Below, in pieces: positions 1 to 53,093 of a stretch of 53,093 bases of DNA. Within the stretch, counting starts at the first letter, position 1. Each line of letters opens with the position of its first letter. A model generated the notes under the pieces. That model was not told where the DNA came from and ran no database searches. It worked only from the letters and a program-made list of their open reading frames with translations. A program made the translations under genes and the position numbers. Source of the stretch: Clostridium sp. (GTDB lineage: Bacteria > Bacillota > Clostridia > Lachnospirales > Lachnospiraceae); contig JAMPFF010000017.1 in assembly GCA_023664605.1 (NCBI GenBank), positions 1-53,093 on the forward strand. The letters run 5' to 3'.

Positions 1-1
1 C

Positions 2-394
2 ACTATAATAGATGATTATGCGCATCATCCCACAGAAATTACTGCAACTTTAAATGCGGCCCAAAATTATCCCCATAAAACCATCTGGTGCGTATTTCAG
101 CCGCACACTTATACAAGAACAAAAGCGTTTCTTCCCGAATTTGCAAAAGCTTTGTCTGTTTCCGACGAAATTATTCTGGCGGATATCTATGCGGCCAGGG
201 AAAAAGACACTCTTGGTATCAGCTCTCAGACGCTGCAGGAAGAAATACGAAATATCGGACACGAATGTTACTATTTTTCCTCGTTTGAAGAAATTGAAAA
301 TTTCGTTTTGAAAAATTGCACAAGTGGAGATTTGTTGATAACTATGGGAGCCGGGGATGTCGTAAAAATCGGAGAAAATCTTTTACAAAAATAA
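2..394 (+). CDS. murC: UDP-N-acetylmuramate--L-alanine ligase, C-terminal part
   Basis: This is the last ~130 codons of a gene that begins upstream of the window. The enzyme adds L-alanine to UDP-MurNAc in the cytoplasmic stage of peptidoglycan synthesis. The in-frame translation from base 2 includes DDYAHHPTEI, the Mur-ligase motif at the start of the C-terminal domain, then a VFQPHTYTRT stretch typical of MurC, and ends with a GAGDV motif as in full-length MurC. The N-terminal and ATP-binding domains are outside the window. It ends directly at a DnaA-box and terminator region and is probably transcribed separately from the replication genes downstream. Confidence 0.93.
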   Translation, partial: TIIDDYAHHPTEITATLNAAQNYPHKTIWCVFQPHTYTRTKAFLPEFAKALSVSDEIILADIYAAREKDTLGISSQTLQEEIRNIGHECYYFSSFEEIENFVLKNCTSGDLLITMGAGDVVKIGENLLQK

Positions 395-499
395 TTATCC
401 ACAATATCCACAGAAAAGAAAGTTTTTTCTCTTTTCTTTTTCTGTGGATATTTTTTACGATTGTTTCATGATTTTGTTCTCCTATACACATTATCCACA
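395..499. promoter_or_regulatory. Cluster of DnaA-box-like 9-mers
   Basis: Perfect TTATCCACA boxes lie at 395-403 and 491-499. Each abuts a near-match: ATATCCACA at 404-412 and CTATACACA at 482-490. An inverted copy, TGTGGATAT, is at 443-451. The DnaA-box consensus is TTATNCACA. Five boxes in 105 bases, two pairs in direct tandem, sit just upstream of a DnaD-like gene and a helicase-loader gene, so control by DnaA is a reasonable inference. The 404-412 and 443-451 copies also form the stem of the murC terminator, so part of the cluster may reflect that hairpin. Confidence 0.6.
404..456 (+). terminator. Rho-independent terminator after murC
   Basis: A long, nearly perfect stem pairs 404-421 with roughly 433-451, around a T-rich loop, and is followed by a T-run at 449-456. 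The bottom of the stem is made of two inverted DnaA-box-like 9-mers. Confidence 0.8.
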
Positions 500-563
500 A
501 CATGAAGAAGAATATTCGCTTTTTTGTTTCTGTCAAAATGACTATATCTTTTTAAATTTTCTC

Positions 564-573
564 ATGCTATAAT
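564..573 (+). promoter_or_regulatory. Extended -10 promoter for the dnaD-like/dnaC genes
   Basis: TATAAT at 568-573 is preceded by TG one base upstream (ATGCTATAAT), an extended -10 element. No good -35 hexamer is seen. It lies 33 bases before the start codon of the DnaD-like gene and just after the DnaA-box cluster. Confidence 0.5.
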
Positions 574-605
574 TCATCTTACTTCATGAATGCGGGGTTA
601 TAGAA

Positions 606-1664
606 ATGAGTCATTTAACGATTTACCAGGATAATTATACGGACGCTACGGTGATTTCCAACCGTTTTATAGATGAATATATGAAAGCTGCCAATGACGC
701 GCAGCTTAAAATCTATCTGTATCTGATTCGCATGATGAGCGCAAGGCTCTCTACCAGCGTTTCCAATATTGCCGATATCTTTAACTATACGGAAAAAGAT
801 GTGCTGCGCGCCCTGAAATACTGGGAGAAAAATAAACTGCTCACCTTAGATTATGATGACTCCAAAAATTTGACCGGCATCCATCTTTTGGATTTGAATT
901 CAAGCTTTTCTGCCTCCACGCCCGTTGCGGAATCGGCGGCTCCGATGTACGTGCTTCCGATTTCCTCCAAAACGCCTGCTGCGGAAAAAGAAACGCATGA
1001 AGAAAATCCTTATGAAAAGCCGTCCTATACGTTAGACCAGCTAAAGGCTTTTAAATCGGACGAGGCCACTTCCCGTCTGCTGTTTATCACGGAGCAGTAT
1101 TTAAAAAAGACATTAAGCGCAAACGAGATGAAATCCATCCTCTTTATTTCGGACAGGCTTGGTTTTTCGGAAGATTTAATCGATTATTTAATCCAGTACT
1201 GCGTAGACCATGGCAAGAAAGATTTAAGATATATCGAAAAAGTTGCCATCAACTGGGCGCAGGAGGGCGTTACAACGCCGGAACAGGCTACCCGTTATGT
1301 ACATAAATATGATAAGACGGTCTATGACATTATGAAAGCGCTTGGTAAATCCAACGCGCCCACACAGGCGGAGATATCCTATATCACCCGTTGGACGAAA
1401 GAATTTGCCTTTGAATTTGACGTTATCAATGCAGCCTGTGAAAAAACGGTTCTCGCCACGGACAAACACCGTTTTGAATATGCCGACAGTATTTTGAACA
1501 ACTGGTTCAAAGCAGGCATTCATCATAAACGGGATATTCAGGCGGCCGAAAACCAGTTTCGGCAGAATAAAACCGTTAAAACGCTCTCGGCCAACAAATT
1601 TAACCAGTTTAAACAGAATCAATACGACTTTGACGAACTGGAACAAGAACTTCTCAGCAATTAA
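606..1664 (+). CDS. DnaD-like replication initiation protein
   Basis: A 352-residue protein. The N-terminal ~80 residues look like a winged helix (RFIDEYMKAANDAQLKIYLY, then a helix typical of DnaD/DnaB-N domains), followed by a variable linker. Around residues 160-230 and 235-315 are two DnaB/DnaD C-terminal-type repeats; the second carries ITRWTKEFAFEFDVINAAC. In Firmicutes such proteins help load the replicative helicase at origins and restarted forks. The gene is followed 18 bases later by the helicase-loader ATPase, which supports this role. The start has only a weak upstream GGGG as ribosome site. The family is clear; whether it is a strict orthologue of DnaD or of Bacillus DnaB is not. 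Confidence 0.85.
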   Translation: MSHLTIYQDNYTDATVISNRFIDEYMKAANDAQLKIYLYLIRMMSARLSTSVSNIADIFNYTEKDVLRALKYWEKNKLLTLDYDDSKNLTGIHLLDLNSSFSASTPVAESAAPMYVLPISSKTPAAEKETHEENPYEKPSYTLDQLKAFKSDEATSRLLFITEQYLKKTLSANEMKSILFISDRLGFSEDLIDYLIQYCVDHGKKDLRYIEKVAINWAQEGVTTPEQATRYVHKYDKTVYDIMKALGKSNAPTQAEISYITRWTKEFAFEFDVINAACEKTVLATDKHRFEYADSILNNWFKAGIHHKRDIQAAENQFRQNKTVKTLSANKFNQFKQNQYDFDELEQELLSN

Positions 1665-1682
1665 TTTTAAAGGAGCATCGCC

Positions 1683-2654
1683 GTGTCTTTGACAAACACA
1701 CAGTATGATACCATACTCCGTGACTATGAAAACAGACAACTGCATAACCGCCATGAACTGGAACGCAGAACTGCTTATGTTTATGAACAGATTCCCGGTT
1801 ACCGCGGTCTGGACGATAAAATCGCCTCCGTTTCCGTCTCTTATGGGAAAAAATATCTGGACGGCGACGAGAACGCTATGGAGGAATTAAAATCCATACT
1901 GGCCGAGATTGCGGCACAGAAAAAAACACTTATGGAAAATGCCGGGCTTCCGGCGGATTATCTGGCTCCGGTCTATACCTGTCCGGATTGTCAGGACACC
2001 GGCTATATCGGCTCCCAAAAATGCCATTGCTTCCGGCAGGCTATGATTACGCTTTTATACGAGCAGTCCAATATCCGCGAAATGCTGCAAAGCGAGAATT
2101 TTCAGTCGCTATCCTATGAATATTATGAAAATGAGCATTTATCACACTTTAAAAATGCGGTCGTAACCTGCCAGAATTTTATCAAAAATTTCAATTCCGA
2201 CTACCATAATCTGTTTTTTTATGGTACAGTGGGAACGGGGAAATCATTCTTATCCAACTGCGTTGCCAAGGAACTGATTGAGAGCGGACACTCCGTTATC
2301 TATTTCAGCGCAGCCGGTCTTTTTGAATTGCTATCCAAATATTCTTTTGATTACAAAAACAGAGAAGACCAGAAATCTCGTTATACTGACCTTTATCAGT
2401 GCGACTTGTTGATTATTGACGATTTGGGTACGGAACTGACAAACCAGTTTGTCGCTTCCCAGCTTTTTTCTCTGCTGAACGAACGCCATATGGGAAAAAA
2501 GGCTACCATCATTTCCACCAATTTATCGCTGGAAGAACTACGGAACCGGTACTCTGACCGTATCTTTTCCCGTATTACCAGTCATTATGAAATTTGTAAA
2601 CTGACCGGACCCGATATCCGCATGTACAAAAAACGATTACTGAACAGAAAGTGA
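1683..2654 (+). CDS. dnaC: Helicase loader, DnaC/DnaI-type AAA+ ATPase
   Basis: A 323-residue protein starting with GTG, placed 7 bases after AAAGGAG. The N-terminal ~95 residues are helical; a Cys cluster follows (C100, C103, C114, C116), like the zinc-binding module of DnaI. The AAA+ ATPase has Walker A GTVGTGKS (181-188), Walker B LLIIDDLGTE (~242-251) and a sensor-type ISTNLS. Such loaders deliver the DnaB hexamer (also encoded here, 47640-48983) to single-stranded DNA. It is co-transcribed with the DnaD-like gene, and prs follows 10 bases after its stop. The name dnaI would be equally proper. Confidence 0.9.
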   Translation: MSLTNTQYDTILRDYENRQLHNRHELERRTAYVYEQIPGYRGLDDKIASVSVSYGKKYLDGDENAMEELKSILAEIAAQKKTLMENAGLPADYLAPVYTCPDCQDTGYIGSQKCHCFRQAMITLLYEQSNIREMLQSENFQSLSYEYYENEHLSHFKNAVVTCQNFIKNFNSDYHNLFFYGTVGTGKSFLSNCVAKELIESGHSVIYFSAAGLFELLSKYSFDYKNREDQKSRYTDLYQCDLLIIDDLGTELTNQFVASQLFSLLNERHMGKKATIISTNLSLEELRNRYSDRIFSRITSHYEICKLTGPDIRMYKKRLLNRK

Positions 2655-2664
2655 GGATTTTCGC

Positions 2665-3849
2665 ATGGCAAAGCGCGAAGAAAAAAGAAACCTGGAAACC
2701 ATCCCCGTCGGCTCCCTCGGCATTATTCCGTTAGAGGGCTGCAAGACATTGGGTGAAAAAGTAGACTACTATCTCGTAAAATGGCGGGCAGAGCGGGAAA
2801 GCGAACATAAAGACAGCCTTGCTTTTACCGGCTATCAGAGAGATTCCTATATTCTGGATGCAGAGGTACCCAGATTCGGCTCTGGTGAGGCAAAAGGCAT
2901 TATCAAACAGTCCGTCCGCGGCACCGACTTATATATACTGGTCGATGTTGCTAATTACAGCCTGACCTATTCTTTGTGCGGGCATCAAAATCATATGTCC
3001 CCTGACGACCATTATCAGGATTTGAAGCGCATTATCGCCGCTGTCGGCGGCAGAGCCAGAAGAATTACCGTTATCATGCCTTTTTTGTATGAAAGCAGAC
3101 AGAACAAGAGAACGTCGAGAGAATCCCTTGACTGCGCTCTCGCTTTACAGGAAATGGTAAATATGGGCGTTGATAACATCATTACTTTTGATGCACACGA
3201 CGCCAGAGTGCAGAACGCCATCCCGCTGCATGGTTTTGAAACCGTACAGCCTGCCTATCAGTTTATCAAAGGACTTTTAAACAATGTAAAAGACTTAAAT
3301 ATCGACAGCAGCCATATGATGGTTATCAGCCCCGACGAAGGCGGTATGAGCAGAGCCATCTATATGGCGAACGTTTTGGGTCTGGATATCGGTATGTACT
3401 ATAAGAGAAAAGACTACACGCGCGTTATAAACGGGCGCAATCCCGTCGTTGCACACGAATTTCTGGGAAGCAGCGTGGAAGGCAAAGATATGATTATTAT
3501 AGACGACATGATTTCTTCCGGTGAAAGTGTGCTCGAAGTTGCCGCCGCCCTCAAAGCGAGAAAAGCGGGTCGCATTTTCGTATGCTCCACTTTTGGTCTT
3601 TTCACGGCAGGTCTTGACCGTTTTGACAAGGCTTATGAAAAAGGAACCATTGACAGGATTCTGACGACCAATCTGATTTATCAGCCGCCGGAATTGTTAA
3701 AGCGCGAATGGTACATTAACTGTGATTTGAGTAAATATATCGCCTATCTGATTGATACGTTAAACCACGATTCTTCTATCAGCGACCTGCTCAATCCGGT
3801 GGAACGTATCCACTCTTTTGTAGCAAAATATCAGGCGGGGGAATTATAA
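2665..3849 (+). CDS. prs: Ribose-phosphate pyrophosphokinase
   Basis: A 394-residue PRPP synthetase; it makes 5-phosphoribosyl diphosphate from ribose 5-phosphate and ATP for nucleotide, His, Trp and NAD synthesis. Visible motifs are MPFLYESRQNKRTSRESLDC in the ATP/Mg region, TFDAHD, VISPDEGG and the PRPP-binding loop MIIIDDMISSGES (~residues 274-286). It is longer than the ~315-residue classical Prs and has an added N-terminal segment and a C-terminal tail, as in the longer clostridial form. The start has GAGGA about 7 bases upstream. Only 10 bases separate it from dnaC, so it probably shares that transcript. Confidence 0.92.
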   Translation: MAKREEKRNLETIPVGSLGIIPLEGCKTLGEKVDYYLVKWRAERESEHKDSLAFTGYQRDSYILDAEVPRFGSGEAKGIIKQSVRGTDLYILVDVANYSLTYSLCGHQNHMSPDDHYQDLKRIIAAVGGRARRITVIMPFLYESRQNKRTSRESLDCALALQEMVNMGVDNIITFDAHDARVQNAIPLHGFETVQPAYQFIKGLLNNVKDLNIDSSHMMVISPDEGGMSRAIYMANVLGLDIGMYYKRKDYTRVINGRNPVVAHEFLGSSVEGKDMIIIDDMISSGESVLEVAAALKARKAGRIFVCSTFGLFTAGLDRFDKAYEKGTIDRILTTNLIYQPPELLKREWYINCDLSKYIAYLIDTLNHDSSISDLLNPVERIHSFVAKYQAGEL

Positions 3850-3891
3850 AAATCGGAACGAAACAGCAAGGTACTCTGACGGGGTGACGCA

Positions 3892-6822
3892 ATGTTATTG
3901 TTAAAAGCAAATCCGGAATTAAAAAAAGTATTTGGAACATTAGTAAAAGCAATGAAAGTGCCTGTCACATGGACAGATACTTTTATCATAATGAACAATA
4001 ATTTGATACTGGCAGGCGATATCCGTTCCCTGATTTTCGATTTTGACAATAAAAAAGTATCTACCAACATTATAGAAGTTCCCGCCAGGAGCGCACAGTT
4101 GGAAAGTATGCCAAGCGACACGCTGTTAAATAATGTCATGAATATGATACTGTACGCTTTCGGCAAATGGGGCGCTATCAATGTGAAAGTTGATAAGGAT
4201 TATGCCGCCCTTAACGCCTTATTTGAAAATGTGCTTCGTCCGGTCAGCATAGAGCCGGGATTTAGCGCGCAAAATTTTCGTTTTTTTAAAGAAGGCATAC
4301 AAATCACCTATGAAGATACCATGCTCGCCATTTTAAGGCTTCTGAAAAATGAAGGAAAATTAAAAGAAGGACAAAGTCTGGCAACTTCCGAAAGCAGGCC
4401 GCAGGAGGAATCTTCCGATACGGACGAAACGATACAGGATAGCGCAGGGCAAAGAAAAATCGAAGAAACGGAAGACGATTACGATTATCAAATCGGTCTC
4501 TGGCACAATCTATGTTGGAAAAAAGCGGCATATGATTTCCACAAATCCCCCCAGACAGAAGAAGATACTGTAAAATCCAGAATCGGACGTGATTTTTACA
4601 TTACCAATTATATATGCCCCAACTGCGGGCAAAAATTATATCTTGGCGTATATCCCACCGACAGGGAACTGCTTATTGATACGGAGGAAGGACGTGTCTT
4701 TATGGCGCGTACTTATGCCTGTGATGAATGTAATACGCTCTATACGCCCCGTCCGGGAAAACTATTACAGGAGGGCGACGTCTATCATTTACAGTTTGAC
4801 GAGGACAGAATCGCCTATGAAGACTATCTGGATATCTTAGGCGATAAGGCCGCCCGCACTACCAACTACAAATTTAACGAATTTGAATCCGAACGCGGTA
4901 AAAAAACAAATGCGGAAACAGCCGGTGAAGTAACAACGGACAACAACAATAATGTATCATATGACACGTATAACGCAGCAGAGCGCGTATTAGATGACGC
5001 CCCAGCCGACGATATCCCGTCCGCTCATGCTTCCGGCTTAAAAGCCATAAAAAAACGGCTTTCTAAAAATACGGCAAAGCAGAATATGGAAACCGCTCCG
5101 GTGACAAGCGACGACTATCCGGCTCCTGACTCACGAAATGACTCCCAAAGCGAACCGCCTCATGCAGAAAATACGGATATATCCGGCATAGAAAAAACGG
5201 CACATACGACACCGGGTTCCACTCCGGCAGAACCTGCTCCGGACACATCCTACCTCACTCAGAAGTCAACCGATGAATTGAAATCTATCCTGGAGCATTT
5301 GGAGCGTTCCGATAAAGCCTCCCTGTCACAATTCGGTGTCAGCGCTCCGAACAGTGAGTATATTGATATGGTAACGGATATTCTCCGTGAGAAACTGACG
5401 GCCAAATATGATGCCCGTATGGGCGTTTTAAACAGACTCTCTTTTAAGCAGCTTGCCGATTTGAGAAAGCAGATTACCAAAGAAACCGTCTTTTCCGATG
5501 AAGAAAAGGATAAATACAGGAAAAAAATCGATAATCTCTTATATGAAGCAGAGGCCAACGCCTTAAAACAAAAGGTAGAGGAATGCAGAAATAAATCTTA
5601 TGCGGAAATCGAACAGATGATAGACTATGTAGAAAGCCGCGAGATATTGGACGAATTAAAACAGGAAACCATTCAAAAACTAAAAACCTTAAAGGCAAGC
5701 CGCGCCGTTCGGGAAGTAGAACATCTCTTAACGCAGATGCCTGTCAATATCAACAGACAACAGCTTGCCGTTTATTTAGACAAACTTGACCAATACAAGG
5801 AAGTGGACTTAACGCCATACCGCAGGCAACTGGAAGAGCGGAAAAACATGGCAGAGATAGAAGAAATATCCACAATGGTGAAACGCAGCGAAAAAAAAGA
5901 CCGAATTTCCCTGTGGAACTTGTATGAACAATTACAGCAGCTTGATTACAGCAAGGAAAATAAAGAACCGTTCCTCGAAAAGATATATGATAAAATCCGC
6001 AGAATGGACGAAGCCAAAATCGAAAAAATCTGCCCCAGCCTTGTGACCTTTTCTTTCTCGGAAGGGCTGGATATGTATGAGCAGATTAAAAAAGGTGTCT
6101 TTTTACCGGAATTAAAAACCAATACGCTGGAAATGATTCAACGCCGTCTTACGAAGTTAAAAACCGATGAAAGCGTCCAGCTGATGCGGAAACTGAAGAA
6201 AAATATGGAAGAAAAACTTTCCGATAGAAGCGGCCTATACTTCTACGACGCGCGGGAAGAACTAAAAAGAGCGCAGAATGCGGCCTCACAAAGCGCTGTA
6301 TCGGAAAATGAGGAAAACGACGGAAACGAAAGCCCGGAACGCATGGAAGAAGAAAATGCCAAGGCCGCTATGCGGCGCGCCATTAACGGTTATGCCTCTT
6401 CCAGAGACCAGTATGAATACCCTCTGATGGTCTGCGACAGTTCCCGCGCCGGGAACGGCAAGGAGGGATTCGTCCTTACGCCCGACCACATTTTCTGCCA
6501 TACTTTTTTAAATTCCAATATTGTTGCCGTTGCAGATATTGATACCATTAAGGCCAATAAAAAACTATTCGGCAAGGGTGTTTTTGTAACGACCTTTACC
6601 GGCGAAAAGATAAAACTGCCAAACGCCGTTAATACCAAAAACTGGAAAGCCTTTTCGGAAGTTCTGGACAGCTTTGCCGATTATCTTCAGGAAAAGCCGG
6701 AATCCAGAAGCATTGAATATATGTCGAAAGAAAAACACGACATTATACACTGTTACCGTTGCGGCTACGCCTATAAGGGCGGCAATGTCTGTCCGAAATG
6801 CGGCAGTAAAATGAATAAATAG
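3892..6822 (+). CDS. Large zinc-ribbon, coiled-coil protein of unknown function
   Basis: A 976-residue protein I do not recognise. Residues 1-155 form a globular domain. A charged linker follows, then a zinc ribbon with C242/C245 and C277/C280. Residues ~330-460 are low-complexity, rich in Ser, Pro, Glu and Asp. Residues ~465-820 are highly charged and helical, probably coiled coil. Near 845-940 is a compact domain (VLTPDHIFCHTFL...) that resembles a PH-like or YokE-type fold, and the protein ends in a second short zinc ribbon, C954/C957 and C967/C970. There is no signal peptide or membrane segment, so it is probably cytoplasmic. It follows prs by 42 bases and may be in its operon. A scaffold or nucleic-acid-associated role is a guess. 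Confidence 0.75.
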   Translation: MLLLKANPELKKVFGTLVKAMKVPVTWTDTFIIMNNNLILAGDIRSLIFDFDNKKVSTNIIEVPARSAQLESMPSDTLLNNVMNMILYAFGKWGAINVKVDKDYAALNALFENVLRPVSIEPGFSAQNFRFFKEGIQITYEDTMLAILRLLKNEGKLKEGQSLATSESRPQEESSDTDETIQDSAGQRKIEETEDDYDYQIGLWHNLCWKKAAYDFHKSPQTEEDTVKSRIGRDFYITNYICPNCGQKLYLGVYPTDRELLIDTEEGRVFMARTYACDECNTLYTPRPGKLLQEGDVYHLQFDEDRIAYEDYLDILGDKAARTTNYKFNEFESERGKKTNAETAGEVTTDNNNNVSYDTYNAAERVLDDAPADDIPSAHASGLKAIKKRLSKNTAKQNMETAPVTSDDYPAPDSRNDSQSEPPHAENTDISGIEKTAHTTPGSTPAEPAPDTSYLTQKSTDELKSILEHLERSDKASLSQFGVSAPNSEYIDMVTDILREKLTAKYDARMGVLNRLSFKQLADLRKQITKETVFSDEEKDKYRKKIDNLLYEAEANALKQKVEECRNKSYAEIEQMIDYVESREILDELKQETIQKLKTLKASRAVREVEHLLTQMPVNINRQQLAVYLDKLDQYKEVDLTPYRRQLEERKNMAEIEEISTMVKRSEKKDRISLWNLYEQLQQLDYSKENKEPFLEKIYDKIRRMDEAKIEKICPSLVTFSFSEGLDMYEQIKKGVFLPELKTNTLEMIQRRLTKLKTDESVQLMRKLKKNMEEKLSDRSGLYFYDAREELKRAQNAASQSAVSENEENDGNESPERMEEENAKAAMRRAINGYASSRDQYEYPLMVCDSSRAGNGKEGFVLTPDHIFCHTFLNSNIVAVADIDTIKANKKLFGKGVFVTTFTGEKIKLPNAVNTKNWKAFSEVLDSFADYLQEKPESRSIEYMSKEKHDIIHCYRCGYAYKGGNVCPKCGSKMNK

Positions 6823-6860
6823 CGCTTGCAAAATATTATAAAACATTTTACAATAAATAC

Positions 6861-6925
6861 CGTCAGTTCGAGACCTTCCTGACGAAAGGAATCGTGAGCG
6901 ATTCCTTTAAACAAAACTAAAGGAG
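6861..6925 (+). promoter_or_regulatory. Candidate preQ1-family riboswitch in the queT leader
   Basis: A 6-bp stem (6861-6866 with 6879-6884) encloses a 12-base loop, TTCGAGACCTTC. A perfect 10-bp hairpin follows (6885-6894 with 6899-6908, TGAG loop), then an A-rich tail into the Shine-Dalgarno sequence, AAAGGAG (6919-6925). CCTT in the first loop (6874-6877) can pair with AAGG of the Shine-Dalgarno, giving an H-type pseudoknot that would hide it. Stem, pseudoknot loop, inserted hairpin and ribosome site in this order resemble preQ1-II/III riboswitches, which control queT-type genes. The conserved bases of a named class were not matched. Confidence 0.5.
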
Positions 6926-6934
6926 AATTAAAAA

Positions 6935-7483
6935 ATGAAAATGCAAAACTCACAGACGGTTCCTGTAAGAACCGTCCATTCCCATGCGCTGTTCATGACG
7001 CAGGCGGCCATGATTGCCGCCGTCTACATTGTGCTGACTCTAATCGCCAATGCTTTCGGCCTTGCCAACCACGTAATACAGGTTCGTATTTCGGAGGCGC
7101 TCGCTATCCTGCCTTATTTTACCCCGACTGCCATACCCGGACTCGTTATCGGCTGTTTTATCAGTAATATTTTGACGGGCTGTATCCTGCCTGATATTAT
7201 CTTTGGCAGTTTGGCTACACTGATTGGCGCATTAGGCACTTACGCTCTCAGAAAATGGAAATGGTGCGCATCGGTTCCCCCTATCCTCGCCAATACCCTT
7301 ATTGTTCCTCTCGTGTTAATCTATGGTTACGGATTGCTGCCGGAAGGCTTTTCCACAGCATACTGCTATGGCTACTATGCGCTGACTGTCGGCATCGGAG
7401 AATTTATCTCCTGCGGTATATTGGGTATGATTCATTTATTCACTCTGGAAAAATATGCTGATAAGATTTTCTTCAAAGTGTAA
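6935..7483 (+). CDS. queT: QueT-type queuosine-precursor transporter (ECF S component)
   Basis: A 182-residue hydrophobic protein with about five to six membrane segments. The stretch QVRISEALAILPYFTP and the segment around PGLVIGCFISN match the QueT family (COG4708), membrane S components that import queuosine precursors such as preQ1 and work with a shared ECF energizing module. The ECF A and T genes at 34.1-36.6 kb could supply this but are probably linked to another S component. The start is ATG with AGGAG 9 bases upstream; that Shine-Dalgarno lies in the candidate riboswitch. It is a single gene followed by its own terminator. Confidence 0.87.
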   Translation: MKMQNSQTVPVRTVHSHALFMTQAAMIAAVYIVLTLIANAFGLANHVIQVRISEALAILPYFTPTAIPGLVIGCFISNILTGCILPDIIFGSLATLIGALGTYALRKWKWCASVPPILANTLIVPLVLIYGYGLLPEGFSTAYCYGYYALTVGIGEFISCGILGMIHLFTLEKYADKIFFKV

Positions 7484-7544
7484 TTTATCGTTTATCCTTT
7501 TCCCAATATTTCATGAAATTACCAAAAATAGCAGTAAAAAGGGC

Positions 7545-7573
7545 AAAAATGGCGTATAACCGCCATTTTTTTA
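7545..7573 (+). terminator. Terminator after queT
   Basis: A perfect 10-bp stem, AAAAATGGCG (7545-7554) with CGCCATTTTT (7561-7570), has a 6-base loop and ends in T residues. The A-rich 5' arm means it could also work on the opposite strand. Confidence 0.85.
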
Positions 7574-7649
7574 ATCGTATGATTATGCTATCATATAAAT
7601 AGATTAATGCTAAGACAAGTTATCATCCAACAGAAGAGGAAAATTAGAA

Positions 7650-8081
7650 ATGTTCGGGAGAGCCAAAAAAATGTCTATATTATTAAAAGATTTATTATCA
7701 GAAATAAGCGTTGCCATTTGTAACGCAAATTCCATCATGGAAGAATCCGCCCTCAATCAATATATGATGCAGGGATTCCAAAAAGAAGGGATTCATCCTG
7801 ATTGTTATACCCCTTTAACGATTGCTATGTCGCTTCCGGGTCAGGATACGACGCAGCAGATACCGGTATCTGCCCTGCTGCATAATACCAGTATGCGCTT
7901 AGAGCAGGTGGATATGAAACTTAAATTTAAACTGTTTGAAGAAAACGGTGATATTAAGGTGTTTTGTATGCCCGATAAGGCAGCGGACGAAACTTTAAAT
8001 GAACTGACATTGCAGTTTAAAAATACCGCTTCAGCAGAAGGTATTGCAAGAATTACCGATACTTATATGAAAAAAATATAA
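7650..8081 (+). CDS. DUF2589-like small protein, first gene of a three-gene group
   Basis: A 143-residue protein without signal peptide or membrane segment. Its pattern IPVSALLHNTSMRLEQVDMK, continuing into a beta-strand, lines up with the core of the DUF2589 protein encoded next (PLLSLVPVPAFTMDELTVDF), and the N-terminal helix also resembles the helix before that core. I read it as a small diverged member of the same fold; this comes from alignment by eye. The first ATG has AGAGGA about 9 bases upstream; a second start at 7671 with GGGAG upstream is also possible. It is separated by 18 bases from the next gene. Confidence 0.6.
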   Translation: MFGRAKKMSILLKDLLSEISVAICNANSIMEESALNQYMMQGFQKEGIHPDCYTPLTIAMSLPGQDTTQQIPVSALLHNTSMRLEQVDMKLKFKLFEENGDIKVFCMPDKAADETLNELTLQFKNTASAEGIARITDTYMKKI

Positions 8082-8099
8082 AAACAGGAGGTATGTATT

Positions 8100-8855
8100 A
8101 TGGGTACAAATGATAATGAAAACAACATTGTAGAACAGGCTTTGGCGAACATTGATACTGCAAAAGCGCAATTTACCAATTCGACGCCGGAACCGGTATT
8201 GGAGGAAAGAAATACCCCGCTGCCCCAATCAGCGGCCGACGTTAAAGAAACCGCAGACACAAGCAATAACAGCAGCTCCCAAACAAGCAATGAATCATCT
8301 GACAAGAGCAATATCGCACAAAACTTCGTAGGGCTTCCGATTGAATCACTTATCTGCGCCCCTATTATTGCTGCTGCCAAAGGACAGCAGGAATTGACTG
8401 CTATTTATGTCGATACCGTAAAAAGCCTTGCCTATCAGAAAGACGGCACAAGCACAAATAAATTGGATTTTACCATGGACCGTCCCATTACAAAAAGTGA
8501 CGGCTCTGTAAGCACTCAAAAATTTAACATCAGCGCACCGCTGTTGTCTCTGGTTCCCGTTCCCGCTTTTACCATGGATGAACTGACAGTTGATTTTGAT
8601 ATGGAAGTCAAAACTTCAGATATGAGCCAATCCAAAACCGCTGCCGATGTGGCAAGCTCATTAAATTATAAATCATGGTATGGTCTTAGCGCGAACATAA
8701 CCGGAAGCGTCTCATCCGACAGTACACACAAAAGAGAAACGGACACTTCGGCCATATACAAAATTCATGCCCGCGCAATACAGCAGCCGCCCTCAGAGGG
8801 CATGGCGAAACTAACGGCTCTGTTTTCACAAATGATAGAACCGATTTCCACTTAA
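8100..8855 (+). CDS. DUF2589 domain protein
   Basis: A 251-residue protein with a good AGGAGG 8 bases before the start. Residues 1-75 are a disordered Ser/Asn/Thr-rich leader. The DUF2589 core follows: a helix starting GLPIESLICAPIIAAAKGQQ, then strands including DFTMDRPI, SAPLLSLVPVPAFTMDELTV and DFDMEVK. Residues ~190-235 are another Ser-rich segment with a strand. No catalytic motif is visible. DUF2589 proteins have no established function that I know of. It is between a related small protein and a possible ADP-ribosyltransferase-fold protein, all on one strand and probably one transcript. Confidence 0.8.
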   Translation: MGTNDNENNIVEQALANIDTAKAQFTNSTPEPVLEERNTPLPQSAADVKETADTSNNSSSQTSNESSDKSNIAQNFVGLPIESLICAPIIAAAKGQQELTAIYVDTVKSLAYQKDGTSTNKLDFTMDRPITKSDGSVSTQKFNISAPLLSLVPVPAFTMDELTVDFDMEVKTSDMSQSKTAADVASSLNYKSWYGLSANITGSVSSDSTHKRETDTSAIYKIHARAIQQPPSEGMAKLTALFSQMIEPIST

Positions 8856-8922
8856 GTAACCGCGTAAATAGTTCTAATAATACCTCATATTATAGCAATA
8901 TGTATTTATAAGGAATATGCTA

Positions 8923-9666
8923 ATGGAAAATGATATCAATGTAATCGAAAAAATTCAAAAAAATAATAGAAACTACTCCATTTATCAATTTTCAAGCAAT
9001 AATATCTCCAATATAAAACGAAACTGCGCCGGTTTTATCCATGGAGGGCTGCTGGCGCGTCTGCCCTCCATTATGGACGCCGGTAAGCTTCTATGCAGCG
9101 ACATATTAAGAGATAAGAATGAAATATATTCAACACGAGATGCCCATACTGTAGGACCGGACGGAAAGGGCGTTTATTTTCGATTTGTTCCTCAAAATAT
9201 CACATCCCAACGCATGATTAATTCCTTTACCGGTCCGGGTAAATCCGGCGGATTCTTTATGTATATGCCGGTAGAAAACGCAGTAAACTTAAGATTTTTA
9301 AGCGCCAGCATAGGCGACTATAAATATGACTCATCTACATCGCAAAGTACCGATGGAATCAATAAGATTGTCAGCGAATTACGCTATAAGAACTATATAA
9401 ATAATTCTGAAATCATATTTTACAAGGAAGTTCCTATATCACGGATAACGGCCATATATATTAACTGCCAGCATATTTCTTATTCAAAAACCATTGATTC
9501 TCAACTTGAAAATATGGGATATAAAGAGAGACAAACTATAAAAGCGAACTCTACCCGATACAAATTATTTGTAAACTCCGATATAGCAACTGCGCCCTAT
9601 CCTGCTATCGAAACAATGAAGAGTATCGCTTCCACTCCATCACGGCCTGCGATAAGTTCAAAATAA
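8923..9666 (+). CDS. Possible ADP-ribosyltransferase-fold (DarT/DUF4433-like) protein
   Basis: A 247-residue protein. I chose the ATG at 8923 because AAGGA lies 8 bases upstream; the ATG at 8917 would leave only 2. Early residues (~32-50) read FIHGGLLARLPSIMDAGKLL, like the opening of DarT-type toxins, where a His is followed by N-L-x-x-I-L-x-x-G-x-L. A YFRFVPQ block follows, and near residue 165 SEIIFYKEVPISRITAIYI resembles the conserved Glu-containing block at the end of the DarT fold. DarT modifies DNA with ADP-ribose from NAD+. The similarity is weak and seen by eye. No DarG-like antitoxin is next to it. AT-rich codons and isolated context suggest transfer. Confidence 0.45.
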   Translation: MENDINVIEKIQKNNRNYSIYQFSSNNISNIKRNCAGFIHGGLLARLPSIMDAGKLLCSDILRDKNEIYSTRDAHTVGPDGKGVYFRFVPQNITSQRMINSFTGPGKSGGFFMYMPVENAVNLRFLSASIGDYKYDSSTSQSTDGINKIVSELRYKNYINNSEIIFYKEVPISRITAIYINCQHISYSKTIDSQLENMGYKERQTIKANSTRYKLFVNSDIATAPYPAIETMKSIASTPSRPAISSK

Positions 9667-9680
9667 AACACAAAAACCGC

Positions 9681-10331
9681 CTACAAAATATCCTCACCCT
9701 CCGCAAACAGACGTCGGGTGAAATGAACGTTAAAGAAATTGATAACAGGACCCAGCCCCAACGCCGATACCAATGTTCCAAGCCCGACGATGCCGCCGGA
9801 TAAAAAACAGATTAGCGCACAAACCGCATCCGTAAAAATACGGTGCCAGAAATAAGAAATTTTAGGGATTCTTTTCGCCATAATAACAGATAAACTGTCA
9901 TATGGTGAGACGCCCGCATTCGGCGTCTGATACATGGAAACTCCAAAACCGGTCACAACCGTTCCGATTAGCATAACCAGTATCTTCATCACCAAAGTCG
10001 TTGGCAAAGTAAAAAAATGCAGCCAGAGTTCATAGAAAAAGGTCGTAGTATAACCTAAGAAAAACGCATTCACGATTGTTCCCGCTCCAATAAATTCCCT
10101 GCCAAAAACTAATTCCAACAGAAAGACAAAAATGTTGATAAAAATCAAAAAATTGGCATAAGAAATGCCCGCCACATCAGAAAGCCCCATTACCATTCCA
10201 CTGTACGGGTCGTTTCCCAGTCCGGCAAATTTAAAGATACTAATGCCCATCCCTAAGAACATATTGCCAATTACCATGACAATAAAACGTTTCCATCCGA
10301 TTTTCTTAAAATACCCGGCTATTCTTTCCAT
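9681..10331 (-). CDS. YczE/YitT-like integral membrane protein
   Basis: A 216-residue protein with about five or six membrane helices and a gated-pore-like GLGNDPYSG and NAGVSPYDSL pair, an internal repeat seen in the YczE/YyaS/YitT family (DUF6198). These are membrane proteins of unknown transport role. The start chosen is the third in-frame ATG (10331), with GGAGAG about 10 bases upstream; earlier ATGs would lie deeper inside the mug gene. It overlaps mug by 13 bases and is the last gene of the long minus-strand operon. It converges with the DUF2589 group, 14 bases away. Confidence 0.8.
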   Translation of the reverse strand: MERIAGYFKKIGWKRFIVMVIGNMFLGMGISIFKFAGLGNDPYSGMVMGLSDVAGISYANFLIFINIFVFLLELVFGREFIGAGTIVNAFFLGYTTTFFYELWLHFFTLPTTLVMKILVMLIGTVVTGFGVSMYQTPNAGVSPYDSLSVIMAKRIPKISYFWHRIFTDAVCALICFLSGGIVGLGTLVSALGLGPVINFFNVHFTRRLFAEGEDIL

Positions 10332-10804
10332 AGTAATTTCTCTCTCCATATCGCAGTCAGTCTTTCCAGCGACCATGCCGCATTGGCCGGACTGGTCGAG
10401 GGAAGCATAATATCTTCTTTGCCCAGCGTCTTACAAAGGTACTTCTGATAATATTTATGCGCCGTTCCTCCGTTTGTATAAATCCTTTCTATCTTTGTCT
10501 CCCGTAATAATCGGCCGATATCATTCACCACTACATTTTTAATCGTACTATCGCTTGAACCGACAATATCACAACTGGCAATCACATCCCACACCGCCGC
10601 ATAATGAGACAACAGCATTTGCTTTTTTTCTTCTATTGTTTCCGGCTCTTTACAATCAAAAACGGCTGCCGTCACTTTCCAGAAGCGGTTTTGCGGATGA
10701 TGGTAAAAAAACTGCCCTTCCCTGGATTTTACACTGGGAAAAGAGCCTAATATCAAAACCTTTGCCTTTTTATCGTAAACAGGCGCTATATTATGTATTT
10801 CCAT
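10319..10804 (-). CDS. Mug-family DNA-deoxyinosine/uracil glycosylase
   Basis: A 161-residue cytoplasmic protein. ILGSFPSVKSREGQFFYHHP and QNRFWKV are the hallmark motifs of the Mug branch of uracil-DNA glycosylases, and LPSTSPANA near residue 140 is the second loop that enters the DNA minor groove. Clostridial members are annotated as DNA-deoxyinosine glycosylase; the substrate here is inferred. The start at 10804 has GGGAGGAAG upstream and overlaps the HAD gene by 14 bases, so translation is probably coupled. A longer reading frame to 10864 lies within the HAD gene and lacks support. Confidence 0.87.
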   Translation of the reverse strand: MEIHNIAPVYDKKAKVLILGSFPSVKSREGQFFYHHPQNRFWKVTAAVFDCKEPETIEEKKQMLLSHYAAVWDVIASCDIVGSSDSTIKNVVVNDIGRLLRETKIERIYTNGGTAHKYYQKYLCKTLGKEDIMLPSTSPANAAWSLERLTAIWREKLLWKE

Positions 10805-11465
10805 CCGCTTTATCTTCCTCCCGAAAGTAATCCCGCACTTGCAAAAGATCTTCCAAAACGACAACGCTCATCTTTTTCATTTCCTCCGTTGCCGGTAAAA
10901 TATCCGGAACCATAACCGGCATCATTCCCGCGGCATATGCCGCACGGATACCGTTATAGGAATCCTCGATGGCATATGCGTCTTTCGGCGCAACACCCAT
11001 TGCCTCGCAAGCCATCAGATAGATATCCGGACTCGGTTTACTATTTTTTAGCTGGTCGCCGCCGACCATTACCTCAAAATAATCATACAACCCTGCCTGC
11101 AGCATTTCCGCCTCTACAACCGCCAGTCTGGTGGAAGATGCCAAACCGACGGGCATCCTTTGATGGCGAAAGTACTCCAAGAGTTCTCTGGCGCCTTTTT
11201 TTACGGGAAGCCCTTCCGCTTTCACTTTTTCATGGAACAAACGCGAGGATGCTCTGGCAAATTTATCATAAGCAAAGTCTTTTCCATAATGCTCATATAC
11301 AATTTCTTTTGTCTTTTCTTTATTCGTACCGATACATTCGATAAAAACTTCCCGGATATTGGCAAGGTGGTGCCTTGTTCCCACTTGTTCCCAACACTCC
11401 AGAACCAGTCTTTCACTGTCAAAAATAACGCCGTCCATATCAAAAATAACTGCTTTCGCCTTCAT
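10791..11465 (-). CDS. HAD-superfamily hydrolase, beta-phosphoglucomutase-like
   Basis: A 224-residue cytoplasmic enzyme with all HAD motifs: DMDGVIFDSE near the N-terminus (nucleophile Asp8 and Asp10), LASSTR as motif II, the Lys in KPSPDIYL and IEDSYNGI as motif IV. The helical cap from ~15 to ~85 makes it subclass I, the beta-phosphoglucomutase/phosphoglycolate-phosphatase-like group. The substrate is not known; in this operon a sugar phosphate is plausible. It overlaps gtrA by 26 bases and mug by 14, so all three are tightly coupled. An AGGAG is 12 bases before the start. Confidence 0.88.
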   Translation of the reverse strand: MKAKAVIFDMDGVIFDSERLVLECWEQVGTRHHLANIREVFIECIGTNKEKTKEIVYEHYGKDFAYDKFARASSRLFHEKVKAEGLPVKKGARELLEYFRHQRMPVGLASSTRLAVVEAEMLQAGLYDYFEVMVGGDQLKNSKPSPDIYLMACEAMGVAPKDAYAIEDSYNGIRAAYAAGMMPVMVPDILPATEEMKKMSVVVLEDLLQVRDYFREEDKADGNT

Positions 11466-11955
11466 TTTTATTTCTATCTCCTTTGCTTTTGTAAGCCCAC
11501 AATTTATTCGCCAGAAAATTGACAGGCGTCGTAATGAACAATATCAATATCGGAGCCAGCATCTCATGAACCGACCATACCTGCACTAACAGCACAAGAA
11601 GAATATTCGCCAATACCAGACCGGTTCCGGCATAGGCGAAAAACGTCTTTGCCAGCGTCTTCCACCACACCCTTGTTTCGTCTTCCCGTTCCTTAAATAC
11701 ATACTTATTATTCCAATAATAAGCATTGAAAACGCTCACCAGAAAACCGATAACATTAGCCGCCACATAATGAACCGACGCCCACACTAATACAGCGTAT
11801 ACTACATAGCTGATAACCGTATTGGATAACCCTACGATGCCAAACTTGACAAACTGGCACCATTTTTCCCAGGCTTGTGCCGAAACGGTAAGCTTCAATA
11901 TTTTATATACGCAAAAGTACATGCACTTTTCTATTACATTCCACATTTTATCCAT
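11440..11955 (-). CDS. GtrA-family membrane protein
   Basis: A 171-residue protein with four membrane helices (about residues 34-54, 61-80, 100-122 and 130-150). FVKFGIVGLSNTVISYVVYA and the second-helix NAYYWNNKYVF are GtrA-family signatures, and the NFLANKLWAY end is typical. GtrA-type proteins are thought to flip polyprenyl-phosphate-linked sugars across the membrane. This one sits next to a GtrB/DPM1-like glycosyltransferase, the usual pairing. It follows the transferase by 23 bases. The start has only a weak GGAAAA ribosome site; a start at the ATG three codons downstream is possible. Confidence 0.9.
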   Translation of the reverse strand: MDKMWNVIEKCMYFCVYKILKLTVSAQAWEKWCQFVKFGIVGLSNTVISYVVYAVLVWASVHYVAANVIGFLVSVFNAYYWNNKYVFKEREDETRVWWKTLAKTFFAYAGTGLVLANILLVLLVQVWSVHEMLAPILILFITTPVNFLANKLWAYKSKGDRNKNEGESSYF

Positions 11956-11978
11956 GATTTTCCATTATAGCAGCGACA

Positions 11979-12899
11979 CTACTTTTTAATCTCGTCAATA
12001 ATAAACGGCGGCCTTTTTCGTGCCGCATCAAAGGCTCTCCATACATACTCGCCCAACAGGCCCAACATGAGTAAAATCAATCCGGATGAACATAACACCA
12101 CGCACATCAAAGAGGGCCAGCCCGCAATCGGCGTTCCTACCGTAAACCATTCTACAAAAACGTCGATGCCCATAACTACTGCAAAAATAAAAAACAGGAT
12201 GCCGACCATCCACATCATTCTGATAGGCACATAGGAAAAACTGACCATAGAGTCTAAAACAAGTTTAAACTTTTTCGCCAGCGTCCATCTTCCTTTTCCC
12301 ACTTCCCGTTCTTTTCTGTGGAAATATACCTTATCCGTCTGATAGCCGACCCATAAAACCTGTAAGGTTAAAGAAGAATTTTTCTCATCCAGATTTAAAA
12401 TCGTTCCAATGACCTGTCTGTCCAATAAATAGCAGTCGCATCCGCCCGCAGGCATATTCTTATTCACAAATTTCTGCACCATCTTATAATACAAGCCCGC
12501 AAATAATTTCGTGGCAAAACTGTCATCCCTTTCTTTCCGAACGGCCAGCACTACCTTATTGCCCTTTTTCCAGCTTTCATACATTTCTAATATGATTTCG
12601 GAATCCTCTTGTAAATCCGCCTGTTTGGTTACGGCGCAGTCACCCGTACAGACAGACAGTCCTGCTAAAATTGCGGAATGTTCGCCAAAATTTCTCGACA
12701 GTTTTACACACTGCACATTGGCATCCTGCTCTCTTATCTTATTCATGATTTCCCATGAATTATCCCCTGACCCGTCATCGACAAAAACGATTTCATACTC
12801 TCCCAGTTTTTCCAGTATTTTACTTTTTAAATCATCATATAAAAGCATTAAAGTATCTTCATTCCAATATACGGGTATTATAATTGATATTTTACTCAT
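11979..12899 (-). CDS. GT2 glycosyltransferase, polyprenyl-phosphate sugar transferase type
   Basis: A 306-residue protein: a GT-A glycosyltransferase domain (residues ~1-220) and two C-terminal membrane helices (about 226-250 and 262-285). VFVDDGSGDNSWE carries the nucleotide-binding DD; LSRNFGEHSAILAGL and KQADLQED (a DXD-type site, here DLQED) are typical of the GtrB/DPM1-like family, which moves a sugar from a nucleotide donor to polyprenyl phosphate. With GtrA next to it, it could supply a lipid-linked sugar for decoration of a cell-wall polymer. I used the ATG at 12899 because AAAGG is only one base before the GTG at 12911. Confidence 0.9.
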   Translation of the reverse strand: MSKISIIIPVYWNEDTLMLLYDDLKSKILEKLGEYEIVFVDDGSGDNSWEIMNKIREQDANVQCVKLSRNFGEHSAILAGLSVCTGDCAVTKQADLQEDSEIILEMYESWKKGNKVVLAVRKERDDSFATKLFAGLYYKMVQKFVNKNMPAGGCDCYLLDRQVIGTILNLDEKNSSLTLQVLWVGYQTDKVYFHRKEREVGKGRWTLAKKFKLVLDSMVSFSYVPIRMMWMVGILFFIFAVVMGIDVFVEWFTVGTPIAGWPSLMCVVLCSSGLILLMLGLLGEYVWRAFDAARKRPPFIIDEIKK

Positions 12900-12920
12900 T
12901 CTAATCGTCACGCCTTTCTC

Positions 12921-13955
12921 TCATCCTGCAAATCCATGTCCGGAAATGTTTGCCATTACGGCTTCCTCAAGCAGCCTCGCCTGTGTGATAATCTTATCCC
13001 CGGCCATTTTTCGCTTTTCGTCATCCGCTATACAGTCGGCAAAAAATTCTATTGCATGTTGAAACTGGTCGTCAGGTTCTACCGTAATAACCGTTTCCGT
13101 CTGCCCTTTTATGACAATCTGCGCCGCAAGTTCCGCGGGCGGCGTAAATATTCTTGGAGCCAGAATACACGCTTTGCTTCCCCAGACCTCCAGTTCGCAT
13201 TTATAGGCATTGTCCATCCCAAAAGCAAGCTGTGCCTCCGTCTGCGTACCATCCGCCAGCACCATACTGCCGTACATATCCACATCATGTTCTTTGGTCA
13301 TATGCAGCGCCGACGTTACTACCCTGACATCATCCTGTAAAAATAACTGCGCCATCTTTATTACATAACCGCCGCAGTCCAAAAGCGCCCCTCCACCCAT
13401 CTCTTTATGATAGCGGAAATCCTGCGCCGAACGATAGGGAAAGCCAAATGCGGAACGAACCAGGCGCAGCGTTCCGATTTCTCCCGCCGTTATCAATTCT
13501 TTTATTTTACTAACCTGTTTATGCATGGGAAAAGCATAGTTTTCGTTTATCACAAGCCCTTTTTCCTGCGCCAGCCGTACAAGCGCGGCGGCATCCTCTA
13601 GTCTTGTAGTGCATGGTTTTTCGGATAACACATGCTTACCGGACATCAGGGCTTTATAACACCACTGAAAATGCAGAATTGGCGGCAGCGGCACATAAAC
13701 CGCGTCAATATCATCTGCACGCAGCAACTTTTCATAGCCGACATATATTTTTCCGCCAAAATTATCTATAAACTTTTTAGCTTTTTCCTTTTTTTGTTCT
13801 AAAAGAGGGGCATAAGATTGTTCATCATACCCGTCTCCCCATTCACGATAATCGGCAACCGCCACCCCGGCAAAGGTAAAATCATCTGTTTTTTGTAATG
13901 CCGGTAAAAAACGCCGGTATGCAATATCCGAAGCGCCTAATATTCCTATTCTCAT
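12921..13955 (-). CDS. Gfo/Idh/MocA-family NAD(P) oxidoreductase, likely NDP-sugar 3-ketoreductase
   Basis: A 344-residue enzyme. The N-terminal Rossmann fold starts with IGILGASDIAYRRFLPAL. EKPCTT near residue 95 carries the conserved catalytic Lys region, and the C-terminal alpha/beta domain contains GGGALLDCGGYVI with the conserved Asp/Gly motif. Next to a 2,3-dehydratase gene (18 bases away), the closest functional match is the NDP-hexose-3-ketoreductase that follows 2,3-dehydration in 2,6-dideoxysugar synthesis; that assignment rests on context. It is in mid-operon, with an AAAGG-rich ribosome site. Confidence 0.83.
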   Translation of the reverse strand: MRIGILGASDIAYRRFLPALQKTDDFTFAGVAVADYREWGDGYDEQSYAPLLEQKKEKAKKFIDNFGGKIYVGYEKLLRADDIDAVYVPLPPILHFQWCYKALMSGKHVLSEKPCTTRLEDAAALVRLAQEKGLVINENYAFPMHKQVSKIKELITAGEIGTLRLVRSAFGFPYRSAQDFRYHKEMGGGALLDCGGYVIKMAQLFLQDDVRVVTSALHMTKEHDVDMYGSMVLADGTQTEAQLAFGMDNAYKCELEVWGSKACILAPRIFTPPAELAAQIVIKGQTETVITVEPDDQFQHAIEFFADCIADDEKRKMAGDKIITQARLLEEAVMANISGHGFAG

Positions 13956-13973
13956 CCCTATTCGCCTTTTCCT

Positions 13974-15335
13974 TTAGATTTCCAAAATAGAAAGCAGATT
14001 TCTAAGCTGAATGTTCAAACAGTTATTTATCTGCGTCAAAATATTCAAAGTTCCGTAATCACTCCACACATACCCCGGAAGCACTTCCGGAAGTTCTTCT
14101 TTCTTAATACGAATAATAATATTTCTGTTCTGCTCCTGATAAAATCTTCCGCCCTCTTCGGACAACAAAACATCCGCCAGAATTTTCTCTTTCTTCTGCA
14201 CTTTTTCCCAAAACAAAGAACTCACGCAGTCATCCGGCTCTGAAACGCCTGCCTCCGCCTGGATTGTCGGTCCGATTTCTACACCGTCAAAACAGCCAAT
14301 TTCCGGTTTAATCTTTACAAGAAATTTTAATATACCGTCATCATCACAACATATAAGACCAAACGTGGCAATTCCTGTCGCCGCAAATAACGGCTGCCGC
14401 CATTTATTGACCTCACGCCCCTCAATGACAATATTGCAGAAAACCACTTTAAACGAATATCCGTCTATATTATGAAACTCATCGTCTTCCATTTTCCAGT
14501 TTTTTAAACCAAATAAGGGAACCCGCTCCACTTTTCCCTTTTCAAACATCTTATAATTGTTAATCCTGTTATACAGATTAACGATTGTTTGTCTGTCCAG
14601 CGAACCTGCCGTCCTTTGAAAATACAATTTATTTTTAAAAGGAACGTCGCCATCCATTCCCAGTAAGACATAGGGTATACAGGATAACACCGTTCTGGTG
14701 TCCATATTGACAAGATTATCATAACGCATCAACTCTTTAATCTGTGTCAAAGTCATCCACCTATGCGTTACAGGTTCCTCCAGTTGTTCATCTACCGTCA
14801 AAATAACATTGCGGTTTCTTTTCCCCAGAAAGCGGGAAGACTGTTCCGACTGTATCTGGTCCACCAGTACATTCCGTGCCGGCATGTCCAGAAAATATTC
14901 TAAAAAAGCCGGACTAGCGCCGCCGTGCTGTCTTGTGAAATTACTCTTTGTTGCCTGAAGTGTGGGCGACAGTTGTACACGATTGACGTTACCCGGTTCA
15001 ATTTTAGCCTGCATCAAATAATGCCATACATCTTTAATTTTACAGCAGATAATCCCCAGAAATCCTATTTCCTCCTGCAAAATAATGGGCTGCTCCGTTA
15101 CTTCTCCATTACCTTTCGTATGCCTGATTCCTATAATCTGAAAAAAAGTTCCTTTTGTGTTACGAATCGCCCCCCTCTCCGTATCATAATACCAAGGTTC
15201 GCACTCGTTTAATGAAATTCTGTCTAAACGGACTTCCAAATTTTTTTTCCGCTCCTCCAGCCATGAAAGAATATCCTGTGTCGAATGCAGGCTGAACTGG
15301 CTGTCTTCTATTTGTAAAAAATTATCGTTTTCCAC
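13974..15335 (-). CDS. NDP-hexose 2,3-dehydratase
   Basis: A 453-residue protein made of two related halves, as is usual in this family. The first half holds WHYLMQAKIEPGNVNRVQLSP followed by TLQATKSNF; the second repeats it as KFLVKIKPEIGCFDGVEIGP followed by TIQAEAGVS. The family removes water from C2/C3 of NDP-4-keto-6-deoxyhexose and is the committing step to 2-deoxysugars. The start is GTG, directly after the cupin stop codon (TAAGTG) with GGGAGA upstream, so translation is coupled. Such genes are best known in natural-product clusters; here the neighbours point to a surface glycan instead. Confidence 0.9.
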   Translation of the reverse strand: MENDNFLQIEDSQFSLHSTQDILSWLEERKKNLEVRLDRISLNECEPWYYDTERGAIRNTKGTFFQIIGIRHTKGNGEVTEQPIILQEEIGFLGIICCKIKDVWHYLMQAKIEPGNVNRVQLSPTLQATKSNFTRQHGGASPAFLEYFLDMPARNVLVDQIQSEQSSRFLGKRNRNVILTVDEQLEEPVTHRWMTLTQIKELMRYDNLVNMDTRTVLSCIPYVLLGMDGDVPFKNKLYFQRTAGSLDRQTIVNLYNRINNYKMFEKGKVERVPLFGLKNWKMEDDEFHNIDGYSFKVVFCNIVIEGREVNKWRQPLFAATGIATFGLICCDDDGILKFLVKIKPEIGCFDGVEIGPTIQAEAGVSEPDDCVSSLFWEKVQKKEKILADVLLSEEGGRFYQEQNRNIIIRIKKEELPEVLPGYVWSDYGTLNILTQINNCLNIQLRNLLSILEI

Positions 15336-15755
15336 TTATTCTCCCTCTGAACGCAGTGCGGCAATAAATTCCTCATAATCATCATACGTCTCATCCTGTG
15401 CATCAAATACTCTGTCCGCCATAGCCATCATAATGCAGTCCGGCGTAAAGTTTCTCATGGTACGCCAAATCATCTCATCAATATAGAGTCCTTTTGTCGG
15501 TGTGTCCATATAAAAGGTCTCCTTATAGCTGCCTGTATCCACTTCCACTTCACAGGCTCCGGCTAAAGGAACCAATATTAATTTTGTCTTTTTCGTTGCA
15601 TGGGTTCCCCTCTCCTGTCCTTTCGCAACATCTTTTACACAGAATATTCTCTTAATGTCGAACGGAACCGGACTGCCGCTTTCGGCAACAATCAACTTTC
15701 CGTCGGCTTCCTCTACGCATCGAATATCGACCAAATAATATTTTCTATCCTTCAT
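15336..15755 (-). CDS. FdtA/WxcM-like cupin, NDP-hexose 3,4-ketoisomerase homologue
   Basis: A 139-residue single-domain cupin. The order GKLIVAESGSPVPFDIKRIF, ERGTHATKK, LVPLAGACEVEVD and LYIDEMIWRTM is that of the sugar 3,4-ketoisomerases (FdtA, QdtA, Tyl1a). Two active-site positions look different: the family GxHAH motif is here THAT (H52 kept, the second His replaced by T54), and the Tyr before it in KRVYY is Phe38. That comparison is from memory of the FdtA sequence. It may act on a different position, be inactive, or assist the aminotransferase. It overlaps the upstream aminotransferase by 11 bases. Confidence 0.85.
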   Translation of the reverse strand: MKDRKYYLVDIRCVEEADGKLIVAESGSPVPFDIKRIFCVKDVAKGQERGTHATKKTKLILVPLAGACEVEVDTGSYKETFYMDTPTKGLYIDEMIWRTMRNFTPDCIMMAMADRVFDAQDETYDDYEEFIAALRSEGE

Positions 15756-16842
15756 ATGCGTTTACCACCTTAATAACCGTTTCTATTTCTTCGTCCGACA
15801 GATAATCCATCATCGGAAGCGAAACAACCGTTTTACAATAATTTTCCGCAATCGGGAAAGAACCCTCATGATGCCCTAAGTACGCTAAAGCCGGCTGCAT
15901 ATGCGGCGGCGTCGGGAAATGCACGTCCGTCTGCACACCGTTATCCAAAAGAAACTGTCTGAATTTATCCTGATTCTCCACCCGCACTACGAACAGATAC
16001 CAGACAGGAACTACATCCTCAGCCAAAAACGGCAGTTCCACAAGCGGGTTTTGAATCCCTTTTAAATAGGCTTCTGCAATCTTTCTTCTATTCGCAAGAA
16101 GTTCCGGCATATGGCTCAATTTTACCCGTAAAAGACCGGCCTGTATCTCATCCAGCCTGGAATTAAATCCGGGTACGATATTATGATATTTGTAATCGCT
16201 GCCATAATTTCTCAATACCTTAATCTTATCAATCAATTCTTTATTTCTGGATACCACGCCGCCTCCGTCGCCAAAGCAGCCTAAATTCTTCGTCGGATAA
16301 AAGCTGAAAAAGCCCGCATCGCCAAACAGCCCCGTATTCGTTCCCTTATAGGATGAAAAATGAGACTGCGCACAGTCTTCAAACAGCATTAAATTATGTT
16401 TTTTACATATCTCGACCACTTTGTCCATCCGGGTTGCCTGTCCATATAAATGGGTGACTAACACCGCCTTTGTCTTATCCGTAATGGCCGCCTCAATCTT
16501 ATCGGCATCCAAATTATGATATTTATCCGGTTCTACAAACACCGGAATACCACCATTCTGCGTAACGCCAAGCATCGTCGCTATGTAGCCGTTAGCCTGC
16601 ACGATAACTTCATCTCCGGCGCCGATACCGCAGGCATGGAGCCCTAAGCGGATTGCATTGAGTCCGTTATCCACTCCGGCGCAGTAGCAGTCTCCTCCAA
16701 GTGCTTTCGCATATTCTTCCTCGAACTGTTCAACCTCTTTCCCCAGAACATACCATCCGCTTCTAAGAACGGAAACCGCTTTCTGCTCATACTCCTCTCT
16801 AAACAGATTATAGCCTCTTACTAATTCATTTACTGGTATCAT
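15745..16842 (-). CDS. DegT/DnrJ/EryC1/StrS-family sugar aminotransferase
   Basis: A 365-residue PLP-dependent enzyme that transfers an amino group to a keto sugar nucleotide. The internal aldimine lysine is K185 in FYPTKNLGCFGDGG, and D156 in LFEDCAQS contacts the PLP ring nitrogen. The C-terminal end, NGVQTDVHFPTPPHMQ, fits the usual His-containing loop. Being first in the operon, upstream of the cupin homologue, it resembles FdtB/QdtB-type 3-aminotransferases, but the neighbouring 2,3-dehydratase means C4 amination, as in forosamine synthesis, is also possible. The start has GGAGATAT upstream. Confidence 0.9.
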   Translation of the reverse strand: MIPVNELVRGYNLFREEYEQKAVSVLRSGWYVLGKEVEQFEEEYAKALGGDCYCAGVDNGLNAIRLGLHACGIGAGDEVIVQANGYIATMLGVTQNGGIPVFVEPDKYHNLDADKIEAAITDKTKAVLVTHLYGQATRMDKVVEICKKHNLMLFEDCAQSHFSSYKGTNTGLFGDAGFFSFYPTKNLGCFGDGGGVVSRNKELIDKIKVLRNYGSDYKYHNIVPGFNSRLDEIQAGLLRVKLSHMPELLANRRKIAEAYLKGIQNPLVELPFLAEDVVPVWYLFVVRVENQDKFRQFLLDNGVQTDVHFPTPPHMQPALAYLGHHEGSFPIAENYCKTVVSLPMMDYLSDEEIETVIKVVNAYEG

Positions 16843-16986
16843 AATATCTCCTATTCTCTCTTAGTGTATTATTTTATTAAAAACATTTGTTATTTATTCT
16901 TTCCGGCAGACAGCCCACAAGGATAATCCCGACAGATTCTTCCTTGCATTCCCAAATTTAGCAGATTAAACCGCAATCCATAGCTT

Positions 16987-17015
16987 ATTATATATTACAA
17001 TACCCGATTTGTCTA
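16987..17015 (-). promoter_or_regulatory. Sigma-A-type promoter of the deoxysugar operon
   Basis: On the minus strand, TAGACA (17015-17010) and TATAAT (16992-16987) are 17 bases apart. The first gene starts at 16842, so the 5' leader would be about 140 bases, long enough to hold a control element; CAAGGA and TCCTTG in it could pair but no known riboswitch class was recognised. Confidence 0.65.
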
Positions 17016-17030
17016 TCTGATTCCTGTCCG

Positions 17031-19571
17031 TTAATCCTGCCTGTTTTTAATATACGTGATAAAATGATTGCCGTTTTCCAAAAACCATTCCGTGGAATCA
17101 TTCATGCCTTTCTTATAGACCATTCCGGTCAACGGGTCCATTACCACGATATTCAACTCGTTAAAACCTACAATCAATACGGCCGTACCGTCCTGTAACG
17201 TTGCCAGCACCGGAATATCCATATTCACATAATATAAAACCGCATCCAGGCTGCATCCGGATAAATCCAGCACCTGCACATTCTCCAGATTGGCCTCCAG
17301 TATGGAAAAAACGCTCTTTCCCTGTCCTAAAAGATATTCTGTACGTCTCGATATATTCTCAAACTTCAAAATTGTGTCTAAACACACGGAAAGCGCCGTA
17401 TTCTGCTCTGTCACCTGTTCTCCCTCTATTGCCATAATCTGGTTTTTACTGCTTCTGGCAGTTCTCTTCCAAATATAATTTGCCTTATCATCAACGACCA
17501 CTCCCACATTTTCATAGGCATAGAGTACCGCCTTGCCGGGATTGGCAAAAATCCCCTCCATACCGTTTTTACCATAGACATAATACCGATTCTGCGTTAT
17601 TTCGCTCTCCTGCAAGGCAAGTTCGCGGTTTCCTTCAAAAAGCACTTCTTTGGGCGTCAGTCTCATCAGCGTTTTTGCATCAATAGCCTCTTTTACAACG
17701 ATTTCCAGAACGGTCTCATATTTTTCTATGACAACGCTGCTGATGCTGTTCGTTCCGACCGATGCCTTTTCCGTACTCATAATCTGGTCGTCGCTTGCAG
17801 GCAGATAAGTTCCCGTCTCTTCATCCCATGCCACTCTGGATAACAGAATCTGATTTTCCGTAATATCGCTTTCCACTATATAGATATTTTTTTCGCGATA
17901 CGTTTTTAGCAACTGGCCTGTATCAGCCTGTATTTTCAGGCTGTACATCGGAAATACGATATTGCCTGCACTGCCATTTTGGATATCCTGCTCTCTGGCA
18001 AGCCCATAGATCAAATCTTCCCCCATAAAACCGAGCAGGGAAATGTATTCTCCTGACGCCGCCGTAATCTCCGATTCGGCTTCCGTGCCTAAATTCAACA
18101 CTTTTAGCGTCGTACAGTGATATGGGTCATCACCTTCCTGCCATACAAGCATCTGATTGGATCTTGACACTTTAAAGCCTTCTTCCATTAAACCGGAAAC
18201 AATCACCGTGTAATTTTTTGATTCCAAATTAATGGCATAAACATTTCCCTCCAGCATCAGATAGCAGATGCCGGACTTACTGAGATAAGCAAGCTGTCCG
18301 ATATCATTTTGAAGCAGGTCATATGATTTATGATAGGGGATATACATCAGTTCCTCAACCGTATTTGTCGTACCGTTATAAAGATACCCGGAAACGCCGA
18401 CTTCCCCCTCATGCTTTCCTCTATTCATATAACCATACACAAGAAAGACCACATTCCCCGCCTCATCCACATTCAATATTTTCATTTTGTGGCGCGTATA
18501 GCTGCTTCTTATGTCCGTGACGTCATCTTCATAGAAGGAAAAAAGGCGCGCTAACTTATGGTCCGTCACATTGTAACTGTAAAGCTTATTAGAACTGATA
18601 AAAGCAAAGACATTCCCGCCGTCGCTCTCTTTCATCTCAACCTGTTTATCGACAATGCCAAGCATAATTTTATCGTTTGTAAAAACCGCTGCCGTTTCAT
18701 CAAAAATCTGCGTCATTTCCCGGTCAAAATCCAAAAGATACATTCGTTCCGGGGTATAACGGATGCGGTAATACTCTCTTACCTGATAATAGGTCTTCTC
18801 CCTGCCGCTTCGCGTCATTACCATATATTCCAGTTGGAAAGAGCCTGTCCTTTCCTCCAGCTCCTTAATATCAATGACCGGTTCCGTAATCCGTTCTACC
18901 TCTAAATCCCCCCATGTCACCTGCTTAAAACTGCTGTGAATGGTTACTTTATGAAGCGTCGAGTTATCGCCCTCTGCATTGGATTCCAGATATTTTGTCA
19001 GTTCTGCGGCCTCTTCCCTGTTAAATGTCCGATTATGAAAATCCAAGACATATTCCAGTTTTTCCTGAACATTCATTGTCTCAGACTGCACAATCCTCGT
19101 ATAATAACGGATGGTATCTTTTTCTTTAGGCCGTACAAACAAAACAAACATATATTCTTCATTAGCGCTAATCAAATCCTTAAGCGTAATTTCACATTGA
19201 ATCTGTCCGTCTTTTTCCTCGAATTCTTCAATTTCGGTACTTTCTACCAGACGTTCTCCATTCACGCTCCTTACTTCAAAAGAAATATCTGCAATCTCAT
19301 TTTCATATGTCTTGATGTTAAACGATACCTTTCTGTCCTCCCCAATGGGCAGAAGCGTATCTCTTACATAACTGGTACTCATACTGTCTGCGTAACCATG
19401 CAGCCTGTCAACCGAATACTTATCTATCTGCATCGTAACAATCGGAAATGTCGCCTGCCCCATTTCCATTGTCATGTCCGTATTGCCCTGATTCATGACG
19501 ATTCCTACACCGAATAACGCCATCAGGAACACAACTGTCAAGTAAATCCCTTTTAGGATAGTCTTTTTCAT
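17031..19571 (-). CDS. Large exported/membrane-anchored protein with a degenerate C39-like C-terminus
   Basis: An 846-residue protein. An N-terminal hydrophobic segment (about residues 6-26, after KK) is a signal anchor; the rest would be outside the membrane. Residues ~40-400 look mainly beta, and ~290-690 include repeated strands such as MYLLDFDRE and DLLQNDIGQLAYL that could be a beta-propeller-like array. The last ~110 residues follow the C39-peptidase layout: NTALSVCLDTILKF, then AVLIVGFNELNIVVMDPLTG. The Cys and His catalytic positions seem replaced (Ala and Thr), while the Asp of DPLTG remains. The function is unknown. It follows the methyltransferase by 4 bases. Confidence 0.7.
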   Translation of the reverse strand: MKKTILKGIYLTVVFLMALFGVGIVMNQGNTDMTMEMGQATFPIVTMQIDKYSVDRLHGYADSMSTSYVRDTLLPIGEDRKVSFNIKTYENEIADISFEVRSVNGERLVESTEIEEFEEKDGQIQCEITLKDLISANEEYMFVLFVRPKEKDTIRYYTRIVQSETMNVQEKLEYVLDFHNRTFNREEAAELTKYLESNAEGDNSTLHKVTIHSSFKQVTWGDLEVERITEPVIDIKELEERTGSFQLEYMVMTRSGREKTYYQVREYYRIRYTPERMYLLDFDREMTQIFDETAAVFTNDKIMLGIVDKQVEMKESDGGNVFAFISSNKLYSYNVTDHKLARLFSFYEDDVTDIRSSYTRHKMKILNVDEAGNVVFLVYGYMNRGKHEGEVGVSGYLYNGTTNTVEELMYIPYHKSYDLLQNDIGQLAYLSKSGICYLMLEGNVYAINLESKNYTVIVSGLMEEGFKVSRSNQMLVWQEGDDPYHCTTLKVLNLGTEAESEITAASGEYISLLGFMGEDLIYGLAREQDIQNGSAGNIVFPMYSLKIQADTGQLLKTYREKNIYIVESDITENQILLSRVAWDEETGTYLPASDDQIMSTEKASVGTNSISSVVIEKYETVLEIVVKEAIDAKTLMRLTPKEVLFEGNRELALQESEITQNRYYVYGKNGMEGIFANPGKAVLYAYENVGVVVDDKANYIWKRTARSSKNQIMAIEGEQVTEQNTALSVCLDTILKFENISRRTEYLLGQGKSVFSILEANLENVQVLDLSGCSLDAVLYYVNMDIPVLATLQDGTAVLIVGFNELNIVVMDPLTGMVYKKGMNDSTEWFLENGNHFITYIKNRQD

Positions 19572-19575
19572 AAAA

Positions 19576-20799
19576 TTATTTTCCTTCTAATAATTTCTGC
19601 AATGTTGGCTTGATTTGTAAAAACTCAGTAACATCTGCTATTTTATTTAACTCTTCCGCTTTTTTACCTGCATCTTTTTCTTTCCGTTTTACCGCCCGTA
19701 TCAAAATATTCTTTGGCGTATGCTCCATATCGATAAATTCCAGTAAATCCGTCTCATAGCCTTCCGCTTTGAGCAAATCCGCACGAAGCGCATCCGTAAT
19801 TAGCGCAGACATTCTTTCTTTGATAATTCCATATTGCAGAATCGGCTGCAATTTTTCACAAAAAATCTCCCTGTTCACCTCATGCTGACAGCATGGCACG
19901 GATAAGATTACCTTTGCTCCCCAGCTTATCGCTTTTTCCAATGCATAATCGGTCGCCGTATCACAGGCATGAAGCGTCACTACCATATCAATGCCTGTCT
20001 TTTTTTCATACTCCGCAATATCGCCTTTGATAAACTCCAGTTTTTGGTATCCATATTTACGGCTCAACTCATTACAGTGCGCAATCACGTCCTCTTTTAA
20101 ATCAAGCCCCGTAATTGCCACATCTCTTTCCATTAACTCATGAAGATAATAATATATGGCAAATGTCAGATAGGATTTCCCGCATCCAAAATCTATAATG
20201 TGAATTTCTTTATCTTTCGCAATCGCCGGTAAGATATCTTCTATAAATTCCAGAAAACGGTTGATCTGCTTATATTTATCATAGCGGGAGCGGATAATTC
20301 TGCCGTCCTCCGTCTGTACTCCCAAATCAATGAGAAACGGAACCGGTACGCCCTCTTTTAAAATATAATTTTTTGTTCTGTTATGGTTCATAACGGCGTT
20401 TTGATTCATAGTCATGTTTTGCGCCATAACAGGCTTGTCCTGCTCCTTTTTTGCTCCACCGTCTCCCGCATGGATTTTTTTCTTAATTGTCATTTTGCCT
20501 TTTTTACTGATTAAAATAACAGCTTTTATGTTAGTATGCTCTATTTCGCATTGTTTAAAATCCTGATACAGATACTTTTCAATCCGCGCAGCCATTTCCG
20601 CATCTTTATAATTGGTATGAAAAACTTTTACGCCCTGATATACGGTCTCCTGAAACAGAACCTCTCCCCGTACCATAACCGGTCTGATTTTTACCTTAAA
20701 AGCCTTGTCCTTCTCTCTGGCATTACTAAGAATCATCTGGTACAGCCCGCGGTTCACCGTATCTGTTAATAACTGTGAAAGTTCTTCCTTTGTCTCCAT
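19576..20799 (-). CDS. SAM-dependent methyltransferase, METTL25/GSTCD-like group
   Basis: A 407-residue cytoplasmic protein. The N-terminal ~155 residues are specific to the group, with a Met/Asn-rich stretch (130-145). The Rossmann methyltransferase domain starts with IHIIDFGCGKSYLTFA (motif I) and contains ITGLDLKEDVI, VVTLHACDTATDYAL and LSVPCCQHE; this PCCQHE block is shared with eukaryotic METTL25/GSTCD-type proteins. The substrate is unknown. Its leader has a large palindromic element, and its stop is 4 bases before the following exported-protein gene, so the two probably share a transcript. Confidence 0.8.
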   Translation of the reverse strand: METKEELSQLLTDTVNRGLYQMILSNAREKDKAFKVKIRPVMVRGEVLFQETVYQGVKVFHTNYKDAEMAARIEKYLYQDFKQCEIEHTNIKAVILISKKGKMTIKKKIHAGDGGAKKEQDKPVMAQNMTMNQNAVMNHNRTKNYILKEGVPVPFLIDLGVQTEDGRIIRSRYDKYKQINRFLEFIEDILPAIAKDKEIHIIDFGCGKSYLTFAIYYYLHELMERDVAITGLDLKEDVIAHCNELSRKYGYQKLEFIKGDIAEYEKKTGIDMVVTLHACDTATDYALEKAISWGAKVILSVPCCQHEVNREIFCEKLQPILQYGIIKERMSALITDALRADLLKAEGYETDLLEFIDMEHTPKNILIRAVKRKEKDAGKKAEELNKIADVTEFLQIKPTLQKLLEGK

Positions 20800-20815
20800 G
20801 CAATCCCTCTTTCAA

Positions 20816-20896
20816 GTGAGAAATGTTCGCAATGCGAACCGTAGAAGTTCTTGGCATCGCATTCTATGATGCGATGTCTCCAGAACTTCTTCTCAC
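20816..20896. repeat. Nested palindromic element in the methyltransferase leader
   Basis: Outer arms GTGAGAA (20816-20822) and TTCTCAC (20890-20896) enclose two hairpins: GTTCGC/GCGAAC (20825-20830, 20834-20839) and a long one with AGAAGTTCT/AGAACTTCT (20843-20851, 20882-20890) and CATCGCAT/ATGCGATG (20855-20862, 20869-20876). It can fold as a three-way junction. The AGAAGTTCT/AGAACTTCT arms recur in the atpC terminator. It could be a mobile palindromic repeat or an attenuator; no T-run supports termination. Confidence 0.6.
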
Positions 20897-20928
20897 CTTA
20901 TTGTAATAAGATTTTCGTAAAAGCTCAA

Positions 20929-21321
20929 CTAAAATTTTAGGATTCCGTTATGGTTTGCATGTCTCTTCTTATAAATTTCATAATAAAGCAAAACCTGTAC
21001 AAACTCTTCAATCCATTCCCATGGCTTTTCCTCCACCGTATCCGCTGATTCCGTTTCCGTATGTTCCATTCGTTTGATTTTATCCATAACGGTCTGTGTC
21101 AGCCTGTATAGCTGCCATTTATCCGGATACTCGTCATAAATACAGCTTCCTTCGTAGTCTACCTGATTTAAAATATCCGCTATGACTTTCTGATAACGTT
21201 TTGCCTCCGACGGATACATCTGCTGTAAGTATTCCAAATCACGTGTTACGGTATCTTCCTCCTGATAATACATCGGAAGCGGATATGCCATATAGAAAGG
21301 GAGAATTCTTGATTGATTCAT
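20929..21321 (-). CDS. Conserved-looking hypothetical protein
   Basis: A 130-residue acidic, helical protein I do not recognise. The N-terminus (MNQSRILPFYMAYPLPMYYQ) contains a Pro/Tyr-rich stretch; residues 25-90 are helical and include YPSEAKRYQKVIADILNQVD and DEYPDKWQLYRLTQTV. No signal peptide, membrane segment or metal site is visible. It is between the ATP synthase terminator and the methyltransferase gene, on their strand. Codon use matches its neighbours, so it is likely a real gene. Confidence 0.65.
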   Translation of the reverse strand: MNQSRILPFYMAYPLPMYYQEEDTVTRDLEYLQQMYPSEAKRYQKVIADILNQVDYEGSCIYDEYPDKWQLYRLTQTVMDKIKRMEHTETESADTVEEKPWEWIEEFVQVLLYYEIYKKRHANHNGILKF

Positions 21322-21370
21322 ATTTTCTATCTTCTTATCTATTTTATCTTATTTTATGCAGAACATAAAA

Positions 21371-21419
21371 AGAAGTTCTAAAAACACCGCGCCATAAGAC
21401 GCGGTGTTAAAGAACTTCT
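21371..21419 (-). terminator. Terminator of the ATP synthase operon
   Basis: On the minus strand the stem AACACCGCG/CGCGGTGTT (21408-21400 with 21391-21383) is extended by outer arms AGAAGTTCT/AGAACTTCT (21419-21411 with 21379-21371), with T-runs after each. It overlaps the last bases of atpC. Confidence 0.85.
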
Positions 21420-21822
21420 ACTTGTAGTTAATTGCATTGATTCTTGCAACGGCACGTTTTAAGGACATCTCGGCGCGTCTCATATCCGTACCGGGCGCAT
21501 GCTCTTTAATTCTGTTTTCGGCACGCTCCTTAGATTCCTCTGCACGTTTCAAGTCAATTTCCACCGGCCACTCAATGATTTCGGCAAGAATTGTAACCTT
21601 ATCCTGTAATACTTCCACAAATCCTGCATGTAAAGCGGCTTCTTTCGTCTCGTTCTCCTGCGTAATCGTTAAAATACCGGGCGCTATTATCATAGTCATC
21701 GGTATATGCTGCTTATAAATACCGACTTCACCCTCAACCGTATTGAACTCGACCATCGACACCTCTTCTTCATAGAATACCCTGTCCGGTGTGATTACTT
21801 TTAATGTGAAATTTTCTGCCAT
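21418..21822 (-). CDS. atpC: ATP synthase epsilon subunit
   Basis: A 134-residue F1 central-stalk subunit. The N-terminal beta-sandwich contains FYEEEVSMVEFNTVEGEVGI and the PGILTI strand; the C-terminal two-helix region ends ...AVARINAINYK. In the complex it couples rotation to the catalytic head and can inhibit ATP hydrolysis. It is the last gene of the operon, 11 bases after atpD, with AGGGGG as ribosome site, and its stop runs into the terminator. Confidence 0.95.
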   Translation of the reverse strand: MAENFTLKVITPDRVFYEEEVSMVEFNTVEGEVGIYKQHIPMTMIIAPGILTITQENETKEAALHAGFVEVLQDKVTILAEIIEWPVEIDLKRAEESKERAENRIKEHAPGTDMRRAEMSLKRAVARINAINYK

Positions 21823-21833
21823 ACAATACCCCC

Positions 21834-23255
<1,422 letters not shown>

Positions 23256-23277
23256 TTACAGAAGCGCCATTTCCATT

Positions 23278-24147
23278 CTAAGAAATAGCATTCGCTCCTG
23301 CGATAATTTCTGTTAATTCCTGTGTAATAGAGCCCTGTCTTGCTCTGTTATACATCAGCGATAAGTGGTCTATCATTTCTTCAGCATTGCTCGTTGCAGA
23401 ATCCATCGCCTGCATTCTTGCGCCGTTTTCACTGGCAACAGCTTCTATCAGACCGCCGTATATCAGACTGGTAACATACTTCGGAATAATCAGCTCCAGC
23501 GCTTCGTCATCTTCCGGTTCAAAACTCATAAGCGCCTTGCTTTCTTTTTCCTGCGTCTGTGCCTGCTCGTCTTTCTTCTCCGGTTCCACCGGAAGAAGTT
23601 TTAACAATGTAGGCTCATGTACTACCGTATTTTTAAATCCGGTATAGGCAAGATAGATTTCTCCAACTTCTCCCTTCACATAGGATTCCAATACTCTGGA
23701 ACTGAGCGCCATTGCATCGACATAGAGCGGTTCTTCAATAATTGCCGAATCTTCCTCCACGATTTCATAACCGTAACGATACAGGGCGTCCTTTCCCTTT
23801 TTACCTATTGCATAAATGCGTAAATCTTCTTTTTTGAAATCCCCCTGCGTAATTAACTTCACAACATTGGAGTTATATCCGCCTGCAAGGCCTCTATTGG
23901 AAGTTATCACAATAACCGCCTTTTTCGTAGATTCTCCGCCGCGAAGATAGGGATGGTTTAAATTACCCGCCTTTGCCAGCATAGAAGTCACCGTCTCATA
24001 CATACAATTAAAGTATGCTTTTGACTGTTCCGCGCGCTGTTTCGCTCTCTGTAGTTTTACAGTAGAAACCAGTTTCATTGCTTTGGTAATCTGCTGCGTA
24101 CTCTGAATACTACCCTTACGCCTTTTAATGTCTCTCATTGAGGCCAT
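23278..24147 (-). CDS. atpG: ATP synthase gamma subunit
   Basis: A 289-residue central rotor shaft. The N-terminal helix (MRDIKRRKGSIQSTQQITKA) and C-terminal helix with SLMYNRARQGSITQELTEI are those of the antiparallel coiled coil. An acidic and Gln-rich insertion at about residues 190-215 is a little unusual but within the variable Rossmann region. GGAGG lies 7 bases upstream of the start; atpA ends 33 bases before. Confidence 0.96.
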   Translation of the reverse strand: MASMRDIKRRKGSIQSTQQITKAMKLVSTVKLQRAKQRAEQSKAYFNCMYETVTSMLAKAGNLNHPYLRGGESTKKAVIVITSNRGLAGGYNSNVVKLITQGDFKKEDLRIYAIGKKGKDALYRYGYEIVEEDSAIIEEPLYVDAMALSSRVLESYVKGEVGEIYLAYTGFKNTVVHEPTLLKLLPVEPEKKDEQAQTQEKESKALMSFEPEDDEALELIIPKYVTSLIYGGLIEAVASENGARMQAMDSATSNAEEMIDHLSLMYNRARQGSITQELTEIIAGANAIS

Positions 24148-24180
24148 AAGTAATCCTCCATTTCTACTCAGCCATTCAAC

Positions 24181-25689
<1,509 letters not shown>

Positions 25690-25721
25690 TCATTCGCACC
25701 TTTCTTTTAAAATTTCATTAA

Positions 25722-26267
25722 TTAAATCTGAACTTTCAGCAAATCTTTCTGTAGTTCGCTCAATTTTGTACTGATACTACTGTCTACCACCCTGTCACCG
25801 ATACGGATTACCATACCGCCGATTAATGCAGCGTCCAGCTTGTAGTTCATTTCCATGGACTTATAGTCCGTTGTATCAAGCAGCTTCTGCTCAATCTTTT
25901 TACATTGTTCCTCTCTTAAAGGCACTGCCGTCGTTACGGTTGCAACGCCGATTCCTTTATACTTCTTCACTTCCGCGAGAAAATATTCCAGAATCTCGTC
26001 AATCTCCTGATAACGGTCCTTAGAGATAATAATGGTTATGAATCCGAGCAGCTCATCGGAAATTCTTCCCTTGAATACATTCGTAACAACCTGAAGTTTC
26101 TCTTCCTTATTAATTTTCGGATGTGTCATCAGTTTGCCGAACTCATCATTTTCTTTTAAAACTTTCTGAAGCTGTTCGATTTCTTCAAGCAGGCTGTCTA
26201 CTTTATTCTCTTCTACTGCAAGTTCAAACAATGCATCTCCGTATGTTTTTGAAATTAGCTTAGCCAT
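25722..26267 (-). CDS. atpH: ATP synthase delta subunit
   Basis: A 181-residue peripheral-stalk subunit that joins the b dimer to the top of F1. The N-terminal domain begins AKLISKTYGDALFELAVEEN, and the C-terminal domain carries the family signature LDAALIGGMVIRIGDRVVDSS. It overlaps atpF by 13 bases, so translation is coupled. Confidence 0.95.
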   Translation of the reverse strand: MAKLISKTYGDALFELAVEENKVDSLLEEIEQLQKVLKENDEFGKLMTHPKINKEEKLQVVTNVFKGRISDELLGFITIIISKDRYQEIDEILEYFLAEVKKYKGIGVATVTTAVPLREEQCKKIEQKLLDTTDYKSMEMNYKLDAALIGGMVIRIGDRVVDSSISTKLSELQKDLLKVQI

Positions 26268-26818
26268 GTGCTATCACCCATTTCGTTCAGCGTTTCCTCG
26301 ATAAGACTGTCCTGTACAGTTGTATCAATCGCTGCATTTACAACCTTTCCTGCCATCAAAGATGCCAATACCACCATCTCGCGCTTCACTTCGTCGGCCG
26401 CTTTCTTCTTTTCCAGTTCAGCTTCCACATTCGCTCTTTCGATAATTCTTGCCGCTTCTTCTTTCGCTTCCGCCACAATCTTATTTTCATTTGCCAATGC
26501 TTTCTTTCGAGCTTCGCTTAAGATGTTTTCCGCTTCCTTATCAATATCTTTTAATCTGGACTCATATTCAGCCTTTAACTCTTTTGCATCCGCCATATCC
26601 TTAGCCGCATCATCAAGTTCGCCTTTAATCTTGTCCTGCCGCTTTTGCAGCATATCTCTGACCGGATTAAATAACAAGTGTGATGTAATCAGGAACAATG
26701 CGAATACTGCAATAATCATCAATCCTGCATCTGCAATCAACTGAAGATCCAAGTCAAAAAGTCTCGGACTCATTTCCGCCGATGCCAGTACCAGATTTGT
26801 ACTCACTATTGTATTCAA
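26255..26818 (-). CDS. atpF: ATP synthase b subunit (TTG start)
   Basis: A 187-residue stator subunit: one membrane helix (about residues 28-50, LIADAGLMIIAVFALFLITS) and a long charged coiled coil (60-160), which is typical. The start is TTG at 26818 because GGAGG lies 8 bases upstream; the next ATG (26773) has no ribosome site. It sits between atpE (36 bases) and atpH, which it overlaps. Confidence 0.93.
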   Translation of the reverse strand: MNTIVSTNLVLASAEMSPRLFDLDLQLIADAGLMIIAVFALFLITSHLLFNPVRDMLQKRQDKIKGELDDAAKDMADAKELKAEYESRLKDIDKEAENILSEARKKALANENKIVAEAKEEAARIIERANVEAELEKKKAADEVKREMVVLASLMAGKVVNAAIDTTVQDSLIEETLNEMGDSTWLS

Positions 26819-26858
26819 GCCTTAAGCCTCCTTTCTCCTTTTTATCATCCAGAGGCTC

Positions 26859-27131
<273 letters not shown>

Positions 27132-27210
27132 TTAAATATATAAATTTTCATACCACGAATTTGCGTGTAAACGCAATATTCGCAGCTGAAGATTTCTAAT
27201 CTTCAGCTTG

Positions 27211-27930
27211 TTATTCCGTTGTACAGGCGTCTGTAATGTATGTCATCGTCAGCATACAGAATACATAAGTTTGAATTGCTCCGGAGAACAAGTCAAAGTA
27301 AACATGAAGCGCTGCCGGCCAGATAATTGCTATCTTGGCTAATAATGCGTAAACTAACGCCATCATAACCGTACCGGACAATACATTTGCAAACAAACGC
27401 AGCGACAATGAAATCGGCACCGCAACATCACCTATCACATTGATGGGCGCCCATATCGGCCACGGGTCGCACAAACCGGCGATAAAACCTTTCACTTTCT
27501 GGTATCTTAGTTTATTGAAGAAAATTAAACAAAACGTAATGATACCAAGCGGGAAAGTAACGCCGTAATCCGCCGTAGGCGGACGCAGGCCAAACAGTCC
27601 GGATATGTTGCTTAATAAAATGAAAATAAAGATTGTTCCAATATAGTTTCGGAATTGAGGTGAAAATTTCCCCATAACGCCGCCTATCATATTATCGAGC
27701 ATTTCCACAACCATTTCTACAATGTTCTGGAATGTTCCCGGCACTTCCGACGCATGTTTGACAACCCTGTTAGCCGCAAAACAAAATCCGATAATGACTA
27801 ACATAACAATCAAAACGCAGACATGGGTTGTCGTAATCCAAACTGTCTGCCCAAAGAGCTGATAGGAAAATACGCCATGTATCATAAAATCAATATCTGC
27901 TCCTGCGGACATCAGAACTCCCTGCCCCAT
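27211..27930 (-). CDS. atpB: ATP synthase a subunit
   Basis: A 239-residue membrane stator subunit with about five or six helices that forms the ion half-channels. The essential arginine is R178 in PISLSLRLFANVLSG. The C-terminal helix ends with QTYVFCMLTMTYI, as usual. AGGAGG is 7 bases before the start. The 97-base gap to atpE holds a hairpin that may raise stability of the c-subunit message. Confidence 0.95.
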   Translation of the reverse strand: MGQGVLMSAGADIDFMIHGVFSYQLFGQTVWITTTHVCVLIVMLVIIGFCFAANRVVKHASEVPGTFQNIVEMVVEMLDNMIGGVMGKFSPQFRNYIGTIFIFILLSNISGLFGLRPPTADYGVTFPLGIITFCLIFFNKLRYQKVKGFIAGLCDPWPIWAPINVIGDVAVPISLSLRLFANVLSGTVMMALVYALLAKIAIIWPAALHVYFDLFSGAIQTYVFCMLTMTYITDACTTE

Positions 27931-27955
27931 ACTCTCACCTCCTTACGAATAGATT

Positions 27956-28357
27956 TTAGACCTTAAAAATTTTAGAACTGATTTTGCGGGTAAAAGGCTG
28001 CATATAAGCAGACACTTTCATTCCCATATAACCTAAAAAGGCACAAAGCGGATTAGCGAATCCGCTTACTGCTAACACTGCCATTGCAGCCACCAAAATA
28101 AAATAACGGACGATATATTGCGTACCCACTGTTTTCGTCGCATCTTTGGAAGCCATTTCCAGGCTCCGGTCCAGCGTCCACCACATATGGATGGAACCAA
28201 CAAGCGCAAGAACCACCCCAATCCATAATCCTATGCTGTATTCGGGTCTGCGGGAAAAAAAAAGAAGAACAACCTGGCATACAATGCCATATAGAAAAAT
28301 ACCCAGACACAAATCAAATAATGTAGCATCAATTTTTATCTTCGCGTTTTTTTCCAT
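27956..28357 (-). CDS. ATP synthase subunit I-like membrane protein
   Basis: A 133-residue protein with four predicted membrane helices (about residues 9-30, 40-60, 83-103 and 100-120). Position between atpZ and atpB and the helix pattern fit the AtpI-type proteins that assist c-ring assembly or ion supply. Sequence similarity to the classical AtpI is weak. It overlaps the atpZ end by 29 bases and ends 25 bases before atpB. Confidence 0.75.
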   Translation of the reverse strand: MEKNAKIKIDATLFDLCLGIFLYGIVCQVVLLFFSRRPEYSIGLWIGVVLALVGSIHMWWTLDRSLEMASKDATKTVGTQYIVRYFILVAAMAVLAVSGFANPLCAFLGYMGMKVSAYMQPFTRKISSKIFKV

Positions 28358-28616
28358 CTTTCTTTTCTTCCTGTCCGGCTTTCTTGTGCTTTCTTGTTAC
28401 CGCAGGCTCTTCATATATTTTTTTTGCAAAATGAAATACATTTCTAAAACCTGCAGCCGCTCCTACAAAAAACAGAATTACTATCCAAAAAGTAGTTCCG
28501 CATTTTCTGTCCATGTACATTCCAATAAAAGAACAGAGAAAAATAGGTACAAGCATATTGATACCAAATTGACTTATCATCATGAGTGAATGATAGACGT
28601 TTCGATTATATTTCAC
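28329..28616 (-). CDS. atpZ: AtpZ-like protein (GTG start)
   Basis: A 95-residue protein with two membrane helices (about residues 10-30 and 38-60); the first carries SQFGINMLVPIFLCSFIGMY, as in the AtpZ family that precedes atpI/atpB. The C-terminus is very Lys/Glu-rich. The longer reading frame from ATG at 28643 has no ribosome site and would begin almost at the predicted transcription start. GTG at 28616, 7 bases after AGAAGGGG, fits better. Confidence 0.8.
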   Translation of the reverse strand: MKYNRNVYHSLMMISQFGINMLVPIFLCSFIGMYMDRKCGTTFWIVILFFVGAAAGFRNVFHFAKKIYEEPAVTRKHKKAGQEEKKDGKKREDKN

Positions 28617-28648
28617 GGTTTTTCCCCTTCTTTTCATGCACATATAAA

Positions 28649-28677
28649 ATTATAACCATTTTTGGGAATAATGTCCA
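28649..28677 (-). promoter_or_regulatory. Promoter of the ATP synthase operon
   Basis: On the minus strand TGGACA (28677-28672), a 17-base spacer and TATAAT (28654-28649) form a strong sigma-A-type promoter. Transcription would start near 28642, about 26 bases before the preferred GTG start of atpZ. Confidence 0.75.
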
Positions 28678-28780
28678 GTATATTTAAGGAAATTATGCGA
28701 ATTTTGTTTATTTTTTCTTTCAGCCGCTATCTTTTTTATGATATACTTAACTGTATATTATACATATTTTAGGAGGTCTT

Positions 28781-29266
28781 ATGCCATCACCCATCTTATA
28801 CCGTAAAAGAATTATCCCCGAAGAATGTATCCTGTTAAAGGACGATAAAATTCTGCATCAGGACAAGCAGATTATTATAACCGGCTGGGATACCCTAAAG
28901 CCGAAAAAAGACCTCCATCATGGTTATTCCTGTTATTTTCTAAATGAGGGCTATAAAGTCAGCAAGTTTTACCGCGAAGACGGCTCTCTTCTATTCTGGT
29001 ACTGCGACATTGTGGAACATGACTACAAGCCCGATACCAATACCTATATTTTCACTGACTTACTCGCCGACGTCATTGTCTATCCGGACGGCTTTGTCAA
29101 AGTTGTGGATATTGACGAACTGGTAACGGCGTTAAATGAAAACCTCATTTCCGAAGATACCCTCAAAAAATCTCTGCTGTGCTTAAGCAGCCTGTTGGAA
29201 ATCATATATTCCGGCAATTTTCCTACATTGCAGAAACCGATAGAGGATATCCTGTCCAAACTTTAA
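28781..29266 (+). CDS. DUF402 domain protein
   Basis: A 161-residue cytoplasmic protein. GYSCYFLNEGYKVSKFYR, LFWYCDIVEHDYKPDTN and FTDLLADVIVYPDG form the beta-barrel with conserved acidic and Tyr residues of the DUF402 family, which includes nucleoside di/triphosphatases (Ntdp) of Gram-positive cocci. The FTDLLADVIVYPDG block contains the Asp residues that bind metal in Ntdp. The substrate is unproven here. AGGAGG precedes the start. It is a single gene, divergent from the ATP synthase operon. Confidence 0.85.
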   Translation: MPSPILYRKRIIPEECILLKDDKILHQDKQIIITGWDTLKPKKDLHHGYSCYFLNEGYKVSKFYREDGSLLFWYCDIVEHDYKPDTNTYIFTDLLADVIVYPDGFVKVVDIDELVTALNENLISEDTLKKSLLCLSSLLEIIYSGNFPTLQKPIEDILSKL

Positions 29267-30462
29267 TAAAAAATATGTCCTCCAATTCTGTAACGGGGCG
29301 TAATGCCATCAACAGGCGTCCTGAAATAAACGCAGTTGCCGACCGTCGTCGTACCGGCCATCACCTCGTCAGCCGCCTGATAACAGCTTGATGTCGCCCT
29401 GCCTTCCGCCAACGCCAAAGCCAGCCTTCCGCTTGCTACCGGCGAAAACTGCCCCGATTGATAAATAACACCCACTACTGTATCCGGATAGACCGAACTA
29501 AGCACTCTGTTAATCACGACGGAGCCGACAGCCACCTGCCCAACATAGGGTTCCGCTCCCGCTTCACAGTAAATCAGATTGGCTAACAGATATCTGTCTC
29601 CCTCCGCAAAACTCACTTCGGAAATATCGCGCCAGCTCGACTGTGCGGCAAGTTCCGCCATCCGCAGTTCTTCTGCAAGTTTTTGCCTAAGCGCCGAAAG
29701 ATTCTCTTCCTGCTCCTTTATCTGCTGTTCATATGCTAATGCCGCCGCTTCCGCGTCGGAAATCTGACTCGATGTTGTTGCCAGGGAATTGCTCGCCTGG
29801 CTGACCAATCCGGAAACCCTGCTCTGTTCCGCCACTACCTGTACCCTGTAGCTGTCCAGTTCGCTCTTATCCGCTTCAAGCTGTGCCATATCCGCGTCAA
29901 GCTGCGCCGCCATATCCTCGATTGCTTCCTGAATGGCCTTATATTCTTCCAGCACTTTCCTTTCATATGCCGACAACTGTTCAATGTAATCGTTCCGGTT
30001 CAACAATTCAGCAAGGCTTCCCGACGAAAGCAGCATTTCCAGGTAAAGATAATCACTCTTTTCATACATGAATTTAATCTGCTTTTTCATATTCTCATAC
30101 TGCTCATCCTTGGTGGCTATCGCGTCTTCCAATTCCCGGTTGGTCTGCTCAATCTTTTCGTTGGTCTCTTCTATTTCGGCTTCCTTGTCCGCGATTTTCG
30201 CCTCCAGGTCACTGAGATTATTGCTCACCTGAGACAATTCTGTATTCAAAGTTGACAAAGTACCCTCGAGGGATTCCTTCTGCTCATTTAAAGTATCAAG
30301 GTTTTCTTTTGTATCTTCAAGCTGAGACTGGGTCTGTTGCTTTTGCTGTTCCGCTTCTTCAATCTGACGCCTGGTCTCCTCTGTCGCATAAGCAGAAACA
30401 TGCAGCATCCCTATCAGCAGCACAAAAAGCAGCAGCGCCGCCATATTTCGTCTGAATTTCAT
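29263..30462 (-). CDS. Secreted coiled-coil cell-wall hydrolase, SleB/CwlJ type
   Basis: A 399-residue protein. The signal peptide spans residues ~1-27 (MAALLLFVLLIGMLHVSAYA). A long coiled coil (about 30-285), Gln- and Glu-rich and of the PcsB/RipA type, follows. The C-terminal ~110 residues are a Hydrolase_2 (SleB/CwlJ) domain starting LLANLIYCEAGAEPYVGQVA, with Glu in YCEA as the probable catalytic residue, and ending RIGGHIFY. SleB domains cut spore cortex or vegetative peptidoglycan. I chose ATG 30462: the ribosome site AAAGG is 10 bases upstream, while ATG 30471 is only one base from it. It overlaps the end of the DUF402 gene by 4 bases (opposite strand). Confidence 0.88.
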   Translation of the reverse strand: MKFRRNMAALLLFVLLIGMLHVSAYATEETRRQIEEAEQQKQQTQSQLEDTKENLDTLNEQKESLEGTLSTLNTELSQVSNNLSDLEAKIADKEAEIEETNEKIEQTNRELEDAIATKDEQYENMKKQIKFMYEKSDYLYLEMLLSSGSLAELLNRNDYIEQLSAYERKVLEEYKAIQEAIEDMAAQLDADMAQLEADKSELDSYRVQVVAEQSRVSGLVSQASNSLATTSSQISDAEAAALAYEQQIKEQEENLSALRQKLAEELRMAELAAQSSWRDISEVSFAEGDRYLLANLIYCEAGAEPYVGQVAVGSVVINRVLSSVYPDTVVGVIYQSGQFSPVASGRLALALAEGRATSSCYQAADEVMAGTTTVGNCVYFRTPVDGITPRYRIGGHIFY

Positions 30463-30477
30463 AAAACCCATGCCTTT

Positions 30478-30915
30478 CTATTTCAGTGCATCATTAATCA
30501 TATTCACTCTTCTTTGATGCTTTTCTTCCCCTGAAAACTGCGTATGCAGGAATGTATCCACAATACTGAGCGCAAGATTGGTTCCAATAATGCCGCCGCC
30601 CATCGCCAATACATTGGCGTCATTATGCTCTCTTGTCAGCCGCGCCGATACTGTGTCGGCACAAAGCGCACAGCGGATACCCGGTATCTTATTTGCCATA
30701 ATGGAAATGCCGATGCCCGTCGTACAGATAACAATTCCCTTTTCGCAGGAACCGTCCGCTACCGCCTCTGCCACCGCCTTTCCATAAATAGGATAATCGC
30801 AGGATTTTTTATCCATGCATCCAAAATCTTTATACTCGATTCCCTGTTCTTTCAAATAGGCAATAACTGCCTGTTTTAAATCATAACCGCCATGGTCGCT
30901 CCCGATTCCTATCAT
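30478..30915 (-). CDS. rpiB: Ribose-5-phosphate isomerase B
   Basis: A 145-residue RpiB/LacAB-family enzyme that interconverts ribose 5-phosphate and ribulose 5-phosphate. It starts IGIGSDHGGYDLK; C64 in ICTTGIGISIMANK is the catalytic base, and LTREHNDANVLAMGG carries the substrate-binding His and Asn. The start at 30915 follows AGGAGGAATGGAAG; the longer frame to 30945 reads through this site. It is 49 bases after tsaC and 15 before the SleB-like gene. Confidence 0.94.
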   Translation of the reverse strand: MIGIGSDHGGYDLKQAVIAYLKEQGIEYKDFGCMDKKSCDYPIYGKAVAEAVADGSCEKGIVICTTGIGISIMANKIPGIRCALCADTVSARLTREHNDANVLAMGGGIIGTNLALSIVDTFLHTQFSGEEKHQRRVNMINDALK

Positions 30916-30964
30916 CTTCCATTCCTCCTGTTTGTTTTGTAACACATGTTATTATATATCGCAT

Positions 30965-32023
30965 TTATACTTTTACTACATGATGTCCCGCCGCCTTGAG
31001 CAGTCTGTTCATAATAGCCTGTCCGATTCCCGCGCTGTCAAAAGATTCCGAGAAAATAACGGTCACGTTTTCATCATCAAATTCCCTTAATATCCGATAT
31101 AGCCGCTGTGCAATCGTCTTCTCATCCGTCCGGCTGCCCGCGCTTTTACAGACATCTCCTTTGTATTTCGCAATCGTAGCGTCCGTTCCTACAACGCCAA
31201 CCTTATGCCCCTCTTTTTGCAGACGCTCTGTCTGCCCGTTGATATAGGCCGTTACGGCTTTGATTTCGCCCTCTACAATCGTCAGTTCGCCTTTTGGCGC
31301 ATAGTGGCGGTATTTCATACCCGGCGCTTTCGGCCGCTGTCCGCTTTCCGGCGACATCATTGTCTTATCTTCACCCACCGACTGCAATACGTCTTCCAGC
31401 ATTTCTTTTGTAATATATCCCGGCCTTAATATCACCGGTTCATCCTCCGTCATATCGACGATTGTGGATTCCAGGCCGATTTCTACGTCTCCGCCGTCGA
31501 TAATCATATCCACCCGCCCCATTAAGTCCTCTATGACATACTTTGCCGAGGTCGGACTCGGTTTTCCGGAAAGATTGGCGCTTGGCGCCGCTATATAACC
31601 GCCCGCGGCCGCAATTAACGCTGACGCCGTCGGATGCAGCGGCATTCTGACCGCTACCGTAGCAAGCCCTCCTGTCGTTTCAGGCGGCACTAACTTCGTC
31701 TTTTTAAAAATCATGGTCAGCGGGCCCGGCCAGAAAGCCGCCGCCAGTTTTTCGGCCGCTTCCGGAATCTCTTCCACGATAGGGGATAAATCTTCCATCC
31801 GGCAGATATGCACAATAAGCGGATTATCCGACGGTCTTCCCTTGGCCTCATATATTTTTCTGGAGGAATCGGGATTTAACGCATCACCGCCCAGCCCGTA
31901 TACCGTTTCCGTAGGAAAAGCAACAAGCCCTCCCGCCTTTATCAATTCGCCTGCCTGCCGCAATATTTCTCCGGCCTTATGCTGTTCACCAACCTGCACG
32001 ATTCGCGTGTCCACAGCCCGCAT
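30965..32023 (-). CDS. L-threonylcarbamoyladenylate synthase, Sua5 type
   Basis: A 352-residue enzyme that makes threonylcarbamoyl-AMP from Thr, bicarbonate and ATP for the t6A base in ANN-decoding tRNAs. The YrdC domain (1-~205) has GGLVAFPTETVYGLGGDA, KGRPSDNPLIVHI and APSANLSGKPSPTSA; a linker and a C-terminal Sua5 domain (~240-352) follow. The tcdA gene (33323), which closes t6A to the cyclic form, is three genes away on the same strand. AAAGGAG is close (3 bases) to the ATG, so a slightly later start is possible. Confidence 0.93.
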   Translation of the reverse strand: MRAVDTRIVQVGEQHKAGEILRQAGELIKAGGLVAFPTETVYGLGGDALNPDSSRKIYEAKGRPSDNPLIVHICRMEDLSPIVEEIPEAAEKLAAAFWPGPLTMIFKKTKLVPPETTGGLATVAVRMPLHPTASALIAAAGGYIAAPSANLSGKPSPTSAKYVIEDLMGRVDMIIDGGDVEIGLESTIVDMTEDEPVILRPGYITKEMLEDVLQSVGEDKTMMSPESGQRPKAPGMKYRHYAPKGELTIVEGEIKAVTAYINGQTERLQKEGHKVGVVGTDATIAKYKGDVCKSAGSRTDEKTIAQRLYRILREFDDENVTVIFSESFDSAGIGQAIMNRLLKAAGHHVVKV

Positions 32024-32062
32024 AATCTCCTTTGTTAATTTTTATCATAATATCATATTTTT

Positions 32063-32770
32063 CTATTTTTGGCTATTGATATATTGCAGAATCCCTAAAT
32101 GAATCGCCCACGCCAGCTTTTCCTGATAATAGTCCGTTTCCAGTTTCTGCGCTTCCGCACTGTTAGATAAAAAACCGCATTCCACAATCACGATAGGGGA
32201 TGATGTTTTTTTAAGTAAGTAATAGCTGTCATTGCTTTTGGCAACACGTTTGTTCTCTTTATCGACTCCATTTAATAACGCATGTTGTATATTTTCAGCC
32301 AATATCTTGCTCTGCTCACTGGTCTCATAATAAAAAGTCTGCGCGCCATGCACATATTCCTCATGGTAGCTGTTCTGATGGATGCTGACCGTTATAACGG
32401 GAGCTGCCTGCTCAATGATTGCCACCCGCCTTTTCATATCCTGTACTTTTTTATTGGAAGCATCTTCGTCATACAGACCCTCGTCCGAGTCTCTGGTCAG
32501 GACAACGTCTACATCCGCCATTTCCAAAAACTGTTGTAACTTTTGGGCAATTTGCAAGTTAATATCTTTCTCGAGTACGCCATTAATGCCTACTTTGCCG
32601 GGATCCGCCCCGCCATGTCCGGCGTCAATCACCACACACGGCCTTTGCTTTTTGTCCGCAGTTTCCTTTGAGGTAGTCTGTATGGCCTGCGGATAGGCAA
32701 GAAAATAGACGGACACCATAATAAGCAGGGCCGCCATAATTCTTATTTTATATTTCTGTATTTGCTCCAT
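32063..32770 (-). CDS. cwlD: N-acetylmuramoyl-L-alanine amidase, CwlD type
   Basis: A 235-residue Amidase_3 protein with an N-terminal anchor (about residues 11-28). Zinc ligands H52 (DAGHGG), E67 (LEKD) and H131 (SIHQNS) and the catalytic E197 (VECGF) are all in place. Single-domain proteins of this size next to a membrane helix are CwlD-like, the amidase needed for muramic-lactam formation in spore cortex. That role is inferred from size and layout; another amidase role is possible. Confidence 0.86.
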   Translation of the reverse strand: MEQIQKYKIRIMAALLIMVSVYFLAYPQAIQTTSKETADKKQRPCVVIDAGHGGADPGKVGINGVLEKDINLQIAQKLQQFLEMADVDVVLTRDSDEGLYDEDASNKKVQDMKRRVAIIEQAAPVITVSIHQNSYHEEYVHGAQTFYYETSEQSKILAENIQHALLNGVDKENKRVAKSNDSYYLLKKTSSPIVIVECGFLSNSAEAQKLETDYYQEKLAWAIHLGILQYINSQK

Positions 32771-32841
32771 CTCTTCGTCCTTGCACGCTTCTTGTTACAC
32801 TTTATGCAAAACCCGTTCAAAATAGACATAAGAGGAGCATA

Positions 32842-33303
32842 CTAATCTTTCTCATGCCGGGGAGGCATATTCCGCAGTGGGTCATGCGCCATTTCCTCCT
32901 GCCACGCAAGCATATCCGCCAGCGTAATATTATCCACTACGCCGTTTATGGCATCATTAATCTGCCGCCATATTCTAATCGTAACGCATCCCGCCTTACG
33001 CTCACATTCTTCTTTTCCTTCTCCCACGCACCCGACAGGCGATAAATCTCCCTCTGTCAGCCGCAGTATCATACCTACGGTATAATCCGTGGGATTTCTC
33101 TTTAGTAAATAACCTCCCTGCGCGCCCCTGACGCTCTTCACATACCCCGCCTTATTTAAAACCGCTATAATCTGTTCCAGATACTTATCTGATATTCCCT
33201 GCCTTTTAGCCACATCCTTTAAACTGACAGGACCATCTTCGCTATAAGTCGCCAAATCCAGCATTAACCGCAGCGCATATCTTCCCCTTGTTGATACTCT
33301 CAT
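32842..33303 (-). CDS. Rrf2-family transcription regulator, IscR-like
   Basis: A 153-residue DNA-binding protein. Winged helix: MRVSTRGRYALRLMLDLATY, LKDVAKRQGISDKYLEQIIA, GYVKSVRGAQGGY. Three cysteines, C92, C100 and C106, are placed like the Fe-S ligands of IscR, with slightly wider first spacing (CX7CX5C), so an iron-sulphur sensor is likely. The target is not shown by the window; no isc/suf or cysteine genes adjoin. It stands between cwlD and tcdA on the same strand, 19 bases from tcdA. Confidence 0.9.
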   Translation of the reverse strand: MRVSTRGRYALRLMLDLATYSEDGPVSLKDVAKRQGISDKYLEQIIAVLNKAGYVKSVRGAQGGYLLKRNPTDYTVGMILRLTEGDLSPVGCVGEGKEECERKAGCVTIRIWRQINDAINGVVDNITLADMLAWQEEMAHDPLRNMPPRHEKD

Positions 33304-33322
33304 ACAAAATCATCTCTTTCTC

Positions 33323-34036
33323 TTAACCCGCGGCATTTGCCGCCACAATATCCTTTACCATTTCCGATGCTATGATAATCCCCGCCGCTGAAGGAACGAA
33401 TGAGACGCTTCCCGGAACGGCCTGTCCTACTTTAATCGGCTCTTCTCTGGAATATAGCACCTTTAACTTTTCAACGCCCCGTCTGCGCAGTTCTCTTCTC
33501 ATAACCTTTGCCAGCGGACAGACCGATGTTTGATAAATATCCGCTATTTCCAACTGTGTGGGATTTAGCTTATTCCCGCTTCCCATACAACTGATAATCG
33601 GCACCCCTGCTTTCTGTGCCTGCAAAATCAGTTCTATTTTGGCCGTTACCGTATCGACAGCGTCCGCTACATAAGAAAATCTGCTCAGGTCAAGCTCGCT
33701 TGCATTCTCCGGCAGATAAAAACATTGATGGGTATTTACTTTCACATCCGGATTAATAGATAACATCCGTTCTTTCATAACATCGACCTTATATCTGCCA
33801 ATCGTCTCTTCCGTTGCAATAATCTGTCTATTTATATTGGTGAGAGAAACTTTATCGCTGTCTATCAAATCAAAATTGCCCACGCCGCTGCGCACCAGAG
33901 CCTCTACGATATAACCGCCCACACCGCCGATGCCAAATACCGCGATATGCGCCCGCCCCAGTTTTTCCATTGCCTCTTTTCCCAATAAAAGTTCTGTCCG
34001 TGCAAACTGATTCAACATATCTTTCCCACTTTCCAT
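33323..34036 (-). CDS. tcdA: tRNA threonylcarbamoyladenosine dehydratase
   Basis: A 237-residue ThiF/E1-like enzyme that uses ATP to cyclise t6A37 in tRNA. FGIGGVGGYIVEALVRSG is the nucleotide-binding loop; IDSDKVSLTNINRQ carries the conserved Asp and Arg residues; VADAVDTVTAKIELI follows. The C-terminal region contains LYSREEPIK, typical of TcdA, with no Zn Cys pairs. It fits well with the Sua5 gene nearby. The upstream start (34036) has AAAGGA 8 bases ahead. Confidence 0.92.
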   Translation of the reverse strand: MESGKDMLNQFARTELLLGKEAMEKLGRAHIAVFGIGGVGGYIVEALVRSGVGNFDLIDSDKVSLTNINRQIIATEETIGRYKVDVMKERMLSINPDVKVNTHQCFYLPENASELDLSRFSYVADAVDTVTAKIELILQAQKAGVPIISCMGSGNKLNPTQLEIADIYQTSVCPLAKVMRRELRRRGVEKLKVLYSREEPIKVGQAVPGSVSFVPSAAGIIIASEMVKDIVAANAAG

Positions 34037-34073
34037 CCCTAAAATCCTTTAGCGTATGTATATCATAAAATGT

Positions 34074-34904
34074 TTATGATACAAACGGATTATAGAATCT
34101 GCTGCCGTCGTGGAATGTAATGATAAAAGCCGCAATCGTAAAAATCACTACCGCCGCCAGCGTCAGATAATCGTTACGCTTAAACGGCTTCGCGGAATAC
34201 CATGTACGTTTTTTATTCTTACCAAAACCGCGCAGTTCCATGGCATTGCTGACAACATCGATTCTATCCATACTGGAAAAAACAAGCGGAAAGATAATCG
34301 CCGCCATATTTTTAATACGGCTGATAAAAGAAGCCTTTTTGGACATTTCAATTCCTCTTGCTTCCTGCGCGTGTTTAATTTTGGTAAAATCATCCTGCAC
34401 ATCAGGAATATAACGCAGCGCAAGCGCAACGGAATAACCAATATTATAATGAATTCCTATTTTATTCATGGACGCGGCAAACTCGCTTGGATTCGTCGTT
34501 ACAATAAACATAAAAACCGCCGGAATAATCGTTAAGTATTTCAGCATAACATTCATTTCATAAAAAAGCTGTTCCTTTGTCAATGTATAGTTGCCAAAAA
34601 GATGCCATATCGGCGTCTGCGTTCCATATATTTTGCTCCCCTGGTCGGGAGAAAAGAAAAAAATCGCAATCAGATTGATACATAAAAATACCATAATAAA
34701 CTTAAATACCGTACCCACCTGACGCCATTTTGTCTTAGACATGGCAAAAATGATAAAGCTTAAAATGGGCATTACAATCAACACTCTGGTATCATAGGAA
34801 ATCATACTCGTAACAGACCAGAGGAGAAAAAATATTAATTTCGTCACGCCGCTCAGTCTGTGAATCCAGGTATCCTTTTCTTCATAAGTCAATACCCTTG
34901 CCAT
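34074..34904 (-). CDS. ecfT: Energy-coupling factor transporter transmembrane protein
   Basis: A 276-residue T component with about five or six membrane helices. Its two coupling-helix motifs are HAQEARGIEM (about residue 180) and NAMELRGFGKNK (about residue 216), the A-R-G type signatures that contact the two ATPase domains. It overlaps the upstream EcfA gene by one base, so they are translationally coupled. With the fused ATPase and the S component it makes a full ECF transporter. Confidence 0.93.
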   Translation of the reverse strand: MARVLTYEEKDTWIHRLSGVTKLIFFLLWSVTSMISYDTRVLIVMPILSFIIFAMSKTKWRQVGTVFKFIMVFLCINLIAIFFFSPDQGSKIYGTQTPIWHLFGNYTLTKEQLFYEMNVMLKYLTIIPAVFMFIVTTNPSEFAASMNKIGIHYNIGYSVALALRYIPDVQDDFTKIKHAQEARGIEMSKKASFISRIKNMAAIIFPLVFSSMDRIDVVSNAMELRGFGKNKKRTWYSAKPFKRNDYLTLAAVVIFTIAAFIITFHDGSRFYNPFVS

Positions 34905-36637
34905 TATGATACCCCCTTTATCTCTCTGCTATTCTCACGCTCATAATAAATGAAACAGTCCACAAATGCGGAAGGATTGTCAATACCGCATCCCACGGCG
35001 AGGTCATAAAGAGAAGTTCTCTTTAAATACGCTTTTTGGGTCAACATATCATCTGTCAGAATCTCGCTCGGTCGCTTATCCGCCAGTAACTGCCCCTCCG
35101 CAATCACCAATGCCCGGTCGGTATATTCCAGCATCAAGTGCATATCATGTGTTATCATAACAATCGTAATCCCTCTGTCACGATTCAGACCTTCCAAAAA
35201 CTCCATAATTTCGGTATAATGCCTGTAATCCTGTCCCGCCGTCGGTTCGTCCAGAATAATGATATCCGGATTCATCACCAAAATAGACGCAATCGTCACG
35301 CGTTTCTTCTGTCCATAACTAAGCGCTGATATCGGCCAGTTCCTAAACGGATACAGACCGCATATTTTAAGCGTTTCATGGACCCTTTTCTCTATCTCGT
35401 CCTCCGGCACGCCGCGCACCTGCAGTCCCAGCGCAACTTCTTCAAAAATCATGGTCTTACTAATCATCTGATTCGGATTCTGCATCACAAGACCGATGCT
35501 TTCTCCCCTTTCCTTAATGGAGCAGGTTAAAATATCCTCCCCATGCAGAGAAATACTTCCGCTATCCGGCTGTAAAAAACCACAGATTAAATTGGAGAGC
35601 GTTGACTTACCGGCGCCGTTTTTTCCGACGATGGCAAGCATCTCCCCTCTATGTATCTGAAAAGAAACATTTCGCAGCACCGGTTTGTCCGGAGTATAGG
35701 CAAAATCCAGATTCTTTACTTCCAACACAACTTCCTTACTTTGTTCTTTCTTCGCAATCTGCGTCTGCCTAAACCATTCTCTGACCTGTTCCCGGCACCG
35801 CTTAAGATAACCTGTCTCTTTCATGGATGCAATAGCGGAGAGTCCGGCGTCCGCCGCAGTCCGGCACCCCGCATATTTTAAAGCCGTCACATACAAAGGC
35901 TCTCTGATGCCCTCTTTTTGCAGAATATCTGTCGATAACAGCTCATCCGGCGTCATATCCGCCACGATTCTGCCTTCGCCCACGACAATGATACGGTCCG
36001 CACCGCAGGTAAGGGCATCCTCTAAACGATGTTCAATAATAACAACTGTTGTTTTTTCCTGTCTGTGAATCTGGTCGATTAACTCAATCGCGCGCTTGCC
36101 GGTTGCCGGGTCTAAATTAGCTAACGGCTCATCAAACAGAAGGATATCCACCCGGTCGATCATAACGCCCGCCATAGATACCCTCTGTTTCTGCCCGCCG
36201 GAAAGCGCACCCGGCGCATTTCCAAGCACCGACTGCACTTCTACCGTTTCGGCTACCTTTGCCACCCGCTCAAACATTTCCGGCTGTGGTACTTCATCAT
36301 TTTCCAGTGCAAATGCAATATCCTCCGCTACCGTCAGTCCTATAAACTGCCCGTCCGTATCCTGTAAAACGGTTCCTACCAGTTTAGAAAGGCCGAAAAT
36401 TCCCAAATCTAAAGGATTTTGCCCATTCACCGTATAAGTTCCCGAAATTTCCCCTTTATAGGCAAACGGCACAAGACCGTTGATGCAGTGCGCCAAAGTG
36501 GACTTACCGGAACCGGATGGTCCTACTATCAGCACTTTTTCTCCCGGATATATCGCTAAATTAACATCCTTAATGGTCGGTTCTTTCTGGGAACGGTATT
36601 TAAATGAAAAATTTTTAAATTCTATTATTGGTTTCAT
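34904..36637 (-). CDS. Fused double ATPase of an ECF transporter
   Basis: A 577-residue protein with two ABC ATPase domains in one chain. Domain 1 (about 1-235): GPSGSGKS, LSGGQKQR, ILLFDEPLANLD. Domain 2 (about 305-540): GKNGAGKS, LSYGQKKR, IIILDEPTAGQD. Both have complete sites, so it replaces the usual EcfA/EcfA' pair. The C-terminal tail carries a Tyr/Asp-rich end. It overlaps the S component by 4 bases and EcfT by one base, forming a tight operon. Confidence 0.93.
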   Translation of the reverse strand: MKPIIEFKNFSFKYRSQKEPTIKDVNLAIYPGEKVLIVGPSGSGKSTLAHCINGLVPFAYKGEISGTYTVNGQNPLDLGIFGLSKLVGTVLQDTDGQFIGLTVAEDIAFALENDEVPQPEMFERVAKVAETVEVQSVLGNAPGALSGGQKQRVSMAGVMIDRVDILLFDEPLANLDPATGKRAIELIDQIHRQEKTTVVIIEHRLEDALTCGADRIIVVGEGRIVADMTPDELLSTDILQKEGIREPLYVTALKYAGCRTAADAGLSAIASMKETGYLKRCREQVREWFRQTQIAKKEQSKEVVLEVKNLDFAYTPDKPVLRNVSFQIHRGEMLAIVGKNGAGKSTLSNLICGFLQPDSGSISLHGEDILTCSIKERGESIGLVMQNPNQMISKTMIFEEVALGLQVRGVPEDEIEKRVHETLKICGLYPFRNWPISALSYGQKKRVTIASILVMNPDIIILDEPTAGQDYRHYTEIMEFLEGLNRDRGITIVMITHDMHLMLEYTDRALVIAEGQLLADKRPSEILTDDMLTQKAYLKRTSLYDLAVGCGIDNPSAFVDCFIYYERENSREIKGVS

Positions 36638-37191
36638 TCGTCCTCTTTACTCAAGCTGGATGATTTTCCGCCGACCTTGGAATAAGCAACGGCAAGTAAC
36701 GTACCTAAAATACCTGCAATAATGATATTTCCTAAAAATGCCCATGCGCCCTGTGCAAAAACTTTATTGGCAGGCTCCGCATAAACTAAAATATCCAGAA
36801 CCGGCGCTGCGACAATCCATGCCAATGCGTTGGCAATCACCTGTACGATATTAAACAGTACAATCTCTTTTGTTGCAAATCCGCCGTCTTTGATGGCAAA
36901 TTTTGCAGCAAACAAACCGACCAGAATGCCAACTACCGCCTCCGGGAATACCCAGCTCCACCAGATGCTTCCATAGAATAATGCGTCACCAAGCGCATGG
37001 CCAAGCAGACCAACTACACCGCCCACAACAGGACCGAATACGCCTGCCAAAAATACCAGCAGCGCCGCTCTCGGCTGCAATGCCGTATTCGGGATGAATC
37101 CCAGCGGAATCTGCACCTGTGTCAACGCTACGAACAATGCGGTTCCAATACCGATTGCCACTACTTCTTTGATACCAAATTTACTTTTCAT
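36634..37191 (-). CDS. ECF transporter S component, UPF0397 family
   Basis: A 185-residue membrane protein with about five or six helices. KFGIKEVVAIGIGTALFVAL and WWSWVFPEAVVGILVGLF match the UPF0397 family, whose members accompany fused EcfA ATPases in Firmicutes. The ligand is not established. The ATG at 37191 is favoured: AGGAGG lies 9 bases upstream, whereas ATG at 37200 touches it. It is the first gene of the S-A-T operon. Confidence 0.9.
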   Translation of the reverse strand: MKSKFGIKEVVAIGIGTALFVALTQVQIPLGFIPNTALQPRAALLVFLAGVFGPVVGGVVGLLGHALGDALFYGSIWWSWVFPEAVVGILVGLFAAKFAIKDGGFATKEIVLFNIVQVIANALAWIVAAPVLDILVYAEPANKVFAQGAWAFLGNIIIAGILGTLLAVAYSKVGGKSSSLSKEDE

Positions 37192-37236
37192 GTCAAACAT
37201 CCTCCTATAAGAAAATCGTACTAACCATATATATCT

Positions 37237-37265
37237 ATCATATAATAAATATTTTCTTTTTTCAA
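37237..37265 (-). promoter_or_regulatory. Promoter of the ECF operon
   Basis: On the minus strand TTGAAA (37265-37260), 17 bases and TATGAT (37242-37237) make a reasonable sigma-A-type promoter. It overlaps the last codons of the GH18 gene. Confidence 0.5.
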
Positions 37266-38962
37266 TCGTTATTCATGTAGTCCGCAATGACTTCCCATAC
37301 AATCGGCTTCTCCAATCCCAGCCGCCATTCCGCTACGCCGCCGATATGGTAATTCTCCATAACGTTCAATTTGACTTTAATCGACTCCTCGTCCTCAAGC
37401 CACACCTGGAAATAACTGTTGCCGGACTGATATTCCCCGTAATTCTGGCACGTTACCTCATCCCATTGTGCCACAACCGCATGGTTTGCCAGATATTCCT
37501 CCGCCATTTCCATACTGACGGACTGACTTGTCACCTCCGTTCCATTCGTTTCCCATATTCTCGTATAGAAAGGAATCGCATTTATCACTTTCTCCGGAGC
37601 CACTTCCTCTAACGTTTTGGAAATGCCGTCCTCCACATAGTTGATAGAGGCTACCGAACCTGCCTCCGTGCTGCTCCCGTGATGTTCGTCATATCCCATA
37701 ACAATGACATAGTCGGCGAACACGCCCTGTTCTTTCCTATGATAAAAGGTGTTATATCCTTTCGGCACATAATTATCTACCGATAAGACAATGCCGTTGG
37801 CCCGACAGGGAATAGAAAGTTCCCTGATAAACTCAATAAACGCTTCCCCCGCGTCAACGCTGATGCTTTCAAAATCAATATTAATGCCGTCCAAATCATA
37901 TTCCAGCGCTGTTGCTATCAGATTATCTATTAACTTCGTCCTTGAACTTGTCCTGCCAAGCAGTTCATACATATCAATCGTTTCCGATTCCGTAATATTA
38001 CTGATTAACGCCCACACTTCCAAACCCATGTCATGTGCCGTATTCACGTATTCTTTAGACGCAAGGCTTGTATAATCGCCCTCATTTCCCGTCAGAACAA
38101 ACCATGTGGGCGATATCACATTGACGCTCTGCGTCGGGGCAAGAACCGTCTTTAACGTATCATTCCCACCCATAGCATAAATCGCATGCCATGCAAGGTT
38201 AATCTTATAATCTCTCGTATTTCCGACAATCTCCGGTTCCACATAATCGCTCACCGCAACCGGCGATTCCGTATATTTCTCCGAAAGCCTTTTATTTTCC
38301 ACATAACCGATATAGGCATCCCGCGTCTTTACTTTTGTCCAGTTTTCCATTTCCTCCAGAATAATGACGCTGTCGCCTTTCGTCACATCCGTTAAAATAT
38401 CGCTCTTAATGCCGCCCTGATATCTGACCTGCGTATCTTTTGTAATATCCGCCGCCTGTCTTTCATTCCACTCAGTATATACCTGCATATGATAAGGCTG
38501 CGTAAAAAGCTCATAAGAAAAATTAGCGTATTTTTTCACAAAATCAACGGCCACATAGAGAACATCTCCTTCATATCTGGAAATGACATAACCGGCATCT
38601 TCCGTCATATCCCCGCCTATTGTATAAGTGGAAGAACCGATTTGCGTCCGGACAATGGAATCGGGCAGCACATAGAGTAAAAGTCCTTCCTGCTTATCTT
38701 CATAAAATCTATCGTTAAAATACAAATGCACCGTGGCAAAATCAAAATAACATACGTTATCCCATATTTTAGCATGTTCCTCTATCCGTTCATCCTGTAA
38801 AATAATCGGTACATCATCCGCTCCCGCAACTCCAAAGTATTCATCCAAATCGGCACGCTCTTTGGAATAAGAATATTTCTCTATCACTATCGCTCCAAAT
38901 CCTGCTGCCGCAATCACAATGATAAGGACGATCGCGACAAGTACCGGAATCATTTTTTTCAT
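37262..38962 (-). CDS. GH18-family glycosyl hydrolase with SH3-like domain
   Basis: A 566-residue protein anchored by an N-terminal helix (about residues 4-28). A ~150-residue beta-rich region, an SH3b-like domain (about 175-228, ...GGIKSDILTDVTKGDSVIIL) and a GH18 TIM barrel (about 248-560) follow. DGINIDFE (D358-E365) is the GH18 catalytic motif DxxDxDxE; E365 is the acid/base. Such YaaH/SleL-related proteins cut peptidoglycan or cortex GlcNAc bonds; the exact substrate is unknown. The protein would act outside the membrane. It has its own promoter. Confidence 0.9.
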   Translation of the reverse strand: MKKMIPVLVAIVLIIVIAAAGFGAIVIEKYSYSKERADLDEYFGVAGADDVPIILQDERIEEHAKIWDNVCYFDFATVHLYFNDRFYEDKQEGLLLYVLPDSIVRTQIGSSTYTIGGDMTEDAGYVISRYEGDVLYVAVDFVKKYANFSYELFTQPYHMQVYTEWNERQAADITKDTQVRYQGGIKSDILTDVTKGDSVIILEEMENWTKVKTRDAYIGYVENKRLSEKYTESPVAVSDYVEPEIVGNTRDYKINLAWHAIYAMGGNDTLKTVLAPTQSVNVISPTWFVLTGNEGDYTSLASKEYVNTAHDMGLEVWALISNITESETIDMYELLGRTSSRTKLIDNLIATALEYDLDGINIDFESISVDAGEAFIEFIRELSIPCRANGIVLSVDNYVPKGYNTFYHRKEQGVFADYVIVMGYDEHHGSSTEAGSVASINYVEDGISKTLEEVAPEKVINAIPFYTRIWETNGTEVTSQSVSMEMAEEYLANHAVVAQWDEVTCQNYGEYQSGNSYFQVWLEDEESIKVKLNVMENYHIGGVAEWRLGLEKPIVWEVIADYMNND

Positions 38963-38990
38963 CTATCCAGCTCCTTTCTGACCGTCCTTA

Positions 38991-39019
38991 ATTATAACAG
39001 ACTATTCCCCGGCCGTCAT
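38991..39019 (-). promoter_or_regulatory. Promoter of the GH18 gene
   Basis: On the minus strand ATGACG (39019-39014), a 17-base spacer and TATAAT (38996-38991) are followed about 30 bases later by the start codon, with AAAGGAG as ribosome site. Confidence 0.55.
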
Positions 39020-39436
39020 TATCATTTTTGACTTTTTTTGACCATTTTCGCAAATCAGTGAAAGAAGTGGGGGCCTCCTGTCCATATCTTTCCCATAATT
39101 CCATGATATCATTATGTCCGCGAAATTACAGTCTAACCATATTTTTTAAACCGCTGGCGTTCCAAAGGGATTTCCGTGATATTATAACAAACCGCTTCGG
39201 TTTAAAAACCTGATAAGACGCCGTATTTCAGCCTAAGACGCTCCTGACATGCTTAAAAATATAAAAATAACTGTATAACCTTTTCAATCATTGTGAATTA
39301 TAATTGTGAAAATAACGAATGAAAAAAATTATTCTATGACCAGACGCATAAGCCTGTAAGACTTTCTCATACTATATCAATAATCAAAATAGAATAAATA
39401 CTAGAAATAATATAGATAGGAGAGACAGAATATTTT
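39020..39436. other. 417-base AT-rich intergenic region
   Basis: No gene is supported here. The stretch is AT-rich with few open codons. It holds a short hairpin, AAACCG-CTT-CGGTTT, near 39189-39203, and repeated TTTGAC-like runs at 39027-39042. No RNA gene or transporter remnant was recognised. Confidence 0.5.
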
Positions 39437-39544
39437 ATGAAATTTATGCTTGCCTCCTTTCTTAGTTATATTTGTCAGGAGACATCTTGTGCCTATTATA
39501 GCCATAATTTTACAAAAAAGCAAGCAATTATTAAATTTTTTTAA
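39437..39544 (+). CDS. Possible 35-residue small ORF
   Basis: A short reading frame, starting MKFMLASFLSYICQE and ending with AIIKFF, has TAGGAG about 12 bases before its ATG. It has two cysteines (13 and 18) and a basic, hydrophobic end. Size and features could suit a small secreted or membrane peptide, but such a frame can occur by chance in AT-rich DNA. No promoter is clear. Confidence 0.25.
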   Translation: MKFMLASFLSYICQETSCAYYSHNFTKKQAIIKFF

Positions 39545-39561
39545 AGACTTTTGTCATACTA

Positions 39562-39649
39562 TTGACTTAAATTAATACAAAGTATAAGATACTTTTAAAA
39601 TGACATTATAATAAAAATTCACATAAATTAACAGTATCAGTATCTTATA
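39562..39649 (+). promoter_or_regulatory. mecA promoter flanked by an 11-base inverted repeat
   Basis: TTGACT (39562-39567), 17 bases and TAAGAT (39585-39590) could be a promoter; TATAAT at 39607-39612 is a second candidate -10. TATAAGATACT (39583-39593) recurs inverted as AGTATCTTATA (39639-39649), ending 16 bases before the mecA ATG. The two arms may be operator half-sites or a stem in the leader. Confidence 0.45.
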
Positions 39650-39665
39650 GTAAGGATGTGATATT

Positions 39666-40418
39666 ATGAAAATTGAAAAAGTAAATGAACATCAGATTCG
39701 CTGTACGCTCACAAGAGAGGACTTGGCGGACAGGGAATTAAAAATAAGCGAACTGGCATATGGTACGGAAAAGGCTAAAACCCTCTTTCGCGATATGATG
39801 CAGCAAGCCGCTTACGAATGCGGGTTTGAAGCGGAGGATATTCCACTTATGATAGAAGCGATTCCTCTCAACGCGGAGTGTATCGTTTTAATTATCACGA
39901 AAGTCGAAGACCCGGAAGAACTGGATACCCGTTTTTCCAAATTCGCTCCTTCCGTGCATGATGACGCTATGGATGACCATGAGGAACTTATGGAAGCATT
40001 TGCCGACAGCGCCGACGAAATGTTGGATATGCTGCGGAAAATGGACCAGCAGAGCCGCACCGGCGCCGCTTCGGAAGAGGAACATGCACATATGGCCCCG
40101 GCGAAAACTCCGGTTTCCCCGGTACACACCAACCGTATGTTTTCTTTTGCTTCCTTATCCGATGTGATAAGGCTTGCGCATGTTGCCGCACCGCTTTACC
40201 GTGGCGTAAATTCATTATATAAAAAAGAGACGGACGGTTCTTACCTTCTTCTCATCTCGCCCGCAAAGTTAAACGCCTCGGAATTTATCCGTATCTGCAA
40301 TATTTTCTCGGAATATGGCAGTTCAGAGCCTTTTTCTCCGGCAGTGGAATCCTATCTGGAGGAACATTGCGAGCCTGTGATTAAAGATAAAGCGATTCAG
40401 TCTCTGGCAGAGATTTAA
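39666..40418 (+). CDS. mecA: MecA-like adaptor protein
   Basis: A 250-residue cytoplasmic protein. The N-terminus, MKIEKVNEHQIRCTLTREDL, and the following LFRDMMQQAAYECGF are MecA signatures for target binding. A Glu/Asp- and Ala-rich linker (about 90-145) leads to the C-terminal domain (about 155-250, SFASLSDVIRLAHV), which binds the ClpC N-domain and middle domain. In Bacillus it delivers ComK and other targets to ClpCP. Here the targets are unknown. It is a single gene with AAGGA as ribosome site and a strong terminator. Confidence 0.9.
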   Translation: MKIEKVNEHQIRCTLTREDLADRELKISELAYGTEKAKTLFRDMMQQAAYECGFEAEDIPLMIEAIPLNAECIVLIITKVEDPEELDTRFSKFAPSVHDDAMDDHEELMEAFADSADEMLDMLRKMDQQSRTGAASEEEHAHMAPAKTPVSPVHTNRMFSFASLSDVIRLAHVAAPLYRGVNSLYKKETDGSYLLLISPAKLNASEFIRICNIFSEYGSSEPFSPAVESYLEEHCEPVIKDKAIQSLAEI

Positions 40419-40455
40419 AATAACACTTGGTATGATATTGAGCTGCTCTACTAAC

Positions 40456-40500
40456 AAAGCTCTAAGAAACTGCATCATGCAGCCTCTTAGAGCTTTTTAT
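40456..40500. terminator. Bidirectional terminator between mecA and the DUF1858 gene
   Basis: AAAGCTCTAAGA (40456-40467) pairs with TCTTAGAGCTTT (40485-40496), with a second inner stem around TGCATCATGCA, and a T-run follows on the plus strand. On the minus strand the T-run is shorter, so it is best for mecA. Confidence 0.8.
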
Positions 40501-40520
40501 TTGAGCCAAATCTCTTCACA

Positions 40521-40715
40521 CTATGATAACGCCGCAATCTGCGTCATCAACTCGTCAATATTCATGCCATGCACCATTGCAGCCTCTTCCAGAGACTCTC
40601 CCTGCGCGGACGGGCATCCTAAGCAGTGCATTCCCGCATTCATCAGAATCGGAGCAACGTCCGGATTCGTTCTTAAAATTTCACCGATTGTCATGTCCTT
40701 TGTAATATCAGCCAT
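40521..40715 (-). CDS. DUF1858 domain protein
   Basis: A 64-residue protein. [20 protein letters not shown] and the [19 protein letters not shown] block are the DUF1858 signature; the CxxC pair could bind metal or a cofactor. The family is common in anaerobes, and its function is not established. I chose ATG 40715, 7 bases after GGAGG; the longer frame begins with TTG inside the ribosome site. Confidence 0.88.
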
Positions 40716-40834
40716 GTTTATACCTCCCAAAAATATTTTACAGTATCATTTTCCCCTACTGTATTTGTTTTATGCCATAAAGCTATAAATCCATGCTTAT
40801 ATAGTATAAGTCGAAAAGTCACTCGTTGCAAGTC

Positions 40835-42652
40835 TTAAATTGTTTCTCCATTGACCCTGATTACCTTATTCTTATTCTCATATTGCTTTGGTATGATAAA
40901 CTCCCATTCCGCGTTACCCTCAATATCCTCATTTATCTTTGTAAATCCCTGCAACGCATAGAAATCTCTTACCATGGCATTTTTCGCCGTCGGATAGTAA
41001 TATCCCTTGATACAATGTATGCCTTGCTCCCGGCATTTAGCGACAAGCTCGTCCATCATCGCATACTCCATATCCCTTTTTAAGACGCGGCAGCTCATAA
41101 GCCATAAATCAATATGAAACAGCGTCTCATCCGCTTTGTCTATATGCCCGAATACAACGGAGACGACTCCATTATCGCCAAATTTATCCTCCAGCTTTCC
41201 ATACAGCGTAATATAATCCGGGTCTTTTGCATATCCCTCGATATCCGTCTGCGTACAACGCTTTGTTGTTAAATTAAACTGATTGCTTTTATTGGTAAGC
41301 TGCGCGATACGAGCCATATACATCGGCACAAAAGGTTGAATTTCCGTCTCCATCTCTAAAGAACGCAGATAATCGGCATAGTCCGTATAACTTGCTTCCT
41401 GCTTTTTACGCTCTACATTCGCCTTATACATATCATTCCGCTTCAAATCATCTTCCGAAATATTTGTCACCTCAAAATATCCTGCCCTGTCAAGCAGTGT
41501 AATCATATGGGCGATATCGTCCACTTCCGGCGTTTTCACATCCGGAACCTGCGCGGAAACAATATGACGCTCCGCGGGATTATCATCCACAAAAACCAAA
41601 CTGTCCGTGCCAATATTTAATTCTCTGGCAATCTCTAAAATATTCTTATCTTTATTTTCCCAGTTTGCCTTTATAATAAGAAAATCCTCCGGTTTTAACA
41701 CGCTGTCCGGACGATTTAAGCCCGCCAGCGCATTTTCTTCATCATTTTTGGAATCAATCGTCAATAAAACTCCCAAGTCCTTATGCGCTTTCAGATACTT
41801 CTGAAATTCGCTGTACAACTGCCCGATGGAGCTTTCCTGACCGATTTCAATATTATCTGCGCCGTCGTCTCCTACAACGCCGCCCCAGAGCGTATTGTCC
41901 AAATCCAATACGAAAGCTTTCTGGTTTTTCCCATAGATGGATTTAATAACATTTGCTATGTTATATGCAAGCTCCGGTATCGCCTGAAGCGCGCAGGCAT
42001 ACTTATACATATGCCAATAAAATGGGTCCGCCCACTTTTGCAGTCCGTAGCAGGACGCCATATAGTTAATGTCGTTGATATAAAAATTATTATGTGCCTG
42101 CGCATATGCCGCAAACTTTGCATTCAGTCTGTTAATAAAGTTCAATCGCCCATGAGAATCGGAAAAATCGGAATTTCCCAGCAAACGATAAAATGGCGGT
42201 TCAAAATTATTCTGAATCACCGGACATTGATAAACATTCTCAATCTTATCCCACATCTGCTCATATGGTTGATACGCCGCTTCAAGTAATTCTTCTATCT
42301 GTTCATTTGTACTCCGCAGCGTTGGAAAATCTTTGATATTTCTCGTACTTGTATGAATAAAAATGATGTCAGGATGAAATTGCATCAGTTCCGGATTATC
42401 AAACATCACATCCTGCCAATACTGATTATATTCCGACTCATAGAAAACAGGTGTTATTTCTGCATTGAGCAAAAATAGTTCTAATATCTCTTTAATATCA
42501 TGCGTAGTAGAACCACCCAGAATGGCAATACGCTTAGAAATATAAGGTTTGCCATTCTGTGCCGCTCCACTTTGGGCTAAAAGTTCTTTTTTAAGGGCTT
42601 TTCGCTTTTTTAAAATATATTCTGCATCAAAAGGATATTCTAGTTCTTTCAC
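40835..42652 (-). CDS. FkbH-like HAD-IIIC protein
   Basis: A 605-residue protein of three parts. Residues ~38-230 are an SGNH-like domain (RIAILGGSTTHDIKEIL). The HAD-IIIC phosphatase domain starts with VLDLDNTLWGGVVGDDG (D250 and D252 catalytic) and includes TIDSKNDEENA and LVFVDDNPAERH. The C-terminal ~200 residues look GNAT-like (MARIAQLTNKSNQFNLTTKR). FkbH proteins load a glyceryl unit from 1,3-bisphosphoglycerate onto an acyl carrier protein in polyketide pathways. No ACP, oxidoreductase or synthase genes are adjacent, so its partner is unknown. Confidence 0.88.
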   Translation of the reverse strand: MKELEYPFDAEYILKKRKALKKELLAQSGAAQNGKPYISKRIAILGGSTTHDIKEILELFLLNAEITPVFYESEYNQYWQDVMFDNPELMQFHPDIIFIHTSTRNIKDFPTLRSTNEQIEELLEAAYQPYEQMWDKIENVYQCPVIQNNFEPPFYRLLGNSDFSDSHGRLNFINRLNAKFAAYAQAHNNFYINDINYMASCYGLQKWADPFYWHMYKYACALQAIPELAYNIANVIKSIYGKNQKAFVLDLDNTLWGGVVGDDGADNIEIGQESSIGQLYSEFQKYLKAHKDLGVLLTIDSKNDEENALAGLNRPDSVLKPEDFLIIKANWENKDKNILEIARELNIGTDSLVFVDDNPAERHIVSAQVPDVKTPEVDDIAHMITLLDRAGYFEVTNISEDDLKRNDMYKANVERKKQEASYTDYADYLRSLEMETEIQPFVPMYMARIAQLTNKSNQFNLTTKRCTQTDIEGYAKDPDYITLYGKLEDKFGDNGVVSVVFGHIDKADETLFHIDLWLMSCRVLKRDMEYAMMDELVAKCREQGIHCIKGYYYPTAKNAMVRDFYALQGFTKINEDIEGNAEWEFIIPKQYENKNKVIRVNGETI

Positions 42653-42843
42653 TGGCTTTCTCCTATTTTATAACATATGTTACAATCCATATTGTACCAT
42701 ATTGTCATAATTATGCAAGGAAAAGCCCGGATTCAGATAATAAATTCCCTTGAAAAATCCCGCTATTTTTTTCTTTCATACAAATTTCACAAAAAATTAC
42801 AAAAAAATTCATATTATGTATGCGAAAAAGTACAATGCCCGAC
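42653..42843. other. Non-coding region between the divergent FkbH-like and pfl genes
   Basis: This is the distal half of a 315-base gap and is strongly A+T-rich. It contains ATAACATATGTTACA, a near-palindrome close to the FkbH-like start codon (about 42671-42685), and A/T runs at 42760-42810. No gene is supported. Confidence 0.5.
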
Positions 42844-42873
42844 TTGACGTATCTCGGCTTTTTAACATATAAT
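42844..42873 (+). promoter_or_regulatory. Promoter of the pfl operon
   Basis: TTGACG (42844-42849) and TATAAT (42868-42873) are 18 bases apart. Transcription would start near 42880, giving a leader of about 88 bases before pflB. No clear Rex or FNR-type operator was recognised. Confidence 0.75.
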
Positions 42874-42899
42874 AAGTGTACGGTACAAGTATGGTTTTA

Positions 42900-42924
42900 A
42901 GCATATTTTCCCATAAAATATGCT
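42900..42924 (+). promoter_or_regulatory. Hairpin in the pflB leader
   Basis: A perfect 10-bp A/T-rich stem, AGCATATTTT (42900-42909) with AAAATATGCT (42915-42924), encloses a CCCAT loop. It lies 27 bases before the ribosome site. It lacks a T-run and could stabilise the mRNA or mark an operator. Confidence 0.5.
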
Positions 42925-42967
42925 AAATATATTAATCAATATTATTAAAATAGGAGGCTATTTCAAA

Positions 42968-45007
42968 ATGAGACCAGAATGGAAAGATTTTGTAGGCGGC
43001 AAATGGGAAAATGAAGTTAATGTGCGCGACTTCATCCAGAAAAACTATCATCTCTATGAAGGTGATGAGTCTTTCTTAGCCGGCCCTACACAAAACACAA
43101 AAGACTTATGGGCGCAGGTTCTTGATTTACAGAAACAGGAACGTGAGGCAGGCGGTGTACTTGACATGGACACCAAAGTTATTTCCACTATCACATCCCA
43201 CGGACCGGGATATCTGGACAAGAGCAAAGAGAAAATCGTTGGTTTCCAGACAGACAAACCTTTCAAACGTTCCTTACAGCCTTACGGCGGTATCAGAATG
43301 GCAGAGAAAGCTTGCTCTGACAATGGTTATGAAGTTGACCCTGAAATCAGTGAGTTCTTCTCCACACACAGAAAAACACACAATGCAGGCTGCTTCGACG
43401 CTTACAATCAGGAAATGAGAGCATGCCGTTCCTCCCATATCATCACAGGTCTTCCGGATGCTTATGGACGTGGACGTATCATCGGCGACTACAGACGTGT
43501 CGCTCTGTATGGTATTGATTACTTAATCGAAGACAAACAGGCTCAGAAAGATTCTACAGGACGTGTTATGACAGATGATGTTATCCGTCTTCGTGAAGAA
43601 CTCTCCGAGCAGATGGTTGCTCTTAAATTAATGAAAGAAATGGCTGCTTCTTATGGCTGCGACATTTCCAAACCTGCTACTAACGTACAGGAAGCTATTC
43701 AGGCAACTTACTTCGGTTATCTGTGTGCTGTTAAGGAGCAGAACGGCGCTGCTATGTCTCTCGGACGTACTTCTACATTCCTTGACTGCTATGCAGAAAG
43801 AGACTTGGCAAACGGTACATTCACAGAAGAGCAGATTCAGGAATTTGTTGACCACTTCATCATGAAGCTGCGTCTGATTAAATTCGCTCGTACACCGGAA
43901 TACAATCAGATTTTCGCTGGCGACCCGGTATGGGTAACAGAATCCCTCGGCGGTGTTGGCGTTGACGGACGTCCGTTAGTATCCAAGATGAGCTTCCGTT
44001 ATCTGCACACATTGACAAACCTTGGACCTTCTCCGGAACCGAACTTAACAGTTCTCTGGTCTACAAGGCTTCCTGAGAACTGGAAGAAATACTGCGCTAA
44101 GATGTCTATCCAGACTTCTTCCATCCAGTATGAGAACGACGACTTAATGAGAGTAACACACGGTGATGACTACGGTATCGCTTGCTGTGTATCTTCTATG
44201 GTTATCGGTAAAGAAATGCAGTTCTTCGGCGCACGTGCAAACCTTGCAAAATGTCTGCTCTACGCGTTAAACGGCGGTGTTGACGAAGTTACCAAGAAAC
44301 AAGTTGGACCGAAATATCGTCCTGTTGCCGGTGATGTACTTGACTATGATGATGTATATGACAAATTTATGGATATGATGGAGTGGCAGGCAGATGTATA
44401 TGTAAATACATTGAACATCATCCACTACATGCACGACAAATACTGCTATGAAAGAGCAGAGATGGCTCTTCATGACAGAGACGTAAAACGCTACTTCGCA
44501 ACAGGTGTAGCTGGTCTGTCTATCGTAGCTGACTCCTTATCAGCTATCAAATATGCAAAGGTTGAGCCGATTAGAGATGAAGACGGTATCATCGTTGACT
44601 TCAAGACAACCGGCGACTTCCCGAAATATGGTAATGATGATGACCGTGTTGATACGATTGCACAGGATATCGTGCATAAGTTCATGACGGCAATCAGAAG
44701 ACATCATACCTACAGAAACGGTGTTCCTACAACTTCTATCCTTACTATTACTTCCAACGTAACTTACGGTAAGGCTACAGGTAATACACCTGATGGACGT
44801 AGAAAAGGACAGCCGTTCGCTCCGGGCGCTAACCCGATGCACGGACGTGATACTCACGGTGCAGTAGCTTCCTTATCTTCCGTATCCAAACTTCCGTTCA
44901 AGGATGCACAGGATGGTATCTCCAACACATTTACCATCATTCCTGGCGCACTTGGTAAAGAAGACAAGGTATTTGCAGGAGATATTGAGGTAGACCTCAA
45001 CAAATAG
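42968..45007 (+). CDS. pflB: Pyruvate formate-lyase catalytic core lacking the glycyl-radical domain
   Basis: A 679-residue protein; a full PFL is about 740-760. PFL turns pyruvate and CoA into acetyl-CoA and formate. The catalytic Cys pair is C406-C407 in [11 protein letters not shown]; the substrate Arg regions and [17 protein letters not shown] are present. The sequence ends GDIEVDLNK just where the C-terminal glycyl-radical domain normally begins. That domain is a separate gene at 45262. The start is ATG 42968, 10 bases after AGGAGG; a longer frame to 42920 lies in the leader hairpin. Codon use is strongly optimised (few rare codons), suggesting high expression. Confidence 0.94.
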
Positions 45008-45018
45008 GGTGGATGTAT

Positions 45019-45222
45019 ATGGACGAGAATCAAATGATTGATGATTTTGTGAAGATGTTGGATGCGGGTATGGCACAGGGCGTTGGACATGTAAACGTCG
45101 ATGTTGACAATGAAACTGACGCCGCTAAGAAAGTACAGACAATGGGTTGTACGGATTGTTCCAGAACCCCGTTAGCTTGCAGCGTTCCAACTTTAGAGCA
45201 AGGTCTGGACGACTTCCACTAA
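45019..45222 (+). CDS. Small Cys-containing protein between the PFL core and the glycyl-radical protein
   Basis: A 67-residue protein. Residues ~5-31 (QMIDDFVKMLDAGMAQGVGH and on to NVDVDN) align with residues 6-32 of the glycyl-radical protein encoded next ([20 protein letters not shown]), about 9 identities in 23. The two then diverge: it lacks the RVSGYAV radical loop and carries C44, C47 and C54 (GCTDCSRTPLAC). It may be a diverged duplicate of the start of the radical domain. The ribosome site AGGGTGG gives 6 bases to ATG 45019 and none to ATG 45013. No function is known to me. Confidence 0.85.
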   Translation: MDENQMIDDFVKMLDAGMAQGVGHVNVDVDNETDAAKKVQTMGCTDCSRTPLACSVPTLEQGLDDFH

Positions 45223-45261
45223 ACGATAAGAAAAATAATAAATTTAAAGGAGGAATTTATC

Positions 45262-45504
45262 ATGGCAGCAAATACAGCTCAAGTTGATAACTTAGTATCT
45301 TTATTAGATGGTTACGCAACCAAAGGCGGTCATCATCTTAATGTAAATGTACTGAACAGAGATACTTTATTAGACGCTCAGAAACATCCTGAGAATTATC
45401 CTCAGTTGACAATCCGCGTTTCCGGTTATGCAGTAAACTTCATCAAATTAACACCGGAACAGCAGGCTGACGTTATCTCTCGTACATTCCATGAGAGCAT
45501 CTAA
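45262..45504 (+). CDS. grcA: Stand-alone glycyl-radical domain protein, GrcA-like
   Basis: An 80-residue protein that equals the missing end of [23 protein letters not shown] is the PFL region after the core, and [18 protein letters not shown] is the radical loop, with G55 the radical-bearing residue. E. coli GrcA (YfiD) is a spare radical domain for oxygen-damaged PFL; here the core has none of its own, so this protein probably supplies it in trans. AAGGAGG is 7 bases before the start. Shared transcription with pflB and the 67-residue gene is expected; a terminator follows. Confidence 0.9.
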
Positions 45505-45522
45505 TCAGATGAAATAATCCAG

Positions 45523-45561
45523 ACAGGGCTTTGAAAAAGTTTTTCAAAGCCCTGTTTTTAT
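45523..45561 (+). terminator. Terminator after the glycyl-radical protein gene
   Basis: A perfect 15-bp stem, ACAGGGCTTTGAAAA (45523-45537) with TTTTCAAAGCCCTGT (45541-45555), is followed by a T-run. It would separate the pfl structural genes from the activase at least in part. Confidence 0.92.
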
Positions 45562-45596
45562 CTGGTTTTTTTGCCCAGCACGGGTTATACTATATA

Positions 45597-45698
45597 CGAG
45601 AAAATCGCTACGCAATTATCCACGAGAAAATCGCTACGCAATTATCCACGAGAAAATCGCTACGCGATTATCTCGGGAAGAATGTTTTGCATTCTTCC
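45597..45698. repeat. Three tandem 26-base palindromic repeats and a flanking hairpin
   Basis: CGAGAAAATCGCTACGCAAT-type units are at 45597-45622, 45623-45648 and 45649-45675; the third is a fuller palindrome (CGAGAAAATCGC and GCGATTATCTCG). They are followed by GGAAGAATG/CATTCTTCC (about 45676-45698). Downstream of the hairpin the sequence GGAATTTCTTATTATATA recurs in slightly altered form by the copy at 51697. The units resemble REP-like mobile palindromes; head-to-tail copies with no spacer are not a CRISPR. Confidence 0.75.
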
Positions 45699-45755
45699 GC
45701 TCTTTGGAGGAATTTCTTATTATATAAAACTTTAACAGAAAGAGGGCGTTACATT

Positions 45756-46520
45756 ATGGAAGGAAGAATACATTCTTTAGAAAGTTTCGGTACGGTAGAC
45801 GGTCCCGGCGTCAGATTCGTTGTTTTCGTACAAGGTTGTCCGATGCGATGTGCCTACTGCCATAATCCCGATACTTGGGAAATGAATGCCGGCACTTTAA
45901 TGGAACCGGAATATATTATCGAACAATATGAACGAAATATCAGTTTCTATAAGGGCGGCGGCATTACCGTAACAGGCGGCGAGCCTTTGATGCAGGTCGA
46001 TTTTCTGCTCGATTTATTTACGCTTGCCAAAAAGAAAAACATCCATACCTGCATCGACTCTTCCGGCATTGCCTATAAAACAAACGCCAACCCGGAATGG
46101 CTTGCAAAACTGGATAAATTAATGACTTTGACCGACCTGGTCATGCTGGATATCAAACACATTGACCCCGAAAAGCATAAGGAATTGACTTCCCAGCCAA
46201 ACGACGGGATTCTTGCCTTTGCAAAGTACCTTGATGAAAAAGATGTCGATATGTGGATTCGACATGTCATTGTTCCGGGTATTACGGATGATGACAAATA
46301 TTTATTCGACCTCGGTTATTTTATCGGTCAATTCAAAAATTTAAAGGCATTGGACGCGCTTCCTTATCATACAATGGGAAAAAGTAAATATGAAAAGCTG
46401 GGTATGGAATATAAGTTAAAGGACGTTCCCGCGATGGAACAAAAAGACCTGCTCGCCAAAAAAGAAGTGATTCTGGACGGCATCCGCAAACGCCGTGCAG
46501 AACTTGCCGCTGACAATTAA
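45756..46520 (+). CDS. pflA: Pyruvate formate-lyase activating enzyme (radical SAM)
   Basis: A 254-residue radical-SAM enzyme that makes the glycyl radical. C28, C32 and C35 in QGCPMRCAYCHNPDT bind the [4Fe-4S] cluster; FVVFVQGCP, ITVTGGEPLMQ and the VPGITD loop are typical. A longer open frame to 45531 crosses the terminator and repeats and has no role. AGAGGG is 9 bases before ATG 45756. Its partner is the small glycyl-radical protein at 45262. The ferredoxin at 46645 could supply electrons for radical formation. Confidence 0.95.
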   Translation: MEGRIHSLESFGTVDGPGVRFVVFVQGCPMRCAYCHNPDTWEMNAGTLMEPEYIIEQYERNISFYKGGGITVTGGEPLMQVDFLLDLFTLAKKKNIHTCIDSSGIAYKTNANPEWLAKLDKLMTLTDLVMLDIKHIDPEKHKELTSQPNDGILAFAKYLDEKDVDMWIRHVIVPGITDDDKYLFDLGYFIGQFKNLKALDALPYHTMGKSKYEKLGMEYKLKDVPAMEQKDLLAKKEVILDGIRKRRAELAADN

Positions 46521-46644
46521 AACCAAATGAAAGAAATCGCTTTTATATCTTGTATAATCTCTGTTTTTATATTAAAATATAGGATAGATTGATAAATTTA
46601 TATCAATATGCTTTACATGATAAGAGAATAAGGAGGATAAGGTT

Positions 46645-46815
46645 ATGGCATATGCAATTGGTGATGCTTGTGTTGCTTGCGGCGCTTGCGAAGCACAATG
46701 CCCGGTAGGTGCAATCAGCATGGGGGATGGCAAATTTGAAATCGACCCTGATAAATGCATTGATTGCGGCTCTTGTGCAGGACAATGCCCGACAGGCGCT
46801 ATTGCTCAGGCTTAA
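46645..46815 (+). CDS. Small 2[4Fe-4S] ferredoxin
   Basis: A 56-residue clostridial-type ferredoxin. Two CxxCxxCxxxCP motifs are present: CVACGACEAQCP and CIDCGSCAGQCP. Each cluster uses the first three cysteines of one motif and the last cysteine of the other. The start ATG is 6 bases after AGGAGGA, and a strong bidirectional terminator follows. It lies 124 bases after pflA. In anaerobes it carries electrons between oxidoreductases and hydrogenases; service to PFL activation is an inference from the position. Confidence 0.95.
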   Translation: MAYAIGDACVACGACEAQCPVGAISMGDGKFEIDPDKCIDCGSCAGQCPTGAIAQA

Positions 46816-46844
46816 TTCGACCGACAAATCGACAAAAGATAATA

Positions 46845-46884
46845 AAAAAGCGTCCAACCATAATAAGCTGGATGCTTTTTTATT
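46845..46884. terminator. Bidirectional terminator between fdx and the MerR-like gene
   Basis: AAAAAAGCGTCCA (about 46845-46856) pairs with TGGATGCTTTTTT (about 46869-46881), with one G-T pair. T-runs on both strands suit the convergent genes. Confidence 0.8.
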
Positions 46885-46900
46885 ATCCAATTAACGGCTT

Positions 46901-47506
46901 TTATGAATGCTTTAAAAATTTTACCTTCTTTTTTTCTTTTCTTGATGGTTTTTCCTTGGCGCGGCGACGCTGGCTTAACATTTCATCCACTTTTTTAAAA
47001 TGTTCCTCTTCCCTTTTCCAGTGTTCCTCTTCTTTTTCCTCCCTGGCACGGAATTGATAATCCAGTTCTTTTAAGATGCTTTCCTTGATTTCCGTGCAGA
47101 GTTCTCTGTTGGCGTTTTTTACGGTCTCCACCATCATATGCTGTAACAGATATTGTAATCTGTTCGCCTTTTCCTCTCTGCTTTCCTCCCCCGATAATGA
47201 AACAATATATTTTTGCTTTTTACCGATAAGATAGTCCATAGCCGCATCTTCCTTTGGCTTGTCCGCTGCCATATTTTCCTGCCCCTCCTTTTGCAAAATC
47301 GTTCTGATTGCTTTTAATTGCAATCCCTGCTCTTTTAATACTTTAATTTCCTTAAACTGCGCAACATCTTCCATCGTATAATAACGATGCCCCATTTCGT
47401 TTCTTTTAATCGGAAGCTGTAATTCTTCCTCCCAATAGCGCAGGACATGAGTTTCCACCTGTACCTGTTTTGCCGCTTCTGAAATCAATAACATTTCCTG
47501 ACCCAT
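46901..47506 (-). CDS. MerR-type DNA-binding protein
   Basis: A 201-residue protein. An N-terminal MerR-like winged helix has LISEAAKQVQVETHVLRYWE, then EMGHRYYTMEDVAQFKEIKV. A coiled-coil and linker follow, and the last ~60 residues are very rich in Lys, Arg and Glu (REEKEEEHWKREEEHFKKVD). The same layout is found in Bacillus RacA-like and phage-derived regulators, but I cannot say which. It does not resemble metal-sensing MerR members, having no Cys pair. AAAGGGG is 8 bases before the start. Confidence 0.8.
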   Translation of the reverse strand: MGQEMLLISEAAKQVQVETHVLRYWEEELQLPIKRNEMGHRYYTMEDVAQFKEIKVLKEQGLQLKAIRTILQKEGQENMAADKPKEDAAMDYLIGKKQKYIVSLSGEESREEKANRLQYLLQHMMVETVKNANRELCTEIKESILKELDYQFRAREEKEEEHWKREEEHFKKVDEMLSQRRRAKEKPSRKEKKKVKFLKHS

Positions 47507-47550
47507 TTTCCATTCCCCTTTCTTTTAGCCTAACCGCCGCTTTCCATTAG

Positions 47551-47592
47551 ACACAAAAGGACAAACCCTATTTGGGCTTGTCCTCTTTTGTA
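47551..47592 (-). terminator. Terminator after the gdpP-rplI-dnaB genes
   Basis: On the minus strand ACAAAAGAGGACAAGCCCA (about 47591-47573) pairs with GGGTTTGTCCTTTTGT (about 47568-47553), with an AATA-like loop and a short T-rich tail. The T-run is poor, so some read-through toward the MerR-like gene is possible. Confidence 0.6.
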
Positions 47593-47639
47593 TTTGCTTT
47601 ATATGATTTGTCTTATTTCTGTAAGGTTCTCATTTTGTC

Positions 47640-48983
47640 CTATTTCTGCAAGTTTCCGAACTTGGTAAAATCCGGTAACCAGACCAGTTCTACCGTACCG
47701 ATAGGACCATTTCTTTGTTTCGCGATAATAATTTCCGCAATATTTCTTTTTTCCGTATCTTTATTATAATAATCGTCACGGTAAATAAACATAACCACAT
47801 CAGCGTCCTGCTCGATAGCGCCGGATTCACGCAAATCCGAAAGCATCGGCCTGTGGTCGGGTCTCTGTTCGACGGCACGGCTAAGCTGCGACAATGCTAT
47901 AACCGGCACGTTCAACTCTCTTGCCAGAGCCTTTAACGAACGGGAAATATCTGAAATTTCCTGCTGTCTGGAATCCGTACCTCGTCCGCTTCCCGACATC
48001 AACTGTAAGTAGTCGATGATAATCATATCCAGATGATGCTCTAATTTATACTTACGGCATTTGGAGCGCAATTCCGAAATGCTGATGCCCGGCGTGTCAT
48101 CAATAATCAGATTGGACTTACCGATAACGCCCGCGCTTTCAATCAGTTTCTCCCATTCCTCGTCAGAAAGATTCCCCGTCCGCAAATGCTGGGAATCGAC
48201 TTTCGATTCCATGGAAAAAAGACGGTTCACCAACTGCTCTTTTGACATTTCCAGACTGAAAATCGCTACCGTCTGATTCTGCTTAAAAGCCACATACTGC
48301 GCAATATTTAAAACAAAGGCAGTTTTCCCCATAGATGGTCTTGCGGCTATGAGAATCAAATCTGACGGCTGCATACCGGCCGTTCTGTAATCAAGGTCGA
48401 TAAAACCGGTCGCTACGCCCGTTACATTGCCTTTGTTATGAGAAGCTCTCTCAATCCTGTCCATGGCATTCATCACAATCTGCCTGATTGGTACAAAGTC
48501 ATCCGTATTTCTACGCTGCACCAGGTCAAAAACGCGCTTCTCGGTATCCTCTAAAATAACTTCCAGATTTTCTTTTCCCACATAACAGGTATTGGCAATT
48601 TCCTCATTTAATTTAATCAACCGGCGAAGCGTAGCCTTCTCCGCTACAATATTCGCATAGTATTTGATATTGGCGGAAGTCGGAACTGCCGTAATCAGGT
48701 CTCTGACAAATTCCAGGCTGCTGACCTCGGGCGGTACGTCCTTTTCTTTCAGCCTGTCCTGTAACGTCACTAAATCAACCGGTTTACCCTCGTCGTTTAA
48801 CTCCACCATCGTTTCAAACAAAATGCCGTATTGTTTGCTGTAAAAATCGTCTCCCACAATGATTTCCGAGGCGACAACGATTGCCTCCCTGTCCATAATC
48901 ATGGAACCGATAACCGACTGCTCCGCTTCAATGCTGTGCGGTAATATTCTTTTTAACAATGCCTCTTCCACCTGCTGTGGCAT
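47640..48983 (-). CDS. dnaB: Replicative DNA helicase
   Basis: A 447-residue hexameric helicase. The N-terminal domain (about 10-105) begins PHSIEAEQSVIGSMI; the RecA-like domain has Walker A AARPSMGKT (213-221), the DMIIIDYLQLM Walker B region and the LSQLSRAVEQRPDHRP loop, with QNRPDADV-like elements near the end (IEQDADVVMFIYRDDYY). It is the helicase the dnaC product would load. It follows rplI by 29 bases; the order gdpP-rplI-dnaB is common in Firmicutes. Confidence 0.97.
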   Translation of the reverse strand: MPQQVEEALLKRILPHSIEAEQSVIGSMIMDREAIVVASEIIVGDDFYSKQYGILFETMVELNDEGKPVDLVTLQDRLKEKDVPPEVSSLEFVRDLITAVPTSANIKYYANIVAEKATLRRLIKLNEEIANTCYVGKENLEVILEDTEKRVFDLVQRRNTDDFVPIRQIVMNAMDRIERASHNKGNVTGVATGFIDLDYRTAGMQPSDLILIAARPSMGKTAFVLNIAQYVAFKQNQTVAIFSLEMSKEQLVNRLFSMESKVDSQHLRTGNLSDEEWEKLIESAGVIGKSNLIIDDTPGISISELRSKCRKYKLEHHLDMIIIDYLQLMSGSGRGTDSRQQEISDISRSLKALARELNVPVIALSQLSRAVEQRPDHRPMLSDLRESGAIEQDADVVMFIYRDDYYNKDTEKRNIAEIIIAKQRNGPIGTVELVWLPDFTKFGNLQK

Positions 48984-49012
48984 GTTTTATCTCCATCCCT
49001 TTTGTTATTTCT

Positions 49013-49459
49013 CTACTCTTCAACAACTTTTACTTTCAACTTCCCTGTTACTTTGGTATGAAGCTTTACGCTTACCTCATACACGCCTAACGATTTTATT
49101 ACCTCCGGAAGCTGAATCTTTTTCTTATCCAGTTCCAGATTGCACTGTTTTTTGGCTTCCGCCGCAATTTCCTTGGAGGAAATGGAACCGAATGTCTTTC
49201 CGCCCTCGCCGGACTTCATTTTGACGATTACTTCCTTTGTCTCAAGTTCTTTGGCAAATTCCTTTGCCGCCTCCAACTGTTCCTTTGCCACCTTTTCATC
49301 ATTTGCTTTCTGGAGTTTTAAATCATTCAGGTTCTTTGCGTCCGCCTCTAATCCCAATCCTTTCGGCAGTATAAAGTTTCTGGCGTAACCGTCGCTGACA
49401 GTGACAATTTCACCTTTTTTACCTAAAGACTTAACGTCCTGTAATAAAATCACTTTCAT
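49013..49459 (-). CDS. rplI: 50S ribosomal protein L9
   Basis: A 148-residue protein of the usual length. The N-terminal domain [20 protein letters not shown] with [12 protein letters not shown] binds 23S rRNA; a long helix connects to the C-terminal domain ending [13 protein letters not shown]. The start at 49459 gives this length; the frame to 49510 is a spurious extension into gdpP. An AGGACAGG ribosome site is about 9 bases upstream, and gdpP ends 28 bases before. Confidence 0.96.
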
Positions 49460-49487
49460 ATCAATAAACCTGTCCTTTCCTGCTTCT

Positions 49488-51539
49488 CTATTCCAATTCT
49501 CTTTCCTCAATCATTGTATCCAGCGTCTGCTTCAACATGCCGATAGCATCCTCCACGCTGCCCTGCATCTGACAGCCCGCCACATTCATATGGCCGCCGC
49601 CGCCCATTCGCTCCATCACTACCTGCACGTTCGCTTCGTCGATGGAACGTGCGGAAACATAAATGACGCCGTTGTATTCCGTCATAACAAAGCTGGCCTT
49701 AACTCCCTTAATATTCAACAGTTCATTTGCTGCCTGCGCGCCTATCACCGTAGGACTCTGCACATGTTCGCCCCGGCAGATGGAAATTGCATAAGACTGC
49801 CTATAAATCTCTGCCTGGCTGACTGCATCCGCTTTCGTTTTATATTCTGCAGCATCATCCCTAAAGAGTTTACGCACCCGCGTTACATCGGCGCCGTTTC
49901 TACGCAGGAATGCCGCCGCCTCAAAGGTTCTGACGCCGGTTTTTGTCATAAAGTTGTTGGTATCGATTATCATACCCGCATACATGCAGTCCGCTTCCTC
50001 CGCCTTAATCCGTACCGAATCGCCGATATACTGCAATATCTCCGAAACCATTTCACACGTCGAAGAAGCATATGCCTCGATATAAGATAACGTTGCATTC
50101 TCAATAATTTCCGACCCCTGCCTGTGATGGTCGAATACCACGATGGAATTGCAATGTTTCAACAAATCCGGGCATTCCGTAATACTCGGCTTATTCACAT
50201 CAACAACAACCAAAACCGCATTGCCGCCAATCATTTCTAACGCCTGTGTACTTCCTACAATCATATCTTCTTCATAGTCGTCATTATTCTTAAACATTTC
50301 CACCATAGGCTGCATGGAGGCCGTAACATCATTTAAAACGATATGCGCCGGCTTTCCCAATGTCTTGGCAATCCGGTAAATACCGACTGCCGCGCCAAAA
50401 CTGTCCGTATCGCCCAGACGATGACCCATGACAAATACTTCATCTTTAATGGAAATAATTTCTTTTAACGCATGTGCCTTAACCCTTGCCTTAACACGGG
50501 TACTCTTTTCTACCTGCTGGCTCTTACCACCGTAATACATAACATTTTCCGGCATTTTAACAACCGCCTGGTCGCCGCCGCGCCCCAAGGCCAAATCGAT
50601 TGCATTTCTGGCAAATTCATAGTTCTGCGCATAGGTCAGTCCGTTTAATCCTACGCCGATACTTAGGGTCACCGCCATTTCATTACCAATATTGACCGTT
50701 TTAACATCCTCTAACAAATCAAAGCGGTTATCCTGCAAAAGCGCCGCCGCTTTTTTCCGCATAATAACCAGGTATTTGTCTTTTTCCATCTTCTTACAAA
50801 TACCGTCAAGCGCGGCGATATATTTATTTACTTTCCTGTCGATTAAAGCGATTAAAAGAGAGCGTCTTACCTCCTCTACGCTTTCCAACGCCTCTTCATA
50901 GTTATCCAGATAAATCAAACCGACCGCAAGACTCTGGTCGTCTACTTCCTGTAACGCAATCCGCAGCGCGGTTTCATCGAACAGATACAGGGCTATCAGA
51001 TAGCCGTCGTAACCTTTCGCCTCGATAATATCGCTGTTTTGCGCCATTTCTTTTAAAGATATCTTCTTCAGCTTGGCAATGTAATTACACTCTCCGTAAT
51101 CCACATTAAATTCTACTTCATCTTCTTCCACATTTCCCGGAAGCCTGTCTTTGGTAATGGATGGAAAAAGCGAGGTAATTGATTTTCGGTATCCCTTTTC
51201 CTTATCCACCGCTCTTTCAAAAGCAATATTCGTCCAGATAATCTTACCGCTTTCATCCAACAGAGCGTGCGGCAAGTCCAAATCACGCAGAAGCCGCCGC
51301 TGTATCTGTCCATACTGCGTGGCGAAACTAATCAGCTCATTAATAATAATGGGCTTATTGTAAAACATCAGGGAAAGGATAATTGCAAGATAAAAAATGA
51401 TAAAGCAGGTAAGTACCAGACCCGCCCGATAATCAATGAAATATATCAGAACATCTACCGCTATCAGCAAAAACCCCAGATATAAAGAAGACTGTAAGTA
51501 AGACTTTAGCCTTCCTTTTAATTTTACGCTATTTTTCAT
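49488..51539 (-). CDS. gdpP: GdpP-type cyclic-di-AMP phosphodiesterase
   Basis: A 683-residue membrane enzyme. Two helices (about residues 15-35 and 40-58) anchor it. A PAS-like domain (80-150), a degenerate GGDEF-like domain (about 195-330) and a DHH/DHHA1 phosphodiesterase (about 345-670) follow. Metal ligands are visible: H373, D377 and D379 in [11 protein letters not shown]447 in VVVDVNK and D470-H471-H472. [10 protein letters not shown] ends the DHHA1 part. All these sites are intact, so it should hydrolyse c-di-AMP. It heads the rplI-dnaB group. Confidence 0.94.
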
Positions 51540-51696
51540 TATATTACCCCACGCTTACTCAACCTGCGAGTTTGGGTGTATGCACACTTTTCCAGTTTCA
51601 TGATTACATAACATCATAAGTATATCATTTTTTGGAAAGTCTTGCCACATCAATATGTTGTTCTTTTTCTTCATAATGTGACAGATATAGTGCTAA

Positions 51697-51740
51697 CGAG
51701 AAAATCGCTGCGCGATTATCTCTTATCAAGGAATTTCCTA
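51697..51740. repeat. Second copy of the palindromic repeat family
   Basis: CGAGAAAATCGCTGCGCGAT (and on to TATCTC) at 51697-51721 matches the third unit at 45649, with one base changed in the loop. Next to it, AAGGAATTTCCTATTATATA (51729-51748) resembles GAGGAATTTCTTATTATATA at 45707-45726. The shared flank shows that the mobile unit is longer than the palindrome. Confidence 0.75.
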
Positions 51741-51748
51741 TTATATAA

Positions 51749-51778
51749 ATAAAGGCGGAGCATATCCACTCCGCCTTT
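51749..51778 (-). terminator. Terminator of the rpsF-ssb-rpsR operon
   Basis: AAAGGCGGAG (51751-51760) pairs perfectly with CTCCGCCTTT (51769-51778) around an 8-base loop. On the minus strand it is followed by TTTATTTATAT. Confidence 0.88.
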
Positions 51779-51808
51779 AAAGATGCTTTCTTATCCTTAT
51801 GCGATTAA

Positions 51809-52072
51809 TTAATCCTGTACATAAGGCATCAATGCCACATGTCTTGCACGTTTGATTGCTACTGTCAATGCTCTCTGATGCTTTGCGCAGTTTCCGGTAA
51901 TTCTTCTGGGAAGAATCTTACCTCTTTCAGAAACGTATCTTTTTAATTTATTCACATCTTTGTAGTCAATCAGATTATCTTTTCCGCAAAATACGCATAC
52001 TTTCTTTCTTCTGCGGATTCCGCCTTTTCTCTTTGCAGGGAATTCAGGCTTTTCTGCTTTATTATAAGCCAT
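51809..52072 (-). CDS. rpsR: 30S ribosomal protein S18
   Basis: An 87-residue protein. [37 protein letters not shown] and [13 protein letters not shown] are S18 signatures. The CxxC near the N-terminus is present; S18 paralogues without Cys exist, so this is the zinc-type (C+) form, though with only part of a zinc site visible. ATG 52072 is preferred: AGGAGG is 8 bases upstream, against 2 for ATG 52078. S18 forms a pair with S6 on the 30S platform. Confidence 0.96.
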
Positions 52073-52095
52073 AATCATTACCTCCTATTCATCTA

Positions 52096-52542
52096 CTAAT
52101 TAAAGGGCAGTTCCTCGTCAATGCCGTCCGGAATATTCATAAATCCGTCTCCAGCCGCTGCCGGTTCGGGTCTGCTGCTGCTTCCTCCGCCGACATATCC
52201 CCCGTCGCCTGAACTGCTGTTTTTGCTCTCGGCAAATTCCTGGTCTTCCACAACAACATCCGTTGTATATACTTTAACGCCATCCTTGTTGGTATAACTG
52301 CCTGTCTGGATGCGTCCCGTCACTGCAATCTTGATTCCTTTCCGGAAATACTTCTCCGCAAACTCCCCTGCCCTGCCAAAGGCAACACAGTTAATAAAAT
52401 CCGCGGTATTTTCGTCTCCGTTACGGTTAAATCTCCGGTCTACAGCTAATGTATATCTGGCAATCGCCATCGCGTTATCACCTTGAGAATACCTTACTTC
52501 CGGGTCTCTGGTTAAACGTCCCATAAGAATTACTTTATTCAT
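52096..52542 (-). CDS. ssb: Single-stranded DNA-binding protein
   Basis: A 148-residue protein. The OB fold begins MNKVILMGRLTRDPEVRY and contains FINCVAFGRAGEFAEKYFRK; a Gly/Ser-rich tail ends GIDEELPFN, the acidic C-terminal tip that binds partner proteins. It is between rpsF and rpsR, the usual Firmicute place, with GAAAGAGG upstream of ATG. Confidence 0.97.
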   Translation of the reverse strand: MNKVILMGRLTRDPEVRYSQGDNAMAIARYTLAVDRRFNRNGDENTADFINCVAFGRAGEFAEKYFRKGIKIAVTGRIQTGSYTNKDGVKVYTTDVVVEDQEFAESKNSSSGDGGYVGGGSSSRPEPAAAGDGFMNIPDGIDEELPFN

Positions 52543-52555
52543 TAAGTACCTCTTT

Positions 52556-52849
52556 CTACTTTTTCTCGTCTTGTCTCACGCACAAGTACCTGATCACATT
52601 GTCCATAATACGAACACGGCTTTCAATTTCCGCCGGGACAGTGCTCTCAGCGTCGAACTGGATAAAGTAGTAGAATGCTTCTTTCATTTTCTGTACTTCG
52701 TAAGCTAATCTTCTCTTACCCCAGTCATCAACGTTCGTAACTTGTCCACCGAATCTTTCAATCAGAGCTTTGCATTTTTCTACTGTCTCAGCTCTCTCGT
52801 CATCTTCGATTTTCGCACTAACAACAACGGCTAATTCATATTTGTTCAT
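52556..52849 (-). CDS. rpsF: 30S ribosomal protein S6
   Basis: A 97-residue S6. MNKYELAVVVSAKIEDDERA, VTNVDDWGKRRLAYEVQKMK and the FYYFIQFDAES stretch match the family. It is the first gene of rpsF-ssb-rpsR, with AAAAGGAGG 7 bases before ATG, and probably takes part in the autoregulation known for this operon. Confidence 0.97.
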   Translation of the reverse strand: MNKYELAVVVSAKIEDDERAETVEKCKALIERFGGQVTNVDDWGKRRLAYEVQKMKEAFYYFIQFDAESTVPAEIESRVRIMDNVIRYLCVRQDEKK

Positions 52850-52912
52850 GCTTGTTACCTCCTTTTGGTCTCTGGCCCCCTTTTATAGCGGGAGCAAGGA
52901 TAATTTTGACTG
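52850..52912 (-). promoter_or_regulatory. rpsF leader, possible S6:S18 binding hairpin
   Basis: On the minus strand the ~60 bases before rpsF contain CTCCCGCTATAAAAGGGGGC, a small hairpin with CCG in its upper arm, then AGAGACC and the ribosome site. In several bacteria S6:S18 binds an rpsF leader with a CCG/ACC core and represses the operon. The match is loose and not checked against a covariance model. Confidence 0.35.
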
Positions 52913-53093
52913 TTTGTTATAATATAACATCACGGACTATTATGTTATCATAATTTCCCTGATTTTTCAATATTTTCTGTAAAATTTTTATTTTTTTCCG
53001 GGAAAAATTTTTTATCATCAAAATTATTATGTACCGTTCCCTGAATATATTATGTTCGCCGTTCTCTGGTTATCGTTGAACTTATGAGTTGTT

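Follow-up and report, generated by a model that had tools for sequence, protein, structure and literature searches.

Pyruvate formate-lyase (PFL), which converts pyruvate to formate, is an oxygen-sensitive enzyme central to fermentation in gut anaerobes. In Escherichia coli, oxygen cleaves PFL at G734, and the small protein YfiD/GrcA substitutes for the damaged part. Excerpts of one study (PMC8683613) report that binding of YfiD to an E. coli PFL truncated by removal of residues 696-759 was undetectable by ITC, that activation of this form was 32-fold below that of cleaved PFL and that, once activated, it had wild-type activity; residues 696-733 were proposed as a recognition element. An excerpt of a second study (PMC12338860) gives intermediate formate amounts for E. 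coli PflB G734A combined with GrcA.

The locus considered here lies in a 53,093-nt stretch of a Clostridium sp. genome of the family Lachnospiraceae (the window). While E. coli PflB carries its radical domain within the polypeptide, the core protein encoded in the window does not. This core scores 1098.6 bits with TIGR01255 (cut-off 994.2), the match spanning profile positions 2-665 of 744, and is identical to E. coli PflB at 435 of 685 aligned positions. Residues R176, W333, C418, C419 and R435, which we take to be the catalytic residues of the E. coli enzyme, align with R170, W322, C406, C407 and R423. The alignment ends at V668 (E. coli V680); 11 further residues have no counterpart, and the core thus stops short of the radical domain. 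The Gly loop is encoded by a separate gene, whose ATG is 254 bases from the core stop and whose product passes the NCBIfam model NF038360 (GrcA3) with 161.3 bits against a cut-off of 158. Like GrcA/YfiD, GrcA3 is free-standing and carries an RVSGYAV loop, here with G55; by homology, it is a predicted substrate of PFL activase. An earlier, sequence-only reading of this DNA had described a 679-residue core that keeps the C406-C407 pair and ends before the radical domain, with the loop and G55 in an 80-residue protein further on; the profile match and the alignment with E. coli PflB agree with the former, and the residues and coordinates of the latter are correct. An AlphaFold2 model of the core had a mean pLDDT of 36.1, and a PDB fold search with this poor model was unproductive.

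Table 1. Features of the PFL locus, in their order on the + strand of the window
Feature	Position	Strand	Remarks
Sigma-70-like promoter match	42844..42873	+	TTGACG, 18 nt, TATAAT; 11/12, consensus match only
PFL core, 679 aa, pair C406-C407, no radical domain, C-terminal tail without cysteine	42968..45007	+	
Middle protein, 69 aa (67 aa from ATG 45019), radical-domain-like aa 9-34 plus cysteine tail, no Gly loop	45013..45222	+	
Cysteine motif of middle protein, CTDCSRTPLACSVPTLE	45148..45198	+	Alignment of 25 diverse members
GrcA3, free-standing glycyl-radical protein, 80 aa; Gly55 codon 45424-45426	45262..45504	+	
Intrinsic terminator 3' of the radical gene	45524..45559	+	Fold of 45515-45570, -25.1 kcal/mol, z -6.24
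PFL activase (radical SAM)	45756..46520	+	TIGR02493 293.6 bits, cut-off 231.75
Ferredoxin-like protein, 56 aa	46645..46815	+	Named by eye, two CxxCxxC motifs

The remaining parts of the locus are listed in Table 1. By eye, a GGAGG sequence precedes both the core and the radical protein, and a GGTGG precedes the middle ORF. The activase and the terminator named in the sequence-only reading are present, the latter as a strong hairpin with a T-run that is absent from the listing of a pattern scan. Three tandem copies of a 26-base unit (45596-45672) lie between terminator and activase. The ferredoxin-like protein is perhaps the electron donor of the activase. An Rfam scan of the window gave 0 matches.

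The possibility had been raised that a second, full-length pflB served as the main enzyme of this organism. No full-length PFL of the TIGR01255 type was found in the genome, and a hidden copy was rejected as an explanation on that ground; with the assembly 95.5% complete, a gene may nevertheless be missing from it. A PF02901 search led to two places. One is the window core; the other, on contig C27, encodes an 845-aa enzyme of the TIGR01774 type (802.2 bits, with only 167 bits for TIGR01255), which includes a radical domain and, by eye, is accompanied by a separate activase. Five TIGR01255 matches were counted in this genome, and the window core is the sole one among the matches listed. Two further proteins (L006 and L007, on contigs C42 and C26), in which the match to PF01228 stops at position 70 of 106 and which carry CPKCGS/CPVCGS motifs, are by eye likely to be class III RNRs.

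The split is real and common in Lachnospiraceae. In a sample of 200 genomes of the family, searched with the TIGR01255 and GrcA3 profiles, free-standing GrcA3 occurs in 80, a split core in at least 70 and a fused PFL in at least 75; the last two counts refer to the TIGR01255 matches listed and are lower bounds, while the free GrcA3 rows all lie above the score cut of their listing. Overlaps between listings are based on genome handles transcribed by hand. Every one of the 70 genomes with a listed split core has a free-standing GrcA3, and reading of the 70 split loci, one per genome (the window and 69 others), found no Gly loop in the frame of the core; the split is therefore not a matter of chance, and its conservation across the family, which the sequence-only reading had proposed to check, holds. 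E. coli GrcA repairs a full-length PFL; in the source genome none was found, and a listed fused PFL accompanies free GrcA3 in only 3 of the 80 genomes (among the matches listed). In a sample of 398 genomes from the phylum, 5 of them listed as family members, GrcA3 exceeded the cut-off in 2 genomes (G000 and G180), both of the family; other matches fell in PFL-length frames, save three of lower score, whose frames have 110, 198 and 252 residues. With 80 of the 200 sampled genomes concerned, PFL has its vulnerable radical domain as a cheap separate part in a substantial portion of this important gut family.

A conserved extra piece accompanies the split. The sequence-only reading had envisaged a two-part enzyme. 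That the radical domain is encoded in trans and that no full-length pflB was found bear out this proposal in part, but the conserved ORF between core and GrcA3 had been missed; since this ORF is a conserved component, the window holds a three-part system, not a two-part one. The start codon of the middle ORF is perhaps the ATG at 45019 and not 45013. All 30 aligned rows have a Met at the former place, although 29 of them are relatives that had been trimmed to begin at the last Met before the match. The protein has no Pfam match at E values up to 1; its only NCBIfam match is below threshold and covers positions 3-30 of 78 of GrcA3 (E 0.0064). Compared by BLASTP with the GrcA3 of the window, it gives an E of 3e-5 over 26 residues, and comparison of the middle and GrcA3 profiles, some rows of which include untranslated leader, yields a probability of 95.4 and an E of 1.9e-8 over 40 columns preceding the Gly loop. 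When the phylum was searched with the middle profile, full-length matches were confined to the family; beyond it, 5 genomes belonging to other families showed weak matches to the same pre-loop segment of fused PFLs. These alignments show that the N-terminal half of the middle protein resembles the helix and strand of the radical domain; in E. coli PFL, the likeness extends to part of residues 696-733 plus the helix before them. The similarity is limited to the helix and strand ahead of the loop; the middle protein has no RVxGY, and in place of the loop there is a C-x6-C-x-[IV]-P tail. In an alignment of 25 diverse members, D17, G25, H26, C49, A55, C56 and P59 are invariant; C46 is not.

A single-sequence search detected the middle protein in 53 of the 200 family genomes, with one match each. 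Of these 53, 52 belong to the 80 genomes with free GrcA3, and none to the 72 for which a fused PFL alone is listed. The remaining one, G006, is an assembly of 67% completeness in which TIGR01255 matched nothing. Scanning of named genomes with the middle protein gave 454 pattern matches, of which 442 were confirmed and 80 kept. Where a title gives a family, it is nearly always Lachnospiraceae, and Acetatifactor muris DSM 23669 and Kineothrix alysoides KNHs209 are among the isolates; a few metagenome-assembled genomes labelled, for example, Bacillus sp. or Muribaculaceae were taken as mislabels. At these 80 loci the order is core, middle gene, radical gene and activase in 62; core, middle gene and radical gene in 14; core and middle gene in 2; and middle gene, radical gene and activase in 2. 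None has a fused PFL, and the 18 loci that lack the complete set were counted irrespective of contig ends. Some members deviate. The middle ORFs of L073 and L077 end just after the first CxxC (CTDCAK and CTTCSQ), so that the motif lacks its second half, and the protein of L085 departs from the cysteine motif. By eye, the homologues L038 and L035 (genomes G002 and G006) lie beside a MoxR-like ATPase gene and a glycosidase-like gene, and the stretches read around them contain no PFL core.

The cysteine tail is not always borne by a middle protein. Among the 70 split loci, 27 carry it on the C-terminus of the core itself and 41 have a middle gene; the remaining 2 have neither in adjacent position, one (L066, G130) being a split core without cysteine tail or middle-protein match, the other (L105, G002) having its sole detected middle homologue on another contig (L038). 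The two placements are mutually exclusive: two or three cysteines follow the ALGK of the core in 27 of 27 two-part loci, in none of the 41 three-part cores and in neither of the 2 others. In the remainder of the cores, cysteine makes up 1.1-1.5% of residues. An example of a two-part core tail is IEDCKDLACNIPNIEDSIDNE; 11 of the 27 tails misfit the strict motif, yet all have two to three cysteines. As read from the linkers of 20 fused PFLs (L113, L115-L118, L109-L112, E. coli and L208-L217; L114 and L119 were left out), the motif is lacking in 19 and found in one (L208). On a core tree built without the tail columns, from which trimming dropped L113 and L115-L118, the state changes between tail and middle gene about 10 times, with at least 4 changes forced by well-supported branches. 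On the tree without re-fused rows, the ancestral state slightly favours a tail on the core (10 versus 12 changes).

Ten further fused PFLs were fetched. Nine could be placed on the tree (L216 was dropped by trimming, here and in the AU test), and six of them fall inside the split group (group support 95). One of the six, L208, is a single open frame comprising core, cysteine tail (TCGCEEVTCAV) and radical domain. The other five (L209-L213) form a clade (99) in which the core is joined to a GrcA3-like domain (147-160 bits) and the tail is gone. No listed free GrcA3 and no middle-protein match were found in the genomes of L208-L213. The AU test does not reject a single clade of split rows (p 0.111); hence the nested re-fusions rest on SH-aLRT support, on the GrcA3-like domains and on L208. 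Should this nesting hold, the tail belongs with the split state, and one re-fusion out of two has lost it. A single irreversible split, which earlier trees had suggested, was abandoned once the added fused rows put six PFLs inside the split group. The L208 fusion can also be described as a Rosetta-stone arrangement, its radical domain being GrcA3-like.

The closest solved relatives by sequence are PDB chains 38lb and 38la. Chain A of 38lb (739 aa, 'Formate acetyltransferase') groups with the split cores on two trees (support 99 and 94; L109-L112 were dropped by trimming from the former), gave no GrcA3 match in a PDB search and, leaving its last 34 residues aside, has a tail of its own (...GECDMCEMKELDDV) after the core. 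It looks like a split core and, unlike the window, bears the tail on the core itself, which is the two-part arrangement. Chain 38la ends at LGKED, be it naturally or by trimming. Both chains are missing from the best 50 rows of the fold search and so are probably newer than the PDB copy used, which ends on 8 April 2026. Our search of open-licence PMC papers, which does not extend to bioRxiv and is weak evidence of absence, found no description of a split PFL, the middle protein or GrcA3. NCBI has a name for GrcA3 and 38lb resembles a split core, so others probably know of the split already; what we regard as new is the middle protein with its shifting cysteine tail.

Given the resemblance of the middle protein to the E. 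coli recognition stretch, core, middle protein and GrcA3 together look like a gene-encoded counterpart of cleaved PFL, stub and spare part. On balance, we thus lean towards a PFL held permanently in the spare-part state, with the tail at the open site of the radical subunit; E. coli PFL, by contrast, enters that state only once oxygen has damaged it and the spare part has repaired it. The core would supply the active site and the radical SAM activase would activate GrcA3 at G55. GrcA3, which very probably acts in trans, would dock so as to place its glycyl radical beside C406-C407. A piece matching the lost covalent radical domain would have been retained as the cysteine tail, on the core or on the middle protein, and is probably a working part of the enzyme. 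While GrcA3 is undocked, it would occupy or guard the radical-domain site and with its dithiol keep C406-C407 reduced or covered; the site would afterwards pass to GrcA3. In favour of this reading are the free GrcA3 that goes with every listed split core, the mutually exclusive placement of the tail, the restriction of the middle protein to loci with core or GrcA3, its likeness to the radical domain, its apparent constraint, the re-fused PFLs and the two E. coli studies. Against it stand L066 and L105, the middle ORFs of L073, L077 and L085, the tail retained by L208 despite fusion, and the 11 two-part tails outside the strict motif. Split PFL offers a natural test of spare-part repair, and also a small protein family with a specific, testable role.

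The suggestion of a dithiol draws on class I RNR. E. coli NrdA ends in DDGCESGACKI, and split PFL tails such as DGCGDMACKVP show similar spacing and neighbours; like RNR, the PFL tail or middle protein has a conserved Cys pair near the C-terminus. In an excerpt of PMC11143221, the C-terminal Cys pair of RNR is said to re-reduce the active-site disulfide. The two tails share a likeness, not a demonstrated homology, and a redox role in PFL would follow by analogy only; that the job of the tail is to act as a dithiol guard of C406/C407 is to our mind possible, though short of probable. A more elaborate version, which we regard as unlikely in its entirety, likens GrcA3 and the decoy with its dithiol tail to a radical cartridge and a guard cartridge that alternate in one socket of the core. 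After exposure to air, the guard would re-reduce or shield C406-C407 and the radical cartridge would then be inserted; upon re-fusion the guard would be useless and lost.

The tail might instead form a metal or Fe-S site, or serve as a docking peptide for activase or ferredoxin, and so aid the activation of GrcA3 instead of guarding the active site; such a role fits the observed distribution of the tail equally. The presence of two to three cysteines in each tail would suit this idea, as would the ferredoxin-like ORF that a motif script located close to where the activase gene ends in 52 of the 60 named loci whose flank was long enough, and the importance of E. coli residues 696-733 for assembly and activation reported in the PMC8683613 excerpts. 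However, only two cysteines of the middle protein are invariant, the spacing in the 16 two-part tails that fit the motif varies from 1 to 7, and a PDB search with the middle profile returned 4 hits, none significant (best E 0.34). We consider such a role rather unlikely.

Alternatively, the middle protein could be an inhibitor, that is, a decoy competing with GrcA3 for the docking site and keeping the enzyme off. Its position directly 3' of the core stop and its possession of the helix and strand but not of the Gly loop would be in keeping with this role; yet the 27 loci with the cysteine tail on the core do without the decoy half, which favours a function of the tail itself, and we consider this explanation unlikely.

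A third alternative sees the middle ORF as a decaying, functionless remnant of the original radical domain. The PFL profile does continue beyond the core stop in G099 and G110, as if collinear with a lost domain, and the AlphaFold2 model of the middle protein is of low confidence (mean pLDDT 52.9, with helix 5-17 only). Against this, pN is below 0.13 and pS above 0.6 (the latter near saturation) in 13 of 13 pairs, so that the ORF looks constrained as a protein; C49, A55, C56 and P59 are invariant throughout the 25 diverse members; and a middle ORF stands beside 41 of the 70 split cores, with the tail on the core in 27 others. Decay is thus highly improbable. Lastly, nothing was found to suggest that an ordinary pflB had been broken by a frameshift or an assembly error. 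This was rejected as practically impossible, given that 70 genomes have split cores, the single-contig assemblies G085 and G046 among them, and that isolates such as the two named above have the middle gene with its neighbours. The sequence-only reading had already argued against a simple frameshift from the separate ribosome site of each ORF.

The source genome contains a second GrcA3 gene, unlinked and nearly identical to the window copy, on contig C12 (L003:1441-1749, - strand). By eye, it adjoins a polynucleotide phosphorylase-like gene, and the stretch read contains no PFL core. Two copies of GrcA3 are present in 11 of the 80 genomes with the free-standing protein. Such second copies would be compatible with an exchangeable radical subunit.
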